A program made the position numbers and the translations under genes. A stretch of 40,495 bases of DNA from positions 1-40,495 of the IMG/VR virus record IMGVR_UViG_3300047510_000181. One strand, written 5' to 3'. The stretch is from a virus. This document shows, one piece after another, positions 1 to 40,495 of this stretch; position 1 is the first letter of the stretch, and each line of letters begins with the position of its first letter. The notes beneath the pieces were generated by a model, which did no database searches, was not told the DNA's origin, and saw nothing but the letters and a program-made list of their open reading frames with translations.

Positions 1-30
1 CTTGGCGCAGTAGTCACCTTCACTAATTAA
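1..30 (+). CDS. Possible 3' end of an upstream gene (partial)
   Basis: Frame 1 is open from the first base to a TAA at 28-30 and would encode the last nine residues (LGAVVTFTN) of a gene that starts outside the window. By T7 order the neighbour upstream of the exonuclease is expected to be DNA polymerase or a small gene after it. Nine residues are too few to identify anything, so this is recorded only as a possible truncated end. Confidence 0.25.
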   Translation, partial: LGAVVTFTN

Positions 31-44
31 TCTACAACAAATAA

Positions 45-182
45 ATGGCAGTAAAATCTAAAACCGCACTTGGACGAGTTCAATTCAAATCTCGTGCCAA
101 GTTTAAACACACCCGTCAAGGTCAAGGTACCCGTTCCCTACCTTCGCATGGGCGTAAGCTCCGGCGGGGGCAAGGTAAATGA
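45..182 (+). CDS. Small highly basic phage protein, 45 aa
   Basis: ATG at 45 to TGA at 180-182 gives a 45-residue protein very rich in Lys, Arg and Gln/Gly, with a TRQGQGTRS stretch in the middle. I recall similar very short basic TRQG-containing proteins in other phages, but I cannot name a function. The charge suggests nucleic-acid binding. The stop overlaps the exonuclease start (ATGA), the usual sign of translational coupling in this genome. It has no hydrophobic segment. Confidence 0.6.
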   Translation: MAVKSKTALGRVQFKSRAKFKHTRQGQGTRSLPSHGRKLRRGQGK

Positions 183-946
183 GTCTTCTGATTGATGCAG
201 ATTACATCGTCTACAAATGCTGTGCAGCAGCCGAAACTGAAATCGACTGGGGAGACGATGTTATCGTCGTCTCAAGTAGGTTTAGTGAAGCCTACGACAA
301 AGTACAGCGAGAGCTATTCAACATCGCAACAGATCTTGGATGCTTCGATGATTCTATTCTGTTTTTTACTGATAGCGTCAACTTTCGTAAACGTATTGAC
401 CCAGCGTATAAAGGACATAGAAACAGAAAGAAACCGTGTGGTTACCGCCGGGTCATCAACAAACTCAAGGAGGAATACAACGTTGTTGTAATGCCTGAGT
501 TAGAAGCTGACGATGCTCTTGGCATCTACGCTACTAAAGAACCAGGACACATCATTTGTAGTCCTGACAAAGATATGCGACAGATACCTGGAGACCTTTA
601 TGATTTATCTGATGGCGTTGTCACAATCACCAAAGAAGAAGGTGAACGTTGGCACTACATTCAAACGCTGGCTGGCGACCAAACTGATGGATACAGCGGT
701 GTACCTAGCTTCGGGATCAAACGAGCTGTTACCTTCTTTGAAGAGAACGGGTACAGCTGGGAGTCCGTGGTCAAGGCGTTTGCCAGTAAGGATCTTGATG
801 AGTCCGTCGCCCTCCAAAACGCAAGGCTCGCAAAGATCCTTCAGCATACCGATTATGACTTCACCAACCAATGCGTCAAACTTTGGACCCCCTGCCCCGA
901 TAGTCGAACTGACGATGGAGCAGCAGTTCAAAATGCGTCAGATTGA
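179..946 (+). CDS. T7 gp6-like 5'-3' exonuclease (FEN family)
   Basis: This 255-residue protein has the acidic metal-binding motifs of the FEN/5'-3' exonuclease fold in order: LIDADYIVY at the N-terminus, ELEADDALGIYA near residue 108, SPDKDMRQIPG near 128, then the helix-hairpin-helix-like AGDQTDGYSGVPSFGIKRA near 166. In T7, gp6 degrades host DNA to nucleotides and removes RNA primers during replication. The position before the nucleotide-metabolism genes fits recycling of host DNA. The start overlaps the upstream small gene by 4 nt. The last 31 codons overlap the NblA-like gene in another frame, and the tail after KLWTP looks like a non-domain extension created by that overlap. Confidence 0.9.
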   Translation: MSLLIDADYIVYKCCAAAETEIDWGDDVIVVSSRFSEAYDKVQRELFNIATDLGCFDDSILFFTDSVNFRKRIDPAYKGHRNRKKPCGYRRVINKLKEEYNVVVMPELEADDALGIYATKEPGHIICSPDKDMRQIPGDLYDLSDGVVTITKEEGERWHYIQTLAGDQTDGYSGVPSFGIKRAVTFFEENGYSWESVVKAFASKDLDESVALQNARLAKILQHTDYDFTNQCVKLWTPCPDSRTDDGAAVQNASD

Positions 947-1142
947 AGACGCACTTAGACACCCTGATTCACCTAAGGAGGACATTATCACCGTCTTCCT
1001 AGCACTTCAGAAGCAGTGCTTCATCCTTGGTAATTCACTCACTAACCTCGTAAAAAATTGGCCGAAACCAACTCAACTGGACCCCAGTACTATCGAAGAG
1101 GTTCTATCCAAGTTTGGGATTTCATCCGAGACCAAGGACTAA
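855..1142 (+). CDS. nblA: NblA-like phycobilisome degradation adaptor
   Basis: The 95-residue product contains VELTMEQQFKMRQIEDAL, followed after about 15 residues by FLALQKQ and then LTNLVKNW. This matches the NblA plan: ELSxEQxFxLRxxE in helix 1, FLVELYRQMM in helix 2 and a terminal LxK-W. NblA tethers phycobiliproteins to the Clp protease so that phycobilisomes are dismantled. Viral nblA genes are known from freshwater cyanomyoviruses and from uncultured marine cyanophages. I chose ATG 855 rather than ATG 915 because the conserved P-I-E-L segment lies upstream of 915; neither start has a clear Shine-Dalgarno sequence. The gene overlaps the exonuclease by 92 nt. About 25 residues after the conserved Trp extend beyond a usual NblA. 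The call rests on motif recognition only. Confidence 0.62.
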   Translation: MTSPTNASNFGPPAPIVELTMEQQFKMRQIEDALRHPDSPKEDIITVFLALQKQCFILGNSLTNLVKNWPKPTQLDPSTIEEVLSKFGISSETKD

Positions 1143-1357
1143 ACTTCCACCTGGGTAACGCAATTAAATACATTTGTCGGGCGGGATACAAAGACTCCCG
1201 CATTTCTGATCTCCGTAAAGCAATCCACTATCTACAAAATGAGCTTGAAAACGAAATCCTTCATCAGCGACCAAGCAAAGGAGTTCCGGAAAAGTTTCCA
1301 GGTCAGCAACAGTACGAGTCCAGCTTCACGGACTGGTCAGAGGACTTTGATCGTTGA
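1058..1357 (+). CDS. DUF3310 protein (T7 gp1.7-like nucleotide kinase family)
   Basis: The 99-residue protein carries the DUF3310 signature: PQYYRRGSIQVWDFIRDQGLNFHLGNAIKYICRAG, then DLRKAIHYLQNELE. As I recall, this family includes T7 gp1.7, reported as a nucleotide (dTMP/dGMP) kinase; most cyanophage members are uncharacterised. There is no other in-frame Met after the first, and the domain starts about ten residues in, so ATG 1058 is secure. It therefore overlaps the NblA-like gene by 85 nt in another frame. The last 33 residues (after ELENE) fall beyond the domain and overlap the MazG start. Location among RNR and MazG genes supports a nucleotide-metabolism role. Confidence 0.8.
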   Translation: MAETNSTGPQYYRRGSIQVWDFIRDQGLNFHLGNAIKYICRAGYKDSRISDLRKAIHYLQNELENEILHQRPSKGVPEKFPGQQQYESSFTDWSEDFDR

Positions 1358-1628
1358 AGAGTTCAAAGAGTTTCTTGACGCTGAAAACCAACTGCTTCGT
1401 GACTTCACGATTAACGCTGCTGATTGTTTGAAAGAGCTTGCAGACCTTGTTTATGTCTGCTACCAATATGCTGAGAATCTTGGATGGGATCTAGATGAAG
1501 CTCTGTACCGAGTACACCTCAGCAACATGACCAAGCTTGGCGAAGATGGTAAACCCATTCGACGCGAAGATGGCAAGGTTCTGAAAGGACCAAATTATCA
1601 ACCTCCTACCCTCACTGATCTCGTCTAA
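1239..1628 (+). CDS. MazG-like NTP pyrophosphohydrolase
   Basis: This 129-residue all-alpha protein shows the MazG metal-binding pattern EEFKEF near residue 40 and KELADLVYVCYQYAENLGWDLDEALYRVHLSNMTKL near 65-100 (ExxE then ExxD). The C-terminal DGKPIRREDGKVLKGPNYQPPTL is the usual ending of phage MazG-like proteins. The family hydrolyses NTPs or dNTPs to monophosphates and pyrophosphate; in cyanophages it is thought to adjust nucleotide pools or (p)ppGpp signalling, which is debated. The only early ATG is 1239, and homology (DQAKEFRKSF) begins right there, so the 119-nt overlap with the DUF3310 gene appears real. It is followed two bases later by the RNR large subunit. Confidence 0.82.
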   Translation: MSLKTKSFISDQAKEFRKSFQVSNSTSPASRTGQRTLIVEEFKEFLDAENQLLRDFTINAADCLKELADLVYVCYQYAENLGWDLDEALYRVHLSNMTKLGEDGKPIRREDGKVLKGPNYQPPTLTDLV

Positions 1629-1630
1629 TA

Positions 1631-3025
1631 ATGCCTGCCCCCACCAAAGAATTGATTGCCCGTACAGGACGGGTTGACTCCTGGCTCAACAATCCTGAAT
1701 CACGTTTGCCTGTCTCCTGCACTGTCTTTGTGGTGGAGGATACAATGGAAGGACCAAATGGAATCGAAGCCTCTTGGAGATTCGTCTCCCATGCTCTCCG
1801 GTTTGGAGCAGGCGTTGCTGTGCATTTATCTAAGCTCCGTCCCAAAGGAGCAGAAAATGGCAAAGGTCTTGTGGCTTCTGGTCCGGTGTCCTTTGCCAAG
1901 ATCTACAGTACCCTCAATGAGATCCTCCGACGTGGAGGAGTCTACAAGAACGGCGCTGTAGTGTGCCACCTTGATCTTAACCATCCTGATGTACTTGAGT
2001 TTATTCAAGCATCACGAGCTGAGCTTCCCTGGGTCAAGCGTTGTGTAAACATCAACAACCATTGGTGGGAAGAAGCTACTCCCAATGTACGTGCTGCTCT
2101 GCTGCAAGGTATCAAGCAAGGTGACATTTGGCTGAACAAAACTAAAGTAGATGCCTACGGTAAGCGTATCCGTGGTAACGTCTGTCTTGAGGTTTACCTG
2201 CCTAGCCGTGGCACTTGCTTGCTCCAACACATCAACCTTGGAGCTTGTGAGTATCAAGACCTTGGACCTGCCTTTGTGAAGGGTATGTCCCAGCTGTGTG
2301 ATCTGCACAGCAAAACTAACGTAGACCAATCAGGTGAATACCTGTCTCCTGATGTTGATCGTCAGGTAGGCTTGGGTATGCTGGGTCTGGCAAACCTGCT
2401 GCGTAGGTACGGTGTTACCTATGAAGAATTTGGTGATGCCCTTGAAGTTGTCAACAACGGTAAGGGTAACGCTGACTACACTCCATCCATTACTCTTGCT
2501 TTTGAACTGCAAAAGGCTATCAACCAAGCAGCACAAGTAGCACGTGTCGCTAACATGGACCGTGCATTTGCTATTGCTCCTACTGCCTCCTGCAGCTACC
2601 GTTATCAAGACTTGGATGGGTACACTACCTGTCCTGAAATTGCACCTCCTATTGCCCGTCAGGTAGACCGTGATAGCGGTACGTTTGGCGTCCAGAGCTT
2701 CGACTACGGTCCTGTTGAGATCGCAGCTGAGGTTGGCTGGGATGCATACAAGAAAGTTGCTGATGGCATCATGAGGATGCTTGACGCTACGGGACTTCTT
2801 CACGGTTACAGCTTCAATAGTTGGTCTGATGTGATCACCTATGACGAAGCGTTTATCGAAGAGTGGCTTGCTTCTGAGCAAACCTCCCTTTATTATTCAC
2901 TACAAGTGATGAGCGATACACAGGACAAGACCAGCGCATATGCTGCGTTGGACGAGTCTGATGTTAATGATTATTTGGAATCGCTACTTAACAACCCCGC
3001 ACCTGATTGTAACTGCGGAGAATAA
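1631..3025 (+). CDS. nrdA: Class I ribonucleotide reductase alpha subunit, short cyanophage type
   Basis: The 464-residue protein reduces ribonucleotides to deoxyribonucleotides. Visible active-site elements are Cys30 and Cys196 (redox pair), Asn183-Cys185-Glu187 in NVCLE (thiyl radical site), the GLGMLGLANLL barrel motif near 247, and a Tyr421-Tyr422 dyad in SLYYSLQ that matches the class I radical-transfer tyrosines. Cys460 and Cys462 near the C-terminus can act as the shuttle thiols. No ATP-cone is present at the N-terminus. The YY dyad and the adjacent beta subunit argue for class I, although cyanophage relatives were long annotated as class II. The gene ends four bases before a homing endonuclease gene. 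Confidence 0.88.
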   Translation: MPAPTKELIARTGRVDSWLNNPESRLPVSCTVFVVEDTMEGPNGIEASWRFVSHALRFGAGVAVHLSKLRPKGAENGKGLVASGPVSFAKIYSTLNEILRRGGVYKNGAVVCHLDLNHPDVLEFIQASRAELPWVKRCVNINNHWWEEATPNVRAALLQGIKQGDIWLNKTKVDAYGKRIRGNVCLEVYLPSRGTCLLQHINLGACEYQDLGPAFVKGMSQLCDLHSKTNVDQSGEYLSPDVDRQVGLGMLGLANLLRRYGVTYEEFGDALEVVNNGKGNADYTPSITLAFELQKAINQAAQVARVANMDRAFAIAPTASCSYRYQDLDGYTTCPEIAPPIARQVDRDSGTFGVQSFDYGPVEIAAEVGWDAYKKVADGIMRMLDATGLLHGYSFNSWSDVITYDEAFIEEWLASEQTSLYYSLQVMSDTQDKTSAYAALDESDVNDYLESLLNNPAPDCNCGE

Positions 3026-3028
3026 ATT

Positions 3029-3406
3029 ATGACTAATGAACAGGCTCTCTTCTGGTTCGCCGGACTTTATGAAGGAGAGGGTAGCGTTCAAGGCCGACAC
3101 TACCAAAATAAAACAAACGGCCGTTACTACTTTTCGTTGTCCCTCCGAATTGATAGTACCGATGAAGATACGCTTATTACCATAAAAAAACATTTTGGGG
3201 GTAAGATAAATCCTCGTCGCAAGTTACTACAAAATCGTAAACCAATATGGATTTGGCAGCTTGCACGGAAGGACGAAGTAATCGCATTAGTGGAACAGAT
3301 TATTCCATATATGTCAAAGCGTCGGCAAGCTCAGCTTACTGATGCTATTACACGTTGCAAAGATTATTACGCAAGCAAAGATGAACCCCTATCAGAAATT
3401 ACTTGA
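3029..3406 (+). CDS. Free-standing LAGLIDADG homing endonuclease
   Basis: The 125-residue protein has one LAGLIDADG motif at the N-terminus, FAGLYEGEGSV, with a catalytic acid at the usual position. It then shows the family pattern of beta strands and a closing helix (YFSLSLRIDSTDEDTLITIKKHFGG, WQLARKDEVIALVEQI, KRRQAQL). One motif per chain implies a homodimer that makes a double-strand break at a long target. It lies between the RNR alpha and beta genes, four bases after nrdA, and overlaps the nrdB start by 26 nt. The gene is visibly more AT-rich than its neighbours (AAAAAAAC, TTTTGGGGG tracts), which fits recent invasion. Other phages also carry homing endonucleases next to RNR genes. Confidence 0.82.
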   Translation: MTNEQALFWFAGLYEGEGSVQGRHYQNKTNGRYYFSLSLRIDSTDEDTLITIKKHFGGKINPRRKLLQNRKPIWIWQLARKDEVIALVEQIIPYMSKRRQAQLTDAITRCKDYYASKDEPLSEIT

Positions 3407-4097
3407 AAGAAAAAGAACTTGGACCCCTGTTCAAACGACTGCGGGTAAACTGGCTGAAGGTGCGGAAGAAACTATCTACCGTGCTTTGGCAATCCGACAT
3501 ATGGAGCTTCCGGTAGGAGACTTTATCCACGATGCGCTTAAAACTGAAGTACCACAAATGGCACGGGATCTCCTTCTGTCCAATATCAAGGACGAAGAGA
3601 ACCACGATCTTGCACTCGGTTACATCGCCAATGCTATCGGCGTTGATGAAAAAGCTGAAGCCGAAGCAAAGAATTTGCGGGACGCCTGGATTGCTCATCC
3701 AGATCACACGATCCTCAAGGCGCTGGTTGCCGAACGTGCAGTTTTCTTCGTGCTCCTCCCATTCTTCAGATTTAACGGTGATGCTGGTCTCCGAACAGTA
3801 AGTGCTGACATTTCTAGAGATGAACAAGTGCACGTTGCCACAAATAGTTTGGTTTGTCGTGAGCTTAACCTCGATTGGAGTCCTTCTTTGGATCGGCTCC
3901 GTAAAGCCACTATAAGTTGGGTGATGCAGCCTCTCAAGGCTAACAACCCTAATAAATATCTGAACAAAAAATTTTGGCTGGATAGCAGTGATCGTCTGAT
4001 GTATGAAGGTAAAGCTCCTGAGCTTTCCGATACCAAGCGGGCACGTATGCCAGCGTTCTTTGAACATGCAAACCCTAACCTCCCTCAATACGCTTAA
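3381..4097 (+). CDS. nrdB: Class I ribonucleotide reductase beta subunit (ferritin-like)
   Basis: The 238-residue protein is a short helical di-metal R2 protein. Candidate ligands in order are Glu42 (HMELP), Glu72-x-x-His75 (DEENH), Glu118 (VAERA) and Glu148-x-x-His151 (RDEQVH). The residue four after the first ligand His, where E. coli R2 has radical Tyr122, is Leu79; the nearest Tyr is Tyr81. So the standard tyrosyl radical site appears absent, as reported for the P-SSP7 type of cyanophage RNR, which may use Mn, Fe or both. I chose ATG 3381 over ATG 3342 because homology-like sequence starts at MNPYQKLLERKRTW and the upstream part is shared with the endonuclease frame. It works with the alpha subunit encoded upstream. 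Confidence 0.8.
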   Translation: MNPYQKLLERKRTWTPVQTTAGKLAEGAEETIYRALAIRHMELPVGDFIHDALKTEVPQMARDLLLSNIKDEENHDLALGYIANAIGVDEKAEAEAKNLRDAWIAHPDHTILKALVAERAVFFVLLPFFRFNGDAGLRTVSADISRDEQVHVATNSLVCRELNLDWSPSLDRLRKATISWVMQPLKANNPNKYLNKKFWLDSSDRLMYEGKAPELSDTKRARMPAFFEHANPNLPQYA

Positions 4098-4251
4098 CCT
4101 TCTGACTGTTGAAAAGTTGTTGGCTGAGCTAGAGGATCTTTATCCACCAATCAACCCTACTCCTGACACTCCGCTTAACCAGATCATGTATCGGTCTGGT
4201 CAAGCAAGTGTTGTGGAGTGGATTCGTACACGTCTTACACAAGAAGATTAA
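4066..4251 (+). CDS. Conserved small cyanophage protein, 61 aa
   Basis: The reading frame gives a 61-residue protein with a leucine-rich N-terminal helix (LLTVEKLLAELEDLYPPINP), then TPLNQIMYRSGQASVVEWIRTRL. I recall similar short proteins in cyanopodoviruses at this place between nucleotide-metabolism and portal genes, but their function is unknown. ATG 4066 lies inside the end of nrdB (32-nt overlap). An earlier in-frame ATG at 4003 exists but would only add sequence mirrored from nrdB. Pattern and coupling suggest a real gene. Confidence 0.6.
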   Translation: MQTLTSLNTLNLLTVEKLLAELEDLYPPINPTPDTPLNQIMYRSGQASVVEWIRTRLTQED

Positions 4252-4255
4252 CATT

Positions 4256-4603
4256 ATGTGTGGATCTAAAAAGCGCGAACACCATCGCCAACAAGAACAA
4301 ATGCGAGCAGAAACTCGTATGCGTGACATACAAGAACAAGCTGAACGTGATCGTCAAGCTGAAATAAATCGCATGATGGCAATGCAAGCTGAAGCTGCCA
4401 AACGTCAGCAAGAAGCGTTGCAAATGATTGCTGAAAGTTCTAAACAACCCTTTAAAATAAAGACAGGGGAGGATGCTACAACTCCTCTTATGCGTACTCG
4501 TCAAAAAGCAGCTGGAGCTGCAACTGGCATTGCATCCTTGCGTATCAATCGTACTCCTGGCACTAACATTGGCATGGGTACAAGCGGAACTAACATTGGT
4601 TAA
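4256..4603 (+). CDS. Small virion/tail-assembly protein, T7 gp7.3-like
   Basis: The 115-residue protein begins MCGSKK, runs through a long charged Gln/Glu/Arg/Met-rich helix (residues about 10-65, likely coiled coil), and ends in a short tail with SLRINRTPGTNIG repeated as TNIGMGTSGTNIG. T7 gp7.3, encoded just before the portal gene, has the same plan: a small protein ending KSLSVARSSGGGINI. Gp7.3 is a minor virion protein needed for adsorption and tail assembly. The assignment is by position and C-terminal pattern, not strong sequence identity. It sits four bases before the portal gene. Confidence 0.55.
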   Translation: MCGSKKREHHRQQEQMRAETRMRDIQEQAERDRQAEINRMMAMQAEAAKRQQEALQMIAESSKQPFKIKTGEDATTPLMRTRQKAAGAATGIASLRINRTPGTNIGMGTSGTNIG

Positions 4604-4607
4604 TTAG

Positions 4608-6185
4608 ATGGACGCTAAATCAAGGTACGATCATCTAAGTAGCTACCGTACTAACTTTCTCCAAACTGCGGTTGAATGCTCTGAGCTTACGATTCCTTAT
4701 CTCATCCAACGTGATGAGCATAGGATTTCCCACAAGTCCCTTAAACAACCTTGGCAATCAGTTGGTGCTAAGTCAGTAGTCACATTGGCAGCCAAGCTTA
4801 TGCTTGCACTGCTTCCCCCACAGACTACTTTCTTCAAGCTTCAAATTCGTGATGATAAGCTAGGCACTGAGTTGCCTGCTGAGATCCGTTCCGAGCTTGA
4901 CCTAAGTTTTGCCAAGATTGAGCGAATGGTGATGGACTCTATCGCTGCTTCCAGTGATCGTGTCGTTGTTCACCAAGCCATCAAACATCTTGTTGTTGGT
5001 GGTAACGCTCTTATTTATATGGGTAAGGATGGGTTGAAGCACTATCCATTAAACCGCTATGTGGTTGAACGTGATGGTAATGGTAACGTAATTGAGATCG
5101 TCACCAAAGAACTGATTAATAAAAAGCTTCTTCCTAAAGAGCTTCAAGAGAAACCTCATCAAGTCAATGATCGTAACTACGCTCAAGAAGATGACGTAGA
5201 GGTTTATACTCACGTTCGTCTTGACAACAACCGTTGGTTGTGGCATCAAGAAGCGTACGGTAAAAAGATTCAAGGTACTGAAGGTAAGGCTCCAAAGGAT
5301 GCTAACCCTTGGCTAGTCCTTCGTTTCAACTCTGTCGATGGTGAGAACTACGGACGAGGTAGAGTCGAAGAGTTTCTGGGTGATCTCAAGTCACTTGACG
5401 CACTCTCTCAGGCACTCGTAGAAGGCTCTGCAGCAGCCGCTAAGGTCGTCTTCGTGGTATCACCCTCAAGCACGACTAAACCCCAGACCATCGCCCAAGC
5501 AGGCAACGGTGCGATCGTTCAAGGACGGCCTGATGACATTGGTGTTATCCAAGTGGGTAAGACTGCTGACTTCAGTACTGCTGCTAACCTTGCTGCAACC
5601 CTTGAGCGTAGAATCTCCGAAGCATTCCTCATTCTGTCCGTAAGGCAGTCTGAGCGCACAACAGCCGAAGAGGTTCGCCTCACTCAACTCGAACTCGAAC
5701 AATCCTTGGGGGGACTATTCTCCCTGTTGACTGTTGAGTTCCTTATTCCTTACCTCAACCGTAAGCTGTTGGTCCTCCAACGCTCTGGTGAACTTCCCCG
5801 GATCCCTAAAGATCTTGTGAACCCAACCATCGTGGCTGGTATCAATGCTCTTGGTAGAGGACAAGATCGTGAATCTCTCACTACCTTCATTGCTACAATC
5901 TCTCAGGCACTTGGTCCTGAAGCAATGATGCAGTACATTAACGCAGACGAAGCAATCAAACGCTTGGCAGCTGCACAGGGTATTGATGTACTGAACCTTG
6001 TCAAGTCGATGGATCAACGTCAACAAGAACGTCAAGGCGCTATGGCACAGCAGCAACAGATGCTGCAGATGCAACAGATGCCTGATATGCTCAAGGCTCC
6101 TATCGCTGACCCATCCAAGAACCCTAATGCGGAAGATGCCATTGCTCAATACCTTGGTACTCAAGCCGCTCCACCAATGCAGTAA
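4608..6185 (+). CDS. Portal (head-tail connector) protein, T7 gp8-like
   Basis: At 525 residues it is close to the length of T7 gp8 (536). The start MDAKSRYDHLSSYRTNFLQTA is the usual opening of podovirus portals, and QPWQSVGAKSVVTLAAKLMLALLPP near residue 40-65 is the conserved portal core. The C-terminal third is helical and becomes Gln/Met-rich (QQQMLQMQQMPDM), typical of the barrel or crown region. The portal forms a dodecameric ring at one capsid vertex through which DNA is packaged and ejected. It is followed by the scaffold gene after six bases. Confidence 0.93.
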   Translation: MDAKSRYDHLSSYRTNFLQTAVECSELTIPYLIQRDEHRISHKSLKQPWQSVGAKSVVTLAAKLMLALLPPQTTFFKLQIRDDKLGTELPAEIRSELDLSFAKIERMVMDSIAASSDRVVVHQAIKHLVVGGNALIYMGKDGLKHYPLNRYVVERDGNGNVIEIVTKELINKKLLPKELQEKPHQVNDRNYAQEDDVEVYTHVRLDNNRWLWHQEAYGKKIQGTEGKAPKDANPWLVLRFNSVDGENYGRGRVEEFLGDLKSLDALSQALVEGSAAAAKVVFVVSPSSTTKPQTIAQAGNGAIVQGRPDDIGVIQVGKTADFSTAANLAATLERRISEAFLILSVRQSERTTAEEVRLTQLELEQSLGGLFSLLTVEFLIPYLNRKLLVLQRSGELPRIPKDLVNPTIVAGINALGRGQDRESLTTFIATISQALGPEAMMQYINADEAIKRLAAAQGIDVLNLVKSMDQRQQERQGAMAQQQQMLQMQQMPDMLKAPIADPSKNPNAEDAIAQYLGTQAAPPMQ

Positions 6186-6191
6186 TTTTTT

Positions 6192-6977
6192 ATGTCAGAA
6201 ATTTTGAGTTACGATGCTACTCCTGATGCGGAAGTAATGTCGTCAATTGAATCCGACGAAGCTGAATCCCTAGCCATTGGCGAAGAGCTACTGGCTCAAC
6301 ATGAGGGTAGGCTGGCTGGTAAGTATAAAAATGCTGAGGAACTGGAACGAGCTTACATGGAGCTTGAAAAGAAACTTGGCAGTGGTAGTCGTGAGGAATC
6401 TGAAGAAGAGTCTTACGATGAATCCGAACCAGTTGAAGAAGAAAGTCGGGACTACAGCGACCTTTCTGAATTGTTCTCACTTGCGGGTGATGAGTACTCA
6501 GAAAAGGGGGAACTGAGTGCAGAGACGCTAGAAGCTTTTTCTCAAATGTCATCTCAAGATTTGGTACAAGCCTACTTTGAGATGCAAGCACAACAACCTT
6601 CCCAATCTGGTAGGGAGTTGAGCACTCAAGAAGTTAACCAACTTCAAAACATGGTAGGTGGTCAAGCCGCTTACAACCAGTTGACCAGTTGGGCAGCTGA
6701 GAATTTTAGCGAAGGGGAAATTGAAGCTTTTGATTCTCTCGTTGAATCAGGCAACACTAACGCTATTCAGCTTGCACTGCAAGCATTGTACTATCGCTAC
6801 ACAGATGCTATGGGAGTTGAAGGAGAAATGCTGAGCGGTAAACCTGCTCGCTCACAAGATACATTCCGTAGTCAAGCTGAGCTTGTACGTGCTATGGCTG
6901 ATCCTCGTTATGATCGTGACCCTGCATATCGTCAGGACGTGATTGAAAAACTGGAACGCTCTGACTTAGACTTTTAA
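6192..6977 (+). CDS. Capsid assembly scaffolding protein, T7 gp9-like
   Basis: The 261-residue protein is strongly acidic (EESEEESYDESEPVEEESRDYSD near residue 70-90) and starts with an AGKYKNAEELERAYMELEKKLG helix, the hallmark of T7-like scaffolds. The C-terminal half is helical and ends in a basic/acidic segment (ADPRYDRDPAYRQDVIEKLER) expected to contact capsid protein. Scaffolds direct procapsid assembly and leave before DNA packaging. It lies directly between the portal and the inserted photosynthesis cassette. Its stop overlaps the hli start by one base. Confidence 0.9.
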   Translation: MSEILSYDATPDAEVMSSIESDEAESLAIGEELLAQHEGRLAGKYKNAEELERAYMELEKKLGSGSREESEEESYDESEPVEEESRDYSDLSELFSLAGDEYSEKGELSAETLEAFSQMSSQDLVQAYFEMQAQQPSQSGRELSTQEVNQLQNMVGGQAAYNQLTSWAAENFSEGEIEAFDSLVESGNTNAIQLALQALYYRYTDAMGVEGEMLSGKPARSQDTFRSQAELVRAMADPRYDRDPAYRQDVIEKLERSDLDF

Positions 6978-7153
6978 TGAACGACACTAACATCTGGCCC
7001 ATCGAACCACCTCTTATTATGACTGATCATCCTTACGGTGTTCCCCACAATGAACGTGCTGAACAGCTCAATGGTCGCCTGGCTATGCTTGGCGTCATGG
7101 CTGCTTTGGGTGCTTACGCACTAACTGGACAAATTATTCCTGGTATTTGGTAA
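6977..7153 (+). CDS. hli: High-light-inducible protein (Hli, one-helix chlorophyll-binding)
   Basis: This 58-residue protein shows the Hli motif [31 protein letters not shown], with the ExxNGRxAMxG chlorophyll-binding Glu/Asn/Arg and a single membrane helix over residues about 36-54. Hli proteins bind chlorophyll and carotenoid in thylakoids and protect photosystem II or chlorophyll during stress. Phage copies are thought to keep photosynthesis running during infection. The gene overlaps the scaffold stop by one base (TAATG) and the next small gene by one base. It belongs with psbA about 0.7 kb downstream. Confidence 0.92.
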
Positions 7154-7287
7154 TGCCTCTTAAGAAGGGTAAATCCGATAAAGCTGTTTCGGCTAACATC
7201 AGACAGATGAAAAATGAAGGCTACCCACAGAAACAAGCGGTAGCCATTGCACTCAGCAAAGCTGGTAAATCTAAAAAGAAAAAGTAA
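7153..7287 (+). CDS. Small Lys-rich phage protein, 44 aa
   Basis: ATG 7153 overlaps the hli stop (TAATG). The product starts [19 protein letters not shown] and continues [23 protein letters not shown]. This pattern (PLKKGKS, then [10 protein letters not shown], then a Lys-rich end) is common among short proteins in phages and metagenomes; the function is unknown. Its charge is strongly basic. It is coupled to the next small gene by the same TAATG overlap. Confidence 0.75.
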
Positions 7288-7436
7288 TGGCTAAGCCTGG
7301 TCTCTACGCAAACATCCATGCCAAGCGGAAACGCATTGAAGAAGGCAGTGGTGAAAAGATGAGGAAGCCTGGCTCTGCTGGCGCTCCTACTGCTAAGCAA
7401 TTCAAGCAAGCAGCTAAGACCGCCAAGAAGAAATAG
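7287..7436 (+). CDS. Small basic conserved phage protein, 49 aa
   Basis: The product begins [17 protein letters not shown] and continues EEGSGEKMRKPGSAGAPTAKQFKQAAKTAKKK. I recognise the GLYANIxAKRKRIxxGSGEKMRKPG pattern as widespread among marine phages, with no known function. It follows the preceding small gene with a one-base stop/start overlap, completing an hli-44aa-49aa coupled trio. It has no hydrophobic segment. The basic character suggests binding to nucleic acid or capsid. Confidence 0.78.
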   Translation: MAKPGLYANIHAKRKRIEEGSGEKMRKPGSAGAPTAKQFKQAAKTAKKK

Positions 7437-7438
7437 GC

Positions 7439-7476
7439 TCCGCAAAAGACGCATTGAAACGTCCGCAAAAGACGCA
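7439..7476. repeat. Two direct copies of a 15-bp sequence
   Basis: TCCGCAAAAGACGCA occurs at 7439-7453 and again at 7462-7476, start to start 23 bp, in the gap before the RlpA-like gene. Perfect 15-bp direct repeats in a short intergenic gap suggest protein binding or slippage duplication. Confidence 0.75.
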
Positions 7477-7481
7477 ACGAC

Positions 7482-7512
7482 TCCCGTCATTACTGCGAGT
7501 GTTTTGACGGGA
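7482..7512 (+). other. Intergenic hairpin (8-bp stem), processing site or weak terminator
   Basis: TCCCGTCA at 7482-7489 pairs perfectly with TGACGGGA at 7505-7512 around a 15-nt loop. No T-run follows (TAATTGAAG), so a simple rho-independent terminator is unlikely. It lies 45 bp before the RlpA-like gene and could be an RNA processing or stability element. Confidence 0.5.
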
Positions 7513-7556
7513 TAATTGAAGAAGTAAGCAATATAAAAGTTCTTTGCTAATTTCTC

Positions 7557-7853
7557 ATGATTCCTATTCTAACTACTCTGTCGGTGATCACCAGTTGGTA
7601 TGGTCCTGGCTTCCACGGAAACCTCACCGCTAACGGTGAACGATACAATCAAAACGGCCTTACTGCAGCGCACAAGACACTCCCCTTCGGTACTAAACTT
7701 AAAGTTTGTTATCGTGGGTGTGCCGTTGTTCGGGTCAATGATCGCGGTCCTTATCTCCATGGTAGGGGTTTAGATCTCAGTAAAGGTGCGGCTGATGCAA
7801 TCGGTCTCACTAACTCTGGAGTTGGAAGGGTCAAAGTAACCCGTCTTAACTAA
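7557..7853 (+). CDS. RlpA-like double-psi beta-barrel protein
   Basis: The 98-residue protein has the RlpA-like barrel pattern: [63 protein letters not shown]. The NDRGP and RGLDLS acidic residues match the catalytic site region of RlpA lytic transglycosylases. The first ten residues are hydrophobic ([11 protein letters not shown]), perhaps a short export or membrane segment, but no full signal peptide or SPOR domain is present. In a phage it could cut peptidoglycan during entry or lysis. It sits between the small-protein trio and psbA, away from the lysis genes at 27 kb. The fold assignment is firm; the role is inferred. Confidence 0.78.
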
Positions 7854-7861
7854 CTTCATTC

Positions 7862-8941
7862 ATGACTGCTATTCTCGCAGCTCCACGGTCTCAATCTTCT
7901 TGGGACCGTTTTTGTACTTGGGTAACCAGTACTAACAACCGTCTTTATGTCGGCTGGTTTGGGACACTGATGATTCCGTGTCTCCTTGCAGCCACCATTT
8001 GTTTTGTTCTTGCATTTGTTGCGGCTCCCCCTGTCGATATTGATGGCATCCGCGAGCCTGTATCTGGGTCTCTACTCTATGGAAACAACATCATATCGGG
8101 AGCCGTCATTCCGAGCAGCAATGCCATCGGACTACACTTCTACCCAATTTGGGAAGCTGGTTCACTTGATGAATGGCTCTACAACGGGGGTCCGTTCCAA
8201 CTCACAGTCTTCCACTTCCTCATTGGCATCTATGCTTACATGGGACGAGAGTGGGAACTTAGCTATCGATTAGGGATGAGGCCCTGGATCTTTGTCGCCT
8301 ATTCAGCTCCTGTTGCAGCAGCAACCGCAGTGTTCCTGGTCTATCCGTTTGGGCAGGGCTCGTTCTCTGACGCTATGCCTCTGGGTATCTCGGGAACCTT
8401 CAACTACATGCTGGTCTTCCAAGCTGAACACAATATCCTCATGCATCCTTTCCACATGTTGGGAGTTGCTGGTGTATTTGGGGGTAGCCTGTTTAGTGCT
8501 ATGCACGGTAGCCTTGTCACGTCTTCTCTTATCCGTGAAACCACTGAAGAAATCTCTCAGAACTATGGTTACAAGTTTGGGCAAGAAGAAGAAACTTACA
8601 ACATCGTAGCGGCACATGGCTACTTCGGGCGTCTTATCTTCCAGTATGCGAGCTTTAACAATAGCCGCAGCCTTCATTTTTTTCTGGCTGCTTGGCCTGT
8701 TGTTGGTATCTGGTTCGCTGCTCTTGGCGTGTCTACGATGGCATTTAATCTTAACGGCTTTAATTTTAACCAGTCCCTTATTGATAACCAGGGACATGTT
8801 GTGGATACTTGGGCAGACATTCTTAACAAAGCCAACCTCGGCTTTGAAGTCATGCACGAACGAAATGCACACAACTTCCCTCTGGACCTTGCTTCTGTTG
8901 AAACAACTCCAGTCGCCCTGGTGGCTCCCGCCATTGGATAA
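7862..8941 (+). CDS. psbA: Photosystem II D1 protein, intact
   Basis: The 359-residue D1 is full length. Functional residues are at canonical numbers: Tyr161 (YZ), Asp170, His190, His198, His215, Ser264, His272, His332, Glu333, His337, Asp342 and Ala344, the manganese-cluster ligand and processing site. The C-terminal extension after Ala344 is 15 residues. Residue 130 is Glu (YMGREWEL), the form associated with high-light D1 isoforms, rather than Gln. Phage D1 replaces the rapidly damaged host D1 so that photosystem II keeps working during infection. No intron or frameshift is present. It begins eight bases after the RlpA-like gene and lies upstream of the capsid gene, the usual location in cyanopodoviruses. 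Confidence 0.99.
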
Positions 8942-8943
8942 TC

Positions 8944-9060
8944 ATGCCACACCAATCCTCTAAGCTTCAAGCTTTTGTGACTCGTTTTAGTCCTGAGCCT
9001 GAAGTGGAAGAAGAAGAACAAACTGAAGAAGAAAAAGAAACTCAGGAAGAAACTGAGTGA
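8944..9060 (+). CDS. Short acidic hypothetical protein, 38 aa
   Basis: ATG 8944 starts two bases after the psbA stop. The product begins MPHQSSKLQAFVTRFSPEPEV and the rest is almost all Glu, Gln and Thr. Such an end could be a disordered acidic tail. The tight spacing to psbA favours translation, but there is no recognisable domain and the Glu run could arise from simple GAA repetition. A terminator-like hairpin follows immediately. Confidence 0.45.
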   Translation: MPHQSSKLQAFVTRFSPEPEVEEEEQTEEEKETQEETE

Positions 9061-9066
9061 ATCGTT

Positions 9067-9097
9067 AGGGGAGCACCTCAGAGTCGGACTCCCCTTT
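9067..9097 (+). terminator. Probable terminator after psbA
   Basis: AGGGGAG at 9067-9073 pairs with CTCCCCT at 9089-9095 around a 15-nt loop and is followed by TTC. The short T-run makes it a weak terminator, but its place after the photosynthesis cassette and before the capsid gene is logical. Confidence 0.55.
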
Positions 9098-9130
9098 CAT
9101 TGGCGTTGGCCCTTACGAGGACACCCTTCG

Positions 9131-9188
9131 CCGTCTAGACGGTGGGATAGACCACAATAAAAACTGAACAATTTTTCCAAACGTTTGG
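9131..9188. promoter_or_regulatory. Two perfect 12-bp palindromes upstream of the capsid gene
   Basis: CCGTCTAGACGG at 9131-9142 and CCAAACGTTTGG at 9177-9188 are each perfect 12-bp palindromes, 46 bp apart, within the 163-bp gap before the major capsid gene. The capsid gene is expected to be the most strongly expressed late gene, so this gap should hold a late promoter. The second palindrome runs into TTTGGGAGCAAG, whose GGGAG resembles the initial transcribed bases of T7-type promoters. The function is inferred only. Confidence 0.45.
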
Positions 9189-9223
9189 GAGCAAGTCTAC
9201 ATTAACTTTCTTACTCCTTTAAA

Positions 9224-10345
9224 ATGGCACATCAAACTTCTACTCTGACCACGAGCCTGACTCGTCCTGGTCAGGATAACGGTGCGGGCGACGCCCGTGC
9301 TCTGTATCTCAAGCTCTTTAGTGGCGAGATGTTCAAAGGTTTCCAGCACGAGTCGATTGCTCGTGACCTGGTTATGAAGCGTACCCTGAAGAACGGCAAG
9401 TCTCTGCAGTTCATCTACACGGGTCGCACCACTGCCGAGTTCCATACTCCTGGCAACGCTATCCTGGGTAACAGCGATGGCGCACCTCCGGTGGCTGAGA
9501 AGACCATCACCTGTGATGACCTTCTGATCAGCTCTGCTTTCGTGTATGAACTGGATGAAGTGCTGGCTCACTACGATCTGCGTAGCGAAATCAGCCGCAA
9601 GATTGGTTATGCTCTTGCTGAGAAGTATGACCGTTATATCTTCCGTGCTATCGCTCGTGGCGCTCGTCAAGCTTCCCCGATCACCAAGGCTAACTTTGTT
9701 GAACCTGGTGGTACTCAAATCCGCGTTGGTTCTTCTGCCAACGATTCGGATGCTTTCGACTCTACTGCACTGGTTGCTGCATTCTATGACGCTGCTGCTG
9801 CAATGGATGAGAAGGGCGTGTCCAGCGATGGTCGTGTGGGTGTTCTGAACCCCCGCCAGTACTATGCGCTGATTCAAGCCATCGGCACCAACGGCCTTGT
9901 GAACCGCGATGCTCAGGGTGATTCCCTGCAGCGTGGTAACGGCATCATCGAGATTGCCGGTATCAAGATCTACAAGTCCATGAACATTCCTTTCCTGGGC
10001 AACTACGGTACCAAGTACGGCGGCACCACCGGTGAAACCTCTCCTGGTAACGTGGGTAGCTTCGTTGGCCCCGCTCTGGAAAACGCTGCTACTGGTAGCG
10101 GTGTGAACAATGACTACGGTACTGCTGCTGAAGTCGGCACCAAGTCCTGCGGTCTGATCTTCCAGAAGGAAGCTGCTGGTGTGGTTGAGGCGATTGGTCC
10201 TCAAGTGCAAGTTACCAGCGGTGACGTTAGCGTGATCTACCAGGGTGACGTGATCCTTGGCCGTCTGGCCATGGGTGCTGATTACCTGAACCCCGCTGCA
10301 GCTGTTGAGCTGTATGTGGGTGCTACTGCACCTTCTGCTTTCTGA
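9224..10345 (+). CDS. Major capsid protein, T7 gp10-like
   Basis: The 373-residue protein starts MAHQTSTLTTSLTRPGQ and has the podovirus HK97-fold pattern: LYLKLFSGEMFKGFQHESIARDLVMKRTLKNGKSLQFIYTGRTTAEFHTPG in the N-terminal part, EKTITCDDLLISSAFVYELDEVLAHYDLRSEISRKIGYALAEKYDR in the middle, and FQKEAAGVVEAIGPQVQ near the C-terminus. Codons here are the most C/G-ending in the window (CTG, ATC, GGC, AAG), consistent with very high expression. It is bracketed by a terminator-like hairpin upstream and a strong terminator downstream, as T7 gene 10 is. I see no frameshift extension. Confidence 0.96.
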   Translation: MAHQTSTLTTSLTRPGQDNGAGDARALYLKLFSGEMFKGFQHESIARDLVMKRTLKNGKSLQFIYTGRTTAEFHTPGNAILGNSDGAPPVAEKTITCDDLLISSAFVYELDEVLAHYDLRSEISRKIGYALAEKYDRYIFRAIARGARQASPITKANFVEPGGTQIRVGSSANDSDAFDSTALVAAFYDAAAAMDEKGVSSDGRVGVLNPRQYYALIQAIGTNGLVNRDAQGDSLQRGNGIIEIAGIKIYKSMNIPFLGNYGTKYGGTTGETSPGNVGSFVGPALENAATGSGVNNDYGTAAEVGTKSCGLIFQKEAAGVVEAIGPQVQVTSGDVSVIYQGDVILGRLAMGADYLNPAAAVELYVGATAPSAF

Positions 10346-10365
10346 TCTTTTTTCGATCAACTATT

Positions 10366-10393
10366 GGGGATCCTTCGGGGTCCCCTTTTTTTT
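10366..10393 (+). terminator. Strong rho-independent terminator after the capsid gene
   Basis: GGGGATCC at 10366-10373 pairs with GGGTCCCC at 10378-10385 (one G-T pair) around a TTCG tetraloop closed by C-G, followed by eight T. The extra-stable cUUCGg loop and T-run make a clear intrinsic terminator. Its place corresponds to the T7 Tphi terminator after gene 10. Confidence 0.9.
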
Positions 10394-10410
10394 AATTTCT
10401 GATAGGTACT

Positions 10411-11028
10411 ATGCCCTTTCCTACATATGCTGTGTCCACCGAACTGGATGCTGTTAATCAAATATTAAGCTCTGTGGGACAGGCTCCTGTCACCACGCTG
10501 GATCTACAGAACCCCGAAGTTTCTATTGTTCTCAATACTCTTCGTGAAGTCAATCGTCAAGTTCAGTCTGAAGGTTGGATCTTCAATACTGAACGTGATT
10601 ATGAAATGGTTCCTGATTCAACTACAAATGAAATTCAATATCCGTACAACGTCCTTCAAATGGATGCCAACGTAGATCATCATAAGAATGATTTCGATTT
10701 GGTACGTCGTAATGGAAAGCTGTATGACCGTCTCCATCACACCTTTACTTTTACTGAACCAGTTCACGTTGATCTGACTTGGTATTTTGATTTCACTGAT
10801 GTACCACCTGCCATTCAAACATACATCACGGCACGAGCTGCTCGTATGTGTGCAACCAAATTGATTGGTGACCAAGAAATCAACAAACTCCTTGCTGAAC
10901 AAGAAGTGTACACCCGTGCTGCAGCCATTGAGTATGAATGCAACCAAGGTGACTACTCCATGTTTGGGTTCAAGGATGGTCAGAACTATTACGCAAGTTA
11001 TCAACCTTATCAAGCTTTGATGCGATGA
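10411..11028 (+). CDS. Tail tubular protein A, T7 gp11-like
   Basis: At 205 residues it matches the T7 gp11 length (196). It opens FPTYAVSTELDAVNQILSSVGQAPVTTLD, then NPEVSIVLNTLREVNRQVQSEGWIFNTE, both diagnostic of the gp11 adaptor family. It ends with a helical region (RMCATKLIGDQEINKLLAEQEVYTRAAAIEYE). Gp11 forms a dodecameric ring between the portal and gp12 and carries the fibre attachment sites. Its stop overlaps the gp12-like start by four bases (ATGA). Confidence 0.93.
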   Translation: MPFPTYAVSTELDAVNQILSSVGQAPVTTLDLQNPEVSIVLNTLREVNRQVQSEGWIFNTERDYEMVPDSTTNEIQYPYNVLQMDANVDHHKNDFDLVRRNGKLYDRLHHTFTFTEPVHVDLTWYFDFTDVPPAIQTYITARAARMCATKLIGDQEINKLLAEQEVYTRAAAIEYECNQGDYSMFGFKDGQNYYASYQPYQALMR

Positions 11029-13946
11029 GCACAATTTCCCAGAGAATCCCAAACCTTTTTCTAGGTATTTCACAGCAACCTGATAGCAGGAAGTTTCCTG
11101 GACAAGTCAGAGATGCAGTGAATACCTTACCTGACTTTGCGTTAGGTATGTTGAAGCGTCCTGGTGGTGAATACATTGAGTCGTTGACAAACGCTACCAC
11201 TACTGGTCGTTGGTTTTCGATTCTTAGGGACCAAGATGAAAAGTATGTAGCTCAATATGCAAACAATGTGTTTCGTATTTGGAGCCTTACTGATGGTTCA
11301 CCACGAGCTGTTAACATGGGAACCAATACCGGTGTTCCAGGAACATGTAACATTGCAGATGTAAAGACTACACTTGCTAACTACAACGCTGCTGTAGCCG
11401 TTCGGAAAACCAGGCTTACTGAACTCAATGCTGCTCAAGCTGCTTATGCTGAAGCTCTTGATGGTCAGAACACAACCACAGAAGAACTGTTTGACGTAAG
11501 GTACAATTACACTGTCTCTGGTTCCTTCCATGACGTGTACCTGTATTCTGGTATCACAAAAAATGCAGCTGGTCTTTATGTAGTTAAGAACGCTGACACA
11601 GTGGTGTCTACAAGCGTCTCCTTGCCCGCTGGATACACTCTTGGGACCGAACGTACCGACGAGCATCCAAAGCTTGCTGCAGAAGGTTACAGGGTCTTTA
11701 CAGCGATTCATACGGTAGCAGCTACCCACACTGCTGGTCAACTGGCTACAGCATTGGCTGCAATGAATAATGCTCAGGCAAACTACAGTAACGCTGTAGC
11801 TGATGAAGCAACAAAGCTTGGTCTTTACAATACTGAAGTTAACGATTGTGCTATCACCACTGTACCTGCCAACGCTTACCTTAAAGATGCTGATCCTGAG
11901 GATATTGAAGTACTAACTCTCAATGATTACACCTTTGTATTGAACAAAGGTAAGACAGTTCAAATGGATGCAGATACGACTGCCGCTCTTCCTCATCAAG
12001 CATTTGTTGTACTTAGCATTGTTGGTACTGGTCACTATCAAATCAAACTTGATGGTACTCTACGTGGAACTCACAACGCTGGTACAGGTGGTGATGTAGA
12101 TTCTATTCTTAGCGATCTTGTTGGGGATATTGACGGACAAACCTTTGGTGGTAAAACCTATACCGCTGTTCGGGTTGGTGCTGGCATCTACATTAGTTGT
12201 ACTGCTGCCTTTGCCATTGAAGTTACAGGAGGTCCTTCTCAGGATGCAATGTATGCTTTTCAGGATACTGTTGCTACTGTCTCAGTTCTTCCTAACCAAG
12301 CTAAGGACGGTTATGTTGTCAAGGTTGTCAACTCTGCTGACATTGAAGTTGATGACATGTGGCTGAAGTTCAATACTTCTTCCGGTGCAACTTATGGTGT
12401 AGGTACTTGGGAAGAAACTGTTGGACCTGGCATTACTTACAAGTTTGATCCACTAACTATGCCACATCAGTTGGTACGTCAAGCTGATGGATCATTTACT
12501 TATGGACCAGTAACTTGGGATGAAAGGTTGATTGGTGACCTTACCACTAACCCTGATCCAAGCTTTGTTGGCACGAATATCCATCATATGTTCCTTTACC
12601 GGAACCGTTTTGGATTCTTGTCTAATGAAACAGTAACAATGAGTAGAGCAGGTGACCTGTTCAACTTCTTTAACACTACTGCTCTTACTGCTACAGATGA
12701 TGACCCGATTGATATTTCGGCATCAACTGCTAAACCCGTTACGTTGTATTATGTCAGACCGACTGCTGTTGGTTTGATTCTGTTTGGTGATACTGAGCAG
12801 TTCTTGCTTAGCACTGATTCTGACATTCTGAGTCCTAAGACGGCAAAGATCAACACTATGTCGTCTTACGAGTGTGAACCAAACATTGAGGCTGTGTCTA
12901 CCGGTATCTCTACTAACTTCATTGCGAAAACAGCTTTGTACACGAAGGTGTTCAATCTGGCTGAGATTCGTAATGACACACCCCCACTTGCAGAAGAACT
13001 AACGTACAACATTCCTGAACTGATTCCAAGTACTATTGATCATTTCATTTCTTCTGCTGCTGCCTCTATTATTTCTTTAGGTACAGTTGGAAGTAGTACT
13101 ATTTATCAGTACCGATTCTTACAGCTTACAGATAATAGAGTTCAATCTTGGTACAAGTGGACCCTAACAGGTACACTTCTGGATCAATTCTTTGATCAAA
13201 GCACTTACTACACTGTTGTAGCTAACGGAAGTAATGTTGATGTTCAAGCGTTCAATCTACGTCAATCTAGTGATGAAGGGTTCTTGACTCTTCCTACTGG
13301 TGAAAGGACTGATGTGTTCTTGGATTATTGGAACATTAACCCATATAGAACCTATGACTCTAATGCTGATACTACCCGTGTTTTCCTGCCTTACGATGAA
13401 GTAAGTGGTAAGACCCTTGTAGTTGTAGCCTTGGGTGACTACATTGGTAGCAGCGGTGCTATCTCTAGTCAGTCAGTTGGTGCTATTTTAGAACCTACTG
13501 TGGGGGGCTCAGCGGGTGCTTATTATGCAGACATTGACGGTGACTATCGTGGTAGGGATCTGATCATTGGATTCCAATACCAGATGCTACTTGAACTTCC
13601 TAAACTTTACATTACTAAGAAAGAAGGAAGTTATGTTAGCAGTGACCAAACAGCTGATCTGGTTCTTCACCGGATCAATGTTGCTACAAGTCTCAGCGGT
13701 CCCGTTACTTATGAAGTAGATCTGACTGGTATCCCTACTTGGGAAAATGTTGTGTCTACTACTTTACCAAACACTTACGTTCTAAATAACGTCAACCTTT
13801 CTGCTGATTCTGTTCACGTTGTTCCTATCTACCAACGTAATAAGAACACTTCTATCAGGATCCTTGGCGATACTCCGTTCCCAGTAACTCTGTTGGATCT
13901 GACGTGGGAAGGTAAGTACAGTAGCCGTTTCTACAGAGGATCTTAA
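11025..13946 (+). CDS. Tail tubular protein B (nozzle), T7 gp12-like, enlarged
   Basis: The start STISQRIPNLFLGISQQPDSRKFPGQVRDAVNTLPDFALGMLKRPGGEYIESL is the standard gp12 opening, and the C-terminus EVDLTGIPTWENVV / SSRFYRGS is typical. The protein has 973 residues against 794 in T7. Extra length includes two Ala/Asn/Gln-rich, probably helical stretches near residues 115-152 (AVAVRKTRLTELNAAQAAYAEAL) and 236-272 (ATALAAMNNAQANYSNAVADEATK), which look like a coiled-coil hairpin inserted in an otherwise beta-rich nozzle. Gp12 is a hexameric tail nozzle. It is coupled to the gp11-like gene. Confidence 0.92.
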   Translation: MSTISQRIPNLFLGISQQPDSRKFPGQVRDAVNTLPDFALGMLKRPGGEYIESLTNATTTGRWFSILRDQDEKYVAQYANNVFRIWSLTDGSPRAVNMGTNTGVPGTCNIADVKTTLANYNAAVAVRKTRLTELNAAQAAYAEALDGQNTTTEELFDVRYNYTVSGSFHDVYLYSGITKNAAGLYVVKNADTVVSTSVSLPAGYTLGTERTDEHPKLAAEGYRVFTAIHTVAATHTAGQLATALAAMNNAQANYSNAVADEATKLGLYNTEVNDCAITTVPANAYLKDADPEDIEVLTLNDYTFVLNKGKTVQMDADTTAALPHQAFVVLSIVGTGHYQIKLDGTLRGTHNAGTGGDVDSILSDLVGDIDGQTFGGKTYTAVRVGAGIYISCTAAFAIEVTGGPSQDAMYAFQDTVATVSVLPNQAKDGYVVKVVNSADIEVDDMWLKFNTSSGATYGVGTWEETVGPGITYKFDPLTMPHQLVRQADGSFTYGPVTWDERLIGDLTTNPDPSFVGTNIHHMFLYRNRFGFLSNETVTMSRAGDLFNFFNTTALTATDDDPIDISASTAKPVTLYYVRPTAVGLILFGDTEQFLLSTDSDILSPKTAKINTMSSYECEPNIEAVSTGISTNFIAKTALYTKVFNLAEIRNDTPPLAEELTYNIPELIPSTIDHFISSAAASIISLGTVGSSTIYQYRFLQLTDNRVQSWYKWTLTGTLLDQFFDQSTYYTVVANGSNVDVQAFNLRQSSDEGFLTLPTGERTDVFLDYWNINPYRTYDSNADTTRVFLPYDEVSGKTLVVVALGDYIGSSGAISSQSVGAILEPTVGGSAGAYYADIDGDYRGRDLIIGFQYQMLLELPKLYITKKEGSYVSSDQTADLVLHRINVATSLSGPVTYEVDLTGIPTWENVVSTTLPNTYVLNNVNLSADSVHVVPIYQRNKNTSIRILGDTPFPVTLLDLTWEGKYSSRFYRGS

Positions 13947-13949
13947 TTT

Positions 13950-14393
13950 ATGAGCAATTCCACCCATGGGTTTACAATGCGTAAAGCAACCCTAGATGAT
14001 ATTCCCAGCATTGCTTCAGAACTACTGCCTGAAGGTCGTCAGGACTTTGCTAGGGCCGGAGTAGATCCGGTCCTTTGCATGGCTTACGATACTCTTACAA
14101 GTAATACTAAAGTATTATTGAGTCCAAGGGGTATTCCAGCTGGATTAGTTGGTGTTAGATCAGATGGTTGTATTTGGATGAATATGACTAATGAAGCTAG
14201 AAAATATCCAAAGTCATTCATTCTTTGGGCAAAGGAGTTTGTAAACAACGCTGGTCCGCTGCTATGGAACCTCGTTGATATTCAGAACAATAATCTAAGA
14301 AAGTTCTTGAGACTCATTGGTTTCAAGGTTATCAACGTCGTTCTATGCGACACACGAAACATCTATTATGTGGAATTTGCAAAGGTAAATTAA
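13950..14393 (+). CDS. T7 gp13-like protein with GNAT-like fold
   Basis: The 147-residue protein begins FTMRKATLDDIPSIASELLPEGRQDF and contains MAYDTLTS, GIPAGLVGVRSDGCIWMNMTNEA and LWNLVDIQNNNLRKFLRLIGFKVI. These correspond to the N-terminal helix, beta strands and acceptor-side helix of GNAT acetyltransferases. The T7 gp13 family (DUF2833) at the same location, just after gp12, has this fold and is needed for proper assembly of the internal virion proteins. The catalytic acetyl-CoA loop is not clear, so enzymatic activity is doubtful. Confidence 0.75.
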   Translation: MSNSTHGFTMRKATLDDIPSIASELLPEGRQDFARAGVDPVLCMAYDTLTSNTKVLLSPRGIPAGLVGVRSDGCIWMNMTNEARKYPKSFILWAKEFVNNAGPLLWNLVDIQNNNLRKFLRLIGFKVINVVLCDTRNIYYVEFAKVN

Positions 14394-15101
14394 ATGGCTT
14401 TTAATTGGGATAAAGCTGCAGCTGGAGCTGGAATTGGCGCTGGCTTAGGGTTACTCGGCATGGGTCTTGACATGTTCAAGGCCGATCAAGCATATAACCA
14501 AGAAGTCCAGCAATGGAAACAGCAATCAGACGCTATTGCTCGTTCTAATCAACGTCAAGCGTTAATGATCCGAGAAGCTAATACTCGGACTGCTGACATT
14601 TATGGCTATCAAACTGGAAGGTTTAAGCAGAACCTTGGCTTCATTCAAGAAGAATATGCACGAGCTGGTGAAGATCTTCAACGTCAACTTGGTGCAGAAT
14701 TTGCTCAATCTGCTTACGCTAAACAAGCACAACTTTCAGCCTTGACACAGGCTGTTGGTGCAAACCGAGCTGCCTCTGAAGGTGTTAGCCGATCACGTCA
14801 ACGTGCTGATGTTCTTGGAACACTTGGTACGTTTGGACGTAATGCCGCTATGGAAGCTGAACGTCTTGCAGGTGTCGTCGGTCAAACAGGTCGCAGCCGT
14901 GAAGCACTTGGTCGTCAAGCTACTCAATCTATCTTTAATGCATATGGGGATCTTGGTATTCTTCCAGAGATGCAAAGGTACTTTGGTCAAGAAGCATCTA
15001 TGCGTCCTCAAGCGCCTAACATGGGTATGCAAATTGCGAGCGGTTTGATGGGCACTTTACAACAAGGTGTAAGTATGGGCATGTCTATGGGAGCAGCGTA
15101 A
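14394..15101 (+). CDS. Internal virion protein, T7 gp14-like
   Basis: The 235-residue protein has one Gly/Ala-rich hydrophobic segment at residues about 8-28 (AAAGAGIGAGLGLLGMGLDMF) and then long Gln/Arg/Ala-rich helices. This is the plan of T7 gp14, the ejected protein that forms a pore in the outer membrane. It follows the gp13-like gene directly and precedes the gp15-like gene, as in T7. The C-terminus is Met/Gly-rich (GMQIASGLMGTLQQGVSMGMSMGAA) and may form a second amphipathic or membrane segment. Recognition is mostly by position and composition. Confidence 0.78.
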   Translation: MAFNWDKAAAGAGIGAGLGLLGMGLDMFKADQAYNQEVQQWKQQSDAIARSNQRQALMIREANTRTADIYGYQTGRFKQNLGFIQEEYARAGEDLQRQLGAEFAQSAYAKQAQLSALTQAVGANRAASEGVSRSRQRADVLGTLGTFGRNAAMEAERLAGVVGQTGRSREALGRQATQSIFNAYGDLGILPEMQRYFGQEASMRPQAPNMGMQIASGLMGTLQQGVSMGMSMGAA

Positions 15102-15104
15102 CAA

Positions 15105-17987
15105 ATGGCACGACAATTACCTCCTCAGGAGCTACAACTCCAACAAGGTTATCAAAGTCCTATCCAAGCTCAAGCTTACAATCCGCTTCAAGTTGCAGAC
15201 GCTTCACAACAGTTGGAGCAGAACCGTGCAACTGCACTGGCTAACGCTCAGCGTGAAGATGCAGCTTTGAGTAAAGCGGATGAAGCTTCAATTGAGTTCG
15301 CTAAAAATCTAAACACACAACAGCTAGCCGATCTATCTTCTTTATCCAAGTCTTTGAAAGAAACAGCAGAGGCTGGGATGAAGGTGTATTGGCAAGCTGA
15401 AGCTACCAAAGGCATCAACGCTATTCGTGAATCTGGTGTTCCATTTGATGAGTACTTCAATTGGCACCAAACTAAGCGTAACCTAGAGATTGCACAAGCT
15501 GGTGGTGATGCACTGGCTAATCAAGCAATGGCTGCTGGTGAACCTTTTGAGGTTGCTAACATCTATAAGGGTCTAAGCGGTATTGCTAAGATCTACGCTA
15601 AAGAAGAAATTGCACGTCAAGGTGCTGATTCTTACTTTCCGTGGATTCAAAATCAACTTCAAACTAATGACACTTTAGTTCTTCGTACAAAGGACGGGGA
15701 AGAGTTTACTCCATCTCAAACTGGTAGTGATCCAATTAAACGTGCACAAGCTATTCGTGCATTGGATGACCAGTTCATTGAGCAGTTTGGTTTCTTAGGA
15801 ATCAACCGAGTAATTCTTCAAGACCATGCGTTTGAGAAGATGAACCAAAGTCGAACCAAACTTATTGGTGAGGCTAGGTTTAACTTTGCACAAGAGCAGT
15901 CTGCAGCTACTCGTGAAGCAGCAATGGTCATGCTGCGTCAAGGTAATTATCTTGGTGCGGTACGGGCACTGGCATCTACTGTTGACGGTGAAGGACGCCA
16001 TATTGGTTATGGTGGTGCTCACGATGCAGCCTTTAAGATGCTCGGTGAGATTGATAAGGCTGGTCTTCTTGAAGAAGACACCTTTAAAGCTATTCTTGCT
16101 CAAGAAGATCCTGATAGCAAATCAACAGTCGGTAAACGTTGGGAAATCCGGTTTGCTCAGTTTGAAAAAGATAGAGCCGCTCGTGCTCGTTCTGAGTGGC
16201 AAGCTGACCAAGCAGATCGTGAGATGGAAGCTCAAAAGGCAGAAGAAGAGTTTCAACAACTCTTTGATAACGATCCTTCTCAACGTACTGAAAGTAACAT
16301 TAAAGCTGCCCAAGAACGCTACTTCACTTTATCTGGTGGTAAGAAAAGTCAATATCTTGAAGGTCTTCAATCTGAGTACAGTGTTGACGCTAAAGCTAAA
16401 GCTGAACTTAATGATCGTTTTGAAAAGCTTGCTGAGCAGAACCTGCTTACTACTGACATGGTTGCTCAAGCTCCTTGGAGCGTCCAAACCAAGTGGATGG
16501 CAACAGCTAAGACCCAAGAAGCAGGCAGAACCTCTACCTTTAAAACTCAACTCAAAGCCATTGAGAACCACGTTAAATCTGATCCTCGTGTGAAGGTTTC
16601 TCCAGATGGATCTACCAGTGGTATGGCAACCCTTGTGATTGGTGAACTTCAAGCTAAGTTCAACCGTAAGGTGTCTGAGTACGTTGGTACTGGTATGGCT
16701 CCCGGTCAAGCCGCTAACCTAGCAGTTAACGAAGTAATGACTGAGTTTAATGCTGGTGGTCGTTATGCCTTGGATAGCATGGGTAACTTCTCTAGCTTTA
16801 CTCTTGGTAATGCTAAAACCTCTGCTGCTGTTAATCTTAAACTCAACAAGATCCGTTCTGCTGTTCTTGGTGGTGGTAAAGCATCTCTTAACAAGAAGCC
16901 AGGTCTTATCTTCAACGCTGCAGAACTGACTGCAATGGAAGATGGATACGGTGAGCCCGGTTGGTCTATGCCTATTGAGGCTCAATACTGGGGATCTAAA
17001 CTTGGTATCAGTGGTCTGGAAGTTATCAACCGTCAGCGTGAAGCTGCAGGTATGAGAGCTTTGATTACTCCTCAGTCGATGGAAGTAGCAAACACTGCTA
17101 TGTCATCTCAGATGCAGGCATTGCTTAATCGTCTTCCCACGTATAACCGCTCTGTACGGGCGCTGAGCAGCATGGGAAGCTTCCAGCCTGCCGTTGTACC
17201 TAAAGGGTTCGGAAGCGTTATACAGAAGGCTGCAACGGCCAATGGTATAGATCCTGCTATCCTTACTGGTATTCTTGAAGTTGAATCCAGTTGGCGTGAT
17301 GATATTATCTACGGTAGAAGTCGGTCTAGTGCTGGAGCTAGGGGTATCGCTCAAATCATGCCAGAGTATCATCCTGGTGTAAACTATGACGATCCTGTAG
17401 CGAGCATTAACTATGCAGCCAAACACCTTAAGGGTTTGATTGCGGCTACCGGTGGTGATGTTAATCGTGCTATTCAAGCCTACAATAGTGGTCTTGGCGG
17501 TATTGGTAAATCTCAAGAGAACAGGGATTATCTTCCTAAGGTTCTCAAATCTGCTGCTAAGTATGGCTACGGTCAAGCTTGGCGTGATCCCGCAACTATG
17601 CGTCCTTCCGTTGTCTATAAGATCGGAAGTCTTGGGTATGGGTCTACGGGTCCACACCTTGATCTGAAACGTGTTGCCAGAGGAACAACTGCTACTACCA
17701 GTTCTGTTGAAATCAAACCCAATGAAGTTGATAACTTTGTTGAAGTCAACGTGAACGGTAAGTGGAAGGCACTTTCTAAAGGCACTACTTTGACTGATAC
17801 TGAAGCTCGTCATCGTGCACGTGGTTCGTATGGAGTCGATTATGCAGCACCGTCTGGTACGCCAGTGAGGCTGAAAAATGGAGCACAAGTCGTTGGTTCG
17901 TTCAAAGGACAAGAAGGTACTGACCATCTTATCATTGAACTTCCTGACGGCAGAAGGTTCCAATTCTTACATGGTACAAAAGTATAA
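15105..17987 (+). CDS. Internal core protein (gp15-like) with lytic transglycosylase and degenerate M23-like end
   Basis: Of 960 residues, the first 680 or so are helical core-protein sequence. A soluble-lytic-transglycosylase domain follows at about 705-835: KAATANGIDPAILTGILEVESSWR with catalytic Glu727, then SSAGARGIAQIMPEYHPG and AIQAYNSGLGGI. The last 60 residues, YGVDYAAPSGTPVRLKNG to RRFQFLHG, resemble an M23/LytM peptidase, but the first zinc-ligand His of HxGxD is Ser908 (Asp912 kept) and the domain ends just after His957. Ejected core proteins cross the cell wall, so the cutting domain fits entry. In T7 the transglycosylase is on gp16 instead. Confidence 0.85.
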   Translation: MARQLPPQELQLQQGYQSPIQAQAYNPLQVADASQQLEQNRATALANAQREDAALSKADEASIEFAKNLNTQQLADLSSLSKSLKETAEAGMKVYWQAEATKGINAIRESGVPFDEYFNWHQTKRNLEIAQAGGDALANQAMAAGEPFEVANIYKGLSGIAKIYAKEEIARQGADSYFPWIQNQLQTNDTLVLRTKDGEEFTPSQTGSDPIKRAQAIRALDDQFIEQFGFLGINRVILQDHAFEKMNQSRTKLIGEARFNFAQEQSAATREAAMVMLRQGNYLGAVRALASTVDGEGRHIGYGGAHDAAFKMLGEIDKAGLLEEDTFKAILAQEDPDSKSTVGKRWEIRFAQFEKDRAARARSEWQADQADREMEAQKAEEEFQQLFDNDPSQRTESNIKAAQERYFTLSGGKKSQYLEGLQSEYSVDAKAKAELNDRFEKLAEQNLLTTDMVAQAPWSVQTKWMATAKTQEAGRTSTFKTQLKAIENHVKSDPRVKVSPDGSTSGMATLVIGELQAKFNRKVSEYVGTGMAPGQAANLAVNEVMTEFNAGGRYALDSMGNFSSFTLGNAKTSAAVNLKLNKIRSAVLGGGKASLNKKPGLIFNAAELTAMEDGYGEPGWSMPIEAQYWGSKLGISGLEVINRQREAAGMRALITPQSMEVANTAMSSQMQALLNRLPTYNRSVRALSSMGSFQPAVVPKGFGSVIQKAATANGIDPAILTGILEVESSWRDDIIYGRSRSSAGARGIAQIMPEYHPGVNYDDPVASINYAAKHLKGLIAATGGDVNRAIQAYNSGLGGIGKSQENRDYLPKVLKSAAKYGYGQAWRDPATMRPSVVYKIGSLGYGSTGPHLDLKRVARGTTATTSSVEIKPNEVDNFVEVNVNGKWKALSKGTTLTDTEARHRARGSYGVDYAAPSGTPVRLKNGAQVVGSFKGQEGTDHLIIELPDGRRFQFLHGTKV

Positions 17988-17989
17988 CA

Positions 17990-20900
17990 ATGTACAATCC
18001 TTACGAGGACTTCAACGCTAAGGATGAGCCTTTAAGCGAAGACGTTAAAAATCAACTACTTCAGGATAAGGCTCAATCCGAACAAACTGTTATGACTATG
18101 CAGGCAGCCGAACAACAGGCTGCCACTGCTAAACCAGGTACGCCTGGTCAGCAGCAACCAGCACAAGCTAAACAGCAACCTGCTGATAAGGAACAACAAG
18201 AACCTAAAGATGTAGGTGATTACGCACGGGACATTTTTGAAGGTGGTCTGGCTGCCCCAACCGGTATGGTTGATTGGGCAGTAGACCTTTACAATGTTCT
18301 TCCTACTCCTGATCTTCCTAAGATTCCTAAGTTTAAGAATGAGCTGTTCCAAGCTGCACGTGAAATTTCTTCCGTTGTACTTCCTACTGTTCTAATCACT
18401 CGTGGTCTTGGTGGTGCAGCGTCTGCTGCTAACGCTAAGGTTAAGTGGGAACTTGGTAAGAATGCACTGGTTAAGTGGTTAGGTGAAGCTGGTATTGCAG
18501 CTGGTTCTGGTGCATTTGTTGATGCTACTAACAAGCTCAACGAAACTGACGACAACCTTCAGGGTACTCTCAAGAAGATGTTCCCCAAAACCTTTAGCTG
18601 GATTTCTGATGACTGGGCAACCGTTGACGGTGACTCACCTGATGTGATCCGTGCTAAGAATGTTAATGAAGGTGTTGGTCTTGGTATCTTTACTGACTTG
18701 TTGGTTGGTGCTGGTAAACTGCTTCGTGCTACACAGAAAACTAAAGAAGCTACCAACTTCATTCCTTTGGATGAAAAGGCAGTTAATTTCAAGAAGCAAC
18801 ATGAAACTGGAGCAGTAACGGCAGAGGATGAAGTCCTTGAATCAGCTGGTCGTCGGGAAGAACTCCTTGATGAACGAGCTGATTACGGTATTGCTAACAA
18901 CAAAGAAGGCGCTTACCTGGGTATCCATGATGTATTCGATGTTGAAGAAGCGGGTGTCCGGGGTGTGGATTCAATGGGAGTTGTCGGTGCTGGTATTGAC
19001 CAAGTACGGATTGCCAAGAATTATGGAACCGTTTATGGACGACTTCGCAACTTTATGTCTGAGCCTGCTGCCAAGTATGTGCTCAGGACCGCTGACCCTG
19101 CTACCTTTGATGAAGTAGATCAATCACTCAAACAAGCGTTTGATTCTGCTGGTAAATACAAGGTGATGCTGGGTGATGAAGCTACGATTACCCATGCAGA
19201 TGTAGTCAAAGAAGGTGATAACCTTAGTAAAGTTCTTCTTGATCCTCGCATGAATGTCGATGAGATGAAGAACGTCTTCAAAGAGTTCTCTGATACCGTT
19301 GACGGTGTTGAGCGGCTTTCTGTTGGTACTAAGGGTGATGTTGCCTTTGCTGGTTCTGTGCAAGCACTTCGTCAGCTTCGGGATGAATACATTAACCTAG
19401 ATACTGTTCGTGTTCAAGGTTACATGGCTACGTCCTTGGCTGGTCAAATCTCCGATCTTTCTGAAGGTGCACGTCTGATGGATGGCACTGCTGCCATTGA
19501 ACGTGCTCAGGAACAGATCCTGGATAAGATTGAGTACCTCACCGTTGTCCAAGGTCGCGCTAAGCAACTTCGTGGTCAAGGTCTGAATAGCCTTAAGCAA
19601 ATCTATGCTCACCTTAATGAGAAAGATTTCGGTAAGGTTCAGAAGATGGTTGAGAGCTTCAACGAAACCAAGAAGGCTACCGACCAAGAAATCATTGACC
19701 GTGCTAAGCGTACTGTCGATACTCTTCGTCAAGTATCTAAGGAGCGTCCTGAATACCTCAAGCCGTTGCAAATGGCATGGGAGTTTACGGACGGTAACAT
19801 TGATACCATGTCTAAGCTGAACAGGTATGTTGATCAAAGCCTTGGGGATTGGTTCCCTAAGTTTTTTGTTGACGGTAACCCTGAGATGCCTAACGTCATT
19901 GTGCAGGGTATGTGGAGTAATATCTACAACTCTGTTCTTACCTCCATTTCTACTCCACTAAAGGCTGGCTTTGCTAACGCTGCTTTGCTGCTTGAGAAGC
20001 CTGTTACTGTTCTTGGTGGTGCTATTCTTGGTGGTGACGTTAAGACGTTGAAGCGTGGTTGGTATCAATACTCTGCATTTACGGATACCTTGCAAAAGGG
20101 TCTGAAGCACATGACTGATGTGTACCGTAAGGCTTCTGCGGATCCGACTTCTGTTGGATACATCATGCGTGATGACCTGGTACAGAAGAATGAGCAGACA
20201 ATGGACATTCTCCATTCGTATGCTATGGCTTCTCAGCAACGTGGTAATGACGGTCCTATGGCTCTGTACCACAAAGCTGAAGCTCTTAACGACATGGCTA
20301 ACAACCCGTGGCTGCGTTTTGGTCCTAATGCTATGACGGCTTTGGACGGCTTTGCACGAGCTGTTATTGCTAATGCTGAGGCACGTGGTCGTATCTATGA
20401 CAAGTTCATTGATGGTGGTCGAAAGCTTGATGCTGATGGCATGAAGAAAGCTTTGGATGATCAATACAATGAGATGTTTGATTCGACTGGTATGATCACC
20501 AACAAAGCTGTTGATTATGCTAGCCGTGAGATTGCCATGAACCTTGACAGTCCTGCTGTTGATGGTTTGTCTAATCTGATTAACCAGTACCCGGCTATGA
20601 AGCCGTTCCTGATGTTCCCACGCACGAGTGTGAACATTCTGGACATGGCTAACAAGCACAGTCCTATCTCTATCTTTGCTAAGGAATACAACGAGATTGC
20701 TTACAAACCTCTTAGCAACTTTACTGTTGATGAAGTAGAATCTATTCTCACTAAGCGTGGTCTACCCGTTGATGAGAATATGATGGATACCTTCAACACT
20801 CTTCGTGCTGAGATCCGTGGACGTAAAGCTGTTGGCACCATTACTATGATGGCTGCTTCTGCTATGTTCCTTAACGGCGGTCTGCGTGGCAACGGTCACT

Positions 20901-21862
20901 ACGACAAAGAGCGTAACCGTGTTCGTCAAGAACTTGGTTGGAAACCTCGTACTTACAAAGGTTGGGACGGTAAGTGGTACAGCTATGATGGTCTGGGTCC
21001 TATCTCTGACTTCTTGGCTTTGACTGCTGACGTGATGGATAACTTTGATTCCGTCACAGATAATGATCTTGAAACTACTATCAATAAGCTTGGCTTTATC
21101 ATTAGTGGTAACCTGACCAACAAATCTATGCTTGCTGGTATCGAGCCTATGAACGATGTTCTGGCTGGTAACCCTGCTGCATTGAATCGTTGGGCAGCTT
21201 CTTTTGCTAGCTCCTTGGCTCCTCTATCTGGTGCACGTAATGAACTGGGTCGCCTTATGGCACCTTCTTTGCGTGAGTTGGATATGGAGTTCACTCAACT
21301 CCTCCGTAACCGTAACAAGTTCTTGGATACAATTGACCCCAAAGGTGCACTGCCTGATAAGCATGACTGGATTGATGGTACTAAAGTTGGTTACCCTGAA
21401 AACTTCTTTGTACGGGCATGGAATGCTGTGTCTCCTATGAAGGTGTACGAAGGACAATCGGCTGAACGTCAGTTCCTGCTTGATATTGAGTATGACTCAC
21501 GTCCTAGCTTCAACAAGAGTACCAAAGGTGTTGAGTACACCCCTAAAGAGCGTTCTGAACTGTTCTCTTTGATGGGTCAGCAAGGTTACTTTAAGAAGGA
21601 ACTTCAACGCATCATGCAAGGTACTGATGCCCAAGCTTGGCGTGATTCTCTTAAGACTGAACGTGGTAACAATTCCCGTGTTGATCCTAACCAATGGATG
21701 AACCTGTATCGCCAGATTGACGTTGCTCTTGACCGTTCTAAGCGTATGGCTGAAGTACAGCTGAGCAACCGTGATGAAGTGATGCGTCGTCAGTACGAAC
21801 AAGGTCTTGATAAAGCATATCAGCAGCGTGGTGTTTCCATTCTGCAATGGCAAAATAAATAG
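17990..21862 (+). CDS. Large internal virion protein, T7 gp16-like
   Basis: The 1290-residue length is close to T7 gp16 (1318). The N-terminal 75 residues are low complexity (QQAATAKPGTPGQQQPAQAKQQ), followed by FEGGLAAPTGMVDWAVDLYNVLP and a long helical body. Several hydrophobic helical segments are present, for example SVVLPTVLITRGLGGAASAA near residue 135 and TITMMAASAMFLNGGLRG near residue 955. No transglycosylase motif is seen, because that domain lies on the preceding protein. Gp16-type proteins are ejected and help draw the genome into the cell. The gene lies between the gp15-like and tail-fibre genes. Confidence 0.82.
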   Translation: MYNPYEDFNAKDEPLSEDVKNQLLQDKAQSEQTVMTMQAAEQQAATAKPGTPGQQQPAQAKQQPADKEQQEPKDVGDYARDIFEGGLAAPTGMVDWAVDLYNVLPTPDLPKIPKFKNELFQAAREISSVVLPTVLITRGLGGAASAANAKVKWELGKNALVKWLGEAGIAAGSGAFVDATNKLNETDDNLQGTLKKMFPKTFSWISDDWATVDGDSPDVIRAKNVNEGVGLGIFTDLLVGAGKLLRATQKTKEATNFIPLDEKAVNFKKQHETGAVTAEDEVLESAGRREELLDERADYGIANNKEGAYLGIHDVFDVEEAGVRGVDSMGVVGAGIDQVRIAKNYGTVYGRLRNFMSEPAAKYVLRTADPATFDEVDQSLKQAFDSAGKYKVMLGDEATITHADVVKEGDNLSKVLLDPRMNVDEMKNVFKEFSDTVDGVERLSVGTKGDVAFAGSVQALRQLRDEYINLDTVRVQGYMATSLAGQISDLSEGARLMDGTAAIERAQEQILDKIEYLTVVQGRAKQLRGQGLNSLKQIYAHLNEKDFGKVQKMVESFNETKKATDQEIIDRAKRTVDTLRQVSKERPEYLKPLQMAWEFTDGNIDTMSKLNRYVDQSLGDWFPKFFVDGNPEMPNVIVQGMWSNIYNSVLTSISTPLKAGFANAALLLEKPVTVLGGAILGGDVKTLKRGWYQYSAFTDTLQKGLKHMTDVYRKASADPTSVGYIMRDDLVQKNEQTMDILHSYAMASQQRGNDGPMALYHKAEALNDMANNPWLRFGPNAMTALDGFARAVIANAEARGRIYDKFIDGGRKLDADGMKKALDDQYNEMFDSTGMITNKAVDYASREIAMNLDSPAVDGLSNLINQYPAMKPFLMFPRTSVNILDMANKHSPISIFAKEYNEIAYKPLSNFTVDEVESILTKRGLPVDENMMDTFNTLRAEIRGRKAVGTITMMAASAMFLNGGLRGNGHYDKERNRVRQELGWKPRTYKGWDGKWYSYDGLGPISDFLALTADVMDNFDSVTDNDLETTINKLGFIISGNLTNKSMLAGIEPMNDVLAGNPAALNRWAASFASSLAPLSGARNELGRLMAPSLRELDMEFTQLLRNRNKFLDTIDPKGALPDKHDWIDGTKVGYPENFFVRAWNAVSPMKVYEGQSAERQFLLDIEYDSRPSFNKSTKGVEYTPKERSELFSLMGQQGYFKKELQRIMQGTDAQAWRDSLKTERGNNSRVDPNQWMNLYRQIDVALDRSKRMAEVQLSNRDEVMRRQYEQGLDKAYQQRGVSILQWQNK

Positions 21863-21897
21863 TCTAATCCACCCATTCCCAATTACTTACTAGCGTA

Positions 21898-24800
21898 ATG
21901 GCTGTAACTGAAAACTTTTACACAGGGAATGGTTCAACCACTTCCTATTCGTTTACTTTCCCATACATTGATGAGGATGACATTAAGGTATCTCTTGATG
22001 GCACCCTGACAACTGCATACACTCTTGCCAACGCTACAACTGTCCTATTCAATACGGCTCCGGCTAACGGAGTCGCTATTCGTATTTATCGGGACACAAA
22101 TACTGATAGCCTGAAGTCTACGTTCTTTGCTGGGTCTGCTATTCGCGCTCAGGATTTGAATGAAGACTTCTTGCAGAACAACTATGCTGTTCAAGAAATT
22201 AGAAACAATACTTGGGACAGTGAAACCAATACTATCCACAGTGATGAACCTTGGGTTAGCTCTGATTCCCAGATTGCTACAACCGCTGCCATTGATGCAC
22301 GGTTCCAAGATGAACTTACTGAGACCATTACCTCTGCTGAGGTTTGGCCGGATAACGACGATACGGTTGCAACGACTGCTGCTATCGACAACCGAGTGGA
22401 TAGTAAGATTGACGCTGCTATCACTGGTGATATTGCTACCGACGGCACTGGCATTACCATTACTAATGATGGTGATGGTACTATTACCCTTGGTTTGGGT
22501 ACTGGACTTATAGATCTTGATCGTATCAAAGATGAAGATATTATCACTTATGCTGAGCAGAATGCTGGGTCTCCTTCTTGGGATAGTGATGGTCGCATCG
22601 CTACGACTTATGCTGCTGCTAGGCGATTTGATACGCTGGTTCAGACTTCTACTCCAACTGGATCTAACTGGGCAGTAGGTAAGACCTGGCTTCAGAATGA
22701 TGCTAACCTGACTCTTTCTGTTTGGAACGGTTCTGCATGGCTTGGTATTGCTTCTGGTGGTACGTTTACTAACCAACCTAAGGTTGTCTATGTAGATGCT
22801 ACTGCTGGTAGTGATGCTAACGATGGTCACCGTGTTAGCCGTCCTAAGGCAACTATTAAAGCAGCTGTTGATCAAATCAACGCTGACTCTACTTATGGTG
22901 AAGGTTCTGTAGTTGTAGTGGCTCCTGGTGTCTACCAAGAGGTTGCTCCTATTGACATTACCAAAAAGGATGTGTCGATCATTGGTCAAGCACTGCGTAG
23001 CTGTATTGTTCACCCAACTGCTGCCACTGAGACCAATAGCCTGTTCCGCCTTAACAGCGGTTCTTACATTGCTAACCTTACCCTTACCGGTATGAAAGCA
23101 AGTGGTACTCGGGGTAACAGCACAATCGACCCTGGTGCGACTTACGGTCTACCTGAGAACCAAGGATGGAACTTCTCCTTCTATCCTGGAGCTATGATTT
23201 ACAAGTCTCCGTATATTCAGAATTGTACTAACTTCTCTGATTCGGAGATCAATAATAATAGCCTTACTCCTCATACTCCTGCTGGTGGTGCTGGTGGTGA
23301 CACTGATTCTGCCATGACTGGTGGTGGTTTGTTGATTGATGGTTCTACACCTCATTCGACTAGCCCGCTTCGGTCTATGGTGTGTGACAGCTATACCCAT
23401 GTTGGTCTTGATGGTCCCGGTATCCTTGTTACCAACAACGGTTATTGTCAAGCAACTAGCAGCTATTCTTTCTTCACTCATTACCACATCAAGTGTCGTA
23501 ATGGTGGTCAGGCTAACCTTGCTGCTTCTACCACTGATTTTGGTCGGTATTCGTTGGTTGCTGATGGTCGTTCCCAGAACGCTATCTTTACTGCTACTAC
23601 GACTGCTCTTGCCAACAGCGGTGCTACGACCTTTACCATTGGTGCTCCTGTAGCAGGTAGTCCCTGGCATGGTACTGCTACCCGTCCCCAAAGCAATATG
23701 CTGGTGGACATTGGTGGTAATACCTATCCAATCCTGTCTGCTACGGCTAACGGTGCTGGATGGGATGTAACCATTAGTCGTCCTGATCCTGCCAATAAAT
23801 CTAGCAACCTTGGTCTTAATGGATCAGTTGCAAGCGGTTCTGCAGTCTCCTTCTTCCTTCGTTCCATGATCGCTTCTAGCGGTCACACGATGGAGTATGT
23901 AGGTTCTGGAACTAACTACACTGCTCTTCCTGAGAATGGTGGTGTACCTGTTGAAGCCAATCAAGTTATTGAGCTTAACGATGGTAAGATTTGGGCAGCG
24001 ATTACTGATCACAATGGTAAGTTTAAGCTTGGTGATACACTGACCGTTGACCAACAGATTGGCTTTGTTACCATTCCGTCTGGTTCTATTGCCTTTGACC
24101 TTGCCTCCGATGGATCTCCACAGCTTGGTGCTAACCTTGATGTTCTTAACCGGACTATTAGCAGCAGCACCGGTAACGTTGTCGTTGATGACACGCTGGA
24201 TGTAAATAGCCATAAGGTTATTAATGTCACTGATCCAACTAACGCACAGGATGCAGCTACAAAGAACTATGTAGATACTACAACTGTTTCTTTGTCTGGC
24301 GATACCATGACGGGTGCTCTGGGGATTACCTCAGGCTCTGCTGCAAGCCCCTCTATCTACTTTGACACCAACACCGGCATCTATTCCCCTGGAGCGGACC
24401 AAGTAGCCATCTCAACTAATGGCACTGGGCGGTTATTTGTTGACAGCAGTGGTCGCGTTGGTATTGGCACGACCCCTGGCAGAACATTGGATGTAAGTGG
24501 GTCCATCAGATCTGGCGGTAGCACTAATCCTTTTCTAGCTTTAAACGACAATACAACTGAAGCATATTTTGAGATTGCTAGCTCAGTAACTCGGATTTCC
24601 TCTGGAACTAGCCAGCCGCTTGCATTTAGGATTGGAAGCAGTGAGGCTATGCGCCTGGACTCCAGTGGCCGTTTAGGTCTGGGGACTAGTAGCCCTGCAG
24701 AGCAACTCGAACTGGCAAAAGGTTCTGAGCGTCTGATGATTGGCGCAGATAGCCCTAGTGGCTATTCACGGATTGCCGCCAGAAACACAGCCAATAGTGG

Positions 24801-25920
24801 CTATCGCGGATTCCAAATTGATGGCAGCGATCTTCTGATAAACAGTAATACCAATGGGAACGTACTTGTTGCAACTGGCGGAGGCAAAGTAGGGATTGGC
24901 ACTACTTCGCCTGGCAGAACTTTAGATGTAGTAGGTTCAATTCGCTCTGGGGGCAGTACCAACCCCTATCTCGCCCTTGCTGACGGCACGACAGAAGCGT
25001 ATTTTGAAATAGCAAGTTCTGTTACCCGTATTTCATCGGGAACCAGCCAGCCGTTAGCATTCAGAATTGGCAGTAGCGAAGCGGCTCGTATTGACACCAG
25101 CAACAGGCTCTTAGTTGGCACGTCTACTAGTCCTAGCGTTGGTGGGCACTCTCAATACGGCAAGATCTTTTCAGCAGGCAACACCTCTGTTTCTACAGGT
25201 GCAGGCGTTATTAGTATTGCCAGAGGTCTTGCATCTTCTTCAGGCTTTGCTTCCGGTGATCATCTTGGATCTCTTTGTTATACCGATTCCGTAGGCGCCG
25301 AGTTTGCAAGAATCGAAGCGTACGCAGATGCTGCCAGCGGTAGCAATGACTATCCAGGCCGCCTAGTGTTCTCCGTTACTGCGGATGGCGGGTCATCACC
25401 TAGCGAGGCAATGCGTATTTCCAACAGTAGGAATACCAGTTTTACAGGCGCCATTCTTCCGTCTTCTGATAACGCCTATCAGTGCGGCGCAAGCGGTCAA
25501 CGTTGGAGCCTTATTTATGCTGCCAACGGAACAATCCAGACCTCAGATCAAAGGGATAAGACTGAAATAGCGGAAGCTAGCCTTGGCTCTGATTTCATTA
25601 AAAGTCTTAAGCCTGTCAGCTATAAGTTTGTGGTTGGCGGCAATAAGGATGCAGGTGTCGATGAAGATGGTAACCGTGTCTACGAGGCTGTCCCTGGCAA
25701 GCGAACCCACTGGGGTTTTATTGCCCAAGAAGTGAAGGAAGCTGCCGACGAAGCTGGCGTTGACTTTGGTGGATGGGTCTTAACGGATACCGAAAACCCG
25801 GATAGCCCGCAAGGGCTTCGCTACGACCAATTCATTGCTCCACTGACCAAAGCACTGCAAGAAGCACTGGCTGAGATCGACATTCTTAAAGCCAAAGTTG
25901 CAGCTCTTGAGGGCGCGTAG
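21898..25920 (+). CDS. Tail fibre: gp17-type anchor, pectate-lyase-like region, S74 chaperone
   Basis: The N-terminus (FYTGNGSTTSYSFTFPYIDEDDIKVSLDG) is the T7 gp17 anchor that attaches to the tail. Residues about 295-400 (VVYVDATAGSDANDGHRVSRPKATIKAAVDQI, VVVVAPGVYQEVAPI) match a right-handed beta-helix of pectate-lyase type, likely for binding or trimming cell-surface glycans. Two long copies of a repeated unit lie near residues 853-932 and 997-1076. The end is an S74 intramolecular chaperone with SDQRDK (Ser1216, Lys1221), FIKSLKPVSYKF and HWGFIAQEV, which trimerises and then cleaves itself off. From about 24300 onward, codons change from almost uniform GGT/GCT to mixed GGC/GCG, suggesting that the distal part was acquired separately. 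Confidence 0.93.
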   Translation: MAVTENFYTGNGSTTSYSFTFPYIDEDDIKVSLDGTLTTAYTLANATTVLFNTAPANGVAIRIYRDTNTDSLKSTFFAGSAIRAQDLNEDFLQNNYAVQEIRNNTWDSETNTIHSDEPWVSSDSQIATTAAIDARFQDELTETITSAEVWPDNDDTVATTAAIDNRVDSKIDAAITGDIATDGTGITITNDGDGTITLGLGTGLIDLDRIKDEDIITYAEQNAGSPSWDSDGRIATTYAAARRFDTLVQTSTPTGSNWAVGKTWLQNDANLTLSVWNGSAWLGIASGGTFTNQPKVVYVDATAGSDANDGHRVSRPKATIKAAVDQINADSTYGEGSVVVVAPGVYQEVAPIDITKKDVSIIGQALRSCIVHPTAATETNSLFRLNSGSYIANLTLTGMKASGTRGNSTIDPGATYGLPENQGWNFSFYPGAMIYKSPYIQNCTNFSDSEINNNSLTPHTPAGGAGGDTDSAMTGGGLLIDGSTPHSTSPLRSMVCDSYTHVGLDGPGILVTNNGYCQATSSYSFFTHYHIKCRNGGQANLAASTTDFGRYSLVADGRSQNAIFTATTTALANSGATTFTIGAPVAGSPWHGTATRPQSNMLVDIGGNTYPILSATANGAGWDVTISRPDPANKSSNLGLNGSVASGSAVSFFLRSMIASSGHTMEYVGSGTNYTALPENGGVPVEANQVIELNDGKIWAAITDHNGKFKLGDTLTVDQQIGFVTIPSGSIAFDLASDGSPQLGANLDVLNRTISSSTGNVVVDDTLDVNSHKVINVTDPTNAQDAATKNYVDTTTVSLSGDTMTGALGITSGSAASPSIYFDTNTGIYSPGADQVAISTNGTGRLFVDSSGRVGIGTTPGRTLDVSGSIRSGGSTNPFLALNDNTTEAYFEIASSVTRISSGTSQPLAFRIGSSEAMRLDSSGRLGLGTSSPAEQLELAKGSERLMIGADSPSGYSRIAARNTANSGYRGFQIDGSDLLINSNTNGNVLVATGGGKVGIGTTSPGRTLDVVGSIRSGGSTNPYLALADGTTEAYFEIASSVTRISSGTSQPLAFRIGSSEAARIDTSNRLLVGTSTSPSVGGHSQYGKIFSAGNTSVSTGAGVISIARGLASSSGFASGDHLGSLCYTDSVGAEFARIEAYADAASGSNDYPGRLVFSVTADGGSSPSEAMRISNSRNTSFTGAILPSSDNAYQCGASGQRWSLIYAANGTIQTSDQRDKTEIAEASLGSDFIKSLKPVSYKFVVGGNKDAGVDEDGNRVYEAVPGKRTHWGFIAQEVKEAADEAGVDFGGWVLTDTENPDSPQGLRYDQFIAPLTKALQEALAEIDILKAKVAALEGA
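24457..25127 (+). repeat. Internal duplication in the tail fibre (two ~80-residue units)
   Basis: Unit 1 starts at 24457 (VGIGTTPGRTLDV) and unit 2 at 24889 (VGIGTTSPGRTLDV), about 432 nt apart. Both continue GSIRSGGSTNP and a 32-residue block TTEAYFEIASSV...RIGSSEA that is identical in protein. By my alignment 22 of these 32 codons differ, all synonymous. The units resemble repeated beta-structured segments common before S74 domains. Confidence 0.85.
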
Positions 25921-25954
25921 TCCTACTCTCTAAACGTTTTAAATAAACCACAAC

Positions 25955-25979
25955 GGGGATGAGTTTTATCGTCCCCTTT
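25955..25979 (+). terminator. Probable terminator after the tail fibre gene
   Basis: GGGGA at 25955-25959 pairs with TCCCC at 25972-25976, followed by TTT. The stem is short (five pairs) with a 12-nt loop, so strength is uncertain. The site separates the structural operon from the integrase gene. Confidence 0.55.
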
Positions 25980-26002
25980 CCACCTTTATCCACCCACAAT
26001 TT

Positions 26003-26860
26003 ATGACCCTTGTTTTAATGGATGTTTGGAATCAGTTTGTTGCTGAACGTTCCATCTCTTTAGAAGCTACTAGCTTGTCCTCTGATTATCGTCAAGCAGA
26101 AAAATGGTTAGCTCGTTGTCCCCATCAAAACTTTGAAACTGATGGAAGAGCTGCAATGGTCTGGTTGCTCCAAGAAAAACCTGTGCAGTCTGCACGGCGA
26201 GTAGCCATGTACCTTAAAAGCCTGTATCGTTGGGCAAGTCAAGAGGATGTTGGGATTATTGAACGTAGTCCTATACAATCATTTAGAATGCCTAAAGCTC
26301 CTCAACGAGATGAAGAGATTATTGTCATTCCTCGTAATGAGCTTGATCTTGTTTTTTCTACTTTAGCTAATAAAAAAACGTATCGTTCTACAAACTGGGC
26401 AGCTTATGCCGAGTTTATGCTCCAAACTGCTATGCGTACTGGTGAAGTACGAGCATTGATGTGGGAAGATATCAAGGATAATAAAATTCTTGTTCATCGT
26501 AACTACACTCTTACTCACGGTCTTAAACACAGTACAAAAACAAACAAAAAACGTTGGGTACCATTGAATGAAAAATGTACTCAAATTCTTTCTGAATTAA
26601 AACAAGATAGTAAATTTATTTTTCCTTGGGACCGTCTTGCTTATCAAAGCTACTTTAGAAAAAAGATGATACAGCTTAAATCTGCTGATCTAATTTCTAA
26701 CGTTTATCGTCCCTATGATTTACGGCATACTGCTATTAGTCGTTGGATTGAAGCAGATATACCCATTGCTCAGGTAGCTGCCTGGGCAGGAAACACGGCG
26801 GATGTGATTTGGAAACACTACGCCAACACCACCCAAGAATACAACATTCCTGTTATCTAA
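26003..26860 (+). CDS. int: Tyrosine recombinase (phage integrase)
   Basis: The 285-residue protein has an N-terminal SAM-like core-binding domain (residues about 5-85, ending LKSLYRWASQEDVG) and a catalytic domain. Visible catalytic positions are Arg150 in TGEVRALMWED, a lysine-rich beta-hairpin near 180-184, Arg241 in YDLRHT and nucleophile Tyr273 in WKHYANT. The usual His of HxxR is Tyr238, and the usual His/Trp in the LGHSS segment is Asn264 (AGNTA). The gene is AT-rich compared with the tail genes. Integrases occur in several lytic-seeming T7-like cyanophages and suggest a possible lysogenic path. It lies between the tail fibre and lysis genes, not by a tRNA-like sequence. Confidence 0.85.
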   Translation: MTLVLMDVWNQFVAERSISLEATSLSSDYRQAEKWLARCPHQNFETDGRAAMVWLLQEKPVQSARRVAMYLKSLYRWASQEDVGIIERSPIQSFRMPKAPQRDEEIIVIPRNELDLVFSTLANKKTYRSTNWAAYAEFMLQTAMRTGEVRALMWEDIKDNKILVHRNYTLTHGLKHSTKTNKKRWVPLNEKCTQILSELKQDSKFIFPWDRLAYQSYFRKKMIQLKSADLISNVYRPYDLRHTAISRWIEADIPIAQVAAWAGNTADVIWKHYANTTQEYNIPVI

Positions 26861-27171
26861 TGTCTGACACCACTTACGCTTGGAAAGTAGCAAACCTGGA
26901 ACGTAACCTTGCTGATGGCGTGGTTACCACGGTTCACTACACCATTACCGCTCATGACGGCACCTATTCCAGTTCTGCTTATGGCAGCATTGGTCTTGAA
27001 GCACCTGATCCGGATACCATGATTCCTTATGGTGATCTTGATGAGTTTACGGTTGCTTCTTGGGTTGCCAACAAGTTTGGTGATGAAAAGATTGGAGAAA
27101 TCCAAGCCGCTCTTCAAGCTCAAATTGATCAACAGCGGACGCCTACGACTGGTTCTGGTGTCCCCTGGTAA
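26860..27171 (+). CDS. Conserved phage protein of unknown function, 103 aa
   Basis: The start overlaps the integrase stop by one base (TAATG). The product begins SDTTYAWKVANLERNLADGVVTTVHYTITAHDG and includes SYGSIGLEAP-type beta segments, then MIPYGDLDEFTVASWVANKFG and a Gln-rich helix. I recognise this pattern (TYxWxVxxLExxxxdGvV, then a helix with VxxWV) from many phages near the tail and lysis regions, without a known role. It is soluble, with no signal or membrane segment. Confidence 0.72.
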   Translation: MSDTTYAWKVANLERNLADGVVTTVHYTITAHDGTYSSSAYGSIGLEAPDPDTMIPYGDLDEFTVASWVANKFGDEKIGEIQAALQAQIDQQRTPTTGSGVPW

Positions 27172-27191
27172 ACCACTACCCACTTATTACA

Positions 27192-27389
27192 ATGCTTACC
27201 CTACTTGGCATTAAAGTCTCCTACGAGACCCTTCTGTTCTTTGGACTGTTTGTCGGCTCTGAAGTTGTTGGAGCTACCAAACTGAAGTCCAACGGTATCG
27301 TCCAACTGATTCTTGGCGGTATCAACGCTCTGAAGCCTCTTCGTAAAGAAGACGACAAGCTTCAACAGATTAAAGATAGCCTGAAGTAA
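27192..27389 (+). CDS. Small single-helix membrane protein, holin candidate
   Basis: The 65-residue product has one hydrophobic helix at residues about 10-27 (ETLLFFGLFVGSEVVGA) and a second weakly hydrophobic stretch (GIVQLILGGINALKP), then a charged Lys/Asp-rich C-terminus. T7 places its holin (gp17.5) right after the tail fibre gene, and this gene lies in the same neighbourhood, just before a peptidoglycan-peptidase-like gene. A holin role is inferred from size, topology and position only. Confidence 0.6.
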   Translation: MLTLLGIKVSYETLLFFGLFVGSEVVGATKLKSNGIVQLILGGINALKPLRKEDDKLQQIKDSLK

Positions 27390-27394
27390 TCATC

Positions 27395-27949
27395 ATGGTA
27401 CTGCTTAACGTAAGGCAGTACTACCCTCAAACAGATAGTGCAACAGGTCACGGAGATCGGATGTGCTTTAGCTCTACGTGTGCTATGGCAATCAAGTATC
27501 TCCGTCCTGATGCGCTTAAAGGTAGTAATGCAGATGATGATTACCTGAGAACTGTTCTCAAATACGGTGATACAACCGAATACACCTCCCATCTCAAAGC
27601 CTGTAAGCAGTACGGTGTCCTTGCTACCTTTTCCCAGAAAGGTACTAAAGATACTCTTCTCAATGAACTTAACTGCGGTTTTCCCGTAGGAACAGGTATC
27701 CTCCACAAAGGTCCTGCCTCAGCACCAAGAGGTGGTGGTCATTGGATGCTTCTTATTGGTGAAGATGGTGACAAAGGTATCTTCCATGATCCATACGGTG
27801 AAATGGACAACGTGAACGGTGGTTATGTAACCATCGGCAAAGGTGGAAAGGATGTACGTTATAGCTGGAAGAACTGGCTACCACGCTGGGAAGTAGAAGG
27901 TAGTGGTTCTGGTTGGTACATGACCTTTCGTCCTATGCAACAATCATGA
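27395..27949 (+). CDS. C39-like cysteine peptidase, endolysin candidate
   Basis: The 184-residue protein has a papain-like/C39 pattern: NVRQYYPQTDS, then GDRMCFSSTCAMAI with Cys24 and Cys29, GGGHWMLLIGE with His116, and FHDPYGE with Asp132. Cys24 is the likely nucleophile. Peptidases of this type occur in phage lysins that cut peptidoglycan cross-links. It starts six bases after the holin candidate and overlaps the coiled-coil gene by four bases, giving a holin-lysin-accessory cassette. The fold is likely; the lysis role is inferred, since T7 uses an amidase elsewhere. Confidence 0.68.
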   Translation: MVLLNVRQYYPQTDSATGHGDRMCFSSTCAMAIKYLRPDALKGSNADDDYLRTVLKYGDTTEYTSHLKACKQYGVLATFSQKGTKDTLLNELNCGFPVGTGILHKGPASAPRGGGHWMLLIGEDGDKGIFHDPYGEMDNVNGGYVTIGKGGKDVRYSWKNWLPRWEVEGSGSGWYMTFRPMQQS

Positions 27950-28200
27950 TTGAAGCGTTACTTTCCGCTGCTGTAGCATTAACTGCTGGAGTTGCAGCTG
28001 TAACCAACAGAATACATTCTCGTATTAACCGTGTGCATGAACGGATTAATTTAGTAGATCAACGCATTGATAATTTTGAAGTCAAAATGATTAGTAACTT
28101 TGTCGCTAAGGCTGACTTTGAACGGGCGTTGACCAAGATTGATGCTGGCATGAACCGGTTAGACGAGAAACTAGATCGTATCCTTATGCGACATGACTAA
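27946..28200 (+). CDS. Membrane-anchored coiled-coil protein, possible spanin-like lysis accessory
   Basis: ATG 27946 overlaps the lysin candidate stop (ATGA). The 84-residue product has an N-terminal hydrophobic helix (IEALLSAAVALTAGVAAVTNRI), then heptad-like helix repeats HSRINRVHERINLVDQRIDNFE and ALTKIDAGMNRLDEKLDRIL. An anchor with a periplasmic coiled coil is the plan of an i-spanin such as Rz, whose T7 equivalent (gp18.5) lies between terminase genes. No lipoprotein partner is seen. I recall related proteins in cyanopodoviruses just before the small terminase. It overlaps that gene by eight bases. Confidence 0.65.
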   Translation: MIEALLSAAVALTAGVAAVTNRIHSRINRVHERINLVDQRIDNFEVKMISNFVAKADFERALTKIDAGMNRLDEKLDRILMRHD

Positions 28201-28444
28201 AAAGAAAGCAACGGAGGATATGTTTAACGAGCTTCATAACCTCGTAACAACTGAGTTCCTTCAACGCATCAAATCAGGTGAAGCCAGCACACAAGACCTT
28301 AAGGCAGCGTGTGACTGGCTAGCCAAGAATGACATTAGTGGTATTGCCTACGAAGGTAATCCACTGGACAAACTGGCGTCTGTGATGCCTAAAGTAGACC
28401 CTGAGATGGTGCAACGGAGGCTGTATGGCTCGAAGCACGTCTGA
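28193..28444 (+). CDS. Terminase small subunit, T7 gp18-like
   Basis: The 83-residue protein is helical with FNELHNLVTTEFLQRIKSGEASTQDLKAACDWLAKNDI, the pattern of T7-type small terminases (LHxxxxxxLxxxIxxGxxxxxDLxAAxxxLKxN), and ends with KVDPEMVQRRLYGSKHV. Gp18 recognises concatemer ends and activates the large subunit. It overlaps the preceding gene by eight bases and the next by 20. Unlike T7, several genes separate it from the large subunit. Confidence 0.82.
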   Translation: MTKKKATEDMFNELHNLVTTEFLQRIKSGEASTQDLKAACDWLAKNDISGIAYEGNPLDKLASVMPKVDPEMVQRRLYGSKHV

Positions 28445-28679
28445 GTACTACAAGGACAACCCTAAGGCACGTGAGCGCCGTCAAAAACAGCAAGCTAAGT
28501 ACAACAAGACCAACAACGGTCTTAAAATCCGTACCGCTGCTAATAAGCTAAACAGAAAACTTGGTACTTATGGCAACGGTGACGGAATGGATGCATCCCA
28601 TACCGGACCTGACAAAGGTAAGCTTGAAAACAAATCAGCTAATCGTCGTCGTCCCCGTAAAGGCCAACGTTACGCATAG
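28425..28679 (+). CDS. Basic conserved phage protein, 84 aa
   Basis: The product begins MARSTSEYYKDNPKARERRQKQQAKYNKTNNGLKIR and ends in a basic region (RRRPRKGQ) after GTYGNGDGMDASHTGPDKG. The NPKARERRxxQQxxYN pattern and DxSH motif recur in T7-like and other phages next to terminase or structural genes. The function is unknown; the charge suggests DNA or RNA binding. Its start overlaps the small terminase by 20 nt. Confidence 0.7.
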   Translation: MARSTSEYYKDNPKARERRQKQQAKYNKTNNGLKIRTAANKLNRKLGTYGNGDGMDASHTGPDKGKLENKSANRRRPRKGQRYA

Positions 28680-28681
28680 CA

Positions 28682-29011
28682 ATGACACCGCTATTCCCAA
28701 GTCCTGATCACTATCTGCAAAACCTCATAACCATGACAAGTCCTGAAGCAAAACGGATGTGGCGTCAAGCCATCAAAGAACACTTCAATTGTCAATGTGT
28801 CTATTGTGGAGAAACTTATGAACTTAATGAACTTACTTTGGATCATGTTATACCTCGTTATTCTGGAGGACAAACTATCACAAGAAACTTGGTTCCATCC
28901 TGCAGGAAATGTAATCAGAACAAAGGAACGAATAACTGGCTCACGTGGATGAGGCAGACTTTTGGTAACAATCCGTCCCGTGAAGGGATGATCCTCTCGC
29001 ATATTAACTAA
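28682..29011 (+). CDS. HNH endonuclease
   Basis: The 109-residue protein has the full HNH signature: FNCQCVYCGETYELNELTLDHVIPRYSGGQTITRNLVPSCRKCNQNKGTNNWLTW. The two CxxC pairs (CVYC and CRKC) hold structural zinc, with DH as the first catalytic pair and the central N in TRNL. Such enzymes may be mobile homing nucleases or packaging helpers that act with terminase. The location between the two terminase subunits fits either. The gene starts two bases after the preceding stop. Confidence 0.9.
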   Translation: MTPLFPSPDHYLQNLITMTSPEAKRMWRQAIKEHFNCQCVYCGETYELNELTLDHVIPRYSGGQTITRNLVPSCRKCNQNKGTNNWLTWMRQTFGNNPSREGMILSHIN

Positions 29012-29014
29012 ACA

Positions 29015-29593
29015 ATGGCAAAGAACGAACGTAAACGCACTGGTCAAAACAACGCTATTTTTCAAATTAGAACCAGTGCTGGTACTGGCCGTAGGGTTAA
29101 TCCTAAAGTTAAACCCACTGCTCCTGCTAAACCAAAAACTAAAACTACTGGTTACAAAGAAGGTGAAGTGGTTGAAAAAGAAGGCAACAAGTTTGTCTTT
29201 AAAGGCGGTAAATTTACTAAAGTAGCTAAACCTGCTGAAGTTCAACCCGCTAAACCCCCAGTTCGTGCATCTCAACAACCTACTACGGTTCAAAAACCTG
29301 TCGCTAAACCTGCTGCTAAACCCGCCGCTAAACCAGCTGAGAAGCCCAAGCCTATGACCCAAATGGGTGATGTGCGTGGGTCTAAGTTTGAAGGCGGTCC
29401 CAGTGCCAATGAAAAGATGACCATTGGTAAAAAGGTTGAAGGCATGGAAGCAACTCCTGGTGTCAAAGCTGACGGCACTGACATGGAGCGTCGTCGTGCA
29501 TTCTTGGATGCAGACAACAGCATGAAAGGTATGAAGGCTGTTCGTGAGCTTCTTGAGAAGCGTAAAAAGGAACAGAAGATTAAACGTCAGTAA
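29015..29593 (+). CDS. Lys/Pro/Ala-rich low-complexity protein, 192 aa
   Basis: The product is basic and repetitive: VNPKVKPTAPAKPKTKTT, PVAKPAAKPAAKPAEKPKP, with repeated AKPA units between residues about 75 and 115. A small folded-looking patch, EGEVVEKEGNKFVFKGGKFTKV, and a charged C-terminal helix (MKGMKAVRELLEKRKKEQKIKRQ) flank it. No family is recognised. Such disordered basic proteins often bind DNA or the capsid. It is followed by a terminator, so it ends the transcription unit containing the small terminase. Confidence 0.65.
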   Translation: MAKNERKRTGQNNAIFQIRTSAGTGRRVNPKVKPTAPAKPKTKTTGYKEGEVVEKEGNKFVFKGGKFTKVAKPAEVQPAKPPVRASQQPTTVQKPVAKPAAKPAAKPAEKPKPMTQMGDVRGSKFEGGPSANEKMTIGKKVEGMEATPGVKADGTDMERRRAFLDADNSMKGMKAVRELLEKRKKEQKIKRQ

Positions 29594-29603
29594 TTAACTA
29601 ATA

Positions 29604-29629
29604 CCGCCGCTCAGTAATGGGCGGCTTTT
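29604..29629 (+). terminator. Rho-independent terminator
   Basis: CCGCC at 29604-29608 pairs with GGCGG at 29620-29624 around an 11-nt loop and is followed by CTTTT. It separates the small-terminase/HNH group from the GHH-type gene. Confidence 0.7.
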
Positions 29630-29634
29630 AACTT

Positions 29635-30888
29635 ATGGAACTTGAATCCCAAGCTGGTAGTATTAAATTTAGACCTGCTCCTTCTACTTACCAACCAACA
29701 AGTAGAGAATTTAAAATGATGGAGCAAACTTTACAAGCAGGGGGCGTTCGTGTTGGAAAACAAGGACCAACTATTGTTGATACACCTGATTACACTAAAT
29801 GGTACAATAGAGCTGCTGAATTATTTGATGCTGAAGGTCATCACATTATTGATTTGGCCTGGGTTGATAAAACACTGTACAAAGCTGGTCTAACTTCTGG
29901 TGCTAAGGGTAGTACTAACTATTCAGCAGAACGGCATCAAGTTTTAGATTTGTTAAATAAAGCTGGTGTAATTACTGGCAATGATAGGCAAAACATTGCG
30001 CCATTAAGTCAAAACAAACCTGCTCCATTTAGAGCTAAAACTGGTAAACAACATACTTGGGTTCACGATCTTTATAACTCTATTCCTGAACCTAATCCTG
30101 AACAATTAAGAGGTATGTCTGTTGAGCAATTAGCAGATTACATGATTGATTCAGCACGTCAACGTAAGGACATTGTTATTCAAGCAATGACTCATAAGTT
30201 GGATCAGTTCTATAAGCTAAAGCCTAACATGGCAAATGCTTCTCACATGGAGATTTTACGTTGGATTAGGCGTAATCGTCAAACATGGGGAGAACTTGGA
30301 GACAAAACTTTTAAAGATGTTGTTCAAGTACGTCAACCTGGTGAAATTCCACCTGTTCCTAACGTTGAACGTGGAAGAGTAGGATTTAGTGACGATCCTC
30401 TTGGTAAAATGACTGAGAAGATTGCAATGGGTACACAAAAAGGGTACCTAATGACTGATCCTATTACACCAGTAATTAAACAAGGTTTAGAGTCTGTTAA
30501 ACAAAACCCAATGGGCGCTGTTGCAGGTGCTGGACTTGATATTCTTACTGATAAACCTACTCAAGAAGCTATTTTACAAGGTGATGTAAAAACAGCTGCT
30601 ACTCGTTTAGGTACAAGTGCAGTAGCAGGTAGTGCAGTTGGTTCTGCTTTAAAAGCTGCTCCAACTGTAGCTCGTGTTGTTGGTCCTGCTGCAGCTGTTA
30701 CTACTGGTGCTGCTTTGTTTAATCAAGGTCAAACCGGATCATTTGTTGATAGAGCTGTAAATAAAGCTGCTACTGTTGTACCAGGACTAAAACCTGATCC
30801 TAATACTGATTTAGGTAAACGTGCTCTTAATGAACTTAAGTACATGTTTGGTACAATCAGATATGGCGGCATCCCTTATATGCGTTGA
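29635..30888 (+). CDS. Unrecognised protein with GHH/HNH-type nuclease-like N-terminal domain, 417 aa
   Basis: Residues about 60-155 show DAEGHHIIDLAWVDKTLY (Gly68-His69-His70), then GVITGNDRQNIAPLSQN and KQHTWVHDLYNSIP. This order (GHH, an Asn in xNIAPL, then HxxxH) is that of the GHH class of HNH nucleases, seen in toxins and phage proteins. The middle is helical. The C-terminal 120 residues are Ala/Gly/Val-rich with possible membrane segments (AVAGAGLDIL, TSAVAGSAVGSALKAAPTVARVVGPAAAVTTGAALF). Leu codons are often TTA and the DNA is clearly AT-richer than the terminase or tail genes, suggesting separate origin. Possible roles include an ejected nuclease, a mobile element or an effector; I cannot choose. 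Confidence 0.6.
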   Translation: MELESQAGSIKFRPAPSTYQPTSREFKMMEQTLQAGGVRVGKQGPTIVDTPDYTKWYNRAAELFDAEGHHIIDLAWVDKTLYKAGLTSGAKGSTNYSAERHQVLDLLNKAGVITGNDRQNIAPLSQNKPAPFRAKTGKQHTWVHDLYNSIPEPNPEQLRGMSVEQLADYMIDSARQRKDIVIQAMTHKLDQFYKLKPNMANASHMEILRWIRRNRQTWGELGDKTFKDVVQVRQPGEIPPVPNVERGRVGFSDDPLGKMTEKIAMGTQKGYLMTDPITPVIKQGLESVKQNPMGAVAGAGLDILTDKPTQEAILQGDVKTAATRLGTSAVAGSAVGSALKAAPTVARVVGPAAAVTTGAALFNQGQTGSFVDRAVNKAATVVPGLKPDPNTDLGKRALNELKYMFGTIRYGGIPYMR

Positions 30889-30892
30889 GTAA

Positions 30893-30920
30893 CCCCTACA
30901 AGCCCCTACAACACCCCTTA
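30893..30920. repeat. Ten-bp phased C-rich repeat before the large terminase
   Basis: CCCCTACA occurs at 30893-30900 and 30903-30910, followed by a partial copy CCCCTTA from 30914. The period is 10-11 bp, one helical turn. It fills most of the 60-bp gap before the large terminase gene. Confidence 0.6.
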
Positions 30921-30948
30921 AACCACCTTTAGGTACATTCTATCATCT

Positions 30949-32712
30949 ATGCCTGCAAAACGCCGTACAGCCGCTCCTAGAGGGGACTCCGTGTTAGAGT
31001 CCCTTCAACAGGACTTTAAACTATTTCTACAAGCACTTTGGGCACAGCTAGATCTGCCTTCACCTACCCGTGCTCAATACGCTATTGCTGACTATCTGCA
31101 ACACGGTCCTAAGCGACTACAGATTCAGGCGTTTCGAGGTGTAGGTAAATCGTGGATTACAGGAGCGTTCGTTCTTTGGACGCTCTTTAACAACCCTGAA
31201 AAGAAGATCATGATTATCTCCGCAAGTAAAGAACGAGCGGATAACATGAGTATCTTCCTACAGAAGCTGATCATCGAGACACCGTGGCTAGTACATCTAA
31301 GACCGAAGTCGGATGATGCCCGTTGGTCTCGTATCAGTTTTGATGTTAACTGTAGTCCGCACCAAGCACCATCCGTTAAATCAGTCGGTATCACAGGTCA
31401 GCTTACTGGTTCACGTGCTGACCTGATGATTCTTGATGACATTGAGGTACCTGGTAACTCGATGACGGAAATGATGAGGGAGAAACTTCTTCAGTTGTGT
31501 ACTGAGGCTGAGTCTATCCTTACGCCTAAGGCTGATAGCCGAATCATGTATCTCGGCACACCCCAGACAACCTTTACCATCTACCGTAAACTTGCCGAAC
31601 GTAACTACCGCCCCTTTGTTTGGCCCGCTCGTGTACCTCGTAAACTATCTAATTACGAAGGACTTATCGCTCCTCAACTCCAAGAAGACATTGATCAAGG
31701 AGCTGAACCGTGGTCAGTAACCGACCCAGACCGATTCCAAGACGATGATCTTCTAGAACGTGAGGCAGCGATGGGTAGGAGCAACTTTATGCTCCAGTTC
31801 ATGCTTGATACGAGTCTTAGCGATGCAGAAAAGTTCCCACTTAAGTTCCAAGACCTTATCGTTACCTCCGTTAACCCGACTCAAGCGCCGGATGCTGTTG
31901 TGTGGTGCAGTGACCCTCGTAATGTGCTCAAGGATCTGCCTACGGTTGGCTTACCAGGTGATTACTTCTACTCCCCGATGCAACTCCAAGGAGAGTGGGG
32001 TCCGTATCAAGAAACCATCTGCAGTGTTGACCCTTCTGGACGAGGTACTGACGAAACAGCCGCCACGTACATAAGCCAACGTAATGGTTTTCTTTATGTT
32101 CATGAAATACGTTCTTACCGGGACGGTTACTCCGACAACACTCTTCTAGACATTCTTAGAGGTTGTAAAAAGTACAACGTTACCAACCTTGTCATTGAGA
32201 CAAACTTTGGTGATGGTATTGTCTCCGAACTCTTCCGTAAACACCTTCAACAGACCAAACAAAACATTGGTATTGAAGAAGTACGTGCTAACGTCCGTAA
32301 AGAAGAACGTATTATTGACGCTCTTGAACCCATCATGAACCAACACCGACTCATCATTGATAGAGGTGTTGTTGAATGGGACTACAATAGCAATAAAGAC
32401 GATCCACCGGAGAAACGACTCCTTTACATGCTTTTCTACCAGATGAGCCGTATGTGTCGGGAGAAGTTTGCTATTCGACACGACGACAGATTAGATTCCC
32501 TAGCCCAAGGCGTTAAATACTTTACAGACGCTATGGGTATCTCAGCCATGGAAACCGTTAAACAACGGAAAATGGATGAGTGGAACGACATGTTAGAAGC
32601 GTTTATAGACGACCCTCAAAGTGAAACAAACCACCTTGTTTTTGGCATGAATATGGACCAAAAACGACAAGCTAGAGGTAAGACCAAAAACGGTGTTCCC
32701 ACCTGGGTTTAA
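30949..32712 (+). CDS. Terminase large subunit, T7 gp19-like
   Basis: The 587-residue protein matches T7 gp19 (586). The ATPase has a Walker A RGVGKSW near residue 64-70, SASKERADNMSIFLQKLI just after it, and a Walker B LMILDDIEVPGNSM near 160. The nuclease half begins near SVDPSGRGTDETAATYI (first catalytic Asp), with NLVIETNFGDG and RHDDRLDSLAQGVKYF later. The motor packages DNA into the procapsid through the portal and cuts the concatemer. It lies at the right end of the late genes, as in T7, followed by a promoter-like site and a terminator. Confidence 0.96.
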   Translation: MPAKRRTAAPRGDSVLESLQQDFKLFLQALWAQLDLPSPTRAQYAIADYLQHGPKRLQIQAFRGVGKSWITGAFVLWTLFNNPEKKIMIISASKERADNMSIFLQKLIIETPWLVHLRPKSDDARWSRISFDVNCSPHQAPSVKSVGITGQLTGSRADLMILDDIEVPGNSMTEMMREKLLQLCTEAESILTPKADSRIMYLGTPQTTFTIYRKLAERNYRPFVWPARVPRKLSNYEGLIAPQLQEDIDQGAEPWSVTDPDRFQDDDLLEREAAMGRSNFMLQFMLDTSLSDAEKFPLKFQDLIVTSVNPTQAPDAVVWCSDPRNVLKDLPTVGLPGDYFYSPMQLQGEWGPYQETICSVDPSGRGTDETAATYISQRNGFLYVHEIRSYRDGYSDNTLLDILRGCKKYNVTNLVIETNFGDGIVSELFRKHLQQTKQNIGIEEVRANVRKEERIIDALEPIMNQHRLIIDRGVVEWDYNSNKDDPPEKRLLYMLFYQMSRMCREKFAIRHDDRLDSLAQGVKYFTDAMGISAMETVKQRKMDEWNDMLEAFIDDPQSETNHLVFGMNMDQKRQARGKTKNGVPTWV

Positions 32713-32719
32713 CGTTAAC

Positions 32720-32739
32720 CACGGATCTATACAGGAGAA
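32720..32739 (+). promoter_or_regulatory. Candidate phage RNA polymerase promoter (copy 1)
   Basis: CACGGATCTATACAGGAGAA lies just after the large terminase stop. The same string with one extra G occurs inside the RNA polymerase gene at 37610. The end, CTATACAGG(G)AGA, resembles the initiation part of T7-type promoters (CACTATAGGGAGA). T7 has a promoter (phiOR) at the same genome end. Evidence is two copies plus resemblance only. Confidence 0.4.
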
Positions 32740-32767
32740 GGGAAGGGTGGACCCAACTCCTGTAATT

Positions 32768-32795
32768 GGGGAAGACACAAAATCTTCCCCTTTTT
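32768..32795 (+). terminator. Strong rho-independent terminator after the large terminase
   Basis: GGGGAAGA at 32768-32775 pairs perfectly with TCTTCCCC at 32783-32790 around a 7-nt loop, followed by five T. This is a clean intrinsic terminator closing the late transcription unit. Confidence 0.88.
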
Positions 32796-32810
32796 CTCTC
32801 TACTGGATAG

Positions 32811-32878
32811 AGAACACTGATTCTACTTATTCTCCTCCCCCTTTTGAATCTTGGGAATATTAGAACACTAATCCTACT
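32811..32878. repeat. Two 17-bp direct repeats upstream of thyX
   Basis: AGAACACTGATTCTACT at 32811-32827 and AGAACACTAATCCTACT at 32862-32878 match at 15 of 17 positions, 51 bp apart. Both lie between the late terminator and the thyX start, so they could be operator or promoter elements. Confidence 0.7.
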
Positions 32879-32894
32879 GTATGCACCCACCCCT

Positions 32895-33536
32895 ATGCAC
32901 TCTTGTACTCTTGTTCACATCACCCCTAACGCTGAAGAATTAATTAGTTACATGGCACGTGTTAGCAATCCGGCTAACCAAAACAACACTCAGACAAGTG
33001 CTCGTTTGATTAAGTACCTTATTGAACACTCCCATTGGTCACCGTTTGAAATGGTGAACATGTGTGTAGAAATAAGTACTACACGTTCCATTGCTGCACA
33101 AATTCTTCGTCACCGTAGCTTTAGCTTTCAAGAGTTTAGTCAACGGTATGCAGATGCTTCTCAACTTGGTACACCCGTTCTTCCACAGTTAAGGCTGCAG
33201 GATAATAAGAATAGGCAGAACAGTATTGAAGTAGAAGAGGAAGACCTGTTCCTTAAACAAGAAGTAAAGCAACTGTTTAAACATTCGGAGTTGGTGTATA
33301 AAAAACTGCTTGAGGCTGGCATCGCTAAAGAGTGTGCAAGAGAAGTACTTCCCCTTTCTATGCCAACACGGTTGTACATGAATGGAACAATCAGGTCTTG
33401 GTTGCATTACTGTGACCTTCGTACGTCTAACGGTACACAACGGGAACACGCACAGATAGCCGGTCAAGTACAAGACCTACTTTATCAACACCTTCCTAAC
33501 GTATGTGAAGCAATGTGGTCTCGTGAACTCGAATGA
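32895..33536 (+). CDS. thyX: FAD-dependent thymidylate synthase
   Basis: The 213-residue protein carries the ThyX signature RHRSFSFQEFSQRY at residues 72-85, preceded by SHWSPFEMVNMCVEIST and followed by LPLSMPTRLYMNGTIRSWLHYCDLRT. ThyX makes dTMP from dUMP using FAD, NADPH and methylene-folate, complementing the RNR at the other side of the window. ATG 32895 is chosen because the conserved start (TLVHITPNAEELISYMARVS) begins there; the frame is open further upstream only across the repeats. It lies alone between a terminator and the terminal non-coding region, outside the main nucleotide-metabolism cluster. Confidence 0.95.
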   Translation: MHSCTLVHITPNAEELISYMARVSNPANQNNTQTSARLIKYLIEHSHWSPFEMVNMCVEISTTRSIAAQILRHRSFSFQEFSQRYADASQLGTPVLPQLRLQDNKNRQNSIEVEEEDLFLKQEVKQLFKHSELVYKKLLEAGIAKECAREVLPLSMPTRLYMNGTIRSWLHYCDLRTSNGTQREHAQIAGQVQDLLYQHLPNVCEAMWSRELE

Positions 33537-33897
33537 ATTCTCGTTCTCTCGACCTGTGGAACAAAAACTTAGATTAAATGAGTTTAAAACACTCTACAAA
33601 GCCTGGAGTAGAGGTATCCCCTGGTGGGATCACCTCCTTCTTGGTCTTTTGTATTGGTTAGAAGAAAAGATTATTGACCATCGAGTAACAACAGAGGTAA
33701 CAAAGGCGGTTGAAGAGGTTGTCTTACCTCCTATGCCGGATATGGTTACTCCGATCTACCGTGAAACACCGTCAGCGAGTGCTAACTCGCACTCAGACAC
33801 GTCTACAAGCCTCCCTGAGATGCGTTTAACCGCTCCTTGGTATGATGGGGGCGCTAAGGGGGCGGAACCTGCTACAGAGGCTTCTAGAGACCACTGA
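33523..33897 (+). CDS. Hypothetical protein, probable GTG start
   Basis: The frame is open from GTG codons at 33505, 33523 and 33556 to TGA near 33897, with no early ATG. It contains LRLNEFKTLYKAWSRGIPWWDHLLLGLLYWLEEKIID, an amphipathic to hydrophobic helix that may lie on a membrane, then a Ser/Thr/Pro-rich tail. Starts before 33536 overlap the end of thyX. No family is recognised, and the true start is uncertain. The helix-like pattern and lack of stops make it more likely than not to be coding. Confidence 0.45.
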   Translation: MNSNEFSFSRPVEQKLRLNEFKTLYKAWSRGIPWWDHLLLGLLYWLEEKIIDHRVTTEVTKAVEEVVLPPMPDMVTPIYRETPSASANSHSDTSTSLPEMRLTAPWYDGGAKGAEPATEASRDH

Positions 33898-33977
33898 TAA
33901 ATCCTGACAAAAATTTGTTTCACCTAATACGGATACGGCTGGCCGCACCTACCCCCGTGCCACCCCTGGCCGTAGCC

Positions 33978-34290
33978 GTGTCCAGCCACGCGCACCTGTC
34001 ACATACGCAGGTACGCAAGCAGGCACATCCCTGGTCCCGCCTGGTTTGTCCTCGCCTGAGCCTGTGTCCAGCCGTGTCCACACGTGTCCATGCAGGCGTT
34101 ACCTGGTGCTAACCTGGCGGAACCTGGCTGAACCGGGGCAAACGCCTTGACCTGGCTAGATTTCAAGTGATCTGTTGCGCCTTCCATTAGCAGTGCTGAT
34201 GACCAATGATAAGCACCGCTGATAACCACTGCGGTGCAACGGGTTCCGCCAGTCCAAAGCCAGCATTGTGCCACTTTGACCAAGTGTCCA
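33978..34290. repeat. Phased short repeats: GTGTCCA and ACCTGG
   Basis: GTGTCCA occurs at 33978, 34064, 34074, 34084 and 34284; the middle three are spaced exactly 10 bp. ACCTGG occurs at 34101, 34112 and 34122, with ACCGGG at 34132, again spaced 10-11 bp, and once more at 34150. Repeats on one face of the helix suggest cooperative protein binding, as in iterons, integrase arm sites or the short repeats next to the T7 terminal redundancy. Confidence 0.75.
34213..34237. other. Hairpin with 7-bp perfect stem
   Basis: GCACCGC at 34213-34219 pairs with GCGGTGC at 34231-34237 around an 11-nt loop. The loop region contains GCTGATAACCA, which nearly repeats GCTGATGACCA at 34195-34205. No T-run follows, so it is not a typical terminator. 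Confidence 0.6.
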
Positions 34291-34330
34291 CCGCCCAAAC
34301 CGACCCAGAGGCTGTATGATGGACCTTGGA

Positions 34331-34404
34331 TGAGTGGTTGATGATCTTGATCTCGACTCTCCCTGTTAAGGGGGAGGAGAGTCTCGATCTTCAATCACCA
34401 CTCA
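34331..34404. repeat. Large imperfect inverted repeat
   Basis: TGAGTGGT (34331-34338) pairs with ACCACTCA (34397-34404), TTGATGATC with GATCTTCAA (one mismatch), and GACTCTCC (34355-34362) with GGAGAGTC (34376-34383), capped by a short CCC/GGG pairing. Together they form a stem of about 25 pairs with small bulges. It could be a structured leader RNA, an origin element or an end-processing structure. Confidence 0.65.
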
Positions 34405-34610
34405 CCACCTCACCGAACCACTGGCACTTCGCCGCTGGCTCAGCACCTCGACAACTGCATAAGCACTCCGCTTCCTGAATCGACAGGGTGATGGCGACCA
34501 ACGGCATGGGTTCCTGCCGTGAGGAGTGGTAGACACGCTAAGGGCATCTCGCCCAGCGGAGCCACACGCTTTGTTTGCTCATGGCACCGGCTAGTATGCA
34601 TCGGCGTACA

Positions 34611-34636
34611 CCAGGGTTCGAGTCCCTGGCTAGTCA
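34611..34636 (+). other. tRNA T-arm-like hairpin, candidate attachment site core
   Basis: CCAGGG (34611-34616) and CCCTGG (34624-34629) enclose the 7-nt loop TTCGAGT, which fits the canonical T-loop TTCRANY. It is followed by GCTAGTCA, where a tRNA acceptor 3' strand would be. No matching 5' acceptor (GACTAGC) or D-arm is present, so this is not a complete tRNA. Phage integrases often use the 3' half of a host tRNA gene as the attachment site, so this could be attP. Confidence 0.4.
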
Positions 34637-34679
34637 TTGGGATCACAAGGTCCCACTTCATTCACTTGCTTTTCATTAC

Positions 34680-34910
34680 ATGTTCATCACTGTTTCTCCT
34701 CGTACCTCTGACGCTATCGCTAAGCTTCAGGTCAACCTGATCTCTGGCGTAGTGCTCGTTGAGTTCGAGAACCTGTACAGCTACGAGTACACCAATGTGT
34801 CTCGTCGTGCTATCGCTAACCTGTTGCTCAATCCCAACATGTCGTTGGGTTTCTGGGTTAACAAGAACTGCGTTAACGCTAAGCGTACTGCTTGCCTCAA
34901 CCTCGCTTGA
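34680..34910 (+). CDS. Early KTSC-like small protein, 76 aa
   Basis: The product is MFITVSPRTSDAIAKLQV..., with VLVEFENLYSYEYTNVSRRAIANLLLNPNMSLGFWVNKN. The pattern of a beta strand, then YxYxNVS, then a helix and SxGxxxxxxI resembles the small KTSC domain found in many phage early proteins; the function is unknown. ATG 34680 starts in the context TACATGTTC, which recurs at the other early hairpin elements. A hairpin AACCTC-gctt-GAGGTT (34899-34914) overlaps its stop codon. Confidence 0.62.
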   Translation: MFITVSPRTSDAIAKLQVNLISGVVLVEFENLYSYEYTNVSRRAIANLLLNPNMSLGFWVNKNCVNAKRTACLNLA

Positions 34911-34935
34911 GGTTAGCTCGCTAGCTCGCTTGTAG

Positions 34936-34984
34936 GCTACACTGAGGGGTGCGCCCCTCTCTGTAGCTGACATGCTACATGTTC
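34936..34984 (+). promoter_or_regulatory. Repeated early intergenic hairpin element, copy A
   Basis: GCTACACTGAGGGG (34936-34949) pairs with CCCCTCTCTGTAGC (34954-34967) around a TGCG loop, with a two-base internal mismatch (CT against CT). After a short spacer comes TGCTACATGTTC, which includes the next start codon. The same design recurs at 35316 with compensating base changes in the stem. Confidence 0.8.
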
Positions 34985-35311
34985 ACTCGCTTTACATACA
35001 ACATGACCATGCATGATGCACTCACTGCTCGCTTCACCGATGCAGATGAGATCAAGGACGTAGCCACCTATGGCTGCGAAGGTGGTGTCAATGGTTTCAT
35101 TTATTACTCCGAGACTTCTAAGTTCTTCGATGAGTATGAGGATGAGATCTATAATTACCTCAACGATTGCGATTATTCCATGAAGGATTTCGTAACCTCT
35201 GGCTCTACAATTAGCACCCTCAAGAATGATCTTGTGTGGTGTGTTGTTGAGTTGTGGTGTCAAGCACAAGACATAGCTAACGAGCTTGAGCGTGAGGCTC
35301 TCGCTGTCTGA
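34979..35311 (+). CDS. Early hypothetical protein, 110 aa, acidic
   Basis: The product begins FTRFTYNMTMHDALTARFTDADEIKDVATYGCEGG and continues GFIYYSETSKFFDEYEDEIYNYLNDCDYSMKDFV, then a helical end LKNDLVWCVVELWCQAQDIANELE. I recall similar acidic proteins of unknown function among cyanophage early genes. T7 uses small acidic early proteins to block host defences and RNA polymerase, so host takeover is a reasonable guess, with no direct evidence. The start codon is part of hairpin element A. Confidence 0.68.
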   Translation: MFTRFTYNMTMHDALTARFTDADEIKDVATYGCEGGVNGFIYYSETSKFFDEYEDEIYNYLNDCDYSMKDFVTSGSTISTLKNDLVWCVVELWCQAQDIANELEREALAV

Positions 35312-35315
35312 TGTT

Positions 35316-35365
35316 TACACTGAGGGACTTCGGTCCTTCTCTGTAGCCTTCAGTGCTACATGTTC
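35316..35365 (+). promoter_or_regulatory. Repeated early intergenic hairpin element, copy B
   Basis: TACACTGAGGGAC (35316-35328) pairs with GTCCTTCTCTGTA (35333-35345) around a TTCG loop closed by C-G, keeping the same CT/CT internal mismatch and one G-T pair. TGCTACATGTTC follows, as in copy A. Where copy A has GGGG/CCCC, copy B has GGAC/GTCC, so pairing is preserved though bases differ. Confidence 0.8.
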
Positions 35366-35383
35366 TTTCACATGGAGTTACTT

Positions 35384-35527
35384 ATGTCCAACATTGATTA
35401 CCTTCGTCAACAACTTGAGTATGCTGAAGAGCAACTTATGATTGCTGATGATATGTACAGCAAGCTCACCTGGGGTAACAGGTGTGATGCACTCGAAGCT
35501 GCCCTCGCTGATGCGGAGGTTGCATGA
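35384..35527 (+). CDS. Early small protein, 47 aa, helical
   Basis: ATG 35384 has a good Shine-Dalgarno GGAG seven bases upstream. The product begins MSNIDYLRQQLEYAEEQLMIADD and ends EAALADAEVA; it is mostly helical, perhaps coiled coil. The frame is also open from upstream ATGs at 35360 and 35372, but the RBS favours 35384. The stop overlaps the next start (ATGA). Unknown function. Confidence 0.65.
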   Translation: MSNIDYLRQQLEYAEEQLMIADDMYSKLTWGNRCDALEAALADAEVA

Positions 35528-35700
35528 TGCAATACCAAATCCTATACACAAAGGGGCGTGACATTTGCGCCTGTGAATACATCACTGCTCGCTCAGTCAT
35601 GGAAGCATGGAGCAAAGGTGATGCTCGTGCACAAGGACGTGAGCGTGTCCTTGATGTTGTACCTATGCACACCAACCTGCACACTTACAAGGAGTTCTGA
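35524..35700 (+). CDS. Early small protein, 58 aa
   Basis: The product starts MMQYQILYTKGRDICACEYITARSV, then EAWSKGDARAQGRERVLDVVP. It begins as a beta strand plus helix typical of tiny phage early proteins. Start 35524 overlaps the previous stop (ATGATG; the second ATG at 35527 is also possible). It is coupled to the next gene by TGATG. No family is recognised. Confidence 0.6.
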   Translation: MMQYQILYTKGRDICACEYITARSVMEAWSKGDARAQGRERVLDVVPMHTNLHTYKEF

Positions 35701-35861
35701 TGACCTACTACATTAACCGTCAAGAGGGTCGCTATGATGAGACCTGTGATGAGTACACTACACGCACTGAAGCATACGCTATGCTGCGTGAGTATCAAGT
35801 AGCCGATCATGGTCGTGCTTACTACTACCTGTCCACTACATGTAAGGAGAATTGGAAATGA
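35700..35861 (+). CDS. Early small protein, 53 aa, Tyr-rich
   Basis: The product is MTYYINRQEGRYDETCDEYTT..., ending GRAYYYLSTTCKENWK, with nine Tyr. The pattern (YYINRxEGxxxETxDEYxTxxEAxxMLxEY) is of a type I recall from small phage proteins of unknown function. Overlapping TGATG before it and ATGA after it indicate coupled translation. A GGAG Shine-Dalgarno for the next gene lies in its end. Confidence 0.62.
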   Translation: MTYYINRQEGRYDETCDEYTTRTEAYAMLREYQVADHGRAYYYLSTTCKENWK

Positions 35862-35998
35862 TTACCCAAGAGAATAGAGACTTCGTTAACTTTCTTTTTG
35901 ATAAGCTTGTGTCTCACGTAGACACTGACATGCTTGATCTGCACGATGATGATTCATGCTGCGATCATCTTAAGTTTAAACAACTGGAGTTAATCTGA
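35858..35998 (+). CDS. Early small acidic protein, 46 aa
   Basis: The product begins MITQENRDFVNFLFDKLVSHVD and ends LDLHDDDSCCDHLKFKQLELI. It is acidic and helical, with a Cys-Cys-x-His cluster. AAGGAG lies ten bases before the start, and the stop overlaps the next start (TGATG). No family is recognised. Confidence 0.6.
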   Translation: MITQENRDFVNFLFDKLVSHVDTDMLDLHDDDSCCDHLKFKQLELI

Positions 35999-36234
35999 TG
36001 ACTGAAACACTTACTCGATCCCGCGAATGGTTGCTACTTAATGCAGTCGAAGCATGGCTGCATCACTATGAGAATGCAGGTACACCTACTGTCGCACAGT
36101 ATAAAGAACTACAGCAAGAGTTCCATGATGCGTACATGCAAACATTGCACAAGGACGTAGAGGAACCTACACCTCCACTATCTACATCCACACGTAAACG
36201 TACAAAGAATGTTTCACAATCATCCGATGCGTGA
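35998..36234 (+). CDS. Early small protein, 78 aa
   Basis: The product has a helical N-terminal part (SREWLLLNAVEAWLHHYENAGTPTVAQYKELQQEFHDAYMQTLH) and a disordered basic C-terminus (STSTRKRTKNVSQSSDA). An upstream CTGGAG supplies an RBS, and the start overlaps the previous stop (TGATG). The function is unknown. The next gene starts within its last codons. Confidence 0.65.
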   Translation: MTETLTRSREWLLLNAVEAWLHHYENAGTPTVAQYKELQQEFHDAYMQTLHKDVEEPTPPLSTSTRKRTKNVSQSSDA

Positions 36235-36370
36235 ATACGAAGTCACCCTACGTTCAGGTGTTTGGTATCTCCTAGCACCCGACTCTGAGAGTGCAGCATG
36301 GTCTGCACTTGAGTTGTCCCGTGAACGCAACGATCAACTTCTTAATGTGAGACAAACTGATGAGTGGTAA
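36227..36370 (+). CDS. Early small protein, 47 aa
   Basis: ATG 36227 to TAA 36368-36370 encodes MREYEVTLRSGVWYLLAPDSE..., ending NVRQTDEW. The order beta strand, turn, AAWSALELSRE helix, final strand is typical of very small alpha/beta phage early proteins. It overlaps both neighbours (eight and eleven bases). Unknown function. Confidence 0.6.
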   Translation: MREYEVTLRSGVWYLLAPDSESAAWSALELSRERNDQLLNVRQTDEW

Positions 36371-36674
36371 GCGTTACTATCCTAACAATTGGGAACATTT
36401 CAAGGACGCACCTGATGAGATGTTTGAGCCTCACCTTTTTGATGAGGTAATGGAATGGAAGGTAGCAGGTTGGGAGCTACCATCGTCTGTCTGTTGTATC
36501 ATTCGTGTACGTGACACCAAGACCTACAAGGTTAAGGAGCACGTCTACATGCGTGAATCAGCAGCACAGAACAAGGTCAGGCAGCTTATGCATACGCCTG
36601 ACATTGAGTTCACTGTTTGCAATCACGAAGCAATTCACCACCTTACTTGCGAGGCTATTGACAATGACGACTAA
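36360..36674 (+). CDS. Early hypothetical protein, 104 aa
   Basis: The product starts MSGKRYYPNNWEHFKDAPDEMFEPHLFDEVMEWKVAGWELPSSVCCIIRVRD and continues with KVKEHVYMRESAAQNKVRQLM and FTVCNHEAIHHL. I recall the YYPNNWxxxKDAPDexF pattern from other cyanophage early proteins; its role is unknown. It overlaps the previous gene by 11 nt and the next by 11 nt. It is soluble, with no membrane segment. Confidence 0.7.
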   Translation: MSGKRYYPNNWEHFKDAPDEMFEPHLFDEVMEWKVAGWELPSSVCCIIRVRDTKTYKVKEHVYMRESAAQNKVRQLMHTPDIEFTVCNHEAIHHLTCEAIDNDD

Positions 36675-36813
36675 AGTTTACTATCGCCGTCTGCACGAAC
36701 TGTGTGCACAACTGCAGAATCATCCACATCGAGATGAGATTCTTGAGCTTGCTATGCAACAACTTGCAGATGACAACGATGTAATTGAGGATGCCTATGG
36801 CTACACCAGCTGA
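36664..36813 (+). CDS. Early small protein before RNA polymerase, 49 aa
   Basis: ATG 36664 to TGA 36811-36813 encodes MTTKVYYRRLHELCAQLQ..., ending DNDVIEDAYGYTS, mostly helical. It overlaps the RNA polymerase start by 17 nt, and the GAGG before ATG 36797 is inside it. It is probably needed for coupled polymerase translation. No family is recognised. Confidence 0.6.
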   Translation: MTTKVYYRRLHELCAQLQNHPHRDEILELAMQQLADDNDVIEDAYGYTS

Positions 36814-39217
36814 GATTGACGAACAAGTACAACTTGAGCGTGATCAAATAGCTCAAGGTCTCAAGCGATTACATGACAACACAACACAGCTTGAGCAAAA
36901 GAGTTATGCCTCAGCTACTGTTTACGGTATTGCTTCCATTGACATTCTTCTACCTCTTGTAGTTAAACGTCTAGAAGATACCCGTACACGTCTGACAAAG
37001 GGTCAAGCAGGTGTTGGATTCAAGGACATTCAGCAGTACTTAGTAGAGCTTGAGCCGTTAGCTGCTGCAGCCATTGCTATTAAACTTACCTTTGATAAAG
37101 TATTTTCTTTTAAGAAAGGAAGTGATCAACTTACACAAGTGTGTGAGGCTATTGGACACGCTGTTGAAGATGAATGTCAGATGCGTTTCTATGAACGTGA
37201 AGCACCTGGTCTTCTGAACGCTCTCAAACAGAAATACTGGCATTCATCCAGCGGCACACATCAGCGTCTCGTTAACATACGTAGACCGATGAATAATGTT
37301 AACGTACATTGGCAAACATGGGGTGCGGCTAATCGAGTTAAACTTGGTGGGTGGTTACTTGACTGTATCATTGCTGAATCACATTGGTTTACCAAGGAGA
37401 TGCGTCAGGAGGGACGTAAGCGCGTTAACTACGTTGTCCCTACACCTGAGTTTATGTCCATCAAGGACAAGGTGATGCAGGATGCAGAGTTATTTGCTCC
37501 TCTTGCCTGGCCTATGTTGATTGAGCCTAACGATTGGACTAACGATCGTGCTGGTGGTTACCTTCTAAATGAGGTGATGAAGGGGCATGACATGGTGCGT
37601 CGCGGTAAGCACGGATCTATACAGGGAGAAACCCCTATCGAGTTTCTGAACAAGATTCAGAAGGTCGCCTTTACTCTTAATCCTTTTGTAGTAGAGGTTG
37701 CGGAAGAACTAGATAGATTGGAACGAGCAGTAGGTAAGTTCCTCCCCATTGTCAATCATGACCTGCCACCTAAACCTGTAGACATTGCAGAGAACAAAGA
37801 ATCTCGTAAGAAGTACAGACAAGCGGCAGCTCAGACAATGAATCTGAATGCACAAGCGTTTAAGAAATCTTGTCGTACTCGGATGACGATGGAGGCAGTG
37901 AAAAGGTTTAAGGACGTACCTAAGTTCTACATTCCATGGTCGTTTGACTACAGAGGAAGAGCTTACCCTATTCCTGCCTTTCTTACTCCACAAGACACAG
38001 ACTTTGGAAAAAGTTTGTTAGTCTTTGCTGAGGGGTCTTATATGACACCTGAAGCAGAAGGATGGTTAGCCTTTCAAGTAGCTACTACATACGGTCTTGA
38101 TAAAGCACCGTTGGTTGAGCGTCTTGAATGGACAAGAAATAACCATGAATTGTTCACACTCATAGCGCAACATCCCATTGATAACTTACATCTTTGGGAG
38201 AATGTTGAGGAGCCTTGGCAGTTCTTAGCAGCTGTAGAGGAGTATTACCATTGTGTCGTAGTTGCCGATAGGCAATTCACACGTCTTATGGTGGCAACCG
38301 ATGCTACTTGTTCAGGTCTACAGATCTTGGCAGGATTAGCTAGGGATAAGTCCACTGCACGTCTAGTGAATGTCTTACCTGGTGATAAACCACAAGACGC
38401 TTATAAGGTCATCGCAGAGGCTGCAAAACCTCACATTCCTAAACATTTACAGCCGTACATGGATAGGAAAGCGACCAAAAGAACCGTCATGACTGTCCCT
38501 TACAATGCTAAACCCTTCAGCAATAGGCAATACATCCGTGATGCCTTTATTGATAGAGGTTTGACTTGGAAGAAGTTTGACAAAAACGGTAAACCTGTTG
38601 TTCTTGACCGTTGTCTTAAGTATGAATTACGAGCAGAGACAGGCATCTTTTTTGACAATGAAGATTTAAAAGCAACTGTTAAGGCAGTGCGAGATGCAAT
38701 GCACCGCATTGTTCCCGGTCCTATGGCTGTTATGTCATGGATCGAATCTGAAGTAGCTAATGCTATTAAGGCTGGTAAAACTTTCTTAGAGTGGACAACA
38801 CCCTCAGGGTTTGTTGTTCATCAAAAGTTAAATAAGAAGGAGATTATTACTGTTCAGCTTCAGTTGCTTGGTCGTTGTGAAATGCAGGTTGCTGTAGGCG
38901 ACACTGATGAGGTTGACATTAACCATCACAAGAACGCAACAGCACCTAATCTTATTCACAGTCTTGACGCTAGCCTGTTACACCTGAGTGTTCCACGCTT
39001 TAATGCACCCATTGCTCTCATTCACGATTCTGTGCTTTGTCGTGCAACGGACATGTCTACATTGTCTTCCGTTGTACGAGAAACCTACATGCATCTATTT
39101 GCAGAGCATGACTACTTGCGGGACTTTGCCCAACAGATAGGGGCAGAGACCGAACCACCGATCATAGGAGACCTTGAACCGGAATCCGTGATTGAATCCA
39201 CCTACTTTTTCTGTTAA
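36797..39217 (+). CDS. Single-subunit DNA-directed RNA polymerase, T7 gp1-like
   Basis: The 806-residue enzyme has motif A DATCSGLQ (Asp502), motif B KRTVMTVPYNAK (Lys561, Tyr569, with the same spacing as T7 Lys631/Tyr639) and motif C IHDSVL (Asp744). It ends STYFFC, similar to the hydrophobic FAFA foot of T7. Length is close to T7 (883) but shorter at the N-terminus. ATG 36797 is preferred over 36791 because GAGG lies six bases upstream. It should transcribe the middle and late genes from phage promoters. A promoter-like sequence lies inside it at 37610. Confidence 0.97.
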   Translation: MATPAEIDEQVQLERDQIAQGLKRLHDNTTQLEQKSYASATVYGIASIDILLPLVVKRLEDTRTRLTKGQAGVGFKDIQQYLVELEPLAAAAIAIKLTFDKVFSFKKGSDQLTQVCEAIGHAVEDECQMRFYEREAPGLLNALKQKYWHSSSGTHQRLVNIRRPMNNVNVHWQTWGAANRVKLGGWLLDCIIAESHWFTKEMRQEGRKRVNYVVPTPEFMSIKDKVMQDAELFAPLAWPMLIEPNDWTNDRAGGYLLNEVMKGHDMVRRGKHGSIQGETPIEFLNKIQKVAFTLNPFVVEVAEELDRLERAVGKFLPIVNHDLPPKPVDIAENKESRKKYRQAAAQTMNLNAQAFKKSCRTRMTMEAVKRFKDVPKFYIPWSFDYRGRAYPIPAFLTPQDTDFGKSLLVFAEGSYMTPEAEGWLAFQVATTYGLDKAPLVERLEWTRNNHELFTLIAQHPIDNLHLWENVEEPWQFLAAVEEYYHCVVVADRQFTRLMVATDATCSGLQILAGLARDKSTARLVNVLPGDKPQDAYKVIAEAAKPHIPKHLQPYMDRKATKRTVMTVPYNAKPFSNRQYIRDAFIDRGLTWKKFDKNGKPVVLDRCLKYELRAETGIFFDNEDLKATVKAVRDAMHRIVPGPMAVMSWIESEVANAIKAGKTFLEWTTPSGFVVHQKLNKKEIITVQLQLLGRCEMQVAVGDTDEVDINHHKNATAPNLIHSLDASLLHLSVPRFNAPIALIHDSVLCRATDMSTLSSVVRETYMHLFAEHDYLRDFAQQIGAETEPPIIGDLEPESVIESTYFFC
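37610..37630 (+). promoter_or_regulatory. Candidate phage RNA polymerase promoter (copy 2, inside the RNAP gene)
   Basis: CACGGATCTATACAGG followed by GAGAA matches the site after the large terminase at 32720, apart from one additional G. It ends in GGGAGA, the initial bases of T7-type transcripts. The same DNA encodes a GSIQGE segment of the polymerase that seems conserved in cyanophage enzymes, so coding constraint could explain this copy. Confidence 0.35.
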
Positions 39218-39786
39218 TGGCACAAACCGTACACATCACCCAAGAACCTGTTGTCCTTGAAGGCTATCAAGCAATCCTCAAGCCTAGCAAGTTTGGTTAC
39301 TCGCTGGGTGCACTGATTGATGATAAGCTTGTTGAAGTCCTGGAGCAAGATCGCACTGAGACTATCAAGTGGGCAGAATCTAAACTGAAGAACCCTAAGC
39401 GTTCCACTCTCAAGCCTGAGCCTTGGGAAGAGGTGTCTGAGGGTAAGTACAAGGTAAAGTTCTCCTGGAATGAGGAGACTCGTCCTCCCGTTGTTGATAC
39501 GGAAGGCACACCTATCACTGATGAATCGCTGCCTTTGTACAGCGGCTCTAAAGTTAAGCTGGCATTCCGTCAGAAGCCTTACATCCTTCGTGATGGCATC
39601 ACCTACGGTACTAGCCTGAAGCTTGTAGGTATCCAAGTCATTGCACTCAACAGTTCTGCTGGTGTAGATGCTGGTGACATGGGTGACACTGAAGTTGCTG
39701 CCCTGTTTGGTCAAACCAAAGGGTTCAAGTCCAGCGATCCCGTTGTAACTCCTTCTGCTGATGTTGTCGATGAGGATGACTTCTGA
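39217..39786 (+). CDS. Single-stranded DNA-binding protein, T7 gp2.5-like
   Basis: The 189-residue protein is beta-rich in an OB-fold manner (VLEGYQAILKPSKFGYSLGALI, GKYKVKFSWNEETRPPVV, KLAFRQKPYILRDGITYGTSLKLVGIQVI) and ends in the acidic tail VVDEDDF, as gp2.5 does. The tail contacts DNA polymerase and primase-helicase. Its location directly after RNA polymerase and before endonuclease I is T7 order. Start 39217 overlaps the polymerase stop by one base (TAATG). Confidence 0.92.
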   Translation: MAQTVHITQEPVVLEGYQAILKPSKFGYSLGALIDDKLVEVLEQDRTETIKWAESKLKNPKRSTLKPEPWEEVSEGKYKVKFSWNEETRPPVVDTEGTPITDESLPLYSGSKVKLAFRQKPYILRDGITYGTSLKLVGIQVIALNSSAGVDAGDMGDTEVAALFGQTKGFKSSDPVVTPSADVVDEDDF

Positions 39787-39998
39787 TGCCATCTGATCCT
39801 GAACTGGATAATGAACGCGTTGAAATATACGCTGATAACATCAGTGAAGAGTTATGGGAAATGTGTTTTGATGCAGATCTAGAATCAACTGTAGATTCTG
39901 TGCTAAAGAGAGCCTTGGAAAAACACATTGAAGCAGTAGAAGAAATGTTAGAACCAGCTAAACAGCTGTACAAATTCCTTCAACAAACTAAAAACTGA
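39786..39998 (+). CDS. Small acidic helical protein, 70 aa
   Basis: ATG 39786 follows the SSB stop with overlap (TGATG). The product is acidic and helical (NISEELWEMCFDADLESTVDSVLKRALEKHIEAVEEMLEPAKQLYKFLQQ). Its stop overlaps the endonuclease I start (TGATG). Location between gp2.5- and gp3-like genes suggests a replication or host-takeover accessory. No family is recognised. Confidence 0.65.
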   Translation: MPSDPELDNERVEIYADNISEELWEMCFDADLESTVDSVLKRALEKHIEAVEEMLEPAKQLYKFLQQTKN

Positions 39999-40348
39999 TG
40001 TATCGCTCAGGCTTAGAGGGTAAGGTTGCTGACCTTCTCTCTAGCTTGAAAGTTAAATACGAATACGAATCACGCAAACTCGCATACATTCTTGAATGCA
40101 ATTACATCCCAGACTTTCTTTTGCCGAATGGTATCTTTCTAGAAGTGAAAGGACGCCTGACAAGCGAGGATCGCCGCAAGATGATCGCAGTGAAGAAGAG
40201 CAATCCCGACTTAGATATTCGGTTCGTCTTTCAAGCACCCTTTAACAAGATCTACAAAGGGTCCAAAACCACCTATGCGAAGTGGTGCGAGAAGCACGGC
40301 TTCCCATGGACTTCATACCAATCCATCCCAATCTCATGGCTAACCTAA
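39998..40348 (+). CDS. Endonuclease I (Holliday junction resolvase), T7 gp3-like
   Basis: The 116-residue protein has the catalytic acids of gp3 in order: MYRSGLEGKVADLL (Glu), YIPDFLLPNG (Asp) and IFLEVKGRL (Glu and Lys), then SEDRRKMIAVKKSNPDLDIRFVF and the end YAKWCEKHGFPW. In T7 it resolves branched DNA and helps break down host DNA. It is shorter than T7 gp3 (149). The next gene starts inside its last codons. Confidence 0.94.
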   Translation: MYRSGLEGKVADLLSSLKVKYEYESRKLAYILECNYIPDFLLPNGIFLEVKGRLTSEDRRKMIAVKKSNPDLDIRFVFQAPFNKIYKGSKTTYAKWCEKHGFPWTSYQSIPISWLT

Positions 40349-40495
40349 AGTACGGCTCAGTTGAGTTCTATTGTGAGCACTTCAGTGACTTGCTTGCTGA
40401 TGTTGACGGTGAAGAACCTGCTACTGCTGACAACATCATTCAAGGGTTTCTGACTTCCGTTGACGAATGGTTTGATTATCACGAACGACAAGCTA
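40336..40495 (+). CDS. Partial cyanophage protein of unknown function (runs off the window)
   Basis: ATG 40336 overlaps the endonuclease I end by 13 nt, and the frame stays open to the last base. The visible 53 residues are MANLKYGSVEFYCEHFSDLL..., then DNIIQGFLTSVDEWFDYHERQA. The KYGSVEFYxEHFxxLLADVDGEE pattern is familiar from cyanophages, without known function. T7 gene 4 (primase-helicase) would be expected soon after it, outside the window. Confidence 0.75.
   Translation, partial: MANLKYGSVEFYCEHFSDLLADVDGEEPATADNIIQGFLTSVDEWFDYHERQA

Follow-up and report, generated by a model that had tools for sequence, protein, structure and literature searches.

Viral NblA proteins and the closest described systems

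Host NblA has its ClpC-binding site near the N-terminus and its phycobiliprotein-binding site near the C-terminus, and it guides phycobilisomes to the Clp protease (PMC4103541; PMC7966870). For viruses, PMC9602691 relates that Nadel et al. (2019) found predicted nblA genes in 14 isolates of cyanopodoviruses, that the cyanopodovirus genes group apart from others in the published tree, and that expression of a marine viral nblA leads to phycobilin loss. The review PMC12892361, citing Nadel et al. (Nature 2025), states that many oceanic cyanophages encode an NblA which degrades the light-harvesting complexes of the host, and estimates up to 5% of photosynthetic light capture worldwide. That ocean viruses alter host light harvesting through NblA is documented, and the gene described here, which occupies positions 855-1142 (forward strand) of the window (the whole 40,495-nucleotide viral stretch analysed), is one more member. 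It opens with ATG at 855, closes with TAA at 1140-1142 and encodes a 95-residue protein related to PF04485 (NblA).

Same-locus orthologues of this gene were found in many named T7-like cyanophages. The nblA of S-TIP37 has the shared locus (from exonuclease to DUF3310/mazG), a start within the exonuclease gene and 56% identity over residues 1-70; it differs in ending 11 residues past the Trp, in reading LVTKW in place of LVKNW, and in scoring above the Pfam cut-off. The 2025 work of Nadel et al. was reportedly done with an engineered phage of the T7-like type, probably S-TIP37; consistent with this, the S-TIP37 genome has a single PF04485 match, namely the orthologue of the gene at 855-1142, at the corresponding locus. 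We infer that the present locus corresponds to the nblA genes of Nadel et al. (2019 and 2025), as far as these are described in PMC9602691 and PMC12892361.

The protein is also a member of the PHROGs cyanophage family phrog_27006 (E 2.7e-38, residues 21-95), which carries no functional name; the profile of this family begins at residue 21, which implies that its gene models miss the N-terminus. With host NblA (PF04485; PDB codes: 1ojh, 2q8v/2qdo, and 3cs5) it shares the ELTxEQQF opening of helix 1, the hairpin and the C-terminal L-x-K, with an identity of only about 22% when the profiles are aligned, whereas a proline-rich N-terminal stretch and a 26-residue overlap tail are additions of the phage protein. 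The NblA proteins of the freshwater cyanophages Ma-LMM01 and PaV-LD belong to the same protein family but are closer to host NblA, and the annotated nblA of PaV-LD was recovered with a host NblA query. The distribution given in the earlier note, namely freshwater cyanomyoviruses and some uncultured marine phages, has been superseded, given the 14 cyanopodovirus isolates predicted before, according to PMC9602691, and the many T7-like orthologues. The finding of an NblA in a T7-like cyanophage is thus correct in the main but, on the cited accounts, already known, and the practical gain from this gene is an annotation correction, which is modest.

Proposed role and the C-terminal binding motif

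It is very likely that the gene encodes a T7-like cyanophage NblA, that is, a helical-hairpin proteolysis adaptor that most likely sends phycobilisomes to degradation. This proposal draws on the family relation, the selection and the fold prediction obtained in the present analysis, while the biochemical steps follow the host and viral NblA literature. The phage NblA would be made during infection, most likely as a dimer, and would bind phycobiliproteins and pass them to the host ClpC-ClpP protease; alternatively, it may loosen the antenna rods by mimicry. Degradation of the phycobilisome would free amino acids for phage synthesis and lower light harvesting, and the phage D1 and high-light-inducible proteins may meanwhile keep photosystem II running. 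A T7-like phage carrying both psbA and hli had been claimed before, and both genes are present on the forward strand: psbA at 7862-8941 (PF00124, 296 bits) and hli at 6977-7153 (PF00504, 18-21 bits, which is below the cut-off, with an NGRLAMLG motif). Between the two lies an open reading frame for an RlpA-like double-psi beta-barrel protein (7557-7853; PF03330, 81 bits).

In Nostoc NblA, L51 and K53 form the C-terminal Leu-x-Lys implicated in phycobiliprotein binding. The 95-residue protein has L65-V-K67 at this place; within the aligned set the Leu is invariant, while 97 of the 125 distinct relatives have the Lys, and the loss of the Lys53 equivalent in about a fifth of the relatives counts against the NblA function. 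The terminal Trp demands a different reading. In all 125 distinct relatives the TGG codon of Trp69 contains the NTG with which the downstream gene starts, and the base preceding TG is never C (87 ATG, 36 TTG, and 2 GTG starts), hence the invariance of Trp69 cannot be put down solely to phycobiliprotein binding. Of the terminal LxK-W that had been taken as the phycobiliprotein-binding signature, the LxK stands, while Trp69 is confounded by the start codon and Lys67 is not conserved throughout the family.

The best surviving alternative is that of an adaptor derived from NblA which retains both hairpin and protease link yet delivers other host proteins to Clp, phycobilisome loss not being its main job, especially in Prochlorococcus phages. 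Prochlorococcus hosts have no phycobilisomes, and the gene is nevertheless kept in the Prochlorococcus phages P-SSP7, NATL1A-7, and P-SSP3; on scanning, neither the P-SSP7 orthologue (2501-2812 of locus L002) nor that of NATL1A-7 (2501-2776 of locus L089) matched PF04485, and the variability of the Lys of LxK among relatives points the same way. For the protein studied here we nonetheless regard a changed target as unlikely: its nearest named relatives are from Synechococcus phages, the hosts of which have phycobilisomes, it retains the LxK itself, and published viral NblA acts on phycobilisomes, as reported in PMC9602691 and PMC12892361. Either a wide host range or a changed target could account for the persistence of nblA in Prochlorococcus phages.

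Family membership and predicted fold

The NblA family was the top Pfam match of the 95-residue protein (PF04485; E 1.9e-4, 22.2 bits, residues 18-67), and the alignment spans positions 1-48 of the 50 in the profile, i.e., the whole domain. The NblA profile search that had been suggested as a check thus returned a significant match, the score of which lies just below the curated cut-off of 25 bits; scanned alone, the protein is below the NCBIfam cut-off as well. Among its relatives, 28 of 31 match PF04485 at E ≤ 1 (best E 9e-9), and three same-locus orthologues exceed the Pfam cut-off when scanned singly (S-TIP37 with 27.8 bits, L068 with 30.5 bits, and L082 with 36.1 bits). A weak second Pfam match, Tic110 (PF16940, residues 58-94), was rejected, as it is below the cut-off and falls mainly in the DUF3310 overlap.

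Comparison of profiles led to the same family. The phage family compared to the three crystallised host NblA proteins gave E 2.9e-6 with a probability of 88%, and a profile of these three host proteins ranked the nblA frame first among the 607 six-frame open reading frames of the window. When the phage-family profile was searched against the PDB, the top matches were 3cs5, 1ojh, and 2q8v, all weak (E 0.008, 0.26, and 0.84, respectively). A contig scan with a fragment of Synechococcus elongatus NblA returned two proteobacterial loci that were of no use.

The AlphaFold2 model of the core, built with 63 sequences, has a mean pLDDT of 90 and predicts helices at core residues 10-24 and 30-57 connected by a short loop; the full-length AlphaFold model agrees with this two-helix hairpin. 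On the basis of both models and of the codon-position constraint, the conserved NblA core was delimited to residues 12-69 (888-1061, forward strand), comprising PPxPIxELTMEQQF, helix 1 (residues 21-35), and helix 2 (residues 41-68). Foldseek searches with the full-length model against the PDB and BFVD, and with the core model against the PDB, retrieved no NblA structure but just unrelated helical proteins, and a second look at both models with VIA-align found no NblA chain; this outcome is uninformative, because a helical hairpin of 58 residues has little fold signal.

A convergent helical hairpin that resembles NblA and has a role unrelated to phycobilisomes would fit a short helical sequence with sub-threshold scores of its own and no NblA fold match by Foldseek. 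We consider such convergence highly improbable, since the match extends over the whole NblA domain, 28 of the 31 relatives match too and some of them exceed the cut-off, and the top PDB matches of the phage-family profile are NblA proteins. Moreover, the records with an nblA-like protein are exclusively those of cyanophages and marine uncultured phages, the one exception being a weak match by chance (E 0.8). The name NblA is thus borne out by the best Pfam match, by the three relatives above the cut-off, and by the two-helix hairpin, the helices claimed from the sequence being present in the models. The earlier note had listed the lack of an NblA match, the lack of the two helices, and an interrupted frame in close relatives as grounds for abandoning this name; none of these clearly arose, although the frame is interrupted in one relative.

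Overlapping genes, start site and annotation

The nblA gene belongs to a run of four genes on the forward strand, each of which overlaps the next. Its initial 92 nt (855-946) lie inside a T7 gp6-like exonuclease gene (179-946; phrog_107), and its last 85 nt (1058-1142) are overlapped, in another frame, by a DUF3310 gene (1058-1357; PF11753; called “nucleotide kinase” in phage records), whose TTG start at 1058 overlaps the codon of Trp69; the DUF3310 gene is itself overlapped by a gene for a MazG-type nucleotide pyrophosphohydrolase (1239-1628; phrog_671). This leaves nblA with 111 of its 288 nt not shared with neighbouring genes. A promoter and terminator scan around nblA yielded nothing above chance.

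The order exonuclease-nblA-DUF3310-MazG-ribonucleotide reductase recurs in S-CBP1, S-CBP3, S-CBP4, S-SBP1, S-B28, KBS-P-1A, and NATL1A-7. A GNAIKY-type DUF3310 motif was found in the frame that starts from the NTG at Trp69 in 111 of the 122 relatives examined, and nine of the remaining 11 are one residue off the exact motif, so that just L082 and S-RIP1 have no DUF3310 at this NTG; in S-RIP1 an HNH endonuclease gene replaces it, beginning at the same codon. We tentatively suggest, and hold to be unlikely, that the overlapping chain, next to ribonucleotide reductase and with its coupled starts, keeps the output of NblA in a fixed proportion to the nucleotide-metabolism enzymes and that the copies of Prochlorococcus phages have been retargeted. 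In the window, the ribonucleotide reductase gene is followed by a LAGLIDADG endonuclease open reading frame (3029-3406; PF00961, 27.2 bits) and this by an open reading frame of 251 amino acids, the two overlapping by 65 nt.

Of 90 related loci taken from IMG/VR and from isolate genomes, 89 have an uninterrupted nblA frame, and nearly all have the same start position, at which S-SBP1 has a Leu-type codon. S-RIP1 is the sole relative with a broken frame: its nblA is split mid-gene by a frameshift around 2380-2730 of locus L088, due to either a sequencing error or decay. Variability by codon position was measured on a reduced alignment of 95 sequences. Third positions of the exonuclease, which in the overlap are the second positions of the nblA frame, vary by 0.22 inside the overlap (855-946) compared to 0.54-0.57 outside it, and among 195 exonuclease-only windows of that size there is none with so low a value. 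In the nblA-only stretch (947-1057) the first, second, and third codon positions vary by 0.32, 0.17, and 0.59, respectively, which is the pattern of a translated, protein-coding gene. The frame at 855-1142 is therefore a real gene that is selected as a protein, and a chance open frame produced by the overlapping exonuclease and DUF3310 genes, a reading to which only the 111 unique nucleotides out of 288 lend some colour, has a negligible probability and is ruled out by the codon-position constraint in the exonuclease overlap and by the typical codon variation of the unique stretch, the start and the open frame being kept in nearly all relatives besides.

Constraint in the nblA frame begins ahead of Met21. 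Residues 12-20 (PPAPIVELT) are constrained (second positions 0.16) while residues 1-12 are not (second positions 0.44), which implies that translation must start upstream of Met21; the conserved ATG at 855 is the natural start. At the opposite end, the constraint on the 3′ overlap (1058-1142) follows DUF3310: the codon positions of the DUF3310 frame vary by 0.24, 0.16, and 0.40, and the second positions of nblA vary most. In some relatives the protein ends at Trp69 or one residue after it (L084 and L082). Together these observations indicate that the 26-residue tail beyond Trp69 is largely a by-product of the DUF3310 overlap. What had been described as an unusual 25-residue C-terminal extension is mostly the 5′ part of DUF3310 read in another frame, and shows no conservation as an NblA sequence.

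That the gene is easily missed because its start is inside the exonuclease gene was anticipated correctly: ATG 855 lies within that gene, and nblA is absent or shortened in GenBank records because its true N-terminus lies there. No gene is annotated at the nblA locus of S-TIP37, S-SBP1, and NATL1A-7, the models of S-CBP1, S-CBP3, and S-CBP4 are too short, as they start at or after residue 21, and nblA or DUF3310 is unannotated in several records that share the order exonuclease-nblA-DUF3310-MazG. Surveys based on annotated proteins or on the raw Pfam cut-off will underestimate the number of nblA genes in T7-like cyanophages. The P-SSP7 copy is annotated from the correct start.
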